Origin: Halopseudomonas oceani
Lineage (GTDB): Bacteria > Pseudomonadota > Gammaproteobacteria > Pseudomonadales > Pseudomonadaceae
NCBI RefSeq assembly: GCF_002903165.1
Contig: NZ_PPSK01000006.1
Span: 1 to 64,000, forward strand
Direction: 5' to 3'
Length of the DNA stretch: 64,000 nt
In this document: positions 1 through 64,000 of the stretch, one piece after another
Layout: each line of letters opens with the position of its first letter
Numbering within the stretch: the stretch's first letter is position 1
Notes under the pieces: generated by a model
The model's database searches: none
The model's input: the letters and a program-made list of their open reading frames with translations, nothing else
Told to the model about the DNA's origin: nothing
Program-made: the position numbers and the translations under genes

Positions 1-99
1 GTTCGCCAGTTTGGCTTTGGTGCGGTATTTATAGCGCTCCAGCGGCTTGGCGATGTCGAAGGTGTGCTTGGCAATGTCGATTCCGATAACGCAGGTCAT
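1..99 (-). CDS. IS110-family DEDD recombinase (transposase), N-terminal 33 codons only
   Basis: The visible N terminus is MTCVIGIDIAKHTFDIAKPL followed by a basic stretch. The GIDIAKxxxD pattern is the first acidic motif of the RuvC-like DEDD domain of IS110/IS1111 recombinases. These enzymes excise the element as a circle and insert it at a core dinucleotide. The ATG at 99-97 follows a minus-strand GGAGG-like ribosome site (about 103-108). The rest of the protein, including the C-terminal serine domain, is outside the window, so subgroup and integrity cannot be judged. Confidence 0.75.
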   Translation of the reverse strand, partial: MTCVIGIDIAKHTFDIAKPLERYKYRTKAKLAN

Positions 100-133
100 G
101 GGGCCTCCGGCTCTGTTGACAGGCGATCGTCAC

Positions 134-300
134 CACACTCTGTTCTACCTTGCGAATACGTGCTCAGGCGCTAAGCGCCGGCACCAGATACCGTTCGAAC
201 TGTCTGAGTGTGTTGGCAGGTGACGGCCCATCTACGAACCAAGCTCTTGAGGCTTCAGGGGCACACCGGCCTGTCACCTGCCGCCCGATGATCAGTCGGG
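134..300 (-). ncRNA. Candidate IS110 bridge RNA with target-binding and donor-binding loops
   Basis: Read on the minus strand, 5' to 3', this 167-nt stretch has the order known for IS621 bridge RNA. First is a small 5' hairpin (stem 296-300/284-288). Then comes a large loop closed by a perfect 10-bp stem (282-273 with 224-215, plus GGCC/GGCC at 271-268 and 228-225). Then a second large loop is closed by 7 bp (212-206 with 140-134) and contains a hairpin at 168-180. In the first loop, UGUGCCCCU (265-257) equals the top strand of the neighbouring repeat at 427-435. CGUAG (236-232) is complementary to CTACG at 434-438. The two guides meet at CT, as expected for left and right target guides. A TTGACT at 327-322 could be its -35. 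It ends 34 nt before the recombinase start. Confidence 0.6.
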
Positions 301-333
301 GACCATGGTCACAGGAACCACAGTCAACATACA

Positions 334-356
334 AGGGGCACGGCATGCCGTGCCCG
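334..356 (-). repeat. CATG-centred palindromic repeat, copy 1, abutting the IS110 left end
   Basis: A perfect 20-bp palindrome lies at 336-355 (gggcacggcatgccgtgccc). With its flanks, the 23-bp unit on the minus strand equals copy 2 (413-435) except at two positions, which change together and keep the pairing. Beyond CCCCT the sequence differs from the other copies (TTGTATG instead of AC), which fits IS110 insertion at this point. Confidence 0.85.
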
Positions 357-412
357 TGGTCATGCTCGCACGGCGGCTTCCCGGGCCGACCGATGTAAGC
401 GCCACGGCCGTT

Positions 413-435
413 CGGGCACAGCATGCTGTGCCCCT
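413..435 (+). repeat. CATG-centred palindromic repeat, copy 2, intact
   Basis: A perfect 20-bp palindrome lies at 414-433 (gggcacagcatgctgtgccc), followed by CTACG. It is inverted relative to copy 1. The segment 427-438 is the stretch matched by the two predicted guides of the candidate bridge RNA. Confidence 0.85.
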
Positions 436-513
436 ACGCCAGGATTGGTGATTGGTGCGGCTTGCCGCACGCACGGTGGTGCGGCCGTCGCGGATATCTG
501 CGCCCGGCGGCGC
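436..513. other. Noncoding gap before the PLD-like gene
   Basis: There is no convincing gene in 356-513. Besides repeat copy 2 it holds a small hairpin (GTGCGG 455-460 with CCGCAC 465-470) that could take part in ending transcription of the minus-strand phospholipase D-like gene. It has no T tract. Confidence 0.4.
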
Positions 514-1959
514 TCAGAAGGTCGACAGTCCGCTCGCTTCCATAAAGCGGTACACCAGATAGCGCCAACGGCTGTGGTCTGCAAAGTCTGCGTAGGGCAG
601 GCTGTAGACCGCGCCGTTGGCGTTCTGCCATTGGCGCTCGAAGTCGGCACGCTGCGCGCTGATCTGCGGGTCGTCGCGGCGGCTGACCAGGCGCACGCTG
701 GTTTCTAGGTTGAGGTCGTGCAGATTGCGCCGGGTGAAGTTGGCTGACCCGGCGATCAGCTCGGCGCTGCCATCAGCCCGTTCCAGCCGAATCCACTTGC
801 GGTGGCACTGCTCACCGAAGGTCGCACACCAGCGCACCGCGATGCCGGCGTCGTGCAGGTCCCATGCCGCCTGGCGGTTGGGGATGCCATTCTTCTCGCG
901 GCCGAAGGCGTCCCGGTTGGGGTCGAGCATGACCCGCACCGTTACGCCGCGCTTCTGGGCTGCGATCAGCGCGTCGATGATCGGCCGCGAGGACAGATAG
1001 AACACTTCCACATCCAGCTGCTCTTTGTTCTGGGCCGAGCTGATCAGGTGCAGCAGGCCGCGCTCAATGGCCCCCTCAGTCAGTACCTGCAGCTGGTTGC
1101 CGGCCGCCGGCCTTGTATCAAGCGCCGGCGCAGACGGCCAGTTGATGGCGGCCGGGTAGCCGGACATCAGCGCGACGGCGCGTTCGGTCTGCAACAGGTC
1201 CAGCGCTGCCGCACCGCTGAATTGCACCGCGCTGTTATCGTGACGGCTGCTGGCATCGTGCGGGTTCATCGAGGTGACCAGCGCCTTCCACTCGCTACCG
1301 GTGCCGACCACCAGCGTCTTGCGGTGGTTGGCGCGGAAGTTCAGCAGGTGCAGGTAGCTGCGCAAGGTGACTTTGCCGGGGCCAACCGGGTTCGGCAGCC
1401 AGCCCCCCTCAGTGCTGTTACCCACATAGCTGCAGCACAGGGTCCAGATGCCGGTCCACAGTGGGTTGGACGCCGGCAGCTGGCTGAGGTCGGTCATCAC
1501 CACGTCTACTCCGGCGGCGCGCAGTCGTGCGAAATGGGCGGGCTGAAGGCCGCCATACAGGGTGTTGAATGGGTCGGTGATCAGCACTACCGGCATCTCG
1601 GGGTGCTGGTGGCGCGCGCGGATCAGGGCATCGGTCAGCTCGGCGGAGAGCGGCCTGTAGCTGTCGGTGCCGGCAAAGTCGTTGAACAAAAACATGTCAA
1701 CCACCAGCAGCTCGCGGGCCTCATCTATCAGCGCGAGGATGTGGTCCATGATCTGCTGCCGGGTACGGAGATCGCCGTGCGTATCACGCCAGCTCTGGTC
1801 GAATAGCAGCACCACGTCCTGTGCAGGGCGCAGTGGCGTGCTTACGGACAGGCCGGGGGGCATGGGGCGCCAGGCAACGATCAGACACGCGATAATGACC
1901 GCTGCGGCGAGCAGCAGACAGCATAGGCGAAGCAGGTTGGTTGTGAGCATGGTGCGCAT
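514..1959 (-). CDS. Phospholipase D-like domain protein, membrane anchored
   Basis: This 481-aa protein has one N-terminal hydrophobic segment (about residues 8-30), so the rest probably lies in the periplasm. It has two phospholipase D-type catalytic halves. HRK is at 212-214 with an SMN at 230-232, and HRK is at 386-388 with GSANF at 404-408. The histidine, lysine and asparagine of each HxK motif are kept. The aspartate normally four residues after the lysine is G in the first half and E in the second. This family joins or cleaves phosphodiesters, as in cardiolipin synthases and phospholipases. The substrate here cannot be told. Two ATGs are possible (1959 or 1950) and neither has a clear ribosome site. 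Confidence 0.8.
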   Translation of the reverse strand: MRTMLTTNLLRLCCLLLAAAVIIACLIVAWRPMPPGLSVSTPLRPAQDVVLLFDQSWRDTHGDLRTRQQIMDHILALIDEARELLVVDMFLFNDFAGTDSYRPLSAELTDALIRARHQHPEMPVVLITDPFNTLYGGLQPAHFARLRAAGVDVVMTDLSQLPASNPLWTGIWTLCCSYVGNSTEGGWLPNPVGPGKVTLRSYLHLLNFRANHRKTLVVGTGSEWKALVTSMNPHDASSRHDNSAVQFSGAAALDLLQTERAVALMSGYPAAINWPSAPALDTRPAAGNQLQVLTEGAIERGLLHLISSAQNKEQLDVEVFYLSSRPIIDALIAAQKRGVTVRVMLDPNRDAFGREKNGIPNRQAAWDLHDAGIAVRWCATFGEQCHRKWIRLERADGSAELIAGSANFTRRNLHDLNLETSVRLVSRRDDPQISAQRADFERQWQNANGAVYSLPYADFADHSRWRYLVYRFMEASGLSTF

Positions 1960-2047
1960 CGGTGGTGAGCAGGTGTTCAGCCTGCCGAAGCGGCGAGATT
2001 AATGCAATGGCAGAGCCGCCAGCGCGGACGCGCTGGCGGCAGGGCGA

Positions 2048-2410
2048 TCAGGCCAGTTGGGCCGTGCCGTCCTGTTTCGGGTTAGGACCGAAGCGGTTGT
2101 CGCCAGCGGTGCCTTCCAGACAGGTGAAGATCAGCAGGATGATGCCGCCGACAGCGGGCACCAGTGAGATCAGAATCCACCAGCCGCTGCGATCGGTATC
2201 GTGCAGGCGACGGATGGTCACGGCCAGCGACGGGATCAGCACGGCCAGAGCGTAGATCGGCATGAAGATCATGATGCCGAGTACGCCGTCAATGACACTG
2301 CAGATAACGTAGGCGATGATGTTGAAAAGCGTAAACATCCAGTATTCCTTGCGGCGCGCGCGGCCTTGAAATACGGCGTATTGCTTGAGTACAGCGAGAT
2401 ACCAATCCAT
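2048..2410 (-). CDS. DUF805 family inner-membrane protein
   Basis: A 120-aa protein with the DUF805 signature: MDWY near the start, then FQGRARRKEYWMF before the first membrane helix, and RRLHDTDRSGWW before the last helices. It is similar in type to E. coli YhaH and YhaI. About four membrane segments fill the chain. The start at 2410 is set by an AGGAAGGA ribosome site a few bases upstream. The function of the family is not known. It lies alone between the PLD-like gene and the divergent ydbH operon. Confidence 0.85.
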   Translation of the reverse strand: MDWYLAVLKQYAVFQGRARRKEYWMFTLFNIIAYVICSVIDGVLGIMIFMPIYALAVLIPSLAVTIRRLHDTDRSGWWILISLVPAVGGIILLIFTCLEGTAGDNRFGPNPKQDGTAQLA

Positions 2411-2632
2411 GAAACGTCCTTCCTGTCTATAAGTCGTTTTGGCAGAGAGAGGGAATGGGTCGGGCGTACAGGCTGGCTCGGTGGCGAACGTTCCCTGCGC
2501 GCGATGGTCACTCCCTTGGGAGGCGGTGATGGCCGCCAGACGGCATTAGAGACTGTTGCACCATTTCAGGTCAACCGTCGAGTGTAGCCTGCGTGCTAAC
2601 CTGTGACCGGATTCCGGCTGAGTGTAAGGACG

Positions 2633-5206
2633 ATGCGTCGACGCATTTCCATTTTTCTGTTGCTTGGGTTGCTGCTGTTGCTGGCAGGGCTGCTCGGACG
2701 CCTGTATCTGCATCAGCAACTGCAGCGTGCCGGCGTCAGCGAACTGGTATGGTCCGCGCCCGGTTGGCAGCACGGCGCTCTGACCCTTGACCGACTGACG
2801 CTGACGCTGGACGACGGCAGCACCGTCGAGCTGCAGCAGCTGGACCTGGCGCCCGGCTGGCGTTCAGGGTTTATGCTCAAGCGTGCCGAGGTGGATCGGC
2901 TGCTGTTAAGCCTGCCGGCGACCGATCAGGTATCACCCGCTGCCGAGTCCGGCTCTCCTCTGCTACTTCTGGGTGACGAAACCTTCTGGCGCTCGCTGGC
3001 GCGTTGGTTGCCTGACCGGGCGCGGGTGCAGCAGATTCAGGCGACCTTGCCCTGTCGTGCCGGCAGTTGCCAGCTGGCTGGCAGCTGGCTGCTTGATGCT
3101 GAGCACAGCGACACTGGCACAACCCTGGCGAGTCGATTGACGCTAGATCTGGAGGGCCAGCAGTTGCTGCTCAGTCCGCACCTGCAGGTCGATACAGAGC
3201 ATGTGGTGCTGCAGGCCGCGCTGGCGATTGACGGCAAGCCGGCCGCTCAACTCGACAGCCAGTGGCAGCAGGGACACGCCTGGCAGGGGCATCTGGCGAT
3301 CCCCGGCTGGCCGCAGACGTCCTGGTTGTTCGGCTATCTCGGGCGCTGGGTAACGTTGGGCGCCCTGCCGTTTGAGCAGGTGCCGACCGCGGCACAGGCT
3401 GATCTGAAGTGGCAATTACGCCCTGCGGTGCAGCCCACCAGTGTTGATGACTGGCTGGGCGGTGCGGTCGCCCTGCAGGCGAACGTCTTGCTGCCTGAGC
3501 CTTGGGCGATTGCCGGGGTGGGCTCGCTGACCGGCGAGATGAGTCTGCAACTGAGCGGTGATCATGGCCGCTGGGCGTTACCCGACGCACAACTGAACAT
3601 GGTGTTGGTGCCTGACCTGCTGGCGACACTGCAGCAGCTACCGAGCGCGCTGCAACCGACGCAGGTAGCATTGCAGCTGCAACCGGCTACCGAGCAACAG
3701 CTGGTGCTGGGGCAGCCGTTGGCGCTGCAGCTTTCTGCTGACGCGACCTTGCCCAGCGGCGGCACCGCTCAGCTGGATGGGCCTTTGCAAGTGCAGGGGT
3801 TGGCTGATTGGCAGATCAATAGCGACGCGCTGCTGGTTCAGCTGCAACTACCACAGCTGACCCTGCCGGAGTTGGCGGTGCGTTCGGTTACCGCGCGTTT
3901 GCCGTTGCAGCTGCAGGCCAATGCCCGGTCGGCAACCATTGGTTTGAGCAAGGCCGGTGAATTGGGCTGGCAGCGCCTGCAATTGCCAGCGGCCGAGCTT
4001 ACGTTGACGGCTACCTCCACGCGGATAAGCGCACTGGCGATCACCCTACCGCCGGATGAGGGCCAGTCAGCGAGCGCCACCGGCGAACTTGCCGCCGAGA
4101 TTAACCGGGTCGAGCACGCAGAGCTCAAACCGCAAAGCTGGTCGCTCTCTGGTGACTGGGAGTGGCAGGATGGCGCGCTGCTCTGGCAGGGGCAGGTGGC
4201 TAACGCGGCCGGTTTGCAGCTCGATCATCAGGCGAACGTCAGCAGCAATGGCCAGTGGCAGCTTGAGGGCACGCTGGCACCGATCTTTTTCCGCGCCGGT
4301 AATCCGCTTGAGCAGACCTTCGCCAGTTGGCCTGCACTGCTCAGTCTGTCCAGCGGCCAGCTCAGCGCTGAGCTGCAGGCGGGCGACAGTGGCAAGGGCC
4401 TCAGCGTCCAATTTAACGGCCAGCTCAACGGTGCCAAGGGCATCTACGATCGCACCGCGTTCAGTGGTCTGAGTACGCCGCTGCGCGCGTCGCTGCAAGG
4501 GCAGCATTTCAGTCTGACGTTGGCGGATTTGCAGCTGGGCGAATTGAACGCCGGTATTCCGGCCGGGCCGTTGCAGGCCAGTCTGGACTATCAGGGGGCG
4601 TTGGCCCATCCGACAACCGGGACCCTGAAGGCCAGGCGACTGACCCTCGAACTGCTGGGAGGGCGGGTGTCGCTGACGCCCGCCACGTTGGACCTGGCTC
4701 AGCCCGAACAACGCGCCGAGCTGGTGCTGCAGGGGCTGGAACTGGGTCGCCTGTTCGAAGTCTATCCAACAGAGGGGTTAAGCGGTGGCGGTACGCTGGA
4801 TGGACGGTTACCGGTGCTGCTGCGCGATGGCCAGGTGTTGGTGGATCAGGGCGCAGTCGCCGCAAGGGCCCCTGGTGGTGTGCTGAGTTACCAGTCCGAT
4901 AAGCTGCAGCGACTGGCGGCGAGCAATCCAAGCATGCGTGAGCTGGCCGGTGCGCTGGAGGAATTTCACTACACTGTCTTGAGTAGTCAGGTAGAGTTGG
5001 CCGAGGGTGGTGATCTGACGCTGGCGCTGCGCCTGCAGGGCAGCAACCCTGATTTTCAGCAGGGGCGTCAGGTCAACCTGAACATTAACCTGCAGGAGAA
5101 CATTCCGGCGTTGCTGGCCAGTTTGCAACTCAGCGGCAAGGTCAGCGACATCATTGAACAACGGGTGCAGCAGTACCTGCTCAAACGGCGGGTTCAGCAA
5201 CCCTGA
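2633..5206 (+). CDS. ydbH: YdbH family AsmA-like intermembrane phospholipid transport protein
   Basis: This protein of about 857 aa begins MRRRISIFLLLGLLLLLAGL, a single N-terminal inner-membrane anchor. The long remainder is rich in alternating hydrophobic and polar beta strands, as in the AsmA-like bridge proteins. The C terminus (VSDIIEQRVQQYLLKRR) is typical of YdbH. In E. coli, YdbH works with TamB and YhdP to move phospholipids to the outer membrane. I chose ATG 2633 because the membrane anchor follows directly; a GTG at 2603 would add 10 residues. It leads an operon with ynbE and ydbL, and that gene order supports the call. Confidence 0.88.
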   Translation: MRRRISIFLLLGLLLLLAGLLGRLYLHQQLQRAGVSELVWSAPGWQHGALTLDRLTLTLDDGSTVELQQLDLAPGWRSGFMLKRAEVDRLLLSLPATDQVSPAAESGSPLLLLGDETFWRSLARWLPDRARVQQIQATLPCRAGSCQLAGSWLLDAEHSDTGTTLASRLTLDLEGQQLLLSPHLQVDTEHVVLQAALAIDGKPAAQLDSQWQQGHAWQGHLAIPGWPQTSWLFGYLGRWVTLGALPFEQVPTAAQADLKWQLRPAVQPTSVDDWLGGAVALQANVLLPEPWAIAGVGSLTGEMSLQLSGDHGRWALPDAQLNMVLVPDLLATLQQLPSALQPTQVALQLQPATEQQLVLGQPLALQLSADATLPSGGTAQLDGPLQVQGLADWQINSDALLVQLQLPQLTLPELAVRSVTARLPLQLQANARSATIGLSKAGELGWQRLQLPAAELTLTATSTRISALAITLPPDEGQSASATGELAAEINRVEHAELKPQSWSLSGDWEWQDGALLWQGQVANAAGLQLDHQANVSSNGQWQLEGTLAPIFFRAGNPLEQTFASWPALLSLSSGQLSAELQAGDSGKGLSVQFNGQLNGAKGIYDRTAFSGLSTPLRASLQGQHFSLTLADLQLGELNAGIPAGPLQASLDYQGALAHPTTGTLKARRLTLELLGGRVSLTPATLDLAQPEQRAELVLQGLELGRLFEVYPTEGLSGGGTLDGRLPVLLRDGQVLVDQGAVAARAPGGVLSYQSDKLQRLAASNPSMRELAGALEEFHYTVLSSQVELAEGGDLTLALRLQGSNPDFQQGRQVNLNINLQENIPALLASLQLSGKVSDIIEQRVQQYLLKRRVQQP

Positions 5207-5218
5207 CGAGGAGCGCCT

Positions 5219-5410
5219 ATGTACGGGCGAGAGCTGATGATTGCGGCACTGGCGGGCCTGCTGGTCGCCTGTGCCGGACCCACGGTGCAGCTGGCTGCGC
5301 CGAGCGAGCCGATCAACATCAATCTGAATGTGAAGATCGAGCACGAAATCTACGTCAAGGTAGACCGTCAGCTGGACGATGTATTCGACCAGTCCAGCGG
5401 CCTGTTTTGA
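5219..5410 (+). CDS. ynbE: YnbE family small outer-membrane lipoprotein
   Basis: A 63-aa protein with a lipobox (LLVAC, lipidated Cys near residue 18). It carries the family core PININLNVKIEHEIYVKVD and ends in LF. In E. coli, YnbE is the outer-membrane partner of YdbH. A GAGGAG ribosome site precedes ATG 5219, and the gene starts 12 bases after the ydbH stop. Confidence 0.88.
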   Translation: MYGRELMIAALAGLLVACAGPTVQLAAPSEPININLNVKIEHEIYVKVDRQLDDVFDQSSGLF

Positions 5411-5431
5411 GTCGGCAGAAGGAACGAGACA

Positions 5432-5779
5432 ATGCGCAAGACGATATATCTGACCTGTTGCCTGCTGGCGCTGCTGATCGGCAGTGGCTCAGCCTGGGCG
5501 CTGAGCCTGAATGAGGCGATGTCGGCACTGCCGGCAGCGAAGGAGGCAGGGCTGCTGGGTGAGCAGTCGAATGGTTATCTGGGCGTGGTACGGGCGTCTG
5601 GTAATGCGGCCGAGGTGGCGCAGCAGATCAACGCAGCGCGCAAGGCGGAGTACCAGAAGGTGGCGCGCGACAACGGTATCTCGCTGAGTGACGTTGAGTT
5701 GATAGCCGGCCAGAAAGCGATTGATCGCACCCCGTCCGGGCAGTACATCAAACTTAACGGTCAGTGGCGACAGAAGTAG
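5432..5779 (+). CDS. ydbL: YdbL family (DUF1318) periplasmic protein
   Basis: A 115-aa protein with a signal peptide (about residues 1-23, ending AWA) followed by the DUF1318 domain: LNEAMSALPAAKEAGLLGE, NGYLGVV, and INAARKAEYQKVA. It is the third gene of the ydbH-ynbE-ydbL operon. In E. coli it is reported to modulate the YdbH-YnbE bridge. An AAGGA ribosome site precedes the start. Its last 26 bp overlap the end of the convergent DUF3047 gene. Confidence 0.88.
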   Translation: MRKTIYLTCCLLALLIGSGSAWALSLNEAMSALPAAKEAGLLGEQSNGYLGVVRASGNAAEVAQQINAARKAEYQKVARDNGISLSDVELIAGQKAIDRTPSGQYIKLNGQWRQK

Positions 5780-6401
5780 CCGGTAGCCACTCGATGCTGC
5801 CGTACCAACCGGTGACGGCCTGACCTCTGTTGTCGCAATCGGTCATGATCGCCAGCCCGTCAATCTGATCCAGCGTCTGTCCGTGCAGGCGCTGGAAATC
5901 CTCTCTGACATTTCGTTCCAGTTGCACCAGTGCCCTGCCGTTCGGTGTACCGCTGCTGACCGCCAGCATCTGCGCGTTGCCGGTGTAGGCGTTGGGCCAG
6001 TGCTTACCGGCCGTCTGGCTGGATGACCAGACGTAGTTCACCGCCAGCGTCCGCCAGGGCAGCAAACCGCCATCCTTCACCACGTAAAGCCGCACGGGAT
6101 AGTCGTCACCTTGCCTGCTGGTTTCGTCGAGTTGGCTGAACGGCTGGCTGATGGTCCAGGACCAGCGGAGCAGCGGCGTCTTGCGCAGATCAATCGGCTG
6201 CTGAAGATAACGGGCGCTGGCCTGGCCGTGCCGGCAATCGGCGCGCAGGACCGTTTGGCCGTTACGGTCTTCAATCTGATACCGGGTTGGCTGGGTGAAG
6301 GTTCGCTCGGGCCACTGGCTGATGTCCGCCGGGCTATAGCTTTGGGCTGAGCAGACGCTGGTGATGAGTAAACCCGTCAGCAGCAAGCGTGGTGGGTGCA
6401 T
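5754..6401 (-). CDS. DUF3047 domain protein, exported
   Basis: A 215-aa protein with an N-terminal signal peptide (to about residue 19, VCSAQ). It has DUF3047 features: LRWSWTISQP, DDYPVRLYVV, NYVWSSSQ, and the late motif IMTDCDNRGQAVTGWYGSIEW. The family has no established activity. Its fold looks like a beta-sandwich carbohydrate-binding type, which is an inference. It is convergent with ydbL and overlaps it by 26 bp. Confidence 0.82.
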   Translation of the reverse strand: MHPPRLLLTGLLITSVCSAQSYSPADISQWPERTFTQPTRYQIEDRNGQTVLRADCRHGQASARYLQQPIDLRKTPLLRWSWTISQPFSQLDETSRQGDDYPVRLYVVKDGGLLPWRTLAVNYVWSSSQTAGKHWPNAYTGNAQMLAVSSGTPNGRALVQLERNVREDFQRLHGQTLDQIDGLAIMTDCDNRGQAVTGWYGSIEWLPATSVATDR

Positions 6402-6439
6402 GCGGGGCTTCTGTATGGCAGAGCCCCAGTATGGCAGCT

Positions 6440-7447
6440 TCAGCGGCTCTGTGCCGATGGCGCAAGCGCGCTGACGCGTAGTCGTTCGGTGGCGTCGAAG
6501 CGTTCTTCCAGCAGTGTCTGCACGGCGTTTGCGCGGTCACTGTCGGCGAGTCCCGGCTGGCTGAGAATGGCGTCGCGCTCGCGGTTGAAGTCGTTAAGCC
6601 GTTGCTGCCAGGCGGCCCGTTGCTGATCCAGTGTTTCCAGCCGTTCGGTCGCCTCCGGACCGACCAGCGACAGCCTGAGCGCCCGTACCTCGGATTCGCT
6701 GGCGCCCTGAGCGCGCAAGGCGCTGGTCTGCTGGCGCAGATCCTGATGAATCTGCGGCACCAACAGTGCCTGCAAGTCTTCCGGCAGACGTTCGCGTAGT
6801 GCTTCGACCTCGTAGGCCTTGTCGGCATCGCTCAGGTCCGGGTTGCGCACAATCGCCAGGCGTTCCAGGGTGAAGCGGTTGTACAGCTCCTCGCCAGCAA
6901 AAAACGCTTGGTGCTCCTCGGCGCTGAACAGCTCGGCCCGCAGGCGCTGCACGGCGTCCTGGCGTGGCCACAGCGCATCCAGATCGGCGGCCACCGGAAA
7001 GCGCTGCTCCAACTCGACCAGTCGCTGCTGATACTCGAGATAGCGCTGGAGCAGATCCAGCGCCTGACTACGGGCCGGGTCTGACAGACTGTCGGTGATC
7101 AACTGCTGCAGTTGAAGGATGATGTCGGCGCGTGGCTGCTCGCCTGCCGTGCTCAGGTAGTAGTCGAACAGATGACGTAGCTGATCGCTGACCAGCAGGC
7201 TGCCGTCGGGATTGGCCTGCAGGCGGCCGTCGACATCGGTTCCTCGCAGCGACGGAGCCGCCGGCAACGCGGCCGGGGCGGGCGCGCTACGCAACAGGCT
7301 GGCAGGCACGCTGTCTGAGGGTGTGGTCGGGTTCGAGGCGACTGGGCTGCCGGCAGTCTCGACAACCTGTTCCTGCGCGTTTTGACTCAGTTGCCAGCCG
7401 AGCAGCAGCGCGGCGGCGAGTAAAGGGAGATAGGCAAGCGCTTTCAT
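6440..7447 (-). CDS. lifO: Lipase-specific foldase (lipase secretion chaperone)
   Basis: A 335-aa protein with an N-terminal membrane anchor (residues 2-20), a Pro/Ala-rich linker, and then a long helical domain with many Arg, Gln and Glu. The foldase signature RxxFDYxLSxxGE is present as RHLFDYYLSTAGE. Foldases stay in the inner membrane, face the periplasm and fold the partner lipase before type II secretion. The gene follows the lipase after 55 bp that contain a strong hairpin, so the pair is an operon with probable differential expression. Confidence 0.92.
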   Translation of the reverse strand: MKALAYLPLLAAALLLGWQLSQNAQEQVVETAGSPVASNPTTPSDSVPASLLRSAPAPAALPAAPSLRGTDVDGRLQANPDGSLLVSDQLRHLFDYYLSTAGEQPRADIILQLQQLITDSLSDPARSQALDLLQRYLEYQQRLVELEQRFPVAADLDALWPRQDAVQRLRAELFSAEEHQAFFAGEELYNRFTLERLAIVRNPDLSDADKAYEVEALRERLPEDLQALLVPQIHQDLRQQTSALRAQGASESEVRALRLSLVGPEATERLETLDQQRAAWQQRLNDFNRERDAILSQPGLADSDRANAVQTLLEERFDATERLRVSALAPSAQSR

Positions 7448-7471
7448 GACGTACTCGGATAGATCGGGGAA

Positions 7472-7498
7472 GCGGGCCGCCGCAAGGGGGCGGCCCGC
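7472..7498 (-). other. Hairpin between lipase and foldase genes
   Basis: A perfect 10-bp GC stem (7472-7481 with 7489-7498, 7-nt loop) lies just after the lipase stop and before the foldase start. There is no T tract. A role in protecting lipase mRNA or lowering foldase expression is inferred. Confidence 0.6.
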
Positions 7499-7502
7499 GC
7501 AC

Positions 7503-8531
<1,029 letters not shown>

Positions 8532-8585
8532 CTATTCAGGGGAGAGTAGTGATTGAGCGACAGAACAGCCGCGTCAGGGCGCTAC

Positions 8586-8615
8586 AGAGCGAATGACCGG
8601 TGAGTCACTCGCTCT
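8586..8615. other. Inverted repeat between the channel gene and lipA
   Basis: 12-bp arms with one mismatch (8586-8597 and 8604-8615) around a 6-nt loop. There is no T tract. It lies downstream of the minus-strand channel gene and far upstream of lipA, so it could end the channel transcript or act as an operator for lipA. Confidence 0.45.
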
Positions 8616-8672
8616 GCACTGCGACTATTCAGCCAGCTGATCCGATGAACGGAAATTCAGAGCTTGTTGGTG

Positions 8673-9761
8673 TTACAGCTGCTCGCCGAGGTAGGCACGC
8701 TGAATCAGCCGCCACTCGTCGGACTCTGTAACTCGCAGCACTGCCTCGTTCAGTTGGTCGCGCAACGGGCTGCCGCTGGGAATGGCCAGCGCATACAGCT
8801 GCTGATCAAACACGCCGGGCAGCAACTCCAGCCGTTCTCTGCCGAGTTGCTGATTGCGGTACTGCAGCAGTGGCCGGTCGTAGACCACGGCGTCAGTCTC
8901 GCCTGCGCTGACCGACTGCATGGCACTGGTCAGATCAGGGTAACTGCGCGACACGATGCGTTCCTCGCCGAGGTAGCGGGCGCTGGCGGTGCCGTCGATG
9001 GTTGCAACGGTGCTGCCGGGCAGATCCTGCGGGCCGCGAATCTGTAGCTGCAGATTGCTGACGGTCAGGGCGCTGGTGATGGCGGCGGTGAAGCTGGCGA
9101 CCATGATCAGGCCGGCAAACATCCAGATCAGCGCGACCAGCCGGCCGGCGAAGGTGACCGGTGCCTTGTCGCCATACCCAACGGTGGTCATGGTCACCGC
9201 TGCCCACCAGAAGCTGGCGCCGATACCCTGCGTCGCCGTTCCGCCGAACTGCTCGGGGTTGCGGTGGCGCTCGAACAGCCAAAGGGCGACGCCGACACCA
9301 AGGAGCAGCAAGCCGAGTCCCCCGATGACGCTCAAAAAGCTCCAGCTGAACAGGGCCTTGAGGCTCTGCAACAGGCCTGCCTTGGGTGCACGGGGCACGC
9401 CGATCGACAGCCCGGTCTGGTAGAACGGATGACTGAAGTCGAACACCAGCTCCCGCTCTGCGGTCATGGTTAGTGCGCCGACGGCAACGTCGACCTTGCC
9501 GGACTCGACCGCGTGCAACAGGTCGGCAAAGGCCATTGGCTGGAGCTCGAACGCCCAGCCCTGCTGCTCGGCGATGGCCCGCCAGAGATCCACACTAATG
9601 CCTTCCCAGCCGCCCTGGCCGTCGGCGATGACGAAAGGCGGTACTTCGGTAATACCGACGCGCAGCGGTGCTGGTGTGTCGGTGCCGGTTTCGCTGGCAC
9701 TGGCTAGCGGAGCCATGAGCAGCAGGCACAGGATCAGGCGGGTGATAAGGCGATCTGGCAT
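8673..9761 (-). CDS. Glutamate-receptor-like ligand-gated potassium channel (GluR0 type)
   Basis: A 362-aa protein with a signal peptide (1-22, ASA). The first half of a family 3 solute-binding domain (LRVGITEVPPF to about 125) ends in the amino-acid-binding pattern TMTAERELVFDFS. A membrane helix (141-164), a pore loop with TTVGYGD (192-198) and a second helix (about 206-230) follow. The second half of the binding domain completes the chain. This split order is that of prokaryotic ionotropic glutamate receptors such as GluR0. TVGYGD is the potassium filter. The ligand is probably an amino acid. ATG 9761 has an AGGGAGA ribosome site; an in-frame ATG at 9806 does not. Confidence 0.85.
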   Translation of the reverse strand: MPDRLITRLILCLLLMAPLASASETGTDTPAPLRVGITEVPPFVIADGQGGWEGISVDLWRAIAEQQGWAFELQPMAFADLLHAVESGKVDVAVGALTMTAERELVFDFSHPFYQTGLSIGVPRAPKAGLLQSLKALFSWSFLSVIGGLGLLLLGVGVALWLFERHRNPEQFGGTATQGIGASFWWAAVTMTTVGYGDKAPVTFAGRLVALIWMFAGLIMVASFTAAITSALTVSNLQLQIRGPQDLPGSTVATIDGTASARYLGEERIVSRSYPDLTSAMQSVSAGETDAVVYDRPLLQYRNQQLGRERLELLPGVFDQQLYALAIPSGSPLRDQLNEAVLRVTESDEWRLIQRAYLGEQL

Positions 9762-9903
9762 GGGACTCTCCCTGTCGGCATTGTGCTCAGGGTACCAGAC
9801 TGCCACTCAGCTGCCAGTTTGCCGCTGCGTGTTTTTCCCGGGGCGCAGCAGGCGACCATCTGGTAGTCTTCCTGCAGTTTGAATTAAAGGGCAGGGAGTG
9901 CAG

Positions 9904-10374
9904 ATGTTGACGGGTTATCTGGAAAGTTACGCCTTCTGGCTGTTGCTGGGCCTGCTGTTGCTGGCCTCGGAGTTTTTCATCCCCGGTTTGATCGCCGCCT
10001 TTTTTGGCCTTGGTGCCTTGCTGGTCGGGCTGCTGACACTGCTGGGTATCATCGGCTCGCTGCCGGTGCAGGTGACGGTGTTTGCGCTGTCGAGCATCGT
10101 GGCGCTGTGGCTGTTGCGTCGCCGCTTCCAGCGTTGGCTGCAGGGCAGCGAGGTCGATTTGGCCGCCCGGGATCAGGACGACGCCGGCTTGTTGGGCGTG
10201 CGGGTCAAGGTGCTGACGGACTTTGTCGATGGCGTCGGTCATGTGCAGCTGAACGGGGCCAAATGGGATGCGGAATCGGCTGACCCGCTCACTAGCGGTC
10301 AGTCGGCGTGGGTCACCGACCATGCGGGGATTGTCTTGCGAGTCAGCGCAACCAAGCCTAATACCAATAACTGA
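9904..10374 (+). CDS. nfeD: NfeD family membrane protein
   Basis: A 156-aa protein with two or three membrane segments in the first half (FWLLLGLLLLASEFFIPGLIAA, GALLVGLLTLLG, VFALSSIVALWLL). A C-terminal soluble OB-like domain (about 85-150, GVRVKVLTDFVDGVGHVQLNGAKWDA) follows. Short NfeD proteins pair with stomatin-like proteins, and that gene follows 26 bp later. I chose ATG 9904 because AGGGAG lies 6 bases upstream; a GTG at 9898 has no room for a ribosome site. Confidence 0.88.
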   Translation: MLTGYLESYAFWLLLGLLLLASEFFIPGLIAAFFGLGALLVGLLTLLGIIGSLPVQVTVFALSSIVALWLLRRRFQRWLQGSEVDLAARDQDDAGLLGVRVKVLTDFVDGVGHVQLNGAKWDAESADPLTSGQSAWVTDHAGIVLRVSATKPNTNN

Positions 10375-10400
10375 TCTTTTCGGACCAAGGAGCTTTTCAT

Positions 10401-11321
10401 ATGGAAATCGCAACAATGCTGTCACTCGGGTTTTTGGTGCTGGTCATCATTACCCTCACCAAAACGGCTCGCATCGTGCCGCAGCGCTCGGCCTTTATCG
10501 TCGAGCGGCTGGGCAAGTACGCCAAGACCCTAGAAGCTGGCTTTCACATCCTGATTCCATTTATCGACCGGGTGGCCTACAAGCACACACTCAAGGAAGA
10601 AGCCATCAACGTGCCGAGCCAGGCGTGTGTAACCAAGGACAACATCCAAGTGGTGGTCGACGGGGTGATCTATCTGCAGGTGGTTGATCCCAAGCTGGCC
10701 AGCTATGGCATCAACGACTACCGCTACGCCTCCATTCAGTTGGCGCAGACCACCCTGCGCTCCGTGGTCGGCAAGATCGATCTGGACAAGACCTTCGAAG
10801 AGCGTGAAACCATCAACGTGCAGGTGGTCGAGGCGCTGGATGAAGCCGCCAAGCCCTGGGGCGTGAAAGTCCTGCGCTACGAAATTGCCGATATCGAACT
10901 GCCGGCAACCATTCTGGATGCGCTGGAGAAGCAGATGCGCGCCGAGCGGGAGCGTCGCGCCGTGGTGGCCCAGTCCGAAGGGGAACGTGAAGCCAAGATC
11001 AACGTCTCCGAAGGCCAGAAGCAGGAAACCATCAACCTGTCCGAAGCCGACAAGATGCGTCAGATCAACGAAGCCGAAGGTAAGGCCCGCGAGATCGAGC
11101 TGATTGCCACTGCGACCGCCGAAGGTCTGCGTCGCGTTGCCGAAGCGATCAACACCCAGGGTGGCCAGGAAGCGGTTTCGCTGCGCGTTGCCGAGCAGTA
11201 CGTCAAGGAGTTCGGCAAGCTGGCGCAAACCAACAACACCATGATCCTGCCGGCGGAGCTGAGCAATATCGGCTCGGCGGTCGCCGCGATCACCAAGACG
11301 CTGGAAGTGGCTAAAAAGTAA
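10401..11321 (+). CDS. qmcA: Stomatin/SPFH-domain membrane protein (QmcA-like)
   Basis: A 306-aa protein with an N-terminal membrane segment (about 5-22) and an SPFH domain opening RIVPQRSAFIVERLGKYAKTL. A long Glu/Lys/Arg-rich coiled coil (ERERRAVVAQSEGEREA onward) precedes the hydrophobic C-terminal tail. SPFH proteins form large ring or cage oligomers in membrane microdomains. It is encoded just after nfeD, the usual partner. The transcript ends at a clear terminator 23 bp after the stop. Confidence 0.9.
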   Translation: MEIATMLSLGFLVLVIITLTKTARIVPQRSAFIVERLGKYAKTLEAGFHILIPFIDRVAYKHTLKEEAINVPSQACVTKDNIQVVVDGVIYLQVVDPKLASYGINDYRYASIQLAQTTLRSVVGKIDLDKTFEERETINVQVVEALDEAAKPWGVKVLRYEIADIELPATILDALEKQMRAERERRAVVAQSEGEREAKINVSEGQKQETINLSEADKMRQINEAEGKAREIELIATATAEGLRRVAEAINTQGGQEAVSLRVAEQYVKEFGKLAQTNNTMILPAELSNIGSAVAAITKTLEVAKK

Positions 11322-11323
11322 GC

Positions 11324-11344
11324 GGCAAGCTTCAAGCCTCAAGA
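11324..11344 (+). repeat. CAAGC heptamer array after the stomatin gene
   Basis: Three heptamers of the form NNCAAGC (ggcaagc, ttcaagc, ctcaaga) lie between the stop codon and the terminator. Related arrays occur at 11603-11630, 22794-22821, 22963-22990 and 53554-53581. Confidence 0.75.
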
Positions 11345-11379
11345 AAAAACCGTGCGGCGTGAGTCGTGCGGTTTTTTTT
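11344..11379 (+). terminator. Rho-independent terminator of nfeD-qmcA
   Basis: An A run plus CCGTGCG pairs, with two G-U pairs, to CGTGCGG, followed by eight T. It is 22 bp past the qmcA stop. Confidence 0.85.
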
Positions 11380-11576
11380 GCTTCACGGTGGCGCAGGTTT
11401 GATGGTTCCCACGCTCTGCGTCCGGTTGCTGTAAAGCTGCAGCGGACGCGACATGTCGCGTCCCTACAGTTGGGTGCTGTTCAGGTTGCAGCTCAGGTGG
11501 TACCTGGACGTAATTTGCAACCACCCTTCCGTTGGTTCAAGCATCCGCGCAAGCTGTTGGCTTCCAGCCCCAAAAA
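11380..11576. other. Noncoding gap with remnants of repeats
   Basis: No gene is seen. At 11404-11420 is one arm of a gttcccacgctctgcg-type repeat whose second arm is missing. At 11444-11463 is a CATG-centred palindrome. The rest shows nothing recognisable. Confidence 0.5.
11444..11463 (+). repeat. CATG-centred palindromic repeat, divergent copy 3
   Basis: A perfect 20-bp palindrome, ggacgcgacatgtcgcgtcc, followed by CTAC. It has the same length, centre and 3' flank as the copies at 336-355 and 414-433 but different arms. Confidence 0.75.
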
Positions 11577-11604
11577 GCAAACCCGGCGCCAAGGCCGGGT
11601 TTGC
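11577..11604 (-). terminator. Rho-independent terminator of the RND efflux operon
   Basis: A perfect 11-bp stem (gcaaacccggc 11577-11587 with 11594-11604), followed on the minus strand by TTTTTG. It lies 33 bp after the RND permease stop, with a CAAGC heptamer array (11603-11630) in between. Confidence 0.88.
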
Positions 11605-11630
11605 TTGCGGCTTGAGGCTTGCAGCTGGCG
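11603..11630 (-). repeat. CAAGC heptamer array after the RND permease gene
   Basis: On the plus strand it reads gcttgcg, gcttgag, gcttgca and a degenerate gctggcg, that is NNCAAGC units in the direction of the minus-strand transcript. It sits between the stop codon and the terminator. Confidence 0.75.
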
Positions 11631-11636
11631 GCCGCC

Positions 11637-14600
11637 CTAGGCGGCCGCTCTACGCGCTTTCCAGCCTTCCAGCAGCGACAGCAGCGCCGGGACCACCAGC
11701 AGCACCAGCAGGGTCGAGAAGCCGAGGCCAAAGGCGATTGAGGTGGCCATCGGAATCAGGAACTGGGCCTGCAGCGAAGTTTCGAACAGCAGCGGCAGCA
11801 GCCCACCAATGGTGGTCAGTGACGTCAGCAGCACAGCCCGCAGGCGCTGCACTACCGCCTCGTTGAGCGCCTCGTTCACCTGCAGTCCGCGTGTGCGCTG
11901 GTCCTGGTAGAAGCTGACCAGGATGATGGAGTTGTTGACCACGATACCGGACAGGCCGAACAGGCCGAACAGCGACAGAATGGTCAGGTTCAGACCCATC
12001 ACCCAGTGACCCAGCAGGGCGCCGACCAGTGCCAGCGGAATGACGGACATGACGATCAGTGGCGTGCTCCAGGATGAGAACACCCAGACCAGCACCGCGT
12101 ACATCAGCAACAGGCCGATGATCAGGCCGTCACGCATATCGGCGAGGGTCTCCTGCTGATCGACCGAGCGCCCTTCGAAGCTGTAACGCACGTTGTAGCG
12201 ACTGGCCAGGGCCGGCAGCTCCAGCGCCGCGGCCTTGAGCACCGCGCCGGCGGTGGTCTGACTGCTGTCGATATCGGCGGTCACATCGGTGGCCAGCTGG
12301 GCATCGGCATGGCGCAGGGCCGAGAAGCCCTGGTTGCTGGAGAACGTGACCACTTGGCGTAGTGGCACGAAACGGCCATCATCTAGGCGAATGTTCAGGT
12401 CGCCCAGGCTGGCCAGGCTCTCCCGTTCGACCCGGGGCAGTTGCACACGAACTTCGATTTCGTCGCGTTTGTCCTGGTAGATCTGCGCGAGCCGACCGTC
12501 GTAGGCTGCGCGCAGCTGGTTGCCGACACTCTCGATGCTCAGCCCCAGCGCCTGACCGTAGGGCGTGAGACTGTAGACCAGTTGCTCGCGGCCCCAGGTC
12601 ATGTCGTCGTCGGTGCTGACCACGCCTTCAATGCTGGCGAGAATCACCGACAGCGCGTCGGCTGCGTCCTTGAGCTGCTGCGGGTCCGAGCCTGTGAGTC
12701 GGATATCAACATCCTTGCCGGGCGGGCCGCTTTGCTGCTCGGTGATGTTGATGCGGTCGATGCCGGGCGGGCGCTGAATGCGCTGCTGCCATTCGCGGAT
12801 GAAGGTCTTGTTGCGGACATCCCGATGGTCGGGCGATACCAGCTCGACCATCAGCGAGCCAAGGTTGTCACCCTGCCTGGCAATGCCGTTGTCGCCAAGG
12901 GTTTCCCCTTCGCGGGTCAGTGCGGTGAGGATCAGATCGCCGCCCAGCGCTGCTTCCGTTTCGCCAAGGCTCTGCTCCAGCTCACGCATGAACTCGACCA
13001 TGCTGGCGCGCGGCGTGCCGGCAACGAAGCTGACGTTGGCGTACAACACCTGCGGCTCCGGCGTTGGGAAGAAACTGAAGCCGATACGCCCGGTGCTGAG
13101 CAGGCCAATGGTGATGATGACGCTGACCAAGGCGCAGGCCAGGGTGGTGCCGCGGTTGGCCAGTGCGGCTTGTGACAGGCGCCGGAAGCGGCCGTCGCGG
13201 AAGCGGTTGAAGGCACTGTCGAAGCGGCCGCGGACATCGTCCAGGCGGTTGCCAATGGCCGCGAGTTTGCCCCTTCGCGGCTTGCTCGGGCGGAAGGCTT
13301 CGCGCAGGTGATGCGGCAGGACGACAAAACACTCGAGCAGCGAGGCGATCAGTACGCAGATCATCACCACTGGGATGTCACCGAGGATATTGCCGAAGAT
13401 GCCGCCGACCATCAGTAGCGGCATGAAGGCTGCGATGGTGGTCAGCGAGGAGGCAACCACCGGCCAGAGCATGCGTTTGGCAGCGCCTTCGGAGGCGCGT
13501 TCGGAGGCTTCGCCACTCCGGTGATGAGCGTCGGCGTCTTCGCCTACCACGATGGCATCGTCGACGATGACGCCCAGCGCCATGATCAGCGCAAAGAGCG
13601 AGATCATGTTGATCGAGCCGCCAATGACCCAGAAAACAGCCATGGCGGCAAGGAATGCGGTCGGGATACCGACGGCAACCCAGAGGGCCACGCGGGCGGG
13701 CAGGAACAGGTAGAGCAGGATCAGCACCAGCACCAGACCGCTGAGGCCGTTGTTGACCAGCAGCCGGATGCGGTCATCAATCAGTTGCCAGGCCTGATCA
13801 TAAACGTGAATCTTCAGTTGTGGCGGCAGCGTCGGGCTGATTTCTTCCAGCCAGTCATTGAGAATCTTGGCCGACTCGAGGGAGTCGCCGTCTTCGCTGC
13901 GTTCCAGTTGCAGCTCCACGGCGGGCTGGCCGTCGTACCGCAGCAGCACCTGGTTGCGGCGCGGCCCCTGGCGAATGTCGGCGATATCGCCCAGCCGCAG
14001 GTGGCTGTCACTCTCCGGCTGCAGGGCGATGCTGCCAAAGGCCTGCGGGTCCCGGCGTTGCTCGATGGCACGCAGCTCGCGGGCCGAATCCAGTTCGCCG
14101 GCCTGTCCGGCGGGCAGGTCGCGGGATTCGGCGTTGATGCGGTTAGCCAGTTGATCCAGTGACATGCCAAGGCGGCGCAGCTCGGCATTGGGTACTTCAA
14201 TGCTGATCTGCTGCTCGGGTACGCCGTTGATGACGATGCGGTCGATACCGTGATTGAGCAGGTCGTCTTCCATGCGGTTGGCGATGCTGCGCAGTTCGTG
14301 CGGTTCAAAGGGGCCGTACAGCAGCAGGTTGGCGATCGGGTCGTAACGGGCTACCCGCACCACTTCCGGCTTTTCGGCGGCAGCGGGCAGATTGCGGAAT
14401 TCGTCGACCTGTTGACGGGCGTCGTCCAGCGCGACAATGGGGTCGGTTCCCTCGCGGAATTCCAGGGTGATGCTGGATACACCCTGGGCCGAGGTCGAGG
14501 TCATGTTCTTGAGGTTCTGCAGGCTGCGCAGGCGTTGTTCCAGCGGGATGGTTATGGCTTGCTCGACGTCTTCGGCGGCGGCACCATTCCAGACCACCCG

Positions 14601-14750
14601 AACGGTGACGAAGTCGAGTGCGAAGGTCGGGAAGAACTGAATGTTCATGCGTGACAGGCCGATCACGCCGCCCATCAGCATGACCAGCATCAGCAGGTTG
14701 GCGGCGACCTTGTGGCGAACAAAGAAGCCCAGCGGCCCGGTGTTGCTCAT
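11637..14750 (-). CDS. RND family efflux permease
   Basis: A 1037-aa inner-membrane proton-driven transporter of the AcrB type. The first membrane helix (about 10-30) is followed by the porter domain VWNGAAAEDVEQAITIPLEQ. The fourth helix region MISLFALIMALGVIVDDAIVVGED carries the paired aspartates of the proton relay. A second half repeats the layout, ending with NNSIILVSFYQD and a final helix block. It works with the adaptor encoded directly upstream, whose stop overlaps its start by 4 bp (ATGA). No outer-membrane channel gene is nearby, so a TolC-like protein elsewhere is likely used. The substrate is unknown. Confidence 0.92.
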   Translation of the reverse strand: MSNTGPLGFFVRHKVAANLLMLVMLMGGVIGLSRMNIQFFPTFALDFVTVRVVWNGAAAEDVEQAITIPLEQRLRSLQNLKNMTSTSAQGVSSITLEFREGTDPIVALDDARQQVDEFRNLPAAAEKPEVVRVARYDPIANLLLYGPFEPHELRSIANRMEDDLLNHGIDRIVINGVPEQQISIEVPNAELRRLGMSLDQLANRINAESRDLPAGQAGELDSARELRAIEQRRDPQAFGSIALQPESDSHLRLGDIADIRQGPRRNQVLLRYDGQPAVELQLERSEDGDSLESAKILNDWLEEISPTLPPQLKIHVYDQAWQLIDDRIRLLVNNGLSGLVLVLILLYLFLPARVALWVAVGIPTAFLAAMAVFWVIGGSINMISLFALIMALGVIVDDAIVVGEDADAHHRSGEASERASEGAAKRMLWPVVASSLTTIAAFMPLLMVGGIFGNILGDIPVVMICVLIASLLECFVVLPHHLREAFRPSKPRRGKLAAIGNRLDDVRGRFDSAFNRFRDGRFRRLSQAALANRGTTLACALVSVIITIGLLSTGRIGFSFFPTPEPQVLYANVSFVAGTPRASMVEFMRELEQSLGETEAALGGDLILTALTREGETLGDNGIARQGDNLGSLMVELVSPDHRDVRNKTFIREWQQRIQRPPGIDRINITEQQSGPPGKDVDIRLTGSDPQQLKDAADALSVILASIEGVVSTDDDMTWGREQLVYSLTPYGQALGLSIESVGNQLRAAYDGRLAQIYQDKRDEIEVRVQLPRVERESLASLGDLNIRLDDGRFVPLRQVVTFSSNQGFSALRHADAQLATDVTADIDSSQTTAGAVLKAAALELPALASRYNVRYSFEGRSVDQQETLADMRDGLIIGLLLMYAVLVWVFSSWSTPLIVMSVIPLALVGALLGHWVMGLNLTILSLFGLFGLSGIVVNNSIILVSFYQDQRTRGLQVNEALNEAVVQRLRAVLLTSLTTIGGLLPLLFETSLQAQFLIPMATSIAFGLGFSTLLVLLVVPALLSLLEGWKARRAAA

Positions 14751-15991
14751 TGGGCCGGCTCCGCCACCGGGTCAGCGGTGTCCACCTTCAGCCCGGACAT
14801 GGCATTGGGCAGATGGGTGGTGACAACCTGCATGCCACTCTTGAGGTCGTCGGAGCGAACCAGTACCCGTCGGTTGCCGTGCTCGTCCAGCGTTTCTCCG
14901 ACCCGCTCCACCGCAAGCGCCTGCAGGCGGCTGTCGTTGACCGTGTAAACCGTGTTGTTGCCGTACAGCGCGCTGTACGGCAGGGCGACGCTGTTGTCGT
15001 GGGCCGGTCGGGCAACACTGATGGCAAGCAGAGTGCCAAGACGTAATTCCGGACGCGGATTCTCGACCTGGAAGATGGCCTCAATACCGCGGGCGTCGGC
15101 CTTGCCGGCGATGCGGGTCAGGGTCAGCTCGATTGCCGGGGTGCTGTCGAGGCTGTGGGCGTCCAGCTTTTGCCCCTGACTTAGCGCGGCGATGAAGTCC
15201 TGACTGTGAATCTGCGGTACCAGCGCACGCAGCTCCATCCCCTGTAGCGGATAGAAGTCGAGCAGCGCAGTATTGGTGTTGACCTGATCGCCTACCGCAA
15301 CTTTGACCTCGCCGACCACACCGTCAAAGGGCGCCACAAAGCGGCTGCGCTCGGCGTCGCGCTGGATGCTGTCCAGTGTCGCGCTGGCGCGCTCGACCCT
15401 GGCCTGCTGAGCGGCCAGGCGCGAAGGGTAGGTCGACAGGCTGCGCTGGCGGTTGGCGACGGTCAGCGCAGCCCGGTCCAGTGCATCCTGGGCATTGTCG
15501 ACCTCAACTGTCGGTACCATCTGGCGGGCGACCAGCTGCTGCATGCGCTCGAGCGTCTTGCGGGCGTTGGCTTCCAGCCGCTGCTCCATGCGCAGGGCCT
15601 GCTGGTCGGCCTGATGTGCCAGCTTTTCACTTTCCAGCTGCGCCTCGGCATCCGCCAGCTCGGCCTTGGCCTGTTCGACCCGTGGCGTGATGTCGGCCTC
15701 GTCCAGCGCGACCACCAACTCGCCAGCGTTGATCTGGCTGCCATCGGTGGCCGGTAATGCGGCGATACGTCCTGCCAGTGGTGCGACCACGGTGAAGCGC
15801 CGTGGTGACTCCAATTGACCGTACAGGGTCAGCCGGGGCTGGAAGGCATCGGGGGCGATGGTTTCGGTAGCGACCCGCCACGAACGTTCCTGGGTTCCCA
15901 GCGGCTCGGGTTGATCTCGGGTCACGCGCAGCAGGATGAAGATGATGATTCCGACTACTACGATCAACAGCGGGGTGAGACGTTTACGCAT
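14747..15991 (-). CDS. RND efflux periplasmic adaptor subunit
   Basis: A 414-aa membrane fusion protein with an N-terminal membrane anchor (RLTPLLIVVVGIIIFILLRV) and a lipoyl-like half motif (VVAPLAGRIAALPATDGSQINAGE). A long alpha hairpin of about 100 residues (EQAKAELADAEAQLESEK onward) follows. The second half of the lipoyl domain is FVAPFDGVVGEVKVAVGDQV, then a beta-barrel domain. It links the inner-membrane pump to an outer-membrane channel. It is the first gene of the two-gene operon. Confidence 0.92.
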   Translation of the reverse strand: MRKRLTPLLIVVVGIIIFILLRVTRDQPEPLGTQERSWRVATETIAPDAFQPRLTLYGQLESPRRFTVVAPLAGRIAALPATDGSQINAGELVVALDEADITPRVEQAKAELADAEAQLESEKLAHQADQQALRMEQRLEANARKTLERMQQLVARQMVPTVEVDNAQDALDRAALTVANRQRSLSTYPSRLAAQQARVERASATLDSIQRDAERSRFVAPFDGVVGEVKVAVGDQVNTNTALLDFYPLQGMELRALVPQIHSQDFIAALSQGQKLDAHSLDSTPAIELTLTRIAGKADARGIEAIFQVENPRPELRLGTLLAISVARPAHDNSVALPYSALYGNNTVYTVNDSRLQALAVERVGETLDEHGNRRVLVRSDDLKSGMQVVTTHLPNAMSGLKVDTADPVAEPAQ

Positions 15992-16105
15992 TCCTTCTCT
16001 CTTGTTCTTTCCTGCGGGCGTAAGGGTCTCCCTGTATAGCCTGTGACGGCGATGGTCGCAATAGCGCTGAGTGTCGTGACAGTGTCCTTGCGGCCCCGGC
16101 GCGGA

Positions 16106-17197
16106 TCAGTGACTGCCAGTGATCTCCCGTTCGAGGCGATCAAGCTGCTGGGCGACCTGCGCACTGGCTTGTTCCATGTCCAGCAGCAGTCGGTGCAGCA
16201 AGTCGTTATCGCCCTTGAGTGCGGCTTCACGCGCCTGCAGGCCGCATTCATGTACCTGGCGGTGTGCGTTCTCCAATTCACGAAAGGCGGGAAGCTGGCT
16301 GTACAGGTCGGCGCCCTGGCCGCGGTAGTACCACTGACCAAGGCGGCATTCATGGTGGTCGGTCAGCGACTGACTCAAGTTGCCTGCAGCGATGCGCTGA
16401 TACAGGTCCATTTTCCAGACCACGTGATCCAGTTTCACCGCGGACAGAAAGCTGTGGGTGGCTGACCCGTTGATCACCTGCTTCATCCGGTCGGCGCGGT
16501 TGATGACCTGATCGGTTACCTGATCAATTTGCTCGGCAGAGGCAGCGATGTCGAGACTGCTCTGCATCGATTCCTCAGCCATGCCCGACAGGGCCTGGCT
16601 CTTTTCCATTACCTGGGAGACCAGGTCTTCGATGTTTTCACTGGCATGCTGGGCCTTCTCCGCGAGACTGCGCACTTCGTCGGCAACCACGGCGAAACCG
16701 CGACCGACTTCGCCGGCGCGTGCCGCTTCGATGGCGGCGTTCAGCGCCAGCAGGCTGGTCTGCTTGGATATATCGTGAATGACGGCGACGAAAGAACGGA
16801 TGCGCCCGGCGGTCTCGTCCAGGCTGCTGGCGGACTCGGCGTTACGTTCGGCATGGCTGCCGATGGTATTGGAGCGTGCCTGCAGGCTGCGTACCGCTTG
16901 CTGGGTCTGGGTGAAAATATCGCTCAGGGCGGTCAGTGTTTGCTGCTCTTCCATCAGCCGGCTGGCCGCACCGGCCACGGATTCACGCACGTCCTGCACC
17001 AGATGGTCGCCTGTCTCCCGGCAACTGAGCAGCTTTTGTGACAGCGTCTGTTCGCTTTCGGCAATGCCGATGCGGGCATCGAATTGCCGTTGTCGCTCGT
17101 CCATTTGCGTCGCCAGATTGCTGAGCTGATCCTTTAGCTGCCGGTTGATATCGTGAGTCTGTTGCAGCTCGGCGCGTAATTGACGGCTTTTGAACAC
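16106..17197 (-). CDS. Soluble methyl-accepting chemotaxis protein with C-terminal CZB zinc-binding domain
   Basis: A 363-aa protein without membrane helices. The N terminus is a coiled coil (residues 5-50). The signalling core carries the hairpin tip [35 protein letters not shown]. The C-terminal domain (about 255-350) has the CZB pattern: [24 protein letters not shown] and [12 protein letters not shown], giving the three His and one Cys zinc ligands. CZB receptors respond to zinc and to oxidants such as hypochlorite. It should act in the cytoplasm with CheA/CheW. It is a single gene on this strand. Confidence 0.9.
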
Positions 17198-17427
17198 GGT
17201 TGTGCTCCTGAACGGGTTTGGTTGAATTGGGGAGGCGACGCTGGAGCGCTATCGGCTGAGTCGCGCAAAAAGTGTAATGATGCGGTGATTCGGCTGGCAG
17301 ATTATTGATTTACCGCAGTATTTGCTGTGCCGGTCGGCGTTGGCAACGGCTATGGTCCGACATATCCGCAGTCGATCAAGCTTCTCTATGGCACGGCGCA
17401 GCGACTAGGGTTGGGAAAACAAAAAGC

Positions 17428-17452
17428 GCCCCGCGCCAAAGCCGCCCGGGGC
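17428..17452 (-). terminator. Orphan minus-strand terminator-like hairpin upstream of the acyl-CoA ligase
   Basis: GCCCCG (17428-17433) pairs with CGGGGC (17447-17452). On the minus strand a CTTTTTGTTTT tract follows. No minus-strand gene ends here, so it may stop antisense transcription or be left from a rearrangement. The rest of 17198-17471 shows no gene; it should hold the ligase and chemoreceptor promoters, but none is clear. Confidence 0.55.
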
Positions 17453-17471
17453 AGACAATGGAGAGCATGCT

Positions 17472-19169
17472 GTGGACACCGAACTGCGCTGGTTGAAGTC
17501 GTATCCCTCGGATGTGAACTGGGAGCTTACCCACACCCCGGAGGCCATTCCGGCGTTGCTGGATGCGGCCGTCGCCGAGTTCCCGGATAACTCGGCAATC
17601 GATTTCTTTGGCCACAAGCTGAGCTACCGTGAACTTGACGGGCTGGTGTCCCGCGCTGCACGGGGTTTGCAGAAGCTGGGCGTCGGTCCCGGTGTGCATG
17701 TCGGCCTGTATCTGCCTAACTGCCCGCATTACTTCATCGGCTTTCTCGGCGTATTGCGCGCTGGCGGCACCGTCGTCAACTACTCCCCGCTGGACGCCGA
17801 GCGCACCCTTGAGCACAAAATCGAGGACAGCCAGACCGACATCATGCTGACCCTTGATCTGGAGGCCTTCTACCCGCGTATGGTCACGCTGATGGCGCGT
17901 ACCCGCCTGCGTCAGCTGGTGGTGGGCAATCTGGTCGAGTTCTGCGGTGAAGTGAGCGACGATCAGCGTCATCTGCTGGGCCGCCCGGCCGCGGTGGAAT
18001 GGAATGCCCAGTGCTGCAGCTTTGCCGAGCTGCTCGACAACACGGGTGATTACCAGGCGCATTCACTGGCCGACCCGGCCAGCACATTGGCAGTGCTGCA
18101 ATATACCGGTGGTACTACCGGCGTACCCAAGGGCGCGATGCTGACCCACGGCAACATCACGGCGTCCTGTGCCCAGTTGCGCCAAGTTCTTAGCTCGGCC
18201 ATCGTGCCCGGCCAGGAGCGGGTGCTGGCGGTGCTGCCGCCTTTCCACATCTACGCGCTGATGGTGAATATGATTTTTGGCCTGCGTGCTGCTGCCGAGA
18301 TCTACCTGCATCCGCGCTTCGACGTGCTCACCGTGCTGCGCGAGATTAGCCAGAGCCGGATTACCACCTTCCCGGGCGTGCCAACCATGTTCATCGGCCT
18401 GCTCAGTCACCCGCAGACTGATCAACACGACCTGTCGTCGCTGAAAATGTCCAACTCGGGTGGCGCGCCGTTGCCGGTCGAGGTGCAACAGCAGTACTTC
18501 TCCCGCTCGGGCTGCGCCCTGCGTGAGGGCTGGGGGATGACCGAAACCACCACCAGCGGCACCTTTACGCCGCGTGATGCCCGTCCGCGCCCCGGCTCAT
18601 GTGGTGTGCCGGTACCAGGTACACAGATTCGCATTCTGCCGCTCGACGGCGGCGAGAACGAGTTGCCGGTCGGCGAGCGCGGCGAGGTTTGCATCAAGGG
18701 ACCGAACATTACCGCTGGCTACTGGAAGCGCCCGGATGCGACGGCAGAGGCGATGACCTCCGACGGCTTCCTGCGTACCGGCGATGTTGGTTACATGGAT
18801 GAAGACGGTTACGTCTACATTGTCGACCGCACCAAGGACATGATTCTGTGCAGCGGCTACAACGTCTATCCGCGGGTGATCGAAGAGGCCATCTACGAGT
18901 ACCCGGGCGTTGAGGAGGTGTCGGTGATCGGTATCGACGACCCCTATCGCGGACAGGCGCCGAAAGCCTTCATCAAGCTGCGGGCTGGTGCCGAGCCCTT
19001 CGACTTTGACACCCTGCAAGCGTTTCTCGCCTCGCGTCTTGGCAAGCATGAGCGGCTGAGTGCGATGGAGATCCGTCCAGAGCTGCCGAAAACGCCGGTT
19101 GGCAAGCTGTCGAAAAAGGAACTCTACGAGGAAGAACGTCAGCGCCAGGCCGCCACCGCGACGGCCTGA
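17472..19169 (+). CDS. AMP-dependent acyl-CoA synthetase (long-chain fatty acid or dicarboxylate CoA ligase)
   Basis: A 565-aa adenylate-forming enzyme with the P-loop motif YTGGTTGVPKGAMLTHGN (about residues 213-230), GWGMTETT in the middle, and the hinge DRTKDMILCSGYNVYP. The catalytic lysine region KTPVGKLSKKEL is near the C terminus. It activates a carboxylic acid with ATP and joins it to CoA. Length and motifs fit FadD-like or PimA-like ligases; chain-length preference cannot be read. The start is a GTG at 17472 with GGAGAG about 7 bases upstream. Its end is 16 bp from the convergent chemoreceptor gene. Confidence 0.88.
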   Translation: MDTELRWLKSYPSDVNWELTHTPEAIPALLDAAVAEFPDNSAIDFFGHKLSYRELDGLVSRAARGLQKLGVGPGVHVGLYLPNCPHYFIGFLGVLRAGGTVVNYSPLDAERTLEHKIEDSQTDIMLTLDLEAFYPRMVTLMARTRLRQLVVGNLVEFCGEVSDDQRHLLGRPAAVEWNAQCCSFAELLDNTGDYQAHSLADPASTLAVLQYTGGTTGVPKGAMLTHGNITASCAQLRQVLSSAIVPGQERVLAVLPPFHIYALMVNMIFGLRAAAEIYLHPRFDVLTVLREISQSRITTFPGVPTMFIGLLSHPQTDQHDLSSLKMSNSGGAPLPVEVQQQYFSRSGCALREGWGMTETTTSGTFTPRDARPRPGSCGVPVPGTQIRILPLDGGENELPVGERGEVCIKGPNITAGYWKRPDATAEAMTSDGFLRTGDVGYMDEDGYVYIVDRTKDMILCSGYNVYPRVIEEAIYEYPGVEEVSVIGIDDPYRGQAPKAFIKLRAGAEPFDFDTLQAFLASRLGKHERLSAMEIRPELPKTPVGKLSKKELYEEERQRQAATATA

Positions 19170-19185
19170 CGCCCACGTCCCTGGC

Positions 19186-20808
19186 TCAGGCCGACAGGCG
19201 CTGGGTCAGGGTGCTCAATTCGCCGGACAGGTCATGCAGTGCCTGGCTGGCACGGGCGGTATTGTCGACCTCACTCTGGTTGGCGGCGGCAATGTCGGTG
19301 ATCTCGGTGATGTTGCGGGTGATGTCCTCAGCGACGCTGGTCTGCTCGTCGGCTGCCGTCGATATCTGCCGGTTCATATCGCGGATAGACTCGATGGCGA
19401 CCGTGATCTGGGTGAGCCGCTCACCGGCCAGGTTGACCTGCTGCATGCTCGACTCGCTGCGGGTCTGGCCGATGGCGATGGCCTTGACCGCCTCGCCGGC
19501 ACCGGACTGCACGTCGTTGATAATCTGCTGAATCTCCGCCGTTGACTCGGCGGTGCGTTTGGCCAGCGTACGCACTTCGTCGGCGACGACCGCAAAGCCC
19601 CGTCCCGCCTCACCTGCGCGCGCCGCTTCGATGGCCGCGTTGAGGGCCAGCAGGTTGGTCTGCTCGGCGATGCCCTGAATGACATCCAGTACCTTGCCGA
19701 TACGATTGCTGTCGCCCTCCAGGCGGCGAATCACTTCGGTCGTCTGGGTGATCTGTGCCAGCATGTCCTGCATCGCGTGGATGGTGGCCTGCATTACCTG
19801 GCCCCCTTCCTGCGCATTGCTGTCGGCGTCGTCTGCTGCGCGGGCCGCCTCGGCAGCGTGCTGTGCCACCTCCGCGGCGGCGGCAGACATTTCCTGCATC
19901 GCGGTGGCTACCTGGTCGGTGCGCGAAAACTGTTCACGGCTACCATGCGCCATGCGGGTGGCAATGGTATTCAGCTCGCCACTGGCACGGTCTAGTTCGC
20001 TGGTGCTGCGTTGCAGCTGGCTGAACGTATCCTCGAGGAAACTGCGCAATTGATTGGCGGCACGGGCCAGGGTGCCCAGCTCGTCGGCCCGGTCCAGGCT
20101 GACCGATTGACCGAGTCGGCCCTGGCTCAGGCGCTCAATCTGGGCGATCAGCTGGGTGATCGGGCTGACCAGTCGGCGGTTGACCAGCCACTGGCTGAGT
20201 ACGCCAATAACCAGTGCCGCGATGACCAGCAGTACCAGCCCGGTCCAGACGGTACGTGCGGCGGTGGTATTGATTACTGTGCTCTGTTCCAGCGCTGTGG
20301 TGTTGAGCTGACCGGATAGCTGGTCCATGTGCTCGCTGACCTCGCGGTCGATGCCTCGCGCCGCACGGTCGCCGGCGGTGGGGTCCAGACCAGCGGCCTC
20401 ATAGGCTTTCAGGCTGTCGCGGTAACGCGCGCCGAGCTGGCGATGCTTGTCGGCCAGTGACCGCACCTCGGCGAGCACCTCGGGTGCCAGGGCTAGGCTG
20501 CCGATCTGCTGCAAGGTGTTCTGTACCGCTTGTTCGGATGCCTCAAACTGGCTCCAGTATTTGTCCTTGTCAGCCGGTTTGGCGCCGCGCAGCAGGACGT
20601 TCTTCCACTCCTGTACTTGGGTTTTGAACTCGAGATTAGCCCGGTTGATCAGCGTCGCGCTGGTCACGGGGCGCTCCAGCAGGTCGCGGTAGCCATCGAC
20701 GCTGTTGGCCAGCGATACGGTGATGGCGAGTGACACCAGCAGCATGAGCGCGAGGCTGCCAGCCATGAGTACGAGGGTCTGCAGACGCAGTGAACGATTG
20801 ATTGCCAT
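19186..20808 (-). CDS. Transmembrane methyl-accepting chemotaxis protein
   Basis: A 540-aa receptor. The first membrane helix (about 7-30) is followed by a helical periplasmic sensor of about 160 residues of the four-helix bundle kind. The second helix is [19 protein letters not shown], then HAMP and the signalling domain with the tip [42 protein letters not shown]. The ligand is unknown. No methylation pentapeptide was recognised at the C terminus. I chose ATG 20808, which has AGGTG upstream, rather than the in-frame ATG at 20817. Confidence 0.9.
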
Positions 20809-20995
20809 TATGAGCACCTGTTAGATCAGGGTTATTGGGCGATCCCTCACCACGGGAAAAAAGCGGACACAGAGTGTATCGGCGGATTTGCCGAACGCTG
20901 AACATTTTTGTAACGGCTGACGTTCGCTGCCCCTGTCTCCGCCTGTCGCTTTCATTGATAATGGACGCTATTTCTCAATTTGGCACAGGAATCTG

Positions 20996-21970
20996 ATGAT
21001 GTTGCTGGCATTGGCCGCGGTGGTAGTGGGCTTGGGGCTTTTGGTCTGGAGTGCGGATCGTTTCGTCGATGGGGCGTCAGCGACTGCCAGCCATGCGGGC
21101 ATGCCGCCGCTGCTGATCGGTATGCTGATCATCGGCTTTGGTACCTCGGCGCCGGAAATGGTGGTCTCGGCACTGGCTGCCGGGCAGGGCAACCCGGGGC
21201 TGGCGCTGGGTAACGCCTACGGTTCGAATATCACCAATATTGCGTTGATCATCGGTCTCGTTGCGGTGATCAGCCCGATCAAGGTTCACTCCCAGGTGAT
21301 TCGCAAGGAATTGCCAATTCTGCTTGGCGTTACCCTGCTGGCGGGGTATCAGTTGCTTGACGGCGAGCTCACCCGCAACGATGCCTGGGTGCTGCTGGGA
21401 GTGTTTTTCGTACTGATGGGCTGGTCCATCGTGCAGGGCATGCGCGGCAAAGACGATTCATTGTCTGGCGAATACGCTGAAGAAGTCGCCAGTCACGCGA
21501 TGCCGCTGCCCAAGGCGCTGTTCTGGCTGGTGCTTGGCCTGGTGCTGTTGATCGCCAGCTCGCGGCTGCTGGTCTGGGGCGCGGTGTTTATTGCAGAAAG
21601 TTGGGGGGTGAGCGATCTGATCATTGGTCTGACCATCGTGGCGGTGGGTACATCCTTGCCGGAACTGGCCTCCTCGCTGGCGGCGATTCGCCGCAACGAG
21701 CACGATCTCGCGCTGGGTAATGTGATTGGCTCTGGCCTGTTCAATACCCTGGCGGTGGTAGGTATTGCCGCCGGGATTGCGCCGCTGGCAGTCGACCCGG
21801 TAGTGCTGCAGCGTGACTGGGTAATTATGTTTGTGTTGACCGTGGTGTTGCTGGTCATGGGCATTGGACGTTTTGGCAAGCAGGGCGAGGTGTCCCGCTT
21901 CAACGGTATGCTGCTGCTGGCAACCTACCTGGGCTATACCGGCTGGCTGGTCAGCACCATGCTGCGCTGA
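20996..21970 (+). CDS. yrbG: Calcium/sodium antiporter (CaCA family, YrbG-like)
   Basis: A 324-aa inner-membrane protein with about ten helices in two inverted halves. Each half has the ion-binding repeat: GFGTSAPEMVVSALAA with GNAYGSNITNIALI in the first, and AVGTSLPELASSLAAI with GNVIGSGLFNTLAV in the second. The glutamates in these repeats bind Ca2+/Na+. An AGGA ribosome site lies 5 bases before ATG 20996. It is a single gene. Confidence 0.92.
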   Translation: MMLLALAAVVVGLGLLVWSADRFVDGASATASHAGMPPLLIGMLIIGFGTSAPEMVVSALAAGQGNPGLALGNAYGSNITNIALIIGLVAVISPIKVHSQVIRKELPILLGVTLLAGYQLLDGELTRNDAWVLLGVFFVLMGWSIVQGMRGKDDSLSGEYAEEVASHAMPLPKALFWLVLGLVLLIASSRLLVWGAVFIAESWGVSDLIIGLTIVAVGTSLPELASSLAAIRRNEHDLALGNVIGSGLFNTLAVVGIAAGIAPLAVDPVVLQRDWVIMFVLTVVLLVMGIGRFGKQGEVSRFNGMLLLATYLGYTGWLVSTMLR

Positions 21971-22065
21971 CCGGTCGGCGGCTGGGCGCGTCGTGTTGCT
22001 ATGCGCCCAGCCCAGCCAGTGTATGATGGCCCTTCTTCATTCCGCCAGAGACTTTCTGTTCCGCC

Positions 22066-22779
22066 ATGTCTGACGCGAAAACCGCTCCTGCGCAGCATAA
22101 GCCGCGCCCGCTGATCGATCTGCTGGTCAGTATCATCATCCCCTCGATTATTCTCATGAAACTCAGTGGCGACAGCCACCTGGGGGCCACCAAAGCGCTG
22201 ATTCTGGCGTTGGCGCTGCCGGTGGGCTGGGGGCTGTTCGAACTGGTGCAGTACCGCAAGTTCAACTTTATCGCGCTGCTTGGCGTGGTCAGCGTGTTAT
22301 TGACCGGTGGGATTGGTGTGCTGCAACTCGATACCAAGTGGCTGGCGATCAAGGAGGCAGCGGTACCGGGGGTGATCGGCCTGGCCGTACTGGTCTCGAC
22401 CCGCACCCGTTATCCGTTGATTCGTACCATGCTCTACAACGAGAAGGTCATCAATGTGGCACTGGTGCAGGAGCGGCTGCAGGAGCGGGGGCTGGTCGAG
22501 CTGTTTAATCTGCGCTTGCTGCGGGCGACCTATTTTCTGGCCGGCACCTTCTTCTTCTCGTCGGTCATGAACTACATTGTTGCCAAGTGGATTGTGGTCA
22601 GTCCGGCGGGTACTGAGGCCTTCAATGAAGAGCTGGGGCAGATGACGCTGGTCAGCTATCCGATGATCGCCATTCCGTCGATGATCATGATGATGGCCAT
22701 TCTGTTCTACCTCTGGCGCACCATTCACGGCCTGACCGGTCTGAGCATGGAAGAGATCATGGCGCAGCAAAAGGGCTAG
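22066..22779 (+). CDS. VC0807 family inner-membrane protein
   Basis: A 237-aa protein with about five or six membrane segments. It carries the features of proteins annotated VC0807 family: PLIDLLVSIIIPSIILMKLS near the N terminus, a short WGLFELVQYRKFN link, and TRYPLIRTMLYNE in the middle. There is no known activity. It is the last plus-strand gene before a two-sided terminator region. Confidence 0.75.
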   Translation: MSDAKTAPAQHKPRPLIDLLVSIIIPSIILMKLSGDSHLGATKALILALALPVGWGLFELVQYRKFNFIALLGVVSVLLTGGIGVLQLDTKWLAIKEAAVPGVIGLAVLVSTRTRYPLIRTMLYNEKVINVALVQERLQERGLVELFNLRLLRATYFLAGTFFFSSVMNYIVAKWIVVSPAGTEAFNEELGQMTLVSYPMIAIPSMIMMMAILFYLWRTIHGLTGLSMEEIMAQQKG

Positions 22780-22793
22780 CTGGGCTAGCCAGC

Positions 22794-22821
22794 GGCAAGC
22801 CACAAGCTGCAAGCTACAAGC
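22794..22821 (+). repeat. CAAGC heptamer array, four units
   Basis: ggcaagc, cacaagc, tgcaagc and tacaagc in tandem, immediately before the terminator hairpin and 14 bp after the stop of the VC0807 family gene. Confidence 0.8.
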
Positions 22822-22858
22822 AAACCCGCGCGGTGTTCAGCCGTGCGGGTTTTCTTTT
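22822..22858 (+). terminator. Rho-independent terminator after the VC0807 family gene
   Basis: A 12-bp stem with one imperfect pair (22822-22833 with 22841-22852) followed by TTCTTTT. It abuts the heptamer array. Confidence 0.85.
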
Positions 22859-22937
22859 GGCTTTATACGGGGCACGCTGTGGTAGGTGGCGCCAGCAGAA
22901 CTGCATGCTGCGCGGCAGCCAACCCCAGCGCACAAAC

Positions 22938-22962
22938 AAAACCCGGCATCGAGACCGGGTTT
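22938..22962 (-). terminator. Rho-independent terminator of the class V aminotransferase gene
   Basis: AAACCCGG (22938-22945) pairs with CCGGGTTT (22955-22962). On the minus strand it runs into TTTGTTTG. The stem sequence resembles that of the terminator at 11577-11604. Confidence 0.8.
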
Positions 22963-22990
22963 GCTTGCGGCTTGCAGCTTGAGGCTTGTC
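22963..22990 (-). repeat. CAAGC heptamer array, four units, minus orientation
   Basis: On the plus strand it reads gcttgcg, gcttgca, gcttgag and gcttgtc. It lies between the aminotransferase stop (23007) and its terminator, a mirror image of the array at 22794-22821. Confidence 0.8.
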
Positions 22991-23006
22991 GCTGTTTTTG
23001 CTGCGC

Positions 23007-24131
23007 CTACAGCGCAGCAAAGGCCTCGCGCAGCGTGGCAACCGTGCGTTCGGGATTGTGCAGCTTGTCCAGACCGAACAGGCCGAGGCGGAAGGTCTTG
23101 AAGCCTTCCGGTTCGTCGCACATCAGCGGTACGCCGGCTGCGGTCTGCAGGCCGAGCGGGGCGAAGGCCTTGCCGCTCTGAATACCGTCGTTATCGGTAT
23201 AGCTGACGACGACACCCGGTGCGCCGAAACCCTCAGCGGCGACGCTCTTGTAGCCCAGTTCCTGCATCAGCTGGCGCACTTCAGTGCCGAGCGCCAGTTG
23301 TTCCTGCTTGACCTTAGCGAAGCCGTAGTCGCGGGTTTCCAGCATGGTGTCGCGGAACGCCTTGAGCGCGTCGGTTGGCATGGTGGCATGGTAGGCGTGA
23401 CCGCCATTTTCGTAGGCCTGCATGATCTGCCGCCACTTCTTCAGGTCGGCTGCAAAGCTGGTGCTGGTAGTCTGCTCCAGAACCTGTTCGGCGCGTTCGC
23501 TGAACATCACCAGCGCACTGCACGGAGAGGCGCTCCAGCCCTTCTGCGGAGCACTGATCAATACATCGATGCCGCAGGCCTGCATGTCGACCCAGACCGT
23601 GCCGGAGGCGATGCAGTCGAGTACGAACAGACCGCCGACTTCGTGTACCGCATCGGCTACGGCGCGCAGGTAGTCATCGGGCAGGATGATGCCCGCGGCG
23701 GTTTCGACGTGCGGGGCGAAAACCAGATCAGGTTTGCTGGCACGAATTTCGGCGACCACCTGTTCAATCGGCGCCGGGGAAAACGCCGGCTGGTTGCTGC
23801 TGTCTGACTTGACCGCCTTGAGCACGGTTTCGCTGGCTGGAATGCGTGCCATTTCGAAAATCTGACTCCAGCGATAGCTGAACCAGCCGTTACGGATAAC
23901 CAGACAGTTTTTGTCCTGGGCAAACTGGCGGGCAACCGCCTCCATGCCGTAGGTACCGCCACCGGGGACGACTGCGACCGCATGCGCGTTGTAAACGCTC
24001 TTCAATGTTGCGGAGATGTCGCGCATGACCTGCTGGAAGGTCTGGGACATATGGTTGAGGGAGCGATCGGTGAAGACGACTGAGTATTCCAGCAGGCCTT
24101 CGGGGTCGATGGCGGGAACCAGTTTGGACAC
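23007..24131 (-). CDS. Class V aminotransferase (alanine-glyoxylate type), PLP dependent
   Basis: A 374-aa enzyme of the serine-pyruvate/alanine-glyoxylate aminotransferase family. The PLP lysine lies in SAPQKGWSASPC at about residue 200. Upstream are VPGGGTYGMEAVARQF, which places the phosphate, and VFVLDCIAS-like strand residues (GGLFVLDCIASGTVW). The C-terminal domain has FRLGLFGLDKL. The exact amino donor is unknown. The start is a GTG at 24131 with GGAG upstream. It stands alone with its own terminator. Confidence 0.85.
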   Translation of the reverse strand: MSKLVPAIDPEGLLEYSVVFTDRSLNHMSQTFQQVMRDISATLKSVYNAHAVAVVPGGGTYGMEAVARQFAQDKNCLVIRNGWFSYRWSQIFEMARIPASETVLKAVKSDSSNQPAFSPAPIEQVVAEIRASKPDLVFAPHVETAAGIILPDDYLRAVADAVHEVGGLFVLDCIASGTVWVDMQACGIDVLISAPQKGWSASPCSALVMFSERAEQVLEQTTSTSFAADLKKWRQIMQAYENGGHAYHATMPTDALKAFRDTMLETRDYGFAKVKQEQLALGTEVRQLMQELGYKSVAAEGFGAPGVVVSYTDNDGIQSGKAFAPLGLQTAAGVPLMCDEPEGFKTFRLGLFGLDKLHNPERTVATLREAFAAL

Positions 24132-24158
24132 GGGGTTTCTCCAGACGGGTGACAGGAA

Positions 24159-24179
24159 AACGCCGGCAGTGCCGGCGTT
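24159..24179 (-). terminator. Probable terminator of the TetR/DUF4334 unit
   Basis: AACGCCGGC (24159-24167) pairs with GCCGGCGTT (24171-24179) around a 3-nt loop. On the minus strand TTTTCC follows. It is about 100 bp after the DUF4334 stop and just ahead of the aminotransferase start. Confidence 0.6.
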
Positions 24180-24275
24180 GATGTGACGTCAATCCTACCC
24201 CGATTTATGGCTGGGCGCAGTCCCGAAAAGCGGCGTTTTGTTAACTGCGCGCAGGGGCGTGCGGCGGGGCGGGTT

Positions 24276-24779
24276 TCAGTGGTCGCGTGTCAGGTGGAAG
24301 AAGAACTCCAGTGGCCTGCCCTTGATGTCGCCCAGGCCGATTACCACGTCGTCGTTGACCTTGCGGAAGTAGTCGATGATCGGCTGCTGATCGTAGATCA
24401 GCGCAGCAGAGACTGTGCCGTCAAATACCATCTCACGGATCTGGGCACGGCCGAGCTTGTCATAGTTTTGCAGGGTTCCATCCGGGCTGGGGTAGAGGAC
24501 AGGCTCGACATCGTTGACGCTGGTGAAGCGTTTGCCGTACCAGTTCAGCGGGTCTGGTTCGGCACCACCATCAAACTTGCCGCCACGCCAGGTACCGAGC
24601 ATGAATTCCAGACTGACCGGCTCCAATTGCTTGAACAGCGGCATCAGGGTGTCGGCCGAATAGGCTTCGCCGCTCGCTATCATCTGCAGCACGCGCTCTT
24701 CTGTTTCACCGGCCACAGCTCCGGTACCAAGCGCTGCGCTCAGGCCCAATGCACTCAGGGATTTCGCTGTCTTGCTCAT
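24276..24779 (-). CDS. DUF4334 / GXWXG domain protein
   Basis: A 167-aa protein. After an N-terminal stretch that could be a weak signal peptide (AALGTGAVAGE), it has the GXWXG motif GTWRGGKF and then the DUF4334 part with NWYGKRF, LGRAQIREMVFDG and AALIYDQQPIIDYFRKV. The family fold is lipocalin-like by prediction; no activity is established. It follows a TetR gene by 41 bp on the same strand, so that regulator probably controls it. Confidence 0.8.
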   Translation of the reverse strand: MSKTAKSLSALGLSAALGTGAVAGETEERVLQMIASGEAYSADTLMPLFKQLEPVSLEFMLGTWRGGKFDGGAEPDPLNWYGKRFTSVNDVEPVLYPSPDGTLQNYDKLGRAQIREMVFDGTVSAALIYDQQPIIDYFRKVNDDVVIGLGDIKGRPLEFFFHLTRDH

Positions 24780-24820
24780 TATTGCTGCCTCGTGTTATGG
24801 GTCTGGCAGCAAGGTGGTTG

Positions 24821-25426
24821 TCAGCCGGTAAGCATTGACCAGCAGGTCTCGCAGGCCGCCTCCAGATCTTCGCTCTGCAGTACCAGCAAGCCTTCGCGCT
24901 CGCACTTGACCAGGTTGGCAAAGGTGCCCCAAACCATGGTCAGCAGCACCTCTGCGCGCAGATCGCTGCGGTAAACGCCCTGCTGCTGATACAGCCGGTA
25001 CTGCGCGACCAGCGGGGCAAAGAACGTTTGTTCCAATTGGCGGCTTTGCTCGTCCAGATACGGGCGGTGATCCTGCATTTCCAGAAACCGGTAGGTGTCC
25101 GGGTGTTCGCGGCTATAGCGGATCATGCGTTGCCAGACGACAGCAAACTGCTCGTGCGCCGACAGGTTTGGATCCAGCCCTTCGAACAGCAGGTCCCGTT
25201 TGAACTGTCGCTGCTCGCGAAACAGCTCGTTGACCAGAACCTCCTTGCTGCTGAAATAGCGATAGATCGTGCCGGTACCAACCTGAGCCTGTTCGGCCAA
25301 GGCGGGCATGGGAACGCCGTTCACACCGCCTTTGGCAAAGACTTTCAAGGCCGCATTGAGAATGGCCTGGCGTTTGTCCTTGATGCGTGGACGGGGTGTT
25401 TTTACGGTCATCGAATGAGTGTTCAT
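24821..25426 (-). CDS. TetR/AcrR family transcriptional regulator
   Basis: A 201-aa protein with an N-terminal helix-turn-helix (about residues 20-65: RQAILNAALKVFAKGGVNGVP, ALAEQAQVGTGTIYRYFSSKE) and a ligand-binding C-terminal domain. The nearest palindromes, GAATGA-N4-TCATTC at 25413-25428 and 25511-25526, are probably its operators. The first covers its own ATG at 25426. A second in-frame ATG at 25411 lies just outside the operator and is an alternative start. Self-repression and control of the DUF4334 gene are inferred. Confidence 0.88.
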   Translation of the reverse strand: MNTHSMTVKTPRPRIKDKRQAILNAALKVFAKGGVNGVPMPALAEQAQVGTGTIYRYFSSKEVLVNELFREQRQFKRDLLFEGLDPNLSAHEQFAVVWQRMIRYSREHPDTYRFLEMQDHRPYLDEQSRQLEQTFFAPLVAQYRLYQQQGVYRSDLRAEVLLTMVWGTFANLVKCEREGLLVLQSEDLEAACETCWSMLTG

Positions 25427-25429
25427 TCG
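25412..25429. promoter_or_regulatory. Candidate TetR operator, site 1
   Basis: CGAATGA and TCATTCG arms around GTGT. It overlaps the annotated ATG of the TetR gene. Arms and spacing match site 2 at 25511-25526. Confidence 0.65.
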
Positions 25430-25510
25430 CGTATTCTAGTCACTATCGCCAGCGTTGTGCAGTGCGTGATAGCGGCTTTTCGCACGTTATGAGAACGCTC
25501 TGCACTTATA

Positions 25511-25526
25511 GAATGAATATTCATTC
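25511..25526. promoter_or_regulatory. Candidate TetR operator, site 2
   Basis: A perfect 16-bp palindrome, GAATGAATATTCATTC. On the minus strand TATAAG follows at 25510-25505, a plausible -10 for the TetR gene, so a bound repressor would block RNA polymerase. Confidence 0.7.
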
Positions 25527-25599
25527 ATAGTAGAGAGGTTAAACCGATTGGTGGTCAAAGCCAACTGTTTTATCTCGGGAGGGGCAAGGTCGTAGTGAT

Positions 25600-25638
25600 G
25601 AGCACGGACGAGGCAGGTTGGCTGCCTCGTCCGTGCTC
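25600..25638 (-). terminator. Long hairpin after spuH, probable 3' end of the spu operon
   Basis: A perfect 16-bp stem (25600-25615 with 25623-25638) and a 7-nt loop, 8 bp after the spuH stop. There is no T tract, so it may protect the 3' end rather than stop transcription by itself. Confidence 0.65.
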
Positions 25639-25645
25639 GGATGGA

Positions 25646-26512
25646 TCAGTTGCGACGGCTTTCGATGACCGCCTGCCAGGTGATGGTGTCGTCATCCTCT
25701 GGCGGCTGCGCACGGCGTTTGTCGGCACTGCGGGCGATCAGCCAGCCGATCAGGGTGAAGATCGACACCGCTAGCAGGATCAGGCTCGCGACTGCGTTGA
25801 TTTCAGGCTTCACACCAAGCCGAACGGCGGAGAAGACTTCCATTGGCAGCGTAGTCGAGCCGGGGCCGGATACGAAGCTGGCCAGTACCAGGTCATCGAG
25901 CGACAGGGTAAAGGACAGCAGCCAGCCGGCGGCGATCGACGGTGCAATCATCGGTACGGTGATCAACAGGAAGGTCTTCCACGGACGGGCACCCAGATCC
26001 ATCGCGGCTTCTTCGATCGATTGATCAAGTTCGCTCAGGCGGCCACTTACCACTACCGCGACATACGCGGTACAGAAGGTCACGTGCGCTATCCAGATGG
26101 TCACCATGCCGCGTTCCGCCGGCCAGCCGACCATTTGCGCCATCGCCACAAATAGCAGCAGCAGCGATAGACCGGTAATGACCTCAGGCATGACCAGCGG
26201 CGCGGTGACCAGGCCGGAAAACAGGGTCCGGCCCCTGAAGCGCTTGATGCGGGTCATGACGAAGGCGGCCAGGGTGCCGAGGCAGACCGCGGCGCAGGCG
26301 GTGAAGAAGGCAATCTGCAGGCTGCGTTTGACCGCGTTCATCAGCTGGGTGTTGTCCAACAGGCCAACGTACCAGTGCACTGACCAGCCGCCCCAGACGG
26401 TTACCAGCCTGGAGGAGTTGAACGAGTAGACCACCAGAATGATCATCGGCAAGTAGATGAAGATCAGACCCAGCCACAGCATCAGGGTGGAGAACGAAAG
26501 GCGCTTGCTCAT
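25646..26512 (-). CDS. spuH: Polyamine ABC transporter permease (PotI/SpuH type)
   Basis: A 288-aa inner-membrane protein with six helices. The family contact loop for the ATPase is EEAAMDLGARPWKTFLLITVPMIAPSIAAG. It is the last gene of the spuABCDEFGH operon and forms the pore with SpuG. ATG 26512 overlaps the end of spuG by 4 bp. The open frame runs further upstream but without a sensible N terminus. Confidence 0.93.
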   Translation of the reverse strand: MSKRLSFSTLMLWLGLIFIYLPMIILVVYSFNSSRLVTVWGGWSVHWYVGLLDNTQLMNAVKRSLQIAFFTACAAVCLGTLAAFVMTRIKRFRGRTLFSGLVTAPLVMPEVITGLSLLLLFVAMAQMVGWPAERGMVTIWIAHVTFCTAYVAVVVSGRLSELDQSIEEAAMDLGARPWKTFLLITVPMIAPSIAAGWLLSFTLSLDDLVLASFVSGPGSTTLPMEVFSAVRLGVKPEINAVASLILLAVSIFTLIGWLIARSADKRRAQPPEDDDTITWQAVIESRRN

Positions 26513-27408
26513 GCTTTTTTCTCCATTTCCTTGGCTTGGTTGTAGTGGAACAGGACGAGCGGGATGATCAGGATTACCAGCATGACAATTGCCAGCGCCG
26601 AGGCCACCGGCCAGTCGCGGTTGTTGAAGAATTCCTGCCACAACACCTTGCCGATCATCAGTGTTTCCGGACCACCCAGCAGTTCGGGGATGACGAACTC
26701 ACCGACTACCGGAATGAAGACCAGCATGGAGCCGGCAATGATGCCGGTTTTCGACAGCGGCACGGTAATGCTCCAGAACGCTTTGATGCGCCCGGCGCCA
26801 AGGTCCATGGCCGCCTCCAGCAGACTGTGATCATGCTTAACCAGGTTGGCATACAGCGGCAGCACCATGAACGGCAGATAGGCGTAGACAACGCCGATAT
26901 AGACCGCGGTATTGGTGTTGAGAATCTGCATCGGCTCACTGATCAGGCCCAGGCTCATCAGCGTGCTGTTGAGCAGACCGTTGTTGCTGAGAATCCCCAT
27001 CCAGGCATAAACGCGGATCAGGATCGCGGTCCAGGTCGGCATCATCACCAGCAGCAGGTAGACCAGCTGCTTCTCGCGCGGAGCGCGAGCGATGGCATAG
27101 GCCATCGGGTAGCCGACCAGCAGGCAGATCAGGGTCGAGAAGAAGGCAATCTTCAACGATCCCAGATAGGCCGACAGATAGAGGCCGTCCTGGCTGAGGA
27201 AGATGTAGTTGCCGAGGTTGAGCATGACGTTGAGCTTCTGCTCGACGTACTGAAAGATCGGCTGATAGGGCGGAATGGCGATCGCGGCTTCCGAAAAGCT
27301 GATCTTCAGCACGATGGCGAAGGGCAGCAGGAAGAACAGGAACAGCCAGAGATAGGGGACGCTAATGACCCAGAAGCGCCCAGGCGGAGTCAGGCGTGGC
27401 ATTTTCAT
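26509..27408 (-). CDS. spuG: Polyamine ABC transporter permease (PotH/SpuG type)
   Basis: A 299-aa inner-membrane protein with six helices and the loop LLEAAMDLGAGRIKAFWSITVPLSKTGIIAGSM that docks with the ATPase. The start at 27408 overlaps the spuF stop (ATGA), and its own stop overlaps the spuH start, so the three transporter genes are translationally coupled. Confidence 0.93.
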   Translation of the reverse strand: MKMPRLTPPGRFWVISVPYLWLFLFFLLPFAIVLKISFSEAAIAIPPYQPIFQYVEQKLNVMLNLGNYIFLSQDGLYLSAYLGSLKIAFFSTLICLLVGYPMAYAIARAPREKQLVYLLLVMMPTWTAILIRVYAWMGILSNNGLLNSTLMSLGLISEPMQILNTNTAVYIGVVYAYLPFMVLPLYANLVKHDHSLLEAAMDLGAGRIKAFWSITVPLSKTGIIAGSMLVFIPVVGEFVIPELLGGPETLMIGKVLWQEFFNNRDWPVASALAIVMLVILIIPLVLFHYNQAKEMEKKA

Positions 27409-28541
27409 GAGTGCAGAATGACCCCGCTGTCGTCTTCCCAACTGATGTACACCTCGTCCTCCCAGGTCGGGCGAGGCAGCCGGCGTTCGGAGTTGGCGAA
27501 GAAGGCCTGCACCATCTTGCCGCTGTCGAGCTTGATGTAGTACACCGAGTGGCCGCCAAGATAGGCGATGTCATGGACCACGCCGTGGGAGCTGTTGTAC
27601 TCGCCTTCGGGCTTGTCTGCACTGACCCAGACCTTCTCCGGGCGCAGGGCGTAGATGATGTTCTTGTCCTGGGCGCGGGTGGTGATGCCGTGGCCGACGT
27701 AAATCGGCTCGTCCAGACAGTCGCACTGGATAATGGCGTGGTCTTCCATGTCGGCGGTGATTTCGCCTTCAAAGATGTTCACGCTGCCAATGAACTCGGC
27801 GACATGCCGGCTGACCGGGCTCTCGTAGATGTCCATCGGCGTACCAACCTGGGCAATCCAGCCCTGGTGCATGATCGCGATGCGCTGGGCCATGGTCATG
27901 GCTTCTTCCTGATCATGGGTCACCATGATGCAGGTTACGCCGACCCGTTCGATGATCTCGACCAGCTCCAGCTGCATTTGGGTACGCAGTTTCTTGTCCA
28001 GTGCACCCATCGGCTCATCGAGCAGCAGGACCTTTGGCCGTTTGGCCAGTGAGCGGGCCAGGGCGACACGCTGACGCTGGCCGCCGGACAGCTGATCCGG
28101 TTTGCGGCGCGCATACTCGGTCATGTGTACCAGCTTGAGCATCTCTTTGACGCGCTCGGTGATTTCGGACTTTGACAGCTTGTCCTGCTTGAGACCGAAG
28201 GCGATGTTTTGTTCGACCGTCATATGCGGGAACAACGCGTAGGACTGGAACATCATGTTGATCGGACGCTCGTAGGGCGGCAGATCGGTGATGTCCTGAC
28301 CGTCGAGCAGTACTCGACCCTCGGTCGGTCGTTCGAATCCGGCAAGAATGCGCAGCAGCGTCGACTTGCCCGAACCCGAGCCGCCGAGCAGGGCGAAAAT
28401 CTCACCGCGATTGATGCTCAGACTGACGTCATCAACGGCCAGGGCTTCATCGAACCGCTTGCTGACGCGTTCAATCTTCACAAAGTCATTGGGTTCGGCC
28501 TTGGCCATCGCCTGTTTCATGGCTCCTGCTGCACCAACCAT
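27405..28541 (-). CDS. spuF: Polyamine ABC transporter ATP-binding protein (PotG/SpuF type)
   Basis: A 378-aa ATPase. Walker A is LLGGSGSGKST, the Q-loop is NMMFQSYALFPHMTVEQN, the signature LSGGQRQRVALARS, Walker B VLLLDEPMGALD and the switch His is in VTHDQEEA. A C-terminal TOBE domain (about 290-375) follows, with NIIYALRPEKVWV. It powers import of putrescine or spermidine through SpuG/SpuH. A GGAGA ribosome site precedes ATG 28541. The gap from spuE (133 bp) holds a strong hairpin. Confidence 0.94.
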   Translation of the reverse strand: MVGAAGAMKQAMAKAEPNDFVKIERVSKRFDEALAVDDVSLSINRGEIFALLGGSGSGKSTLLRILAGFERPTEGRVLLDGQDITDLPPYERPINMMFQSYALFPHMTVEQNIAFGLKQDKLSKSEITERVKEMLKLVHMTEYARRKPDQLSGGQRQRVALARSLAKRPKVLLLDEPMGALDKKLRTQMQLELVEIIERVGVTCIMVTHDQEEAMTMAQRIAIMHQGWIAQVGTPMDIYESPVSRHVAEFIGSVNIFEGEITADMEDHAIIQCDCLDEPIYVGHGITTRAQDKNIIYALRPEKVWVSADKPEGEYNSSHGVVHDIAYLGGHSVYYIKLDSGKMVQAFFANSERRLPRPTWEDEVYISWEDDSGVILHS

Positions 28542-28642
28542 ATTCGTCTCCGGATCTCATTCCACCTGTGCAGCAAGGCTGCACAAAAAGATATTGGCAG
28601 GTCGCCGGGGCGGCACCTGATGTCGTTGTTCTGTTGATTCAA

Positions 28643-28670
28643 CAAGGGGCTGCCCGCAGGCAGCCCCTTG
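28643..28670 (-). other. Hairpin between spuE and spuF
   Basis: A perfect 12-bp stem (28643-28654 with 28659-28670) with a CGCA loop, 4 bp after the spuE stop, followed by TTGTTG on the minus strand. It could partly terminate or stabilise the upstream mRNA so that binding protein exceeds permease. That role is inferred. Confidence 0.75.
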
Positions 28671-28674
28671 TGTG

Positions 28675-29778
28675 TTACTGACCGGACTTGATCCGGCTCC
28701 AGGCGCGTGTCATCAGACGCTGGCCGGCCATGGAACGTGGTACGTTGACATACAGACGGCTCATCACCTCATCGGAGGGGTAAATGGCCGGGTCGTTGAG
28801 AATGTCCTGGTCAATCAGTTCATTGGACGCCTTGTTCGGGTTGGCATAAGCCACGTAATCGGTGATCGGTGCGATTACGTCAGGGCGCAGAATGTAGTTG
28901 ATGAAGGCATGGGCGTTGTCTGGGTTTGACGAATCCTTCGGAATCGCCAGCATGTCGAACCACAGGGTCGCGCCTTCTCTGGGGATGATGTACTTGATGT
29001 CGATGCCGTTTTCGGCTTCCTCGGCACGCGCAGCCGCCTGGAAGATATCACCAGAGAAGCCGGCCGCTACGCAGATATCGCCATTGGCCAGATCGGAGAT
29101 GTAGCGCGAGGAGTGGAAGTAGGTAATGTCCTTGCGCACGCCGAGCAGCAGTTCTTCGGCTTTCTTGATGTCTTCGGCATCACTGCTGTTCGGGTTCAGG
29201 CCCAGATAGGCGAGAGCATTGGGCAGCATCTCATCGGCTGAGTCGAGCATGCTGATGCCACAGCTGGAAAGCTTGCTGGTGTACTGCGGATCGAAGATCA
29301 GCGCCCAGGAGTTGGGTGGTGCCTCACCGCCCAGTGCGGCCTCGACCTTTTCTACGTTGTAACCGATACCGTTGGTTCCCCACAGGTAGGGAATCGAGTG
29401 AGCGCTGCCCGGGTCGATGCTTTCCATCTGCTTCATCAGCTCGGGATTCAGGTTGCTCATGTTCGGCAGTTTGCTGTGGTCCAGCTCCATGTAGACGCCA
29501 GCCTGCACCTGCTTGGTCAGGAAGTTATTGGAAGGCACGACAATGTCGAAGCCCGAGCGCCCAGTCAGCAGCTTGGCGTCGAGTACGTCGTTGGAGTCGT
29601 AAACGTCGTAGGTCACCTGAATGCCGGTTTCCTTCTCGAAGTTGGCAATGGTGTCTTCGGCGATGTAGTCCGACCAGTTGTAGATGTTCAACTGACCGGC
29701 AGCGTGTGTGACACCGGCTCCGCCCAGCAGGGCGGCAGTGGTCAGTGCCAGCAACGACTTTTGCATTGGATGCTTCAT
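28675..29778 (-). CDS. spuE: Periplasmic polyamine-binding protein (PotF/SpuE type)
   Basis: A 367-aa protein with a signal peptide (to about residue 26, THA). The PotF opening is [42 protein letters not shown]. Further features are VVPSNNF, the aromatic-rich YLWGTNGIGYN and the SGDIFQAA region. In P. aeruginosa SpuE binds spermidine and SpuD putrescine. Names here follow gene order; the binding preference was not deduced. An AGGAGA ribosome site precedes ATG 29778. Confidence 0.92.
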   Translation of the reverse strand: MKHPMQKSLLALTTAALLGGAGVTHAAGQLNIYNWSDYIAEDTIANFEKETGIQVTYDVYDSNDVLDAKLLTGRSGFDIVVPSNNFLTKQVQAGVYMELDHSKLPNMSNLNPELMKQMESIDPGSAHSIPYLWGTNGIGYNVEKVEAALGGEAPPNSWALIFDPQYTSKLSSCGISMLDSADEMLPNALAYLGLNPNSSDAEDIKKAEELLLGVRKDITYFHSSRYISDLANGDICVAAGFSGDIFQAAARAEEAENGIDIKYIIPREGATLWFDMLAIPKDSSNPDNAHAFINYILRPDVIAPITDYVAYANPNKASNELIDQDILNDPAIYPSDEVMSRLYVNVPRSMAGQRLMTRAWSRIKSGQ

Positions 29779-29883
29779 GGTGTCTCCTGATTCAGGCGCC
29801 GGTGCTTGCCAGGCCTGTTTTGGTTCTGGCCGGTGCAGGGAGAGCGCCCCGCAGCCGACCGTTTCTTGTTACTGTCTTCTGTA

Positions 29884-31092
<1,209 letters not shown>

Positions 31093-32457
31093 TCAAACGC
31101 CCAGCTGTTCAGCCACCTGATCAAGCACTTTCCAGGCCTTCGCGACGAGCTCGTCGATCTCATCGCGGCTGATGATCAGCGGCGGCGACATGATCATGGT
31201 GTCACCCACCGCACGCATCACCAGGCCATTGGCGACACAGAGGTCGCGACACAATGTGCCGACGGTACCCTTGTCCGGGAAGCGCTCGCGGGTTGCCTTA
31301 TCCTTGACCAGCTCAATGGCACCGAGCAGGCCGACACCGCGCACTTCACCAACCAGGCGATGTGCTGCCAGGCCAGCAATTTTGTCTTGCAAATACGGTG
31401 CCGCTTCATCGCGAACGTACTCGACAATCTTCTCGTCGCGCATGATGCGCAGGTTTTCCAGGCCGACTGCCGCCGAGGCCGGGTGACCGGAATAGGTGTA
31501 GCCGTGATAGAACTCGCCGCCGTGCTCAAGCATGGTTTCGACCATGCGGTCGCTGACGATCACGCCGCCCATCGGCAGGTAACCGGAAGTCATGCCCTTG
31601 GCTATCGGCATCAGGTCGGGCTGCAGGTCATAGTGCTGGCTGGCGAACCATTGGCCGGTTCGGCCGAAGCCGCAAATCACTTCGTCGATGACCAGCAGAA
31701 TCTCGTACTTGGCCAGGATGCGTTTGATCTCCGGCCAGTAGGTGTCTGGCGGGATGATGACGCCGCCAGCGCCCTGGATCGGCTCGGCGATGAAGGCGGC
31801 GACCTGGTCCTCGCCCAGCTCCTGGATCTTGGCCTCAAGTTGCTGGGCGGCCCAGATGCCGAACTCGTCCGGCGACATGTCGCCACCTTCGCCATACCAG
31901 TACGGCTGCGGGATGTGGACGATGCCGGGAATCGGCAGGTCGCCCTGTTCGTGCATCACAGACATGCCGCCAAGGCTGGCACCGGCGACGGTGGAGCCGT
32001 GGTAGCCGTTGATGCGGCCGATAATGGTCTTCTTGCTCGGCTTGCCTTTCAGGTCCCAGTGGCGCCGGACCATGCGCAGCACGGTGTCGTTCGACTCCGA
32101 GCCGGAGCCGGTAAAAAACACATGATTCATGTGCGCTGGCGCGACCTCGGCAATAGCCTTGGCCAGCTCAATGGCCGGCGGGTTCGCGCATTGGAAGAAG
32201 CTGTTGTAGTAAGGCAGCTTGAGCATCTGCTGGTAAGCGGCTTCAGCCAGCTCCTTGCGGCCGTAGCCGATATTCACGCACCACAGACCGGCCATGCCGT
32301 CGAGCACCTTGTTGCCTTCGCTGTCCCAGAGATACACGCCCTCGGCGCGCTCGATGATGCGCGTGCCGCGCTCACCCAGCTCCTTGTGGTCGGTGAAGGG
32401 GTGCAGATAATGGGCGGCGTCCATGGCCTGCAGTTCGGCGGTATTGAGTTTGCTCAT
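31093..32457 (-). CDS. spuC: Putrescine-pyruvate aminotransferase (class III, SpuC type)
   Basis: A 454-aa PLP enzyme. It opens AAHYLHPFTDHKELGERGTRIIERAEGVYLWD, as in SpuC/polyamine aminotransferases. The cofactor region is FFTGSGSESNDTVLRMVRRHW, with LLVIDEVICGFGRTGQWFASQ. The lysine is in LMPIAKGMTSGYLPMGG. It moves an amino group from putrescine to pyruvate, giving 4-aminobutanal and alanine. It is the third gene of the spu operon, with a hairpin in the gap before it. Confidence 0.92.
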   Translation of the reverse strand: MSKLNTAELQAMDAAHYLHPFTDHKELGERGTRIIERAEGVYLWDSEGNKVLDGMAGLWCVNIGYGRKELAEAAYQQMLKLPYYNSFFQCANPPAIELAKAIAEVAPAHMNHVFFTGSGSESNDTVLRMVRRHWDLKGKPSKKTIIGRINGYHGSTVAGASLGGMSVMHEQGDLPIPGIVHIPQPYWYGEGGDMSPDEFGIWAAQQLEAKIQELGEDQVAAFIAEPIQGAGGVIIPPDTYWPEIKRILAKYEILLVIDEVICGFGRTGQWFASQHYDLQPDLMPIAKGMTSGYLPMGGVIVSDRMVETMLEHGGEFYHGYTYSGHPASAAVGLENLRIMRDEKIVEYVRDEAAPYLQDKIAGLAAHRLVGEVRGVGLLGAIELVKDKATRERFPDKGTVGTLCRDLCVANGLVMRAVGDTMIMSPPLIISRDEIDELVAKAWKVLDQVAEQLGV

Positions 32458-32479
32458 ACGGTACTCCGGTTTCCGTGGT

Positions 32480-32501
32480 GTCGCTGCCCTCCGGCAGCGA
32501 C
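32480..32501 (-). other. Hairpin between spuB and spuC
   Basis: A perfect 9-bp stem (GTCGCTGCC 32480-32488 with 32493-32501) and a CTCC loop in the 62-bp gap. There is no T tract. Confidence 0.6.
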
Positions 32502-32519
32502 CGTTACAAGGTTAAGGAA

Positions 32520-33866
32520 TCAGACGGACAGCAGCAGGAATTCGCGCTCCCAGGAACTGATAACCCGTTTGTAGTTCTCGTGTTCAGCACGTTTCACCGC
32601 GACATAACCGCGGCAGAACTTACTGCCCAGGACGCTTTCAACGTCCTTGCATTGCTCCATGCGTTCCAATGCCGATTCAATGGTCAGCGGCAGGCGCAGG
32701 TTGCGGCGTTCATACGCGCGGCCCTTGACCGGCGCGGAGGGTGCGATCTTGTTCTCCATGCCCAGATAGCCGCACAGCAGACTAGCCGCGATGGCGATGT
32801 AGGGATTGGCATCTGCGCCCGGCAGGCGGTTCTCGACCCGGCGGTTCTGGGGGTTGGAGTCCGGCACGCGCAGACCGGCGGTGCGGTTTTCCTCGCCCCA
32901 CTCAACGTTGACCGGTGCCGAGGTGTCTGGCAGGAAGCGGCGGAACGAGTTGACGTTCGGCGCGAACAGCGGCAGCACTTCCGGGATGTAGCGCTGCAGG
33001 CCGCCGATGTGATGGAGGAACAGCTCACTCATGCTGCCGTCATCATTGGAGAAAATATTTTTGCCGGTCTTGGCGTCGACAATGCTCTGGTGCAGGTGCA
33101 TCGCACTGCCCGGCTCATTGGTAATTGGCTTGGCCATAAAGGTGGCTGTCATGTCGTGCTTGAGGGCTGCTTCGCGCATGGTGCGCTTGAACACCTGAAT
33201 CTGGTCAGCCAGATGCAGTGAGTCGCCGTGACGGAAGTTGATTTCCATCTGCGCGGTGCCTTCCTCGTGGATCAGGGTATCCAGATCCAGGCCCTGTGCC
33301 TCGCACCAGTCGTACATGTCTTCGAACAGTGGATCGAATTCGTTGGCGGCGTCGATAGAGAAGGACTGGCGACCGGTTTCCTGGCGGCCGGAGCGGCCGA
33401 TCGGCGGCTGCAGCGGCAGGTCCGGGTCTTCGTTGCGGCGGGTCAGGTAGAACTCCATCTCGGGCGCGACGATTGGCTTCCAGCCCTTCTTTTCATACAG
33501 CTTGAGCACGGTCTTGAGCACGTTGCGCGGTGCCATCTCGATGGGGTTGCCCATCTTGTCGAAGCAGTCATGGATGATCTGCGCGGTCGGTTCCAGCGCC
33601 CACGGCACCATGAACATCGCGGTCTCGTCCGGCTTGCAGATCATGTCGATGTCGGCCGGGTCGAGCAGGTCGTAATAGATGTCGTCTTCTACATAGTCAC
33701 CGGTGACCGATTGCAGCAGGATGCTTTCGGGCAGGCGCATGCCTTTTTCCGAGATAAATTTCATTGTCGGAGCGATCTTGCCGCGGGCAATGCCGGTCAG
33801 GTCGCCAACCATGCATTCCACTTCAGTGATCTTGTTTTCTTTCAGCCAGCTTTCAATCTTGTTCAT
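32520..33866 (-). CDS. spuB: Glutamine-synthetase-like gamma-glutamylpolyamine synthetase (SpuB/PuuA type)
   Basis: A 448-aa enzyme of the glutamine synthetase superfamily. It has an N-terminal beta-grasp part with ECMVGDLTGIARGKIAP, the catalytic PEMEFYLTRR, AQMEINFRHGD, TFMAKPITNEPGSAMHLHQS, and NSFRRF followed by ENRTAGLRVPDS. It joins glutamate to a polyamine or related amine with ATP, the first step of the glutamylated degradation route. The exact amine is unknown. It is divergent in type from spuI, the other GS-like gene here. Confidence 0.9.
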   Translation of the reverse strand: MNKIESWLKENKITEVECMVGDLTGIARGKIAPTMKFISEKGMRLPESILLQSVTGDYVEDDIYYDLLDPADIDMICKPDETAMFMVPWALEPTAQIIHDCFDKMGNPIEMAPRNVLKTVLKLYEKKGWKPIVAPEMEFYLTRRNEDPDLPLQPPIGRSGRQETGRQSFSIDAANEFDPLFEDMYDWCEAQGLDLDTLIHEEGTAQMEINFRHGDSLHLADQIQVFKRTMREAALKHDMTATFMAKPITNEPGSAMHLHQSIVDAKTGKNIFSNDDGSMSELFLHHIGGLQRYIPEVLPLFAPNVNSFRRFLPDTSAPVNVEWGEENRTAGLRVPDSNPQNRRVENRLPGADANPYIAIAASLLCGYLGMENKIAPSAPVKGRAYERRNLRLPLTIESALERMEQCKDVESVLGSKFCRGYVAVKRAEHENYKRVISSWEREFLLLSV

Positions 33867-33873
33867 AACTGCC

Positions 33874-34635
33874 TCAGGAGTGCCGCGACGCGCGGGCCCG
33901 GCAGGCGTTACCGAACGCCTGGAAAATGGACAGGTAAAAGGGGGTTTGGGTTACCTGCCATTCGGGGTGCCACTGTACGCCGAGAGCGAATTGGGTTGCC
34001 TGACTGACCGAGAAAGCCTCAATCAGTCCATCGGGTGCTGTCGCTTCAGGCTGCAGACCGGTTCCCAGTGTAGCGACTCCCTGAGTGTGCAGGGAATTGA
34101 CCTGAGCCGAGCTGCAGCCTGAAATTTCGTAGAGCAACCCCCCGGGTTCAAGGCGAACCTCGTGGGCTGGTCCATACTGGACGTCGACGGGCTGATTTTT
34201 GTCTTCGCGGTGTTCGATATAACCGCCAACTTCGTACAGTCGCTGATGCAGGGTGCCGCCGAAGGCGACGTTCATTTCCTGAAAGCCGCGGCAGATGCCA
34301 AGTACCGGTACGCCGCGGTCAATGGCGGCGCGAATCAGCGGCAGGGTTGTCGCGTCGCGCTTGGGGTCGTGTTTGGTGCCTTCGACACTGTCCGGCCCTC
34401 TATAATGATGGGGCTCGACATTGGACGGCGAGCCGGTAAACAGAATGCCGTCCAGCATCTCTAGCAGCTGATCGCTGTCCAGTCGCTCGCCCAGGGCTGG
34501 AATCAGCAGCGGCAGGCCGTTGGCACCGTCTACAACGCCGAGGATGTACTTCTCTCCGACGATGTTGAACGGGTGGAGGCCAAGCTGTTCTGAGCAGCAG
34601 ACGATACCAATGACGGGTTTGCGTAGGACGGACAT
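33874..34635 (-). CDS. spuA: Gamma-glutamyl-GABA hydrolase family (class I glutamine amidotransferase), SpuA/PuuD type
   Basis: A 253-aa enzyme. The nucleophile cysteine is in VPVLGICRGFQEMNVAFGG, and the His and Glu are in GVQWHPEW. It hydrolyses gamma-glutamyl-GABA to GABA and glutamate, the last step of the glutamylated route. It is the first gene of the spu operon, and its stop is 7 bp before spuB. ATG 34635 is preferred; an in-frame TTG at 34650 adds five residues and has no better ribosome site. Confidence 0.91.
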   Translation of the reverse strand: MSVLRKPVIGIVCCSEQLGLHPFNIVGEKYILGVVDGANGLPLLIPALGERLDSDQLLEMLDGILFTGSPSNVEPHHYRGPDSVEGTKHDPKRDATTLPLIRAAIDRGVPVLGICRGFQEMNVAFGGTLHQRLYEVGGYIEHREDKNQPVDVQYGPAHEVRLEPGGLLYEISGCSSAQVNSLHTQGVATLGTGLQPEATAPDGLIEAFSVSQATQFALGVQWHPEWQVTQTPFYLSIFQAFGNACRARASRHS

Positions 34636-34912
34636 TTGATGTTCCAGCAAGTCAGTGACAAAGTGAATGCGAACCGATTGTTGTTCGTTTTTTCGTACAA
34701 TAGCAATAAAAAATAATTAACACAAAGAGCAAAAATAACGAACACAAGAGCCGCTTATTTTCGTCAATATTCGCCATGTGTGGCCTTTTATAGTGCAGTG
34801 CGCACCATGTTTGTGCGGTATTAGTTCTATTGACTCCGAAGGGCCTTTCGGATTAACTCACAGCGTGTAAGTTCTGTGATTGATATATTTTACAAATAAC
34901 AGGTGAAATCCC
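34636..34912. promoter_or_regulatory. Divergent promoter region spuA <-> spuI with paired AAAAWWACGAACA motifs
   Basis: This AT-rich control region separates the two polyamine transcription units. Two similar motifs face each other: AAAAAACGAACAA on the minus strand (34693-34681) and AAAAATAACGAACACAA on the plus strand (34731-34747). They resemble the E. coli PuuR box AAAATATAATGAACA. PauR, the Pseudomonas regulator of this regulon, belongs to the same Cro/CI-cupin family. A TATATT-like -10 for spuI lies near 34882-34890. That these are PauR sites is inferred. Confidence 0.6.
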
Positions 34913-36334
34913 ATGCAGCCCCAAGCCGGAGCGGATGCTGTAACCGCCGTTGCCGCCACGCCCAGTGAGCCGGTAGGCATCCAGGAAGCGGAGGCCTTTC
35001 TCGCCACGCATCCGGAAACCCATTTTATTGACCTTCTTATTGCCGATATGAACGGCATCGTGCGCGGCAAGCGTATTGATCGTTCTGCGTTGGCCAAAGC
35101 ATTCGAGAAGGGCATCGCATTGCCGGCATCGGTCTTTGCGCTCAATATCCAAGGTACGACCGTAGAGGAGACCGGACTCGGTCTGGAGATCGGCGATGCT
35201 GACCGCATCTGTTTGCCGATTCCCGGAACGCTGACGGTGGAGCCATGGCAGAAGCGTCCAACTGGACAATTGCTGATGACCATGTACGAGTTTGACCGCA
35301 AGACCCCCTTCTTCGCAGACCCCCGCTATGTTCTGCAACGCATCGTAGAACGCTTCAAGGACCTCAAGCTGACCCCGGTTTCTGCCTTTGAGCTGGAGTT
35401 CTACCTGATTGACCAGGAGAACATCACCGGCCGACCGCAGCCGCCGCGCTCGCCGATGTCCGGTAAGCGTCCGAATTCGGTGCAGGTTTACTCCATGGAT
35501 GATCTGGACGAGTACGCCGAGTTTCTTGAGGACGTCATCGAAGCTGCCCACGAGCAGGGCATCCCCGCTGACGCCATCGTGGCCGAGTCGGCTCCGGGGC
35601 AGTTCGAAGTCAACCTGCATCACGTTGATGATCCGGTGAAGGCCTGTGATTTCAACGTGCTGCTCAAGCGGGTGATAAAGAACGTCGCCTATGACCATGA
35701 AATGGATACCACCTTCATGGCCAAGCCGTATTACGACCAGGCCGGCAACGGCATGCACGTGCATATCAGCCTGATGGACGAGAACGGCCGCAATATCTTT
35801 GCACCGAACCCGGATGGCAGCCTGAGCGACACCCTGCGTTGGGCGATTGGTGGGTTGCTGGAAACGCTGCCGCAGTACATGGCCTTCCTCTGCCCCAACG
35901 TCAACTCCTATCGCCGCTTCAGTCCGAGCTTCTTTGTGCCTTGCGCGCCGACCTGGGGTATTGATAACCGCACGGTGGCAGTTCGCGTACCCGGCGGTGA
36001 GCCGGAGGCCATGCGTATCGAGCATCGTCTGGCTGGTGCCGATGCCAACCCGTATCTGTTGATGGCTGCATTGCTGTCAGCGATTCATTACGGTATCAGC
36101 AACAAGGTCGAGCCGCCGGAGATGACCGAAGGTAACGCCTACGATCAGCACGAACCGTCGTTGCCGACCAACCTGCGGGATGCGCTGCGTGAGCTGGAAG
36201 CCTCCGAGGTCATGAAGGAGTACATCGGCGAGGAGTATCTCGACGTCTTTGTGCTTTGCAAGGAAAGCGAGATGGAGGAGTTTGAGAAGACGATCTCCGA
36301 CCTTGAGTACATGTGGTACCTGCACACCGTGTAA
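34913..36334 (+). CDS. spuI: Gamma-glutamylpolyamine synthetase, glutamine-synthetase-like (SpuI/PauA type)
   Basis: A 473-aa glutamine synthetase superfamily enzyme. The N-terminal part has FIDLLIADMNGIVRGKRID. The catalytic domain has FELEFYLID, GQFEVNLHHVDD, DTTFMAKPYYDQAGNGMHVHISLMD, NSYRRF and DNRTVAVRVPGG. It ligates glutamate to putrescine or another polyamine using ATP. It sits divergent from spuA, as in P. aeruginosa. A longer opposite-strand open frame over it has no family signal. A terminator and the puuB-like oxidase follow. Confidence 0.91.
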   Translation: MQPQAGADAVTAVAATPSEPVGIQEAEAFLATHPETHFIDLLIADMNGIVRGKRIDRSALAKAFEKGIALPASVFALNIQGTTVEETGLGLEIGDADRICLPIPGTLTVEPWQKRPTGQLLMTMYEFDRKTPFFADPRYVLQRIVERFKDLKLTPVSAFELEFYLIDQENITGRPQPPRSPMSGKRPNSVQVYSMDDLDEYAEFLEDVIEAAHEQGIPADAIVAESAPGQFEVNLHHVDDPVKACDFNVLLKRVIKNVAYDHEMDTTFMAKPYYDQAGNGMHVHISLMDENGRNIFAPNPDGSLSDTLRWAIGGLLETLPQYMAFLCPNVNSYRRFSPSFFVPCAPTWGIDNRTVAVRVPGGEPEAMRIEHRLAGADANPYLLMAALLSAIHYGISNKVEPPEMTEGNAYDQHEPSLPTNLRDALRELEASEVMKEYIGEEYLDVFVLCKESEMEEFEKTISDLEYMWYLHTV

Positions 36335-36379
36335 GGGCGTGTGGAGTTGGTCGGCGCTTCCTTGACGGCGTGACCCATC

Positions 36380-36408
36380 ACAATCCCGCCATCCGGCGGG
36401 ATTGTTCG
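36380..36408 (+). terminator. Terminator or attenuator between spuI and puuB
   Basis: A perfect 11-bp stem (36380-36390 with 36395-36405) and an ATCC loop, 45 bp after the spuI stop, with only a weak T run (TCGTT). It may partly separate the expression of the two genes. Confidence 0.7.
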
Positions 36409-36427
36409 TTATACGAGAGCCTTTGTG

Positions 36428-37687
36428 ATGAATGATTCCTGGTATCGGGCCAGTGTGCCTGCTGTTCCGCCCCGTGCGCAGCTGCAGGGTGTGCTGGATG
36501 CGGATGTCTGTATCGTGGGTGCCGGTTTTACTGGCCTGTCGGCAGCGCTGGAGCTGGCCGAGGCCGGGCGCAGCGTGATTGTGCTTGAGGCCGAGGATGT
36601 CGGCTGGGGGTGTTCTGGTCGCAATGGCGGGCAGATCAACCCCGGCGTGGCCTGCGATCATGCAAGGGTGGTACGCGAGTTGGGCGAGACCGATGCGCGT
36701 CGGGTGTGGCAGCTGGGCGTCGATGGCGTGGACCTGCTCCGTGACCGGGTCGAGCGGCATGGCATTGACTGCGATCTGAAATGGGGCATTCTGCTGGTTG
36801 CCAACAAGGCCCGTCATGTCCCTGAGCTGCATGCCTGGCAGGACGAGCTGGGTGCGCTGGGCTACGACCGATTGGAGTTCCATGACCGCGCAGCGCTTCA
36901 AGGTCTGCTCCGAGCCGATTATCACGCCGGCGTCATGGACTGGGGTGGCGGTGATCTGCATCCGTTGAAGTACGTGCAGGGACTGGCGCGCGCAGCTGAG
37001 CAGGCAGGCGTGCGTATCCTTGAGCGGTCCGCTGTGCGCAGCTATAGCGAGCAGCGCGGGCAGGTTCAGGTTTGTACGGCTGGCGGTCAGGTGCGCGCCG
37101 GCCATCTGCTGCTGGCGGGTAACGCCTACCTCGGCAAGCTGCTGCCCTGGTACCGCAAGGGCTTTATGCCGATTGGCAGCTATATCGGGGCGACTCGGCC
37201 GCTCGGTGATCTGGCCGGGCAGTTGATTCCCTCCCGCGCAGCGGTCTGCGACATGAACACCCTGATCGATTATTACCGCCTGACGCCGGATAACCGTCTG
37301 CTGTTCGGTGGGCGCGCGAGCGCCCGCGATGCCCGTCCTGATGCATTGCGCCAGACCATGCGTGAGCGCATGGCGCAGGTGTTTCCGCAGCTGGCGGGTG
37401 AGGATTTCGAATATCTCTGGGGTGGTCAGGTAGCAATGACCATGAGCAAGGCCCCGGTGTTTGGTCGGCTGGGCCAGCGGGTGCTGTTCACCCAGGGGTA
37501 TTCCGGGCAGGGGGTGGCGCTGGCCGGGCTGGCTGGCAAGCTGATGGCCGAGACGGTGTTGGGCGATGCGCGCAACTTCGACCTCATGGCGCGCTGGCGT
37601 CACCTGCCGGTTCCGCCGGGTGCGCCGCTGCAGACCGCTATCCGGGCGCTGGCGTTGCTGTGGTATCGTCTGCAGGACAGTCGTTGA
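36428..37687 (+). CDS. puuB: FAD-dependent gamma-glutamylputrescine oxidase (PuuB type)
   Basis: A 419-aa flavoprotein of the DAO family. The dinucleotide fold is DADVCIVGAGFTGLSAALELAEAG, then GWGCSGRNGGQINPG. The middle has GGGDLHPLKYVQGLA. Late motifs are DYYRLTPDNRLLFGG and QGYSGQGVALAGLAGKL. These match E. coli PuuB closely. It oxidises gamma-glutamylputrescine to the aldehyde, the step after spuI. ATG 36428 or the adjacent GTG 36425 may be used. Confidence 0.9.
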   Translation: MNDSWYRASVPAVPPRAQLQGVLDADVCIVGAGFTGLSAALELAEAGRSVIVLEAEDVGWGCSGRNGGQINPGVACDHARVVRELGETDARRVWQLGVDGVDLLRDRVERHGIDCDLKWGILLVANKARHVPELHAWQDELGALGYDRLEFHDRAALQGLLRADYHAGVMDWGGGDLHPLKYVQGLARAAEQAGVRILERSAVRSYSEQRGQVQVCTAGGQVRAGHLLLAGNAYLGKLLPWYRKGFMPIGSYIGATRPLGDLAGQLIPSRAAVCDMNTLIDYYRLTPDNRLLFGGRASARDARPDALRQTMRERMAQVFPQLAGEDFEYLWGGQVAMTMSKAPVFGRLGQRVLFTQGYSGQGVALAGLAGKLMAETVLGDARNFDLMARWRHLPVPPGAPLQTAIRALALLWYRLQDSR

Positions 37688-37699
37688 TACGGAACCCCT

Positions 37700-38326
37700 A
37701 TGAGCAGATCCGCCCCGAAACGCCGCGCCAGCAGTCAGGACCGGATCGACCGTATCCTCGAGGCGACCACTGCGCTGCTTGATCAGGGCGGACTGAGTGC
37801 GCTGTCGATCTATGCCATCGCCGAGCAGGCCGGCATCCCGCCGTCTTCGGTGTATCACTTCTTTCCTCAAGTCAGCGACGTCTTGGCGGCGCTGGCCGAG
37901 CGCCTGTTTCTCCAACTGGATGCGATTCTCCAGATACCTCCGGTCTCCCGTCCGTCCAGCTGGATGGAACTGGTGGCCGACATTGAACAGCGCTTTCAGG
38001 ATTACTACCGCAGCAACCCGGCCGCCCGTGAGCTACTGCTGGCTGGGCACGATCTAGCTGCGATTCGGCAGGCGGATCAGCAGCACGATCAACTGCTTGG
38101 GCGGCGTTTTCAGCAATGCCTGGCAGAGGTCTTCGTGTTGCCGTCGTTGCCGAATGATGTGGATGTCTTCGCGTTGGCGATGCAGGCGGCAGACAAGCTG
38201 CTCGCCGTCGGCTATCAGCAGTCGGGTGAGCTGTCGGGCCCGACCTGCCGTGAAGCAACACGGCTGATGACCGCGTATCTGGGTGTCTACCTGCCGCCGG
38301 TGCTGGCGCGCGTCGAGGGACGCTGA
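37700..38326 (+). CDS. TetR/AcrR family regulator in the polyamine locus (possible AguR)
   Basis: A 208-aa protein with a helix-turn-helix at about 15-62 (DRIDRILEATTALLDQGG, LSIYAIAEQAGIPPSSVYHFFPQVSD) and a C-terminal ligand domain. P. aeruginosa AguR is a TetR protein that represses aguBA in reply to agmatine and N-carbamoylputrescine. Position near aguBA and the palindrome at 39219-39240 make this gene a candidate, but a whole gene lies between, so this is uncertain. It starts 12 bp after puuB. Confidence 0.82.
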   Translation: MSRSAPKRRASSQDRIDRILEATTALLDQGGLSALSIYAIAEQAGIPPSSVYHFFPQVSDVLAALAERLFLQLDAILQIPPVSRPSSWMELVADIEQRFQDYYRSNPAARELLLAGHDLAAIRQADQQHDQLLGRRFQQCLAEVFVLPSLPNDVDVFALAMQAADKLLAVGYQQSGELSGPTCREATRLMTAYLGVYLPPVLARVEGR

Positions 38327-39106
38327 GTGGGGCTGTTGCGCTGGTGGCGTGCGCGCAGCGAGCAGCGTCGACTGCAACGCGTGCAGGCTGAACTCGACCC
38401 GGCGCTTTGGCAGCAGGCGCTGGGTGACTGGCTCTGCTACCGTCACCTGAACCCGGAGCAACGTGAGCGTCTGCACGATACCGCGCTGCGCTTTCTGCTG
38501 CGCAAGCACCTGCACCCGCTGGAGGGTGTTGAGCTGGATGATGTCCTGCGACTGCGAGTCGCTGGAATGGCGGCGCTTCCGGTGTTGGAGATCGGTCTTG
38601 ACTGGTACGACGGCTGGCAGACGCTAGTGCTGTACGACGGCCCGTTTCGTACCCGGCAAAAATGGCGTGATGAAGCTGGCGTCGTGCACGAAGCGGTACG
38701 TGAGTTGAGCGGTGAAGCCTGGTTGCGCGGCCCGGTGGTGTTGTCGCTGGAGGATGTGAGCCACTCGGGGCGCGCGGACGGATTCAACGTGGTGATCCAT
38801 GAGTTGGCGCATACGCTGGATATGCGCTCGTCGGTCGCCAACGGCTCGCCGCCGTTGCACCGGGGCATGAGTCAGACGGACTGGGCGCGTGATATGCAGG
38901 CTGCCTGGGATGATCTGGCCCTGCGTGCCGAGCGCGGTGAGCACCTGCCCCTGGATGCCTACGCGCTGGAGGCGCCGGCAGAGTTCTTTGCCGTGCTGTC
39001 GGAGAGCTTTTTTGAGTGCCCCCAGGTGTTACACGGCACCTGGCCGGCGGTTTATCGGCACTTGACCGATTTTTATCGGCAGAACCCGCTGCGTTGGCAT
39101 ACCTGA
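38327..39106 (+). CDS. mtfA: MtfA-like M90 zinc peptidase
   Basis: A 259-aa protein with the zinc-binding HExxH motif in NVVIHELAHTLDM (about residue 165) and a downstream helix with AEFFAVLSESFFE supplying the third ligand. In E. coli, MtfA binds the glucose repressor Mlc and is an aminopeptidase. No Mlc gene is in view, so the role here is open. The GTG start at 38327 follows the TetR stop without a gap, with GAGGGA 6 bases upstream, so the two are coupled. Confidence 0.88.
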   Translation: MGLLRWWRARSEQRRLQRVQAELDPALWQQALGDWLCYRHLNPEQRERLHDTALRFLLRKHLHPLEGVELDDVLRLRVAGMAALPVLEIGLDWYDGWQTLVLYDGPFRTRQKWRDEAGVVHEAVRELSGEAWLRGPVVLSLEDVSHSGRADGFNVVIHELAHTLDMRSSVANGSPPLHRGMSQTDWARDMQAAWDDLALRAERGEHLPLDAYALEAPAEFFAVLSESFFECPQVLHGTWPAVYRHLTDFYRQNPLRWHT

Positions 39107-39218
39107 GCGGCAGGCTGACGTAGACAGGGCTATGCTTGCCCTGCTGAATCGGAGTAAATGCGGTTAAATATCGATTTTCCGGCCTTTGTTTTATTGCTAG
39201 TCTGATTCTGATTAGGTA

Positions 39219-39240
39219 TAAGTCGATAATTATCGGCTTA
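39219..39240. promoter_or_regulatory. Candidate operator of the aguBA operon
   Basis: A 22-bp palindrome with 11-bp arms and one mismatch (taagtcgataattatcggctta), ending 27 bp before the aguB ATG. The surrounding 160 bp are AT-rich and noncoding. TetR-type size and symmetry make AguR or the neighbouring TetR protein the likely binder. Confidence 0.65.
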
Positions 39241-39267
39241 AATGGCTTTTATCTTCAGGAGTGCGTC

Positions 39268-40146
39268 ATGACCCGTACCGTTACCGTAGCTGCAACCCAG
39301 ATGGGCTGTTCCTGGGATCGTCAGGCCAACCTTGCGCAGGCAGAAAAGCTGGTGCGCGAGGCCGCCGCCCAAGGTGCGCAGGTCATCCTGATTCAGGAGT
39401 TGTTTGAAACGCCGTACTTCTGCCAGAAGCCCAACCCGGACTATCTGCAGTTGGCGACACGGGTCGAAGACAACCCCGCAATCAAGCACTTTCAGGCGCT
39501 GGCGAAGGAGCTTGCGGTGGTGCTGCCGATCAGTTTCTTCGAGCTGGCCGGACGGGCGCGCTTCAACAGTGTTGCCATCATCGACGCCGATGGCAGCAAC
39601 CTGGGCATCTATCGCAAGAGCCACATCCCTGATGGTCCCGGTTATCACGAGAAGTACTACTTCAACCCGGGCGATACCGGCTTCAAGGTCTGGCAGACCC
39701 GTTATGCGAAGATTGGCGTTGGCATTTGCTGGGATCAGTGGTTCCCCGAGTGCGCGCGCAGCATGGCACTGATGGGCGCCGAGCTGCTGTTCTATCCGAC
39801 CGCCATCGGCAGCGAGCCGCATGACCACAGCATCAACTCGCGTGATCACTGGCAGCGGGTGCAGCAGGGCCATGCCGGTGCCAACCTGATGCCGCTGATT
39901 GCCAGTAACCGGATTGGTCGCGAAGAGCAGGATGGCTATGACATCACCTTTTACGGCTCCTCATTTATCGCCAACCAGTTTGGCGAGAAGGTGCAGGAGC
40001 TGAACGAGACGGAAACCGGCGTGCTGGTGCAGACCTTTGATCTGGACGAGCTGGAGCACATCCGCAGTGCTTGGGGGGTATTCCGTGACCGTCGTCCGAA
40101 TCTGTACGGTCCGGTCAAAACCCTGGATGGTGAACTGGAGTCCTGA
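39268..40146 (+). CDS. aguB: N-carbamoylputrescine amidohydrolase
   Basis: A 292-aa nitrilase-superfamily enzyme with the catalytic triad in place. Glu is in [12 protein letters not shown], Lys in [18 protein letters not shown] and Cys in [16 protein letters not shown]. It converts N-carbamoylputrescine to putrescine, CO2 and ammonia in the cytoplasm. It is the first gene of aguBA, 4 bp before aguA, with a CAGGAG ribosome site. Confidence 0.95.
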
Positions 40147-40150
40147 GCTG

Positions 40151-41251
40151 ATGTTCAACCTGCATACCACGCCGCGCCACGATGGTTACTTCATGCCCGC
40201 CGAGTGGGCGCCGCACAGCCAAACCTGGATGATCTGGCCAGAGCGACCGGATAACTGGCGTCAGCAGGCGGCGCCGGCGCAGGCGGCTTTTGCTGCTGTG
40301 GCGCAGGCTATCGCCGGATTTGAGCCGGTGACCGTTGGCGTTTCTGCGGCAGAGTATGCCAACGCCTGTGCTCAGCTCGACCATCCGGCGATTCGCGTGG
40401 TTGAGCTGAGCAGCAACGATGCCTGGGTGCGTGATACCGGGCCGACCTTCGTCATTAACGGACAGGGCGGGCTGCGCGGCGTTGACTGGACGTTCAATGC
40501 CTGGGGCGGCGAGCTTGGTGGGCTCTACCGCGACTGGGCGCTGGACGATCAGGTCGCCAGCAAGATTCTGTCGATGGAGCGCTGCCCGCGTTATCGCACC
40601 GAGGGCTTCGTGCTCGAAGGCGGTTCTATTCATGTCGACGGTGAAGGCACCCTGCTGACAACCGAAGAATGCCTGCTAAACGCCAATCGCAACCCGCATC
40701 TGCAGCCCGAGGAGATCGAGCTGCAACTGTCGGAGCACCTGGGGATCAGCAAGGTCATCTGGTTGCCCGAGGGCCTGTTCAACGATGAAACCGACGGCCA
40801 CGTTGATAACTTTTGCTGTTTCGTTCGTCCTGGCGAGGTGCTGTTGGCCTGGACCGACGACCCGCAGGACCCGAATTATCCGCGCTGCCAGGCAGCGGCC
40901 GAGGTGCTGGCCACCGAGCGCGATGCTCAGGGGCGCGAGCTGATCGTGCACCGGATTCCGATCCCCGGGCCGATTCACGCGACGGCCGAAGAGTGCGCGG
41001 ATGTGTTGGCGGTGGACGGCAGTCAGGCCCGTGACCCCGCGATTCGTCTGGCCGGCTCCTACGTCAATTTCCTGATCGTCAACGATGGGATTGTTGCGCC
41101 CTGCTTTGATGATCCGCGTGATGCCGAGGCGCTGGAGGTGCTGCAGCGGATATTTCCCGAGCGACGGGTGGTGACGGTTCCCGGCCGTGAGATTCTGCTG
41201 GGCGGTGGCAATATTCACTGTATTACCCAGCAACAACCGTCAGTCGGATGA
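40151..41251 (+). CDS. aguA: Agmatine deiminase
   Basis: A 366-aa enzyme of the guanidino-group-modifying (pentein) family. Motifs are [23 protein letters not shown] at the N terminus, [49 protein letters not shown] and the C-terminal catalytic cysteine in [11 protein letters not shown]. It turns agmatine into N-carbamoylputrescine for AguB. ATG 40151 is taken because the family N terminus starts there. The same frame is open upstream through aguB but is not coding. Confidence 0.95.
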
Positions 41252-41391
41252 GCGGTGCGGAATTGGCTCACATCCCAGGTTTGAGTACTGGAGACTGGCG
41301 AGCCCAGCGGGCATAATCGGACTGTACCAATACGGAGCCGAGCGCTTAAGCTCGGCGGTTTCAGGATGTAATCCGTCCAGAAGGAATTTTC

Positions 41392-42744
41392 ATGCTGTTT
41401 ATCAAAAATCTTCCCTTCCCGCTTACCCGTGGCGCTGTCGCGCTGGGTATGGCGGTTACCCTTGCTGGTTGTGCAGCTACCCAAGGCACCGCGGTATTCG
41501 ATGCTGAAGGCAAGGCTCGTCTGCAGGGCGAAATTACCAGCACCAGTCCGGTCAACTTCAGCGACGGCTCGCACCATCAGGTCTTCAGCGTCAAGCTCAA
41601 GCAGGGCGATCTGGTACGTGTTCAGCAGGGTGGCGCGCTCGATGGCGCTGTGTTGACGCTGGTCGATGAGCGCAATCAACTGGTCAGCGGCCCGAATCAC
41701 GGCACGCTGCATCTGACCCCTGACGCCGATGGCACCTACCGTCTGGGCGTTAGCGGCTCTGGCCCCAGCACCTTTGGTCCGTTCCAGCTGGCGCTGGAAA
41801 AGGTCTCTGCGCGTAATGGTGGCGCACTTGAGCTGGATGACTCGGTCTTCGGTCTGCTGACCCGAGGCAATCAGGCCAACGACTACACCTTGACTGTTGC
41901 TGAGGCCGGCCTGTACGAAATTACCATGACGTCTGATGACATGGATACTGTGCTGAAACTGAGCGGTGGTTCTGTGTCGGCTGAGGATGACGATGGCGGT
42001 GGCGGTACCAACTCCCGTCTGACCGTTCAGCTGGATCCTGGCAGCTACCAGGTCACCGCGACCGCACTGGATGACCCGGCAGAGGGCGCTTACGATCTGT
42101 CGGTGACCAGCCGTCCGCTGCCTGAGGGTGTGGAGCTGGTCAACGGTGGTCCGATCGAACTCGGCAGCAGCATTACCGGTCTGGCCGATAGTAGCCCGAA
42201 GGTCTACAGCTTCGATGTGTCAGAGCGTTCGCTAGTGCGCGTGGTCATGAGTTCTGCGGTTGTCGACAGCTATCTCTCCCTGCAGGGTCCGGGTGTTGAC
42301 GTGAGTGACGACGATGGCGCCGGCAGCAATCTGGATGCGGCCATTACCACTCTGGTTGCTCCCGGCAGCTATCGGGTCAGTGCCTCTACTGTAGACGGCA
42401 GTGCCGGTCTGTTCACGCTGACCACCTCAACCCAGGCGGTCAATGGCAACGGCTCCAGTCTGCGCCCTGGCGAGGCCGTTTCCGGCGTGCTGTCCGGTGC
42501 CAGTGTCGAGAAGACTCTGGTCGTCAGGGAGGCCGGCCACTATAAGGTTGAGCTGTACTCCAGCGACTTTGATGCCATGCTGAAGCTGACTGGCAATGGT
42601 GTAGAGCTGGAAGACGATGACGGTGCCGGCGGAACAAACTCGCGTATCAGCACCTATCTGGAAGCGGGTCGTTACACGTTGGCCGCGAGCAGCTACGACA
42701 ACAACGGTCGTGGCAGCTTCGTGATCAGCGCCGAGCGCGAGTAG
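41392..42744 (+). CDS. Exported lipoprotein with repeated PPC-like beta-sandwich domains
   Basis: A 450-aa protein with a lipobox (VTLAGC, Cys27). It then appears to hold four domains of about 100 residues. The last three carry a strand motif and an acidic loop: DDDGGGGTNSR, DDDGAGSNLDA and DDDGAGGTNSR. Each is followed by an LxPGSYxVxA-like strand. This is the pattern of bacterial pre-peptidase C-terminal (PPC) domains, whose acidic loops may bind calcium. No peptidase or other catalytic domain is attached. A periplasmic or surface role in binding is possible. An AGAAGGA ribosome site is present. Confidence 0.7.
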   Translation: MLFIKNLPFPLTRGAVALGMAVTLAGCAATQGTAVFDAEGKARLQGEITSTSPVNFSDGSHHQVFSVKLKQGDLVRVQQGGALDGAVLTLVDERNQLVSGPNHGTLHLTPDADGTYRLGVSGSGPSTFGPFQLALEKVSARNGGALELDDSVFGLLTRGNQANDYTLTVAEAGLYEITMTSDDMDTVLKLSGGSVSAEDDDGGGGTNSRLTVQLDPGSYQVTATALDDPAEGAYDLSVTSRPLPEGVELVNGGPIELGSSITGLADSSPKVYSFDVSERSLVRVVMSSAVVDSYLSLQGPGVDVSDDDGAGSNLDAAITTLVAPGSYRVSASTVDGSAGLFTLTTSTQAVNGNGSSLRPGEAVSGVLSGASVEKTLVVREAGHYKVELYSSDFDAMLKLTGNGVELEDDDGAGGTNSRISTYLEAGRYTLAASSYDNNGRGSFVISAERE

Positions 42745-42756
42745 TAAGTAGTAAGG

Positions 42757-42780
42757 CCGGCAGCCCGGTTGGGCTGCCGG
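42757..42780 (+). terminator. Bidirectional terminator hairpin between the PPC lipoprotein and argH
   Basis: A perfect 10-bp stem (42757-42766 with 42771-42780), loop GGTT, 12 bp after the lipoprotein stop. A second, imperfect inverted repeat (42785-42803 with 42855-42873) lies on the argH side. Confidence 0.7.
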
Positions 42781-42873
42781 TTAGAGGCCCTGTCGCCGTT
42801 TCGTTCGCTCTGCCTGCCTGGTCGATACATGGCCGCCGGCAAGGGGGTAAGCGAAGCGGCAACAGGCCCTGAC

Positions 42874-44268
42874 TCAGGCTTTGAGCAGGGCGCGGCCGCG
42901 TTGGACTGCTGCCAGCACCTGAGCCGGTGCCGTGCCGCCAATATGGTCGCGGGCGTTGACTGAGCCTTCCAGTGTCAGAACTTCAAATACGTCCTGTTCG
43001 ATCTGGTCGCTGAAGCGGCGCAGTTCATCCAGCGACATTTCTGCCAGATCCTTCCCGGAATCCACACCGTACTTGACCGCATGCCCGACGATCTCGTGGC
43101 AGTCGCGGAAGGGAATACCTTTGCGCACCAGATAGTCGGCCAGATCGGTGGCGGTGGAGAAGCCGCGCAGCGCCGCCTCGCGCATGACCTCGACCCGCGG
43201 CTCGATGGCCGGAATCATATCGGCAAAGGCGCGCAGGCTGTCGCGTAGGGTGTCAACCGCGTCAAACAGCGGTTCCTTGTCTTCCTGGTTGTCCTTGTTG
43301 TAGGCCAGTGGCTGGCTCTTCATCAGGGTCAGCAGCCCCATCAGGTGACCGTAGACGCGGCCGGATTTGCCGCGCACCAGCTCAGGAACGTCCGGGTTTT
43401 TCTTCTGCGGCATGATCGAGGAACCAGTGCAGAAGCGGTCGGGCAGGGCGATGAAGTTGAACTGGGCGCTGGTCCAGAGCACCAACTCTTCGGAAAAGCG
43501 CGACAGGTGCATCATTGCCAGCGAGGCGGCGGCGCAGAATTCGATGGCGAAGTCGCGGTCGGAAACACCGTCCAGCGAGTTGCCGGAGATGGCTTCAAAG
43601 CCGAGCAGCTCGCAGGTCACGCTGCGGTCGATCGGGTAGGTGGTGCCGGCCAGCGCAGCGCTGCCCAGCGGCATGCGGTTGACCCGCTTGCGGCAGTCGA
43701 TTAGGCGCTCGCGGTCACGCTGCAGCATCTCGAACCAGGCCAGCAGGTGGTGGCCGAAGGTCACCGGCTGGGCGGTCTGCAGGTGGGTGAAACCGGGCAT
43801 GATCACGGCATTGTGGCGCTCGGCCTGATCCAGCAGACCGGTCTGCAGGCGGATCAGCTCGGCGACGATGACGTCAATTTCTTCGCGCAGCCAGAGGCGG
43901 ATGTCGGTGGCGACCTGATCGTTGCGTGAACGGCCGGTATGCAGCTTCTTACCGGTGATGCCGATGCGGTCGGTCAGCCTGGCTTCGATGTTCATGTGCA
44001 CATCTTCAAGGTCGACCCGCCAGTCGAACTGCCCGGCTTCGATCTCGCTGCGAATGCCGTTCAGGCCATCGATGATGGTGTCGCGCTCGGCATCGGTCAG
44101 TACGCCTACCTTGGCCAGCATAGTGGCGTGGGCGATCGAGCCCTGAATGTCGTGCTTGTACAGACGCTTGTCGAAATCCACGGAGGCGGTGAAACGGGCA
44201 ACGAAGGCGTCGACCGGTTCGCTGAACCGGCCACCCCAGGATTGGTTGGTTGTCTTGTCTTGGGTCAT
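42874..44268 (-). CDS. argH: Argininosuccinate lyase
   Basis: A 464-aa enzyme of the fumarase/aspartase superfamily. The conserved parts are WGGRF at the N terminus, [29 protein letters not shown] and the flexible loop [15 protein letters not shown] with the catalytic serine. It cleaves argininosuccinate to arginine and fumarate, the last step of arginine synthesis. ATG 44268 gives the usual family length; the frame is open 41 codons further without family features. It diverges from algZ, as in P. aeruginosa. Confidence 0.95.
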
Positions 44269-44362
44269 GTCTCGGATGGGTCCGCTGCGTGTAGTATCAG
44301 AAAACGCGTAGCATACCACTTCATGCTTGCACGATGGCGGCGGGCTGGCAGACACTGATGCG

Positions 44363-45466
44363 ATGAAGAACGGATTCTGGACGTTGCTCAAACAACCCTA
44401 TGACGGAGAGGATTTCTTCCTCCCCGATCTGTGCTCGTCCGTGGCCGTATTCACCCTCATTATTCTGGCCCAGCTGGTCGTGCTGGTATGGGTGTTGGCG
44501 CAGCCGGTGGCCGGCGTCTTTGATTGGCTCCAGTTGGCCATGGCGTCATTGTTCGTGCAGTGGATTGTGCTGCTGTCGGCTGCCCTGCTGTGCCGCTTGC
44601 GAGGATGGATGCAGCGCAGGCCGCTGGCGTTAGCAGTGGCGGTCTGTTTCGCGGTCGTTATCGCTCCGACTCTGCTGTTCACCGTGCTCGGTGACTGGGT
44701 GGTCTACCGGGGTATGCAGGGCGCATTGCACTGGGAAGCCGAGCAGCTGCTGCGCCACGGGCTGATTGCCTTGATCATGACCAGCCTGTTGTTGCGCTAC
44801 TTTTACCTGCAGCAGCAATGGCAGCGGCAGAACCAGGCCGAACTGCGCTCGCGCCTGCAAGCGCTGCAATCGCGCATCCGGCCGCACTTCCTGTTCAATA
44901 GCCTCAACAGTATCGCCAGTCTGATCGAGATTGAGCCGGCCAAGGCGGAGCAGGCGGTGCTCGATCTCTCTGACCTGTTTCGGGCCAATCTGGCTCGCCC
45001 CGACACCTTGTCCAGCTGGGGCGAGGAGCGGGCCTTGTGCGAGGGTTACCTGCGGATCGAACAGTACCGCTTTGGTGAGCGCATGCGTGTGCACTGGGCG
45101 GTTGCCGATTTGCCGGACGACGTGCCCATGCCGTTGCTGACCCTGCAGCCGTTGCTGGAGAACGCTATCTTGCATGGGCTGCAGCCGAGAGTGGATGGCG
45201 GCGATATTCATATTGAAGGCCGGTTGCAGAACGGGCTGGTTGAACTTGTGGTACGTAATACCTGTCCTGAGCAGACAGGGGCGCATCATGGTGCGCAGAT
45301 GGCGATGGGAAATATCCGTGCACGCCTGCAGGCGCTGTTCGGGGAGCAGTCGGAACTGGAAGGCTGGCGGGAAGGGGAATGCTTCTTCAGCAGGCTGGTC
45401 TATCCTGTTAGACAACGTCCAACAATGGCAGAGAAGTCATTATCGAATGAAAGTATTGATCGCTGA
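44363..45466 (+). CDS. algZ: LytS-type sensor histidine kinase AlgZ (FimS)
   Basis: A 367-aa protein with about five membrane helices in the first 150 residues, a short coiled coil and then a His_kinase domain with [17 protein letters not shown] (phospho-acceptor His). A HATPase part with [16 protein letters not shown] and an altered C-terminal G box follow. In P. aeruginosa, AlgZ/FimS controls alginate and twitching genes through AlgR. ATG 44363 is taken because the conserved N terminus begins there. The end overlaps algR by 20 bp. Confidence 0.9.
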
Positions 45467-46196
45467 TGATGAGCCGCTGGCCCGCGAGCGGCTGGCGCGA
45501 CTGGTCGGATCACTGCCGGGTTACAAGGCACTACCGGAGATGGCCAGCAACGGTCATGAGGCACTGCAACTGGTGGAAGAGCACCACCCGGATATTGTTC
45601 TGCTGGACATTCGCATGCCTGGGCTGGATGGTCTGCAGACGGCTGCCAAGCTCTGCGAGAATGCGGAAGCGCCAGCCGTCGTGTTCTGTACGGCGCATGG
45701 TGAGTATGCACTGGATGCCTTTGCGGTCAGTGCGGTTGGCTATCTGCTCAAGCCGGTGCGCAGTGAGGCGCTGGTCGAAGCCCTGTCCAAGGCGCAGCGG
45801 CCCAATCGCATGCAGCTGGCGAACCTTGGCAAGGCCACTCCGCCGGCCGAGGGCGCCCAGGCGCGTAGTCACATCAGTGCGCGTACCCGCAAGGGTATCG
45901 AGCTGATTCCGATCGAGGACGTGCTGTATTTTATTGCCGATCACAAATACGTCACCCTTCGTCATGTGCATGGTGAGGTATTGCTGGACGAGCCGCTGAA
46001 GGCGTTGGAGGAGGAGTTCGGCGACCGGTTTGTACGCATCCACCGCAATGCGCTGGTCGCGCGGGCGCGTATCGAATGTCTGCAGCGAACATCGATGGGG
46101 CACTTTGAGCTTTGTCTGAAAGATCTGGAAGGCGAGACCCTGACGGTCAGTCGCCGTCATGTGCCGGGTGTGCGCCGGCTGATGGAGCGGTTGTGA
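45447..46196 (+). CDS. algR: LytTR response regulator AlgR
   Basis: A 249-aa regulator. The receiver domain starts [16 protein letters not shown] with phospho-acceptor Asp54 in VLLDIRMPGLDG. The C-terminal LytTR DNA-binding domain (about 140-245) has IPIEDVLYFIADHKYVTLRH and RFVRIHRNALV. AlgR activates alginate, type IV pilus and virulence genes in P. aeruginosa. It is translationally coupled to algZ by the overlap. Confidence 0.93.
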   Translation: MKVLIADDEPLARERLARLVGSLPGYKALPEMASNGHEALQLVEEHHPDIVLLDIRMPGLDGLQTAAKLCENAEAPAVVFCTAHGEYALDAFAVSAVGYLLKPVRSEALVEALSKAQRPNRMQLANLGKATPPAEGAQARSHISARTRKGIELIPIEDVLYFIADHKYVTLRHVHGEVLLDEPLKALEEEFGDRFVRIHRNALVARARIECLQRTSMGHFELCLKDLEGETLTVSRRHVPGVRRLMERL

Positions 46197-46274
46197 CCGG
46201 CCTGCGACACCGACTCGCGTGGATGCCCACCTGACCATGGCGTATGATGGGGCCTGGTTTGAAGCGAGAGTCTC

Positions 46275-47213
46275 ATGAGTCGACATCTGCGAATTGCCAC
46301 CCGCAAGAGCGCACTGGCCCTGTGGCAGGCCGAATATGTAAAGGCGCGTCTCGAACAGCTGGACCCGACGCTCAGCGTCAGTCTGGTCCCGATGGTCAGC
46401 CGCGGCGATCAGCTGCTGGATTCCCCGCTGGCCAAGATTGGCGGCAAGGGGCTGTTCGTCAAGGAGCTGGAAACTGCCATGCTGAACGACGAGGCGGATC
46501 TGGCTGTGCACTCCATGAAGGACGTGCCGATGCAGTTCCCCGACGGTCTGGGGCTGTACGCCATCTGCGAGCGAGAAGACCCCCGCGACGCCTTTGTTTC
46601 CAACACCTTTGATCATGTCGACAGCCTGCCGCCTGGCAGCGTGGTCGGTACCTCCAGCCTGCGGCGTCAGGCGCAGGTCATGGCGCGTCGGCCTGACCTG
46701 CAGATCCGGTTTTTGCGTGGCAACGTCAATACCCGTCTGGCCAAACTGGATGCCGGTGAGTACGACGCCATCATTCTGGCAACCGCAGGCCTGATGCGGC
46801 TTGGCTTTGGTGAGCGTATTCGTTATTCGATGCCGCCGGAGGAGAGCCTCCCGGCTGGGGGGCAGGGTGCTGTTGGCATTGAGTGCCGCAGCGGCGATAC
46901 CGAGCTGCAGGCGCTGCTGAGCAAGCTCAACGACGAAGACAGTGCGCTGCGTGTGCGCGCCGAGCGAGCACTTAACACCCGCCTGAACGGCGGCTGTCAG
47001 GTGCCGATCGCCTGTTATGCCGAGCGCGAGAACGGCCAGCTTTGGTTGCGCGGACTGGTTGGCGACCCGGACGGTCAGCGTATGCTGCGAGCTGAAGCCA
47101 GCGGCCCGGAAAACGATCCGGAGACACTCGGCATTGCGGTGGCTGAGGATCTGCTGGCGCAGGGTGCGCAGGCGATTCTGGATGCCGTGTACGAGGAGGC
47201 GCCGGCGCGGTGA
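46275..47213 (+). CDS. hemC: Porphobilinogen deaminase (hydroxymethylbilane synthase)
   Basis: A 312-aa enzyme. [17 protein letters not shown] opens it, [11 protein letters not shown] and [10 protein letters not shown] form the active-site region, and the dipyrromethane cofactor cysteine is in [13 protein letters not shown]. It joins four porphobilinogens into hydroxymethylbilane. Its stop overlaps hemD by 4 bp (GTGA). It leads hemC-hemD-hemX-hemY. Confidence 0.96.
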
Positions 47214-47965
47214 GCGGGTGCCTGCTGCTGACCCGTCAGGCGGCGGATAATCAGCGTCTGGCTGCACGGTTTGCAGCTGAAGGGGTTGAGACCTGCAGCG
47301 TACCGCTGCTTGAGCTGCGGCCCTGCGTGGAAGGGCCGGTCGAGCGACAACATATGCTCGACCTGGATCGCTATCACGCTGTGGTCGTGGTCAGTCCGAC
47401 TGCTGCCCGGCTGGGTTTGGAGCGGCTTGACCGCTACTGGACACAGCCTCCGGTCGGTATCGATTGGCTGGCGGTGGGTGGCGGAACTGCGCAAGTGCTG
47501 CGTGAATATGGTCTGCCGGCCCAATGTCCGGAGCAGGGGCAAGATAGCGAGGCATTGCTGGCGCTGCCGTTGTGGCAAGCGCACTTTGCCCGGCCGGATC
47601 TGAAGGTGTTGATCTGGCGGGGTGAGGACGGCCGCGAGCATCTGGCCGATCAGATTCGCGCTGCCGGTGGTACGGTGGACTACCTGCCGTTATATGCGCG
47701 TAGCGCACCGGATTCGCTGTCTGCGGAGTTGACTGCGGTGGCCCGGCGGGTAGATCGGTTGATCGTGCTCAGCGTGCAGGCCTTGAACAACTGGCGAACG
47801 GCCGCTGGCGATGACTGGCAGCGCCAGCGTCACTGGCGCTGCTGGGTGCCGAGTGAACGGATTGCGGCACAGGCCGCGGCCTTGGGTTGTACGGATGTAG
47901 TAACCTGTCGAGGTGCGGACGATAGCGCGTTGGTCGAGGCCGTGCTGACCGGCTCGTCGGGATGA
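47210..47965 (+). CDS. hemD: Uroporphyrinogen-III synthase
   Basis: A 251-aa protein of the low-conservation HemD family. It opens [23 protein letters not shown], with [16 protein letters not shown] in the first domain and [12 protein letters not shown] in the second. It closes hydroxymethylbilane to uroporphyrinogen III. It starts with GTG at 47210, coupled to hemC, and overlaps hemX by 4 bp. Confidence 0.9.
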
Positions 47966-49110
47966 CAAAGGGGATGCGTGTGGAACCGAGCGAAGCGAAC
48001 AACAAGACCGAACAGCCGCAGACTGCGGTCAAGCCCGAGGCTGCCAAGGCTGAGCCGAGCAAGCCGAGTCCGGCGACGAGTCGTAAGTCAGCGGGCAATG
48101 GTGGTGGCGGCCGTGGGGTCAGCTGGCTGGCGCTGCTGGTGGCTGCAGCGGCGCTGGGGCTGTCTGGCTGGCAATGGCAGCAGGCTCGCCAGCAACAGCA
48201 GGCCCAGCTTGCTTTGCTGGAACAGCAGAGCAGCCAGTTCGACAGTGCCAGCGCGAGGCTTGATCAGCGCCTTGAGGGTGTTCCGCAGGGGCGCGACTGG
48301 GACGCAGCTCAGCGGCTGATAGCCGAGATGCAGCGCGGTCAGCAGGCGCTGGTTGAGCGTCTGAACGTTCTTCAGGGGGATGGTCGCGAAGAGTGGAAGC
48401 TGGCGGAAGCCCAGTACCTGTTGCGCCTTGCCTCGTTACGTCTGCTGGCGGTGCAGGACGTGACAGCAGCACGTGAGCTGCTGGAAACCGTGGATGGCAT
48501 TCTGAAGTCGATGCCTGACAGTGGACTGTACGGTGTCCGCGAGCAACTTGCCCGTTATCAGACAGAACTGGAGAGCCTGCCCGAACTGGACCGCGCCGGT
48601 GTTTTCCTGCGCCTTGGCGCCCTGCGTGACCAGGTCGAAACCCTTGCCGCTCTGCCCGTCCCTGAGTTTGATCCGGATGAGGTCAGCACTGAGGAGGAAT
48701 ACGCCGACCGCCTGCAGCGCCGTGATCGTTGGGATCGGGTGCTGATGCGCTTGGAGCGCTATGTTCGGGTGGATTTTCAGCGCGGCAAGGTGATTACCCC
48801 GTTGCTGGATGATGCCGAGTTGCAGCGGGTACGCCGGACCCTGCAGTTGACGCTGGAGCAGGCCCAGTGGGCCGCGCTGCGGGGAGAGGAACAGGTATAT
48901 CAAGCCAGCCTGACCCAGGCAGAGAAGTTGCTGACCCAGTACTTCGAGCTGGAGAATCCGAAGGTCCAGGCCATGCAGACACAGCTGCAGGCCTTGCATG
49001 AGCGGGCTGTCAGTCTCTCGCCGCCGGACCTGGCACCGCTGCAGCAGAGCCTGGCCAATTACCTGCAGTCGCGCAAGACGCCGCAGGTAGAGGAGCCGGC
49101 CGATGAGTAA
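47962..49110 (+). CDS. hemX: HemX family membrane protein (uroporphyrinogen-III methyltransferase-like)
   Basis: A 382-aa protein with a Lys/Pro/Ala-rich cytoplasmic start, one membrane helix (SWLALLVAAAALGLSGWQW, about 53-72) and then a long helical periplasmic part with LAEAQYLLRLASLRLLAVQDV. Despite the old name it lacks methyltransferase motifs. The ATGA overlap with hemD supports ATG 47962. It is part of the usual hemCDXY block. Confidence 0.9.
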   Translation: MTKGMRVEPSEANNKTEQPQTAVKPEAAKAEPSKPSPATSRKSAGNGGGGRGVSWLALLVAAAALGLSGWQWQQARQQQQAQLALLEQQSSQFDSASARLDQRLEGVPQGRDWDAAQRLIAEMQRGQQALVERLNVLQGDGREEWKLAEAQYLLRLASLRLLAVQDVTAARELLETVDGILKSMPDSGLYGVREQLARYQTELESLPELDRAGVFLRLGALRDQVETLAALPVPEFDPDEVSTEEEYADRLQRRDRWDRVLMRLERYVRVDFQRGKVITPLLDDAELQRVRRTLQLTLEQAQWAALRGEEQVYQASLTQAEKLLTQYFELENPKVQAMQTQLQALHERAVSLSPPDLAPLQQSLANYLQSRKTPQVEEPADE

Positions 49111-50335
49111 AAGCTATGTGGCCATTCTGGCGGTAGTGCTGGTCGCTGCGTTGCTGGGCATGGCGATTGCCGAGGACCCGGGCTACCTGCTGATTGCCTG
49201 GCGTAATGTGTCGATTGAGACCAGTATCTGGGTCGGTATTGGTGTGTTGCTCGCCTTCTGGCTGTTGCTCTGGCTGGTGCGCTCGCTTTGGCGTCTGCTG
49301 ACAGCGTCCGGTCGCCGGATCAACCCCTGGTCGCGGCGCAACCTGCAACAGCGCGCCAGCGCGCTGGCGACTCGCGGCCTGCTGGAGTTTGCTGAAGGCC
49401 ACTGGCAGCAGTCGGTACGCCTGCTCAAGCGCTCTGCGCCCCATTCAGAGCTGCCGTTGATCAACTATCTGGCGGCTGCCCGTGCAGCCAACGAGCTGGG
49501 AGACTACGCCGAGTCGGACTCCTTGCTGCGTGCGGCCTACGAGGCTACGCCCAAGGCTGACGTTGCCATCGCCGTGACCCAGGCGCAGCTGCAGATCGCC
49601 CGCGGTCAGCTGGAACAGGCGCTGGCGACGCTGACCCGTCTGCGCAAGGATCATCCCAAGCATCTGTATGCACTCAAGTTGATGAGCCAGGTCTACCTGC
49701 GGCTGGAAGACTGGGGGAGCTTACTTGAGCTGTTGCCGGAATTGCGCAAGCAGAAGGTGCTGCGCGAGGATGAACAGCAGGCGTTGGAGCGTCAGGTCCA
49801 CGCCGCCTTGTTGGCTCAGGCCGGGCAGCGGTCGGCCGCGGCGGATGCCGACCCGGCCAGTCTGGTCATTGCTGCCTGGGAGCGTATGCCTAAGCGGCTG
49901 CGTGAGGATCCGGAGCTGATCGAGGCCTATGCGCTGCAGCTGCGCGCACATGGACGCGACGCAATGGCTGAAGAAGCGCTGCGTCACGGTCTGCAACAAC
50001 AGTTCAACGAGCGACTTGCTAATCTGTATGGCCTGGTCAAGGGCAAGGACTGTGCGCGTCAGCTGGCAAATGTCGAGCAATGGCTGGTCACGCACCCGCA
50101 CAACGCGGCGCTGCTGTTGGCCGCTGGTCGTCTGGCCCAGAGAAACAGTCTGTGGGGCAAGGCGCGTGACTACCTTGAAGCCAGCTTTGCCAGCCGCCGA
50201 GATATCCAGACCTGCGCCGAACTGGCTCGGTTGCTGGACCGGATGGGGGATGCCAGCGGTTCCCTGCGCACGATTCGCGACGGCTTCGAGATGCTGGAAG
50301 ATCACCTGCCGGCGTTGCCGCTCCCTGACGCCTGA
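49103..50335 (+). CDS. hemY: HemY family membrane TPR protein of haem biosynthesis operon
   Basis: A 410-aa protein with two membrane helices (about 4-22 and 42-63) and then tetratricopeptide-like repeats (LLEFAEGHWQQSVRLLKRSA, NYLAAARAANELGDYAESD and further). It is the gammaproteobacterial HemY, not the oxidase of Gram-positive bacteria with the same name. Its role in haem synthesis is not fully defined. It overlaps hemX by 8 bp and the convergent solute-binding gene by 34 bp. Confidence 0.9.
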   Translation: MSKSYVAILAVVLVAALLGMAIAEDPGYLLIAWRNVSIETSIWVGIGVLLAFWLLLWLVRSLWRLLTASGRRINPWSRRNLQQRASALATRGLLEFAEGHWQQSVRLLKRSAPHSELPLINYLAAARAANELGDYAESDSLLRAAYEATPKADVAIAVTQAQLQIARGQLEQALATLTRLRKDHPKHLYALKLMSQVYLRLEDWGSLLELLPELRKQKVLREDEQQALERQVHAALLAQAGQRSAAADADPASLVIAAWERMPKRLREDPELIEAYALQLRAHGRDAMAEEALRHGLQQQFNERLANLYGLVKGKDCARQLANVEQWLVTHPHNAALLLAAGRLAQRNSLWGKARDYLEASFASRRDIQTCAELARLLDRMGDASGSLRTIRDGFEMLEDHLPALPLPDA

Positions 50336-51102
50336 TAGTGTTGAATCTGCTGCAGGCCCTGATTGAGTAACAGCCGGGCCTGCTCTCCGGCCTCGCCAGG
50401 GATGAAGCAGACGTGCATGGTGGGTTCGCCAAGCAGCTGTTTGGCAAACGTCAGTTTGTCCGCATTCTGGCGCAGCAGGGGCTCATGGCTCAGCCAGTGT
50501 TGCATCACCTGTTCGTCGATTACCGCCAGATCCAGTCTTCCGTACACCAGCTTGAGCAGGTTCAGCTGGTCGTTGGCGGCCTCCTTGACCTTGAGCGTGC
50601 CGTCGGCCACCAGCGCATCGAACTCGGGCACGTTACGATAGCCGCGTACTACGCCGATGCGGTACGTTCTCAGGTCCTCCAGCTGGTCCCAGCTTACGGA
50701 AAGATCGCTGCGGGTTGCCAGGCCAACCCGGCTGGTGCCGATGCTGTCTGAGTAAAGGCACAGCTGGTCGTCGGCAAAGTAGCGGGGGAAATAGCCGACG
50801 ATGTCAGGTTCGGTCGTCGCGGACCTGATGGCTCTGCTCCAAGGCTGGAAATGGATCAGCAGAGGGGTATCCTGACTTGCCAGCGCACGGCGTAGCAGCT
50901 CTGACAGCGAACCCTGGCCCGGCAGGTCCGCGCCGCTGTAGGGTGGCCATTCCAGGCTGCTGAGCTCGATCGCGGCCAGTGGGTTGCAAAAGAGCGAATG
51001 CAGGGCGATCAGCGCAACGCCGAACAGCGCCCTGTGCCGCGATCTGCTGCGATGCGGAGCGTATGCTTGAGTGAATTCAGATACGTCCGCGTCGCTAGTC
51101 AT
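50302..51102 (-). CDS. Family 3 solute-binding protein-like, periplasmic
   Basis: A 266-aa protein with a signal-like hydrophobic segment (about 27-44, ending LAA). A family 3 extracellular solute-binding fold follows: SSLEWPPYSG, then YRIGVVRGYRNVPEFDALV and VYGRLDLAVIDEQVM. Such short, lone binding-like proteins in Pseudomonas often have no transporter partner. The canonical amino-acid-binding arginine motif is not clear. It is convergent with hemY and overlaps it by 34 bp. Confidence 0.8.
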   Translation of the reverse strand: MTSDADVSEFTQAYAPHRSRSRHRALFGVALIALHSLFCNPLAAIELSSLEWPPYSGADLPGQGSLSELLRRALASQDTPLLIHFQPWSRAIRSATTEPDIVGYFPRYFADDQLCLYSDSIGTSRVGLATRSDLSVSWDQLEDLRTYRIGVVRGYRNVPEFDALVADGTLKVKEAANDQLNLLKLVYGRLDLAVIDEQVMQHWLSHEPLLRQNADKLTFAKQLLGEPTMHVCFIPGEAGEQARLLLNQGLQQIQHYQASGSGNAGR

Positions 51103-51110
51103 GGTGTGGG

Positions 51111-52082
51111 CTACCGGGGTGCGTAGGCGAAGACGTCGGCTAGCATGCGATCAGCTGGCATGCCGGCAGCGACCAGTGCATCCAGGGTTGCGTAGACCAT
51201 GCCAGGCGAGCCGCTGACAATAAAACGGTAGTCCGCCAGGTCAGCGATATCCTCACAAACGGCCTGATGCAGCACGCCCTGACGCTCCGGCCAGTCAGGC
51301 TGGTCGCTGACCACCCGATGCAAGTACAGGTTAGACGCCTGTTGCCAGCTCTGCCAGTGCGGCGCCTCATACAGGTCGCTGCTGTGGCGAACGCCCCAGT
51401 ACAGGTGGATCGGCTGAGCGAAGCCCTGTCGCAGGCATTGCTCAACGATGCTCTGCATTTGTGCCAGCCCGGTACCGGCGGCAATCAACACCAGCGGTTC
51501 ATCTGGCAGCACCGGCAGACAGGCCTCACCGAACGGTGCCTGAATGCGCGCGATCTTGTGTTGCTGCAGGTAGTTGATGACGCCCTGGGTCACCGGGTCG
51601 CGGGTCAGGATATGCAGCTCAAGCATCCGGCCTTCATCAGGTGCAGACGCAATCGAGAATGCTGCGGGCTCCGCGCCATCGCGCTCCAGCAGCAGGTATT
51701 GGCCAGCGTAGTAACGCAGTGGCTTGCCGGCAGGGGTACGCAGGCGGACGCGCCAGACATCGCCGCCAATCGGAGTGCATTCGACGACCTGACAGGCCAG
51801 TTTGCGCACCGGCAGCTGCCCCGGGGCAAGAATGCCTTCCCAGTGCAGTGCACAGTCTTCCAGCGGCTCGGCCACGCAGGTGAAAATCTCTTCGCCCGGT
51901 CCGGCTTCGCGGTTGTCCGGCAGCTGTACGCGGCCATGCAGTAATACCGCCGCACAAACATGGCAGTTGCCGTTGCGGCAACTGCTGGGCGCATCAAAGC
52001 CCTGGCGGCGTGCTGCGTCGAGGATGGTTTCGCCTTGCTCGGCCTGCAGGTTGAGACCGCCCGGCTCCAGTGTCACTCTCAT
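51111..52082 (-). CDS. Ferredoxin-dependent flavin reductase (2Fe-2S plus FAD/NAD domains)
   Basis: A 323-aa protein. The plant-type 2Fe-2S domain has SSCRNGNCHVC (C-x4-C-x2-C), with the last Cys in IFTCVAEP. The FAD domain has YYAGQYLLLE and AFSIASAP, and the NAD domain LVLIAAGTGLAQMQSIVE. This is the architecture of CDP-6-deoxy-glucoseen reductase-like enzymes. It often stands beside ubiD in Pseudomonas, and here it is coupled to it: the TGA of ubiD and its ATG share one base. The electron acceptor is unknown. Confidence 0.88.
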   Translation of the reverse strand: MRVTLEPGGLNLQAEQGETILDAARRQGFDAPSSCRNGNCHVCAAVLLHGRVQLPDNREAGPGEEIFTCVAEPLEDCALHWEGILAPGQLPVRKLACQVVECTPIGGDVWRVRLRTPAGKPLRYYAGQYLLLERDGAEPAAFSIASAPDEGRMLELHILTRDPVTQGVINYLQQHKIARIQAPFGEACLPVLPDEPLVLIAAGTGLAQMQSIVEQCLRQGFAQPIHLYWGVRHSSDLYEAPHWQSWQQASNLYLHRVVSDQPDWPERQGVLHQAVCEDIADLADYRFIVSGSPGMVYATLDALVAAGMPADRMLADVFAYAPR

Positions 52083-53548
52083 CAATCAATACCCAATTCT
52101 GCCCAGAGCGCATCGACACGCTGGCGAACCTGCGCGTCCTGCTCGATCGCAACGCCCCATTCTCGCGTGGTCTCGCCCGGCCACTTATTGGTCGCGTCCA
52201 GTCCCATTTTGCTGCCGAGACCTGAGACGGGCGAGGCGAAGTCGAGATAGTCGATGGGGGTGTTGTCGATCATCACCGTGTCGCGTTTGGGGTCCATTCG
52301 CGTGGTGATGGCCCAGATAATGTCGTTCCAGTCGCGGATGTTGATGTCGTCGTCGACCACGATCACATACTTGGTGTACATGAACTGGCGCAGGAAGCTC
52401 CAGACGCCGAGCATCACTCGCTTGGCATGGCCCGGATACTGCTTCTTCATCGATACCACCGCCATGCGATAGGAGCAGCCCTCGGGTGGCAGGTAGAAAT
52501 CGGTGATCTCCGGGAATTGCTTCTGCAGCAGCGGGACGAACACCTCGTTCAGCGCTACGCCGAGTACGGCGGGCTCATCCGGCGGCCTACCCGTGTAGGT
52601 GCTGTGGTAGATCGGTTTTTCGCGCTGGGTGATACGCTCGACGGTAAACACCGGGAAGCGGTCAACTTCATTGTAGTAGCCGGTGTGATCGCCGAATGGT
52701 CCTTCATCGGCCATCTCGCCCGGGTGGATAACCCCTTCGAGCACGATCTCGGCACTGGAAGGAACCTGCAGACTGGAACCACGACACTTGATCAGCTCGG
52801 TACGCTGCCCCCGAAGTAGGCCGGCAAAGGCGTATTCGGACAGGCTGTCGGGCACCGGGGTTACGGCACCGAGAATGGTGGCCGGGTCGGCGCCCAGTGC
52901 CACAGCAACCGGGAAGGGTTCGCCCGGATGGGCGCGTTGCCATTCCTGAAAGTCGAGCGCACCGCCGCGATGACTGAGCCAGCGCATGATCACCTTGTTG
53001 CGGCCAATGACCTGTTGGCGGTAGATGCCCAGGTTCTGTCGTTCTTTGTGCGGGCCGCGGGTGACTACCAGTCCCCAGGTGATCAGCGGCCCAGCGTCGC
53101 CGGGCCAGCAGGTTTGTATCGGAATGCGCCCGAGGTCGACATCGTCGCCTTCAAATACCTGGGCCTGACATGGCGCGTCCTTTACTACCTTGGGCGCCAT
53201 ATTGATGACTTTTTTGAAAATTGGCAGCTTTGACCAGGCGTCCTTCAGGCCTTTCGGCGGATCGGGTTCCTTGAGAAAGGCCAGCAGCTTGCCGATTTCG
53301 CGCAGCTCACTGATGCTCTCGGCGCCCATGCCCATGGCGACGCGCTCGGGTGTACCGAACAGGTTGCCAAGGACGGGCATGTCGAAACCGGTAGGGTTTT
53401 CAAACAACAGGGCGGGGCCACCCTTGCGTAGGGTGCGGTCGCAGACTTCAGTCATCTCCAGCACGGGAGAAATGGGTGTCTGGATGCGCTTGAGTTCGCC
53501 GCGCTGTTCCAGGCCCTTGATGAAATCGCGTAGATCGGAATATTGCAT
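52082..53548 (-). CDS. ubiD: 4-hydroxy-3-polyprenylbenzoate decarboxylase
   Basis: A 488-aa enzyme that uses prenylated FMN. It opens [20 protein letters not shown]. Family marks are [37 protein letters not shown] and [27 protein letters not shown], with the active-site Glu region. It decarboxylates the ubiquinone precursor in the cytoplasm. Its ATG (53548-53546) directly follows a CAAGC repeat array, so its 5' untranslated region is unusual. It is the first gene of an operon with the reductase. Confidence 0.95.
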
Positions 53549-53553
53549 CTAGC

Positions 53554-53581
53554 TTCAAGCCTCAAGCTGCAAGCGGCAAGC
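53554..53581. repeat. CAAGC heptamer array just upstream of ubiD
   Basis: ttcaagc, ctcaagc, tgcaagc and ggcaagc in tandem on the plus strand. Only 5 bp separate it from the ubiD start codon, so it makes up the ribosome-binding region of that gene. Confidence 0.8.
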
Positions 53582-53651
53582 TGGACGAGGCATGCCGCTT
53601 GGGAGTTTGACCCGCCCGCCGGGTTGGCAGCGGGGCGGCGGGCCCAGCGCG

Positions 53652-53684
53652 AAGCGGCAAGCCCGCGCGGAAAGCTTGCCGCTT
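53652..53684 (-). terminator. Hairpin built from CAAGC-type repeats after rho
   Basis: A perfect 11-bp stem (AAGCGGCAAGC 53652-53662 with 53674-53684), 11-nt loop, 12 bp after the rho stop. There is no T tract, so it may mark the mRNA 3' end rather than act as an intrinsic terminator. Confidence 0.6.
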
Positions 53685-53695
53685 GTGGCTGGGTT

Positions 53696-54961
53696 TTAGT
53701 TCTTGCTGCGCTTCATCGACAGGAAGAACTCGTCGTTGGTCTTGGTATCTTTCAGACGGTCCAGCAGGAACTCGATCGCGGCGATCTCGTCCATCGAATG
53801 CAGAATCTTGCGCAGAATCCACATGCGTTGCAGTTCGTCTTCGCTGGTCAGCAGTTCTTCGCGACGGGTGCCGGAACGGTTGATGTTGATCGCCGGGAAG
53901 GTGCGCTTCTCGGCAATCTTGCGATCCAGGTGGATCTCCATGTTGCCGGTACCCTTGAACTCCTCGTAGATCACCTCGTCCATTTTCGAGCCGGTATCGA
54001 CCAGCGCGGTGGCGATGATGGTCAGGCTGCCGCCTTCTTCGATGTTGCGCGCGGCGCCAAAGAAGCGCTTGGGCTTTTCCAGGGCGTGGGCGTCGACACC
54101 ACCGGTCAGTACTTTGCCGGAACTCGGGATCACCGTGTTGTAGGCACGGGCCAGACGGGTGATGGAGTCGAGCAGGATGATCACGTCTTTCTTGTGTTCA
54201 ACCAGACGCTTGGCCTTCTCGATCACCATTTCGGCGACCTGAACGTGACGGGCTGGCGGCTCGTCGAAGGTAGAAGCGACCACTTCGCCGCGCACGGTGC
54301 GCTGCATTTCGGTTACTTCTTCCGGGCGCTCGTCGATCAGCAGAACGATCAGGTGGCACTCGGGGTTGTTGCGGGCGATGTTCGAAGCGATGTTTTGCAG
54401 CATCAGCGTCTTACCGGCCTTCGGCGGTGCAACCAGCAGGCCACGCTGGCCTTTGCCGATCGGCGCGCAGAGATCGATGATGCGGGCCATCAGGTCTTCG
54501 GTGGAACCGTTGCCGGCTTCCATGACCAGGCGCTCATCAGGGAACAGCGGGGTAAGGTTTTCGAACAGGATCTTGTTCTTGGTGTTTTCCGGCTTGTCGA
54601 AGTTGATCGAATCAACCTTCAGCAGGGCAAAGTAGCGTTCGCCGTCTTTCGGCGGGCGAATCTTGCCGGAAATGGTGTCACCGGTACGCAGGTTGAAACG
54701 GCGGATCTGGCTGGGCGAGACGTAGATGTCGTCCGGGCCGGCGAGATAGGACGAGTCAGCCGAGCGGAGGAAGCCGAAGCCGTCCTGCAGAATCTCCAGA
54801 ACGCCATCACCGAGAATGTCTTCACCGCCTTTGGCGTGCTTTTTCAGGATGCCGAAGATCACATCCTGTTTTCGCGATCGGCCCATATTCTCGAGGCCCA
54901 TCTGGTTGGCGATTTCCAACAGTTCGGTAATAGGTTTTTGTTTGAGGTCGGTCAGGTTCAT
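53696..54961 (-). CDS. rho: Transcription termination factor Rho
   Basis: A 421-aa hexameric RNA helicase. The N-terminal helix bundle ([20 protein letters not shown]) and RNA-binding cold-shock-like domain with DGFGFLRS are followed by Walker [13 protein letters not shown] and Walker [17 protein letters not shown]. The secondary RNA site has [14 protein letters not shown], with the R-loop [14 protein letters not shown]. Length and sequence are typical. It follows trxA on the same strand but a terminator lies between. Confidence 0.97.
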
Positions 54962-55138
54962 AGGTTCGGAGAGTGATGTAAGAGTTTCGGCAGGAAAGGT
55001 TTGTTTCGGCCGCCACGGAACATGGGGCGATCAGCTTGGCTGCGGTGTGTGTTTGAGAAGCCGCTGCGCAGGGTGCGGTCAGGGCGTTGGAAGCCAAATC
55101 TAGCACCGCCTGCCGGTGACGTCCAGCATTGCGGTTGC

Positions 55139-55168
55139 AAAAAAAGCCCCGACGGCTGTGTCGGGGCT
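55139..55168 (-). terminator. Rho-independent terminator of trxA
   Basis: AGCCCCGAC (55145-55153) pairs with GTCGGGGCT (55160-55168), followed on the minus strand by seven T. The stem starts 7 bp after the trxA stop. The remaining rho leader (54962-55138) shows no further clear element. Confidence 0.92.
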
Positions 55169-55175
55169 GGATATA

Positions 55176-55502
55176 TCAGATGTTGCTGTCGAGGAAGGCT
55201 GCCAGTTGCGACTTGGACAGGGCGCCAACCTTGGTCGCCTCGACGTTGCCGTCCTTGAACAGCATCAGGGTCGGAATGCCGCGTACGCCGTACTTTGGTG
55301 CGGTTTCTGCGTTTTCGTCGATGTTCAGCTTGCAGATTTTCAGCTTGCCGCTGTAGTCCTTGGCTATCTCGTCCAGTACCGGGGCGATCATTTTGCAGGG
55401 ACCACACCATTCTGCCCAGTAATCAACCAGAACAGGGGTATCGGACTTGAGCACTTCGTCTTCGAAGCTGCCGTCAGTGACATGCACAATCAGATCGCTC
55501 AT
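55176..55502 (-). CDS. trxA: Thioredoxin 1
   Basis: A 108-aa protein with the active site [13 protein letters not shown] and the cis-proline region [13 protein letters not shown]. It reduces protein disulfides in the cytoplasm. ATG 55502 is taken because the family N terminus ([14 protein letters not shown]) begins there. It is divergent from ppx. Confidence 0.97.
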
Positions 55503-55653
55503 GTGTTTCTCCAGAGGGATAAAAAGGCGGAATTGCCGAATCATAGCACCACCGGATGCGGCTGCGAAAGGCGATGATCAGTACCGTTGTGCAGGCAATT
55601 GTCATCGACCCGGTGCTAGAATCGGGGCAACTGAGACCTGACAGGAAGAGTGC

Positions 55654-57159
55654 ATGGCAGACGCACAGCCGAATGATTTTTCGCTGGTAGCCGCAATTGA
55701 TCTGGGCTCCAACAGCTTTCACATGGTGTTGGCACGGGTTGAGCAAGGGGAAATACGTATCCTCGAGCGGTTGGGCGAAAAGGTGCAGCTGGCCGCTGGG
55801 CTGGACGATGACAACATGCTCAGCGACGAGGCAATGCAACGAGGGCTCGACTGTTTGCGCCGGTTCGCGCAGTTGATCAACGGTCTGCCGCAGGGGGCGG
55901 TGCGGATCGTCGGTACCAACGCCCTGCGTGAGGCACGCAACCGCGGACAGTTCATTCGTCAGGTGCAGCAGGTGCTGGGCCACCGGGTTGAAGTGGTATC
56001 GGGCCGCGAAGAGGCGCGCCTGATTTACCTGGGGGTATCCCACACGCTGGCCGACGACGAAGGCAAGCGCCTTGTGGTCGACATTGGCGGTGGCAGCACC
56101 GAGTTCATCGTCGGTGAGCGCTTCGAGCCGCTGCTGCGGGAAAGCCTGAGCATCGGCTGTGTTGCTTTCACGCGCCAGTTTTTTCCTGATGGCAAGATCA
56201 CGGCTGCGCGCTACAGCCAGGCCTACACTGCGGCCCGCCTGGAGCTGATGAACATCGAACAGGCTATTCAGCGCCTTGGCTGGAGCGAGGCGATTGGCGC
56301 ATCTGGAACCATTCGCGCGGTTGGCCAGTGCATTCAGGCTGGTGGCCGCGGTCAGGGCGAAGTAACCCGCGAAGGGTTGCAGTGGCTCAAGCGCAAGGTG
56401 CTGAAGGCCGCGCATGTCGACAAACTGGAGGTGCAAGGTCTCAAGTCGGATCGGCAGCCGATCCTGCCAGCCGGCCTCGCGATTCTCGAAGCGCTGTTTG
56501 ATGCCCTTGGGGTCGAGACCATGCATCATTCCGAGGGCGCCTTGCGTGAGGGTGTGCTCTACGACCTGCTTGGTCGCTACAGCCATGAAGACGTGCGTGA
56601 GCGCACGCTGAGCGCGCTGATGGAGCGTTATCACGTCGATCTGGAGCAGGCCGCCCGGGTCGAGGCCAAGGCCCAGCGGCTGCTGCACAAGGTGGACGCT
56701 GCCTGGCAACTGGCTAACAGTAAGCAGGCCCCGCTGTTGACCTGGGCGGCGCGGGTCTACGAGATCGGGCTGGATATCGCCCACAGTCAGTACCACAAGC
56801 ACGGTGCCTATCTGATCGAGCACTCTGACCTGCCCGGTTTCTCACGGCAGGATCAGCAGGCATTGGCGTTGCTGGTGCGCGGGCATCGGCGCAACATGCC
56901 GAGCGGCGACCGGCTGGCCGAGTTCGGTGATGAGGCGGTCAACCTGCTGCGGTTGTGCATGATCCTGCGGCTGGCGATTCTCTATCACCATATCCGTGGC
57001 TTTCAGGAAATGCCGGAAATCGCCGTCGAGGCCAGTCACGACGCATTGGTCGTGACCTTCCCCGGTGGCTGGCTTGAGCAGAACCCGCTGACCCAGGCTG
57101 ACTTCGAGCGTGAAGCGCAGTACTGGGCCAAGGCTGGTTACAGGTTGACGGTCCGCTGA
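55654..57159 (+). CDS. ppx: Exopolyphosphatase
   Basis: A 501-aa enzyme of the ASKHA fold. The first phosphate-binding motif is [18 protein letters not shown] and the second [22 protein letters not shown] follows, and the C-terminal HD-like part is helical with [20 protein letters not shown]. It releases phosphate from polyphosphate ends and also acts on pppGpp in other species. A CAGGAAGAG ribosome site is present. Its last 22 bp overlap the end of ppk, which makes the opposite reaction. Confidence 0.95.
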
Positions 57160-59354
57160 GACGAATTGGCTAGTTTCTCCAGCAGTGTTGCCTGGGCACT
57201 GCGGGGAATCTGGTTGCCGCTCGGTGAGCTCAGCACGTAGGAGCCATCGGGTTGCAGGATCCAGCTGCGGGTATTGTCGGTCAGAAACACCTGCAGTTCC
57301 TGTTTGGCGCGGGTGATCAACTTTTTGCCTTCAAGTGGGAAGCAGGTCTCGACGCGCTTGTCGAGGTTGCGCTCCATCATGTCCGCACTGGACATCCAGA
57401 CCTGCTCCTGACCGTCGTTGAGGAAGTAATAGACCCGGCTGTGTTCCAGGAAGCGACCGATGATCGAGCGCACGGTGATGTTGTGCGAGACCCCGGGAAT
57501 GCCAGGGCGCAGGCAGCACATGCCGCGCACGATCAGGTCGACCTTCACCCCGCACTGGGAGGCCTTGTACAGGGCCTTGATGACCTTGGCATCGGTCAGC
57601 GAGTTGGCCTTGGCGATGATGTGCGCCGGCTTGCCGGCCTGGGCGTTGAGGGTTTCCCGGTTGATCAGCTCCAGCAGGCGCTTCTTGAGAGTGAAGGGGG
57701 CCTGCAACAGCTTCTTCATGCGCTGGGTCTTGCCCATGCCGATCAACTGGTTGAACAGCTTATGCACGTCTTCGGTCAGCGCCACGTCCGAGGTCAGGAT
57801 GCTGTAGTCGGTGTACAGGCGGGCGTTGCCAGCATGGTAATTGCCGGTGCCCAGGTGTACATAGCGCTTCAGGTTCTTCTCTTCCCGGCGCAGGATCAGC
57901 ATCATCTTGGCGTGGGTCTTGAAGCCGACCACGCCATAAATCACTACCGCCCCTGCCTGCTGCAAACGGCTCGCCAGCTGCAGGTTGGACTCCTCATCAA
58001 AGCGCGCCCGCAGTTCGATCACCACGGTCACTTCCTTGCCGTTGCGCGCTGCATCGACCAGCGCGTTAACGATTTCAGAGTTGGCGCCGGTGCGATAGAG
58101 GGTCTGTTTGATCGCCAGCACGTTTGGATCCTGTGCCGCCTGCCGCAGCAGGTCGACGACTGGGGAAAATGACTCATAGGGGTGCTGCAGCAGAATGTCC
58201 TGCTTGCTGATGGCCTGAAACAGGTTGTCGGCACCCGATAGTACCCGCGGCAGGCCCGGGCTGAACGGCGGGAACTGCAGTTGCGGGTGATTTTCCAGGC
58301 CGGTGATGGAGAACAGCCGGGTCAGGTTGACCGGGCCGTTGACCTCGTACAGTTCCGCTTCGGTCAGACCGAATTGGCGCAGCAGAAAGTCGGTCAGCGG
58401 CTTCGGGCAGTTGTCAGCGACCTCGAGCCTTACCGCGTCGCCATAGCGGCGCGACAGCAGCTCGCCGCGCAGCGCACGGGCCAGGTCGTCGACTTCGTCC
58501 GGGTCCACGATCAGGTCGGCGTTGCGGGTCAGGCGGAACTGGTAGCAGCCGAGTACTTTCATGCCGGGGAACAGCTCGTCGGCATGGGCGTGGATCATTG
58601 ACGAGAGGAACACGAAGTTGTCGCCACCATCACACAGCTCGTCGGGTAGGCGAATCAGGCGCGGCAGCGAGCGCGGCGCGGGAATGATCGCCATGCCGGA
58701 GTCGCGACCGAAGGAGTCGATGCCGTCGAGCTGAACGATAAAGTTCAGGCTCTTGTTCACCAGCAGCGGGAAGGGGTGCGTCGGGTCCAGCCCAATCGGG
58801 CTGATGATCGGCGCGACCTGCTGGCGGAAGAAGCGGCGAATCCACAGGGTTTGCTTGTGCGTCCACTGATAGCGGCGCAGGAAGCGAATGCCCTTTTCGT
58901 TCAGTTGCGGCAGCAGAATATCGTTGAGGATGCTGTACTGGCGGCTGACCTGATAGTGCGCGGTTTCGCTGATCTTGCTCAGTACCTGTTGTGGCTGCAG
59001 TCCGTCCGGGCCGGTTTGCTCGCGGGCGAAGGTAATCTGCTTTTTCAGGCCGGCAACGCGGATTTCAAAAAACTCATCCAGGTTGCTGGAGAAGATCAGC
59101 AGGAACTTCAGGCGCTCAAGCAGCGGGTAGGACTCATCCAGCGCCTGTTCCAGCACGCGGATGTTGAACTGCAGTTGCGACAGTTCTCGGTGAATGTAGA
59201 GCTCAGGCGCATTCAGGTCGGGTACCGGGGTAGCCTCGACGACCTTTTCGCTGACCTGTGCCGGACGGGTGACCAGATCGCTGCGGGGACTGCTTTCGGC
59301 AGGCGGCGCGATATCGTCCTTGGTGGTGTCTCGGGTGCTGTTGAGCTCTGACAT
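57138..59354 (-). CDS. ppk: Polyphosphate kinase 1
   Basis: A 738-aa enzyme. The N-terminal head domain has [44 protein letters not shown] and PSPYESF-like loops ([23 protein letters not shown]) follow. The phospho-histidine region is [26 protein letters not shown]. It makes polyphosphate from ATP. It lies 16 bp after hemB and is probably co-transcribed with it. A GAGGAG ribosome site precedes ATG 59354. Confidence 0.96.
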
Positions 59355-59370
59355 GGTCTCCTCGATAGAA

Positions 59371-61676
<2,306 letters not shown>

Positions 61677-61911
61677 CCTCGGCCAGGGGCCGTCAACGCT
61701 GTTTCGTCCGTGACAGGTTGGTTTGCCCGCAGTCGGGGCAGTTGCAATCAAGCCGGCTACGATAAAACACGGTGCTATGAGAGCAAATGGCCAGCTGCCG
61801 AAGTTGTGTCCGGGTTTGCACAAATATCGCGCATGCCAGAATGTCGCATAGCGCTGTGGTGGTGCAGCACTGTGGCACAATAGCGCCGATACTTGGCATG
61901 GTGAATTGTGA

Positions 61912-62511
61912 ATGAATATCTGGCTGCGCAGGTCTCTCGTCGGTATGGCGATGTTGCTATGGCTGGCGGGATTGGCCTGGGCCTATTGGTGGTTTGAGGG
62001 GCGTTACGTCAAGGCGTTTGAACGCCCGGCGTTCTTCCAGGCAGAGCAGGTTGCGCCGCCGTTCCCGATTGGTCAGGTGCAGGTAGTGCACGTGTGGCAG
62101 TCAAACTGTCCCTGCAGCGCAGGTCATGAGGCTTACGTAGACGAGATGACGGTTCGCTTCGCCGGGCAGGGGGTGCGTTTTGCCCGTTCAGGTCAGCAAT
62201 CGGCGGAGGGTATGCCCTCCGGATTGAGCCAGTTGCCCTATTGGCCGATACCCGAGGCCTGGGCCGAATGGCCGGGCGCGCCCTCGATTGCCATTTGGGC
62301 CGCGGACGGCAGTTTGACCTATGTTGGTCCTTACAGCGATGGCGCGCATTGCAGTGCTGACAGCAGTTTTGTCGAGCCGGTGGTTCAGGCTCTGCTGGCA
62401 GGGCGCAAGGTGGATGTTACCCGGCAGGATGTCGTTGCCTGTCTGTGTGACCTGCCTTCACTGAAGGACACCGCTGGGGGTGTCCCGTTTCCCTCAACGG
62501 CTGAGCCTTGA
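61912..62511 (+). CDS. DUF6436 thioredoxin-like membrane-anchored protein
   Basis: A 199-aa protein with one N-terminal membrane helix (about 8-27). A periplasmic domain follows that looks like a thioredoxin fold: VQVVHVWQSNCPCSAGHEAYV with a Cys-Pro-Cys pair, GAPSIAIWAADGSLTYVGPYSDGAHC, and a late CLCDLP. It may handle disulfides, but the CxC spacing differs from thioredoxin CxxC. There is no partner gene nearby. Confidence 0.78.
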   Translation: MNIWLRRSLVGMAMLLWLAGLAWAYWWFEGRYVKAFERPAFFQAEQVAPPFPIGQVQVVHVWQSNCPCSAGHEAYVDEMTVRFAGQGVRFARSGQQSAEGMPSGLSQLPYWPIPEAWAEWPGAPSIAIWAADGSLTYVGPYSDGAHCSADSSFVEPVVQALLAGRKVDVTRQDVVACLCDLPSLKDTAGGVPFPSTAEP

Positions 62512-62644
62512 TGCAGCGTTAGCTGCACGCCGAGCGTGCACGGTTTAACGCTTTGACCAAGATTAGCGAGGCGGTCGAGCTGGATATGGTGTGCGCTCTG
62601 TTTTTGGTGTCCGACGGTGCACAGTTGCGCGCGAGCCCTGAGTT

Positions 62645-63091
62645 TCAAAGGCGCGCGATCAGTCGGTCCAGTGCGTTGGCGAAGGCCTGTTTGTCTTTGT
62701 CGTTGTAGGGTGCTGGGCCGCCGCGTCCGGCCAGTCCGGCACCGCGCAGCTCGTCCATCAGGTTGCGCACTGCCAGACGCTCGCCGATGCTGCCCTTGTC
62801 GTAGATCTGGCCGCGCGGGTTGATGGCAGTGACGCCGCGGTCTACCAGGCCAGCTGCCAGCGGCACGTCGGCGGTCACCACCAGGTCACCTGGCCGTGAG
62901 TGTTCAATGATGTAATGGTCGGCAGCGTCGGCGCCGGCGGCTACTGTCACCTGGCGTATGCCGGGGCCGGGCGGCAGTTGCTGGGCACTGTTGGCAACCA
63001 GTACCAGCTCGACCTGCTTGCGTCGGGCGGCTTTGACGGTGACGTCGCGTACCGGTCTGGGGCAGGCGTCGGCGTCGATCCAGATGGTCAT
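62645..63091 (-). CDS. yaiI: YaiI/YqxD family (DUF188) protein
   Basis: A 148-aa PIN-like protein. It opens MTIWIDADACPRPVRDVTVKAA, with GADAADHYIIEHSRPGDLVVTADVPLAA and NPRGQIYDKGSIGERLAVRNLMDELRGAG. The function is unknown; a nuclease has been suggested for the fold. The start at 63091 fits the family N terminus. It follows yheS by 13 bp on the same strand. Confidence 0.92.
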   Translation of the reverse strand: MTIWIDADACPRPVRDVTVKAARRKQVELVLVANSAQQLPPGPGIRQVTVAAGADAADHYIIEHSRPGDLVVTADVPLAAGLVDRGVTAINPRGQIYDKGSIGERLAVRNLMDELRGAGLAGRGGPAPYNDKDKQAFANALDRLIARL

Positions 63092-63104
63092 CTTGGCTCC
63101 TTGC

Positions 63105-64000
<896 letters not shown>

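Follow-up and report, generated by a model that had tools for sequence, protein, structure and literature searches.

An IS110-group insertion sequence of Halopseudomonas oceani with a left-end bridge RNA that very probably addresses the edges of palindromic repeats

Introduction

How does an insertion sequence come to lie exactly at the edge of a short palindromic repeat? The question is raised by the window analysed here, the first 64,000 nucleotides of one contig (contig 6, NZ_PPSK01000006.1) of Halopseudomonas oceani, whose genome is assembled in 64 contigs. The window starts at the contig tip, and the left end of a mobile element lies there. We are highly confident that this end belongs to an IS110-group (IS621-like) insertion sequence, and that a bridge RNA encoded in its left non-coding end directs insertion to the edge of palindromic repeats.

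A truncated IS110-group element at the contig tip

The following features describe the element and its surroundings.

1–99, minus strand: 5′ end of an IS110-type DEDD recombinase gene (MTCVIGIDIAKHTFDIAK...), truncated by the contig start
100–333, minus strand: left non-coding end (LE), 234 nt, bounded by an alignment of 29 elements and by empty sites
334–335, minus strand: core CT of the left element–host junction in the window, placed by the palindrome–LE boundary; empty in H. aestusnigri
336–355, no strand: occupied palindromic repeat GGGCACGGCATGCCGTGCCC, whose minus-strand 3′ half is the left target
414–433, no strand: sister palindrome GGGCACAGCATGCTGTGCCC, unoccupied in the window
427–437, plus strand: free perfect target TGTGCCC-CT-AC, occupied by the same element in H. 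aestusnigri

The middle of the window copy's recombinase gene is absent from the assembly; contigs C1, C38 and C41 of the same genome carry partial sequences of additional copies, and the nearest named relatives carrying the element are H. pachastrellae and H. aestusnigri. Domain scores were taken on the C1 copy, a full-length relative from the same genome, with its internal TAG read as Q. The C1 recombinase scored 102.5 bits against Pfam PF01548 (DEDD RuvC-like domain; cut-off 29), 79 bits against PF02371 (Transposase_20 domain; cut-off 21.3) and 234.6 bits against the NCBIfam model NF033542, 'IS110 family RNA-guided transposase' (cut-off 140). The closest solved structures were those of ISCro4 (PDB 9t56; E 1.2e-65, the best match), compared at the protein level, and of IS621 (E 1.5e-63). 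Residues D8, E58, D100 and D103 and the serine of an ISRTG motif align with IS621. We take these to be the catalytic D-E-D-D and the C-terminal serine, respectively.

The right end (RE) is short, about 20 nt with the stop codon counted in, and the RNA sits in the long LE upstream of tnp. Membership of the IS1111 group was considered and rejected: that group has a long RE, and its RNAs lie downstream of tnp with reversed guide order (PMC11187229). Judged from sequence by its domains, aligned residues and long-LE/short-RE layout, the element falls in the IS110 group (IS621-like) of the IS110 family, the family named in a preliminary description of this DNA.

The left junction reads ...GGGCACGGCATGCCGTGCCC-CT|TGTATGTTGACTG..., with the CT at 335–334. 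The occupied palindrome is thus the one at 336–355, not that at 414–433, and the CT at 434–435, where the preliminary description had the two guides meet, is free here. Two occurrences of the palindrome GGGCACRGCATGCYGTGCCC were counted in the window, against 0.00 expected.

Structure of the predicted bridge RNA

The fold proposed earlier for the minus strand, with a 5′ hairpin (300–284), a loop closed by the stem 282–273/224–215 and a second loop closed at 212–206/140–134, was correct in its coordinates.

128–300, minus strand: predicted bridge RNA, its extent given by a covariance-model match (118.2 bits, E 2.7e-27)
284–300, minus strand: 5′ hairpin (helix 2; 100% of cells paired, three pairs with compensatory change)
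215–282, minus strand: target-binding loop, closed in the fold by the perfect 10-bp stem 282–273/224–215
134–212, minus strand: donor-binding loop, closed by the stem 212–206/140–134 (helices 4 and 5, many double changes)

The covariance model (R1) was built from 26 sequences of other genera, all Halopseudomonas being excluded, and gave no other significant match in the window. The minimum free energy of the fold was −75.4 kcal/mol (z = −2.35 relative to dinucleotide-shuffled sequences). In an alignment of 29 sequences, compensatory changes were seen in 22 of 40 pairs, and the covariation score was 0.320, compared with 0.178 ± 0.008 for shuffled and at most 0.095 for slid alignments. The letters of the target-loop closing stem differ, yet its pairing is kept in most relatives. 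An Rfam search of positions 1–600 returned no family match (best hit at chance level, E 0.83).

Target guides and their match to flanking DNA

Two stretches of the target-binding loop read as guides.

257–265, minus strand: left target guide UGUGCCCCU, 9 nt including the core CU, delimited by own-flank covariation
232–235, minus strand: right target guide GUAG, pairing with CTAC, recognised by its match to the flank

As first reported, UGUGCCCCU (265–257) is identical to the top strand at 427–435. The guide thus matches this free site at 9/9 positions, and matches the flank occupied in the window at 8/9 positions with one G-U. Guides and flanks were compared over the left ends of 29 elements with 54–94% protein identity, from many genera of Pseudomonadaceae. 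Over positions −9 to −3, the seven outside the core, left guide and own left flank agreed in 195 of 203 cases; permuted flanks gave 120.2 ± 6.6, and 0 of 10,000 permutations reached 195. Agreement dropped to background at −10, which sets the left guide at nine letters, the length reported for IS621 (PMC11208160). Across the 29 relatives, covariation is seen in the structure as well as in the left guide.

On the right side, all readable elements of this set carry CTAC, and from the fifth base on, past GUAG, no own-flank signal was found, which sets the right guide at four letters. The CGUAG earlier proposed as right guide (236–232) is indeed complementary to 434–438, but only GUAG is supported: C236, which would add a pair with CTACG, matches in 14 of 26 relatives against 13.0 expected. 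The pairings of the right target guide and of the right donor guide are nearly invariant, and covariation is uninformative for both.

None of three conditions that would have spoken against the earlier reading (a recombinase outside IS110, missing covariation, copies generally placed away from guide-like sites) was found. The expectation that other copies would sit at guide-predicted sites mostly held. In multi-copy relatives (six genomes), 19 of 27 insertions match at 9/9 positions, seven at 8/9 and one at 7/9; poor matches are found at loci L064 (6/9) and L135 (5/9). In one genome (G145), nearly identical recombinases carry two guides, GUCCACCCU and AUCCAUCCU, and lie at correspondingly different sites. 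Its copies (L055, L098–L101) represent two guide variants of one element, each at matching sites, i.e. natural retargeting. Separately, H. pachastrellae harbors four copies (L135, L139, L140, L141) of another bridge-RNA element, related to the first, with the guide GUCCACCCU; three of their flanks match at 8/9 and one at only 5/9 positions.

Insertion at hairpin edges across the lineage

Of 55 distinct insertions, 42 have a left flank that terminates in the 3′ arm of an inverted repeat (perfect, at least 6 bp), compared with 6.7% of 1,100 control positions; the lineage inserts at the outer edge of hairpin repeats. Such a preference would also arise if the recombinase protein or the hairpin shape picked palindromic repeats, the match in the RNA loop being a by-product, and protein-directed REP targeting has been suggested for the IS3-family elements IS1397 and ISKpn1 (PMC1525189). 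We consider this explanation very unlikely here: the nearly identical recombinases of G145 have different targets with correspondingly different guides, guide–flank covariation is position-exact, and of the 13 insertions that lack an inverted repeat reaching 6 bp, several match their guide (e.g. L078, at 15/15 letters).

We tentatively propose, at slightly less than even confidence, that this Pseudomonadaceae IS110 lineage is specialised on extragenic hairpin repeats. Fixed guide parts (the left guide's terminal CCU and the right-guide GUAG) would read the common outer edge C-CTAC, and the variable left-guide letters would follow the drifting 3′ arm of the host repeat family. Free YGTGCCCCTAC sites number 12 in the genome of the window element, against one for the reversed pattern; many of them, not all, are edges of the CATG-centred palindrome family. 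Per-genome comparison of guide and repeat abundance (CGTGSCCCTAC counts) gave a mixed picture. H. aestusnigri has mostly CGTGGCCCTAC sites despite a guide that reads the C type, and an abundance version of the co-evolution idea is thus unsupported.

Further loci add to the inventory. In genome G308 (L110, C1:3,570,900–3,574,000), two tandem copies of a related element lie 1,332 bp apart, each adjoining its own GGCGGACAG...CTGTCCGCC repeat. The window genome contains one Y1_Tnp-family gene (L114, C7:82,770–82,967; 228 aa, PNHAHIL motif), located away from the listed palindrome copies; its product is possibly a REP-associated tyrosine transposase. The C1 copy of the same genome (L001/L038, about 434,390–435,395) lacks the entire bridge RNA. 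Two TGACC words bound the deletion, which leaves the initial 21 nt of the LE fused to the recombinase gene; the gene then starts with GTG and has the internal TAG. As both ends and the flanking palindrome/CTACG are retained, this copy could be moved in trans.

The donor loop and the element ends

The second large loop, noted in the preliminary description but left unread there, exists and is the donor loop.

186–194, minus strand: left donor guide ACGGUAUCU, identical to the element right end (GACGGTAT-CT)
148–153, minus strand: probable right donor guide GCAAGG, proposed by sequence match

The RE reads ...GACGGTAT-CT in contigs C1, C38 and C41, as it does wherever the RE of a relative could be read, and GCAAG (153–149) pairs with CTTGT at the LE start, with one G-U. 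With the RE match and the LE-start pairing in the donor loop, both loops of the bridge RNA become readable. CAAGG is invariant, and the right donor guide thus yields no covariation. The conserved three-part structure, the match and covariation of the left target guide and the match of the donor guides to RE-CT-LE together mark the LE as encoding a predicted bridge RNA.

In elements with a readable junction, the RE–LE circle junction contains TTGC, about 17 nt and then TATCTT. This weak promoter-like pattern is a possible circle-only promoter; protein coding may also explain it. When the left end in its integrated state was scanned for sigma-70 promoters, none was found. On the minus strand, the occupied palindrome (355–336) and the T-rich LE start (333–324) score as a terminator-like hairpin, which could keep read-through out of the bridge RNA region.

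The LE structure might instead be a 5′-UTR regulator of recombinase translation and no guide, in the manner of the ISPpu9 5′-UTR and Asr9; the tnp 5′-UTR of ISPpu9 is a folded regulator of translation (PMC8450116). Both roles, which are compatible, could be served by one structured leader, but regulation in place of guiding leaves the exact 9-nt guide/flank covariation and the donor match unexplained, and we judge it highly improbable.

A natural experiment in the gabT–phospholipase D gap

The gene gap next to the window insertion allows the guide reading to be followed through three species. H. aestusnigri (L047) has, in this order, gabT, repeat–spacer–repeat, element, phospholipase D; the window genome has gabT (on C38), element, repeat–spacer–repeat (334–438), phospholipase D (514–1959). 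The gene names are putative readings of the translations, and we infer from synteny with H. aestusnigri that C38 is the right flank of the window copy. The site occupied in H. aestusnigri corresponds to window positions 434–435, and on its right side CTACGCCAGG follows, the sequence also found in the window; conversely, the site occupied in the window is intact in H. aestusnigri (GAGCTGTAGGGGCACAGCATGCC). REP-mediated inversion was rejected as the source of the differing positions: the spacer keeps its direction between the palindromes and the element is flipped, which points to independent insertions and not to a single inversion.

A third palindrome of this gap carries the element in H. pachastrellae. 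One contig reads phospholipase D, then GGCCACGGCATGCCGTGGCC-CT|LE; another reads gabT, both repeats, then ...TTTCGTAG|RE. The guide of this copy is UGUGGCCCU, and the same C-to-G change is present in guide and flanking palindrome. Two H. pachastrellae contig tips (L045, L046) have the phospholipase D end and the whole element in common and different right flanks; these are two separate copies or the product of misassembly.

The earlier proposal that the element is addressed to the CATG-centred palindrome family is borne out: in H. aestusnigri the occupied and empty sites are reciprocal, and in H. pachastrellae guide and palindrome show a compensatory change. Three related species thus show insertions at three repeats of one gene gap, with a matching guide beside each, an unusually clean support. 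Every Halopseudomonas copy has a palindrome directly next to its LE. The idea that this palindrome is a terminal structure of the element, and the guide-like match a repeat of that end within the element, is nevertheless refuted by these reciprocal empty sites (the empty site in H. aestusnigri, the differently placed insertion in H. pachastrellae), by palindromes at many places without the element and by other genera with a different flank and an unchanged LE, and has a negligible probability.

Discussion

Bridge RNAs were described for IS621 by Durrant et al. 2024 (PMC11208160) and Hiraizumi et al. 2024 (PMC11208158). The window element resembles IS621 in its IS110 recombinase, homologous over nearly the full length, in an RNA within a long LE with 5′ stem-loop, target loop and donor loop, and in a 9-nt left and 4-nt right target guide, a CT core and a REP target. 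Unlike IS621, it has different guide letters and a different target (the CATG-centred palindrome, with CTAC on the right side), its host is Halopseudomonas, and it is described here from its sequence. ISPpu10 and ISPpu9 of Pseudomonas putida are IS110-family elements that occupy a single position within REPs and show a direct repeat of 2 bp (PMC1525189; PMC8450116), and the ISPpu10 bridge RNA is among six drawn by Durrant et al. (PMC11208160). Compared by published description, they are likewise Pseudomonadaceae IS110 elements in repeats, of another REP family. In the seekRNA systems of ISEc21 and IS1111 elements, an RNA from a non-coding region picks the target, as we propose here, and natural redirection by guide change has been described; ISEc21 differs in its longer transposase (PMC11187229).

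The anatomy, homology, RNA structure, guide–target covariation and occupied and empty sites reported above can be joined to steps taken over from IS621, namely circle formation, transcription, RNA–protein binding and strand exchange. On this model, the element would be excised as a circle, the bridge RNA would be transcribed from the reconstituted RE–LE junction, and this left-end RNA would bind the DEDD recombinase. Its first loop would pair with the repeat edge through the left guide UGUGCCCCU and the right guide GUAG, overlapping at the core CT, and its second loop with the element's own RE-CT-LE junction through ACGGUAUCU and GCAAG. Strand exchange at CT would then insert the element at the 3′ edge of the repeat hairpin, between ...GTGCCC-CT and CT-AC.... 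The predicted target of the window guides is CTGTGCCC-CT-ACG; more generally, the guide UGUGCCCCU would address ...GTGCCCCT targets and the guide UGUGGCCCU ...GTGGCCCT targets.

IS621, ISPpu9 and ISPpu10 in REPs, the bridge RNA and natural seekRNA redirection are already published. As the mechanism is known, the element is a new, well-supported member of this class, and it is the element that is new. The address of its bridge RNA could be read from a raw sequence fragment and then checked by natural experiments. The 29 guide/target pairs offer a test bed for natural bridge RNA retargeting and for guides aimed at multi-copy repeats. If the lineage is indeed specialised on extragenic hairpin repeats, its guides would evolve in step with host repeats, both within a genus (the C-to-G change in guide and palindrome) and within a genome (G145, with two guides).

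Follow-up and report, generated by a model that had tools for sequence, protein, structure and literature searches.

An IS621-like IS110 element, very probably guided by its own bridge RNA, in the CT core of a REP palindrome downstream of a phospholipase-D-like gene of Halopseudomonas oceani

The DNA analysed here (the window) is a stretch of 64,000 nucleotides, bases 1–64000 of contig C6, from a draft genome of Halopseudomonas oceani in 64 contigs. Near its start lies an open reading frame that presumably encodes a phospholipase-D-like protein (PLD-like gene) and that ends beside a cluster of repetitive extragenic palindromes (REPs). One of these REPs is occupied. An IS621-like element of the IS110 family starts with base 333 on the minus strand, immediately after the CCCCT of the REP, and its insertion point is the CT core at the edge of the palindrome (Table 1). 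An IS110 junction at a CT core of a palindromic repeat had been proposed in the first-pass annotation and was borne out, as positions 334–355 (minus strand) comprise the palindrome plus CT and the element runs from 333. The divergence right after CT was also confirmed: the element begins with TGTATGTTGACT, while the intact copies continue with CCCCTACG (copy 2) or CTACAG (copy 3).

Table 1. Features of the element, its target and the REP palindromes, in window coordinates.
Feature	Position	Strand	Basis or remark
IS110 (DEDD) transposase, first 33 codons	1..99	-	Translation MTCVIGIDIAKHTFD...; remainder off contig
Left non-coding end (LE), predicted bridge RNA region	100..333	-	33-sequence alignment and consensus fold
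Putative right donor guide (RDG) ATTCGCAAG	149..157	-	Alignment; by eye, pairs discontiguously with CTTGTAT
Putative left donor guide (LDG) ACGGTATCT	186..194	-	Identical to the element's right end (C38, C41, C1)
Putative right target guide (RTG) GTAG	232..235	-	Pairs with target CTAC; alignment, family survey
Putative left target guide (LTG) TGTGCCCCT, core CT included	257..265	-	8/9 identical to left target; ninth U-G
Core dinucleotide CT	334..335	-	Insertion directly after core; empty sites in relatives
Left target CGTGCCCCT	334..342	-	Guide-target comparison
REP palindrome 1 (occupied) GGGCACGGCATGCCGTGCCC	336..355	.	Pattern search; minus-strand reading, then CT
REP palindrome 2 with its CTAC (intact; inverted with respect to REP 1)	414..437	+	Continues CCCCTACG
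PLD-like gene (phospholipase-D-like, presumed)	514..1959	-	ORF; ends beside REP cluster; synteny anchor, orthologous neighbourhoods in relatives
Third REP-like palindrome GGACGCGACATGTCGCGTCC (11444-11463) plus CTAC, other stem	11444..11467	+	Then CTACAG; copy 3 of the first-pass annotation

The REP pattern, allowing at most 3 mismatches, matched four times in the window and not once in 100 shuffles; the four matches are two palindromes, each counted on both strands. In the whole genome, with at most 2 mismatches, 33 REP matches were found versus none for a reversed control pattern. The repeated palindromes of this genome carry a GTAG head, one of the two REP heads (GTAG and GTGG) tabulated in the accessible part of PMC2817692. 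The genome contained a single match to Y1_Tnp (RAYT-type), at C7:82770-82967. No GTAG-headed hairpin was found in the 1.5 kb scanned on either side of this match, and no REP-flanked RAYT gene was seen.

Contig C6 and the window share their first base, so the element's right end is unreadable here. Three right ends were identified elsewhere in the same genome, on contigs C1, C38 and C41, and all three read GGTATCT followed by AC, in agreement with the earlier prediction of CT and then AC. The left ends in this genome, on C6 and C1, both read CCCCT/TGTATG (the slash marks the junction). The right flank on C38 continues with ACAGCTCGGCGAAGCAGG, the end of an aminotransferase gene that we presume to be gabT-like. 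This contig was chosen as the partner of C6 because, in two relatives, G006 and G034, the gabT-like gene and the window's PLD-like gene face each other. The draft assembly keeps C6 and C38 apart, and it is by synteny that the C38 right end is probably that of the window copy; the middle part of the transposase gene of this copy is absent from the assembly. C41 was rejected as a partner of the window junction, as its flank aligns beside a different REP in G017. This third right end (L039 1-380) has a left partner that was not found in the assembly.

Both G034 and G006 have the REP-gabT junction in an empty state, which reads GTGCCCCT/ACAGCTC. In G034, one REP without an insertion lies between the PLD-like and gabT-like genes (GGACACGGCCTGCCGTGCCCCT/ACAGCTCGGCGAAACAGG). 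In G006, the gabT-side REP is intact, and the element occupies a neighbouring REP in the opposite orientation. Similarly, the place in G017 that corresponds to the C41 right end is an unoccupied REP ending in CCCCT/ACGG. The empty site CCCCTAC expected in relatives was thus recovered in G034 and G006 for the window locus and in G017 for the C41 copy. No target duplication was observed, and the insertion lies between CT and the next base, as judged from G034 and, for the C41 copy, G017, both of other species. Of the right part of the REP, only AC(A) remains at the gabT flank, because this REP and the stop codon of the gabT-like gene overlap. For the C1 copy, no empty site was recognisable beside the neighbouring gene in G010, G031, G013 or G011.

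These empty sites also bear on whether the palindrome is the target of the element or a part of it that moves along. A REP does lie directly beside both left ends in this genome. However, REPs free of the element occur in the same genome and, in G034 and G006, also at the window locus, related elements adjoin palindromes of other sequence and the right ends carry only AC(N). A travelling palindrome is already contradicted by the empty sites, and we give it practically no credence.

The same element was found beside the same PLD-like gene in three Halopseudomonas genomes (L041, L042/L043 and positions 1-513 of the window). The three insertions occupy different REPs, and both orientations occur, which makes the neighbourhood of this gene a recurrent landing region. 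In G022 (H. pachastrellae), for instance, the PLD-like gene is likewise followed by the element, which sits in a REP with GTGGCCCT.

The 33 transposase residues encoded in the window are 94% identical to those of a second copy in the same genome, which in turn is 94% identical to the G022 protein. An intact homolog from G022 (L043) matched DEDD_Tnp_IS110 (PF01548) and Transposase_20 (PF02371) as well as the PDB chains of IS621 and ISCro4. Its residues D8, E58, D100, D103 and S241, with positions counted by eye, align with the catalytic residues of IS621, whose roles (DEDD plus Ser) are described in the available sections of PMC11208158. Of these five residues, only D8 falls in the part present in the window.

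The left end of the element is non-coding and is predicted to encode an RNA with a 5′ stem-loop, a target loop and a donor loop, the arrangement of IS110/IS621 elements. Among the non-coding ends of 33 elements, mean column identity was 71%, and the landmarks were conserved in the alignment. The RNAalifold consensus contained 40 pairs, 22 of which had at least one two-sided change, and it recovered the 5′ hairpins and the donor stem. RNAalifold did not recover the target loop's outer stem, which was present only in the single-sequence fold; that fold was only weakly better than shuffles (z -1.46). The upstream non-coding region is predicted to fold like a bridge RNA, and this RNA would be expressed. 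A search of the left end against Rfam returned no relevant family. Comparison of the putative left target guide TGTGCCCCT with the target CGTGCCCCT gave eight identical bases, and the ninth would form an rU:dG pair. This is the match between positions 341–334 and a left guide, with G-U as its ninth pair, that the first-pass annotation had described, and the family-wide covariation described below supports it. Read by eye, the donor guides are each complementary to an end of the element; the pairing of the right donor guide with CTTGTAT skips two bases and includes one G-T pair. If the right and left ends were joined, they would form TATCTT preceded, 17 bp upstream, by a TTGC hexamer; by raw count, this promoter-like arrangement is present in 37 of 44 elements.

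Guides and targets were compared across relatives. The transposase search, with E up to 1e-60, gave 100 listed matches in 41 of the 398 genomes of the family. From these, 84 loci entered the survey, with L106, which has no left end, dropped. To these we added the window itself and, from other contigs of Halopseudomonas, five more left ends (L044, L048-L051), which made 89; L047 was discarded because its contig stops before the anchor. Removal of L166 and L167, which have short left flanks, left 87 loci, representing 50 distinct genome/guide/target combinations in Pseudomonadaceae. The remaining 16 matches were one duplicate contig, three copies from the H. oceani genome (handled apart), six partial or distant matches and six loci in G403 and G378. 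In five of the last six (L203-L207), which are outside the survey, the guides end in CCGGCTCCT and the targets do likewise, and the two fit.

In the 50 combinations, the seven non-core left positions agreed at 317 of 350 places, versus a mean of 203 and a maximum of 243 for shuffled guides in 10000 trials. These combinations come from related elements and are not independent, so the shuffle result serves as a guide and not as a probability. One target per distinct guide (17 guides) makes a safer set, although the guides are also mutually related; here 114 of 119 positions agreed, versus a shuffled mean of 61.8 and a maximum of 88. Among the 31 distinct guide/target pairs, agreement at positions -9 to -3 was found in 22, 21, 25, 31, 31, 27 and 31 pairs, respectively. 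At -12, -11 and -10, 4, 6 and 6 pairs agreed, versus expectations of 4.0, 6.0 and 6.1. Guide-target agreement therefore ends at position -9. On the right side, the target was CTAC in 44 of 45 cases, a count in which L149, a second CTGC copy, was merged with its duplicate, and the guide was GTAG in 48 of 50. Agreement at the extended right-guide positions 5-7 was slightly above expectation (25 of 42 versus 20.5, 13 versus 9.4 and 15 versus 9.4). Some insertions of the family mismatch their guide at 2-4 positions (e.g., L092, L188 and L051). Moreover, a second, related element in H. pachastrellae (G022; L048-L051) has four left ends that share one guide and show 1-4 target mismatches. In a relative from Pectobacterium polonicum (L056, L057), the right flank is CTAA, the right guide is TTAG and the left guide GTTTCCCCT matches its target. 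The right guide there appears to change in step with the target, although this is one element type.

Palindromes at the insertion sites could also mean that the recombinase reads the REP hairpin as a structure, with an incidental guide match. Indeed, an exact 6-nt inverted arm precedes the core in 30 of the 50 combinations, versus 0.98 by shuffling. However, the 20 combinations without this arm match their guides equally, at a mean of 6.40 of 7 positions versus 6.30 for those with it. Agreement also stops at the guide boundary (-9), and guide and target co-vary across 17 guides. Since elements without the arm match equally, the site is best explained by the guide and not by the hairpin, and we consider recognition of the hairpin itself very improbable.

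Guide and REP may track each other down to one base. The left ends of the H. oceani element and its closest relative, in G022, differ at 6 of 234 positions (97% identical); one difference lies in the left guide, C to G, and the same base is changed in the occupied REP. At this base, the REPs of H. oceani have C in 7, A in 5, G in 3 and T in 1 (n=16), and those of G022 have T, G and C in 2 each (n=6). Both H. oceani left junctions are at REPs with C. As these numbers of REP variants are small, they do no more than suggest one-base tracking. Two copies speak against it: that of G006 occupies CGCGCCCCT, one wobble off from its guide CGTGCCCCT, and in G015 one copy whose guide is GTGCCCCT lies at GTGTCCCT.

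The copy on C1 (L009 4388-5397, G000 C1, minus strand) starts at another REP, with the CCCCT/TGTATG junction given above. It lacks 213 bp between two TGACC repeats, and nearly all of the bridge RNA region is gone. In our reading, the deletion replaces the start codon ATG with GTG; the transposase gene also contains one internal TAG. This copy is very probably dead. A decayed copy without the bridge RNA region indicates that the family is partly inactive in this genome and would be in keeping with an insertion placed by other means, the present guide match being a coincidence. The covariation throughout the family and the one-base change common to guide and target between H. oceani and G022 both speak against coincidence, which we regard as very unlikely.

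Thus, with a probability of roughly 95%, we prefer the reading that an IS621-like IS110 element was guided by its own bridge RNA to the CT of a REP that lies downstream of the PLD-like gene. The element would have transposed into this CT presumably from a circular form. The recombinase (DEDD plus serine), with a chemistry taken from IS621, would cut after CT and exchange strands; such a cut and exchange would place the element between CCCCT and AC with no bases lost or duplicated. The window copy presumably is, or was, active.

The results from this study also lead us to favor, by a narrow margin, the existence of a clade of IS110 elements specialised to follow REPs, in which the right guide is fixed as GUAG and the left guide changes with the REP stem. 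The GTAG head is common to REPs of many unrelated stems, and a GUAG right guide would pair with its complement; in the left guide, the seven bases outside the core would change by point substitution as the stem changes. If so, retargeting to a new REP population needs as little as one base (GTGCCCCT versus GTGGCCCT of H. pachastrellae). Neither the one-base guide/REP tracking nor the GTAG anchor was found in print in a search that covered few subscription papers and no bioRxiv preprints.

With filled and empty sites, 17 natural guides and an agreement that ends sharply at nine bases, the family offers a clean natural test of bridge-RNA targeting. Between two sister species, the elements differ in a single guide base and in the same base of the target, and the family's elements form a ready series for measuring guide evolution. 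They also suggest that REPs, as mobile repeats with a fixed GTAG head, are a moving landing pad for the clade. REP targeting by IS110 elements, including Pseudomonas members as the first-pass annotation stated, is already published (PMC1525189, available text), as is guidance by bridge RNA (PMC11208160, available text). Added here are matched filled and empty sites, a family-wide guide-target table, the proposal of a GTAG-anchored right guide and the one-base tracking.

Similar to IS621 of Escherichia coli, the bridge RNA prototype, the element described here has a CT core, is inserted in a REP with a cut after CT and before A, and combines a DEDD plus Ser recombinase with a non-coding left end that has target and donor loops and with the right target AC. 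According to the accessible passages of PMC11208160, the natural target of IS621 is ATCAGGCCTAC, and its guide layout, with a discontiguous right donor guide, is as seen here; the structure in the available portion of PMC11208158 places the cut after the T of CT and before the target A. The junction promoter described for IS621 resembles the TATCTT/TTGC arrangement at the predicted circle junction. Different from IS621, however, the left guide here is TGTGCCCCT, not the E. coli REP sequence, and the two proteins are significantly though distantly similar (218 bits for the IS621 chain). ISPpu9, ISPpu10 and ISPa11 of Pseudomonas, likened here by description, are also IS110-family elements inserted in REPs, with every copy at one point of the host REPs in the part of PMC1525189 available. 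ISPa11 is an IS1111-type element with its guide RNA downstream of the gene, as stated in the accessible part of PMC11187229, whereas the guide region here is upstream. Finally, the same portion of PMC11187229 describes ISEc11 and ISXne4 as related elements in which guide region and target have changed together, as found here. However, their transposases are 72% identical and their target-matching regions have widely diverged, whereas the left ends compared here are 97% identical and differ by one guide base that is matched in the target.
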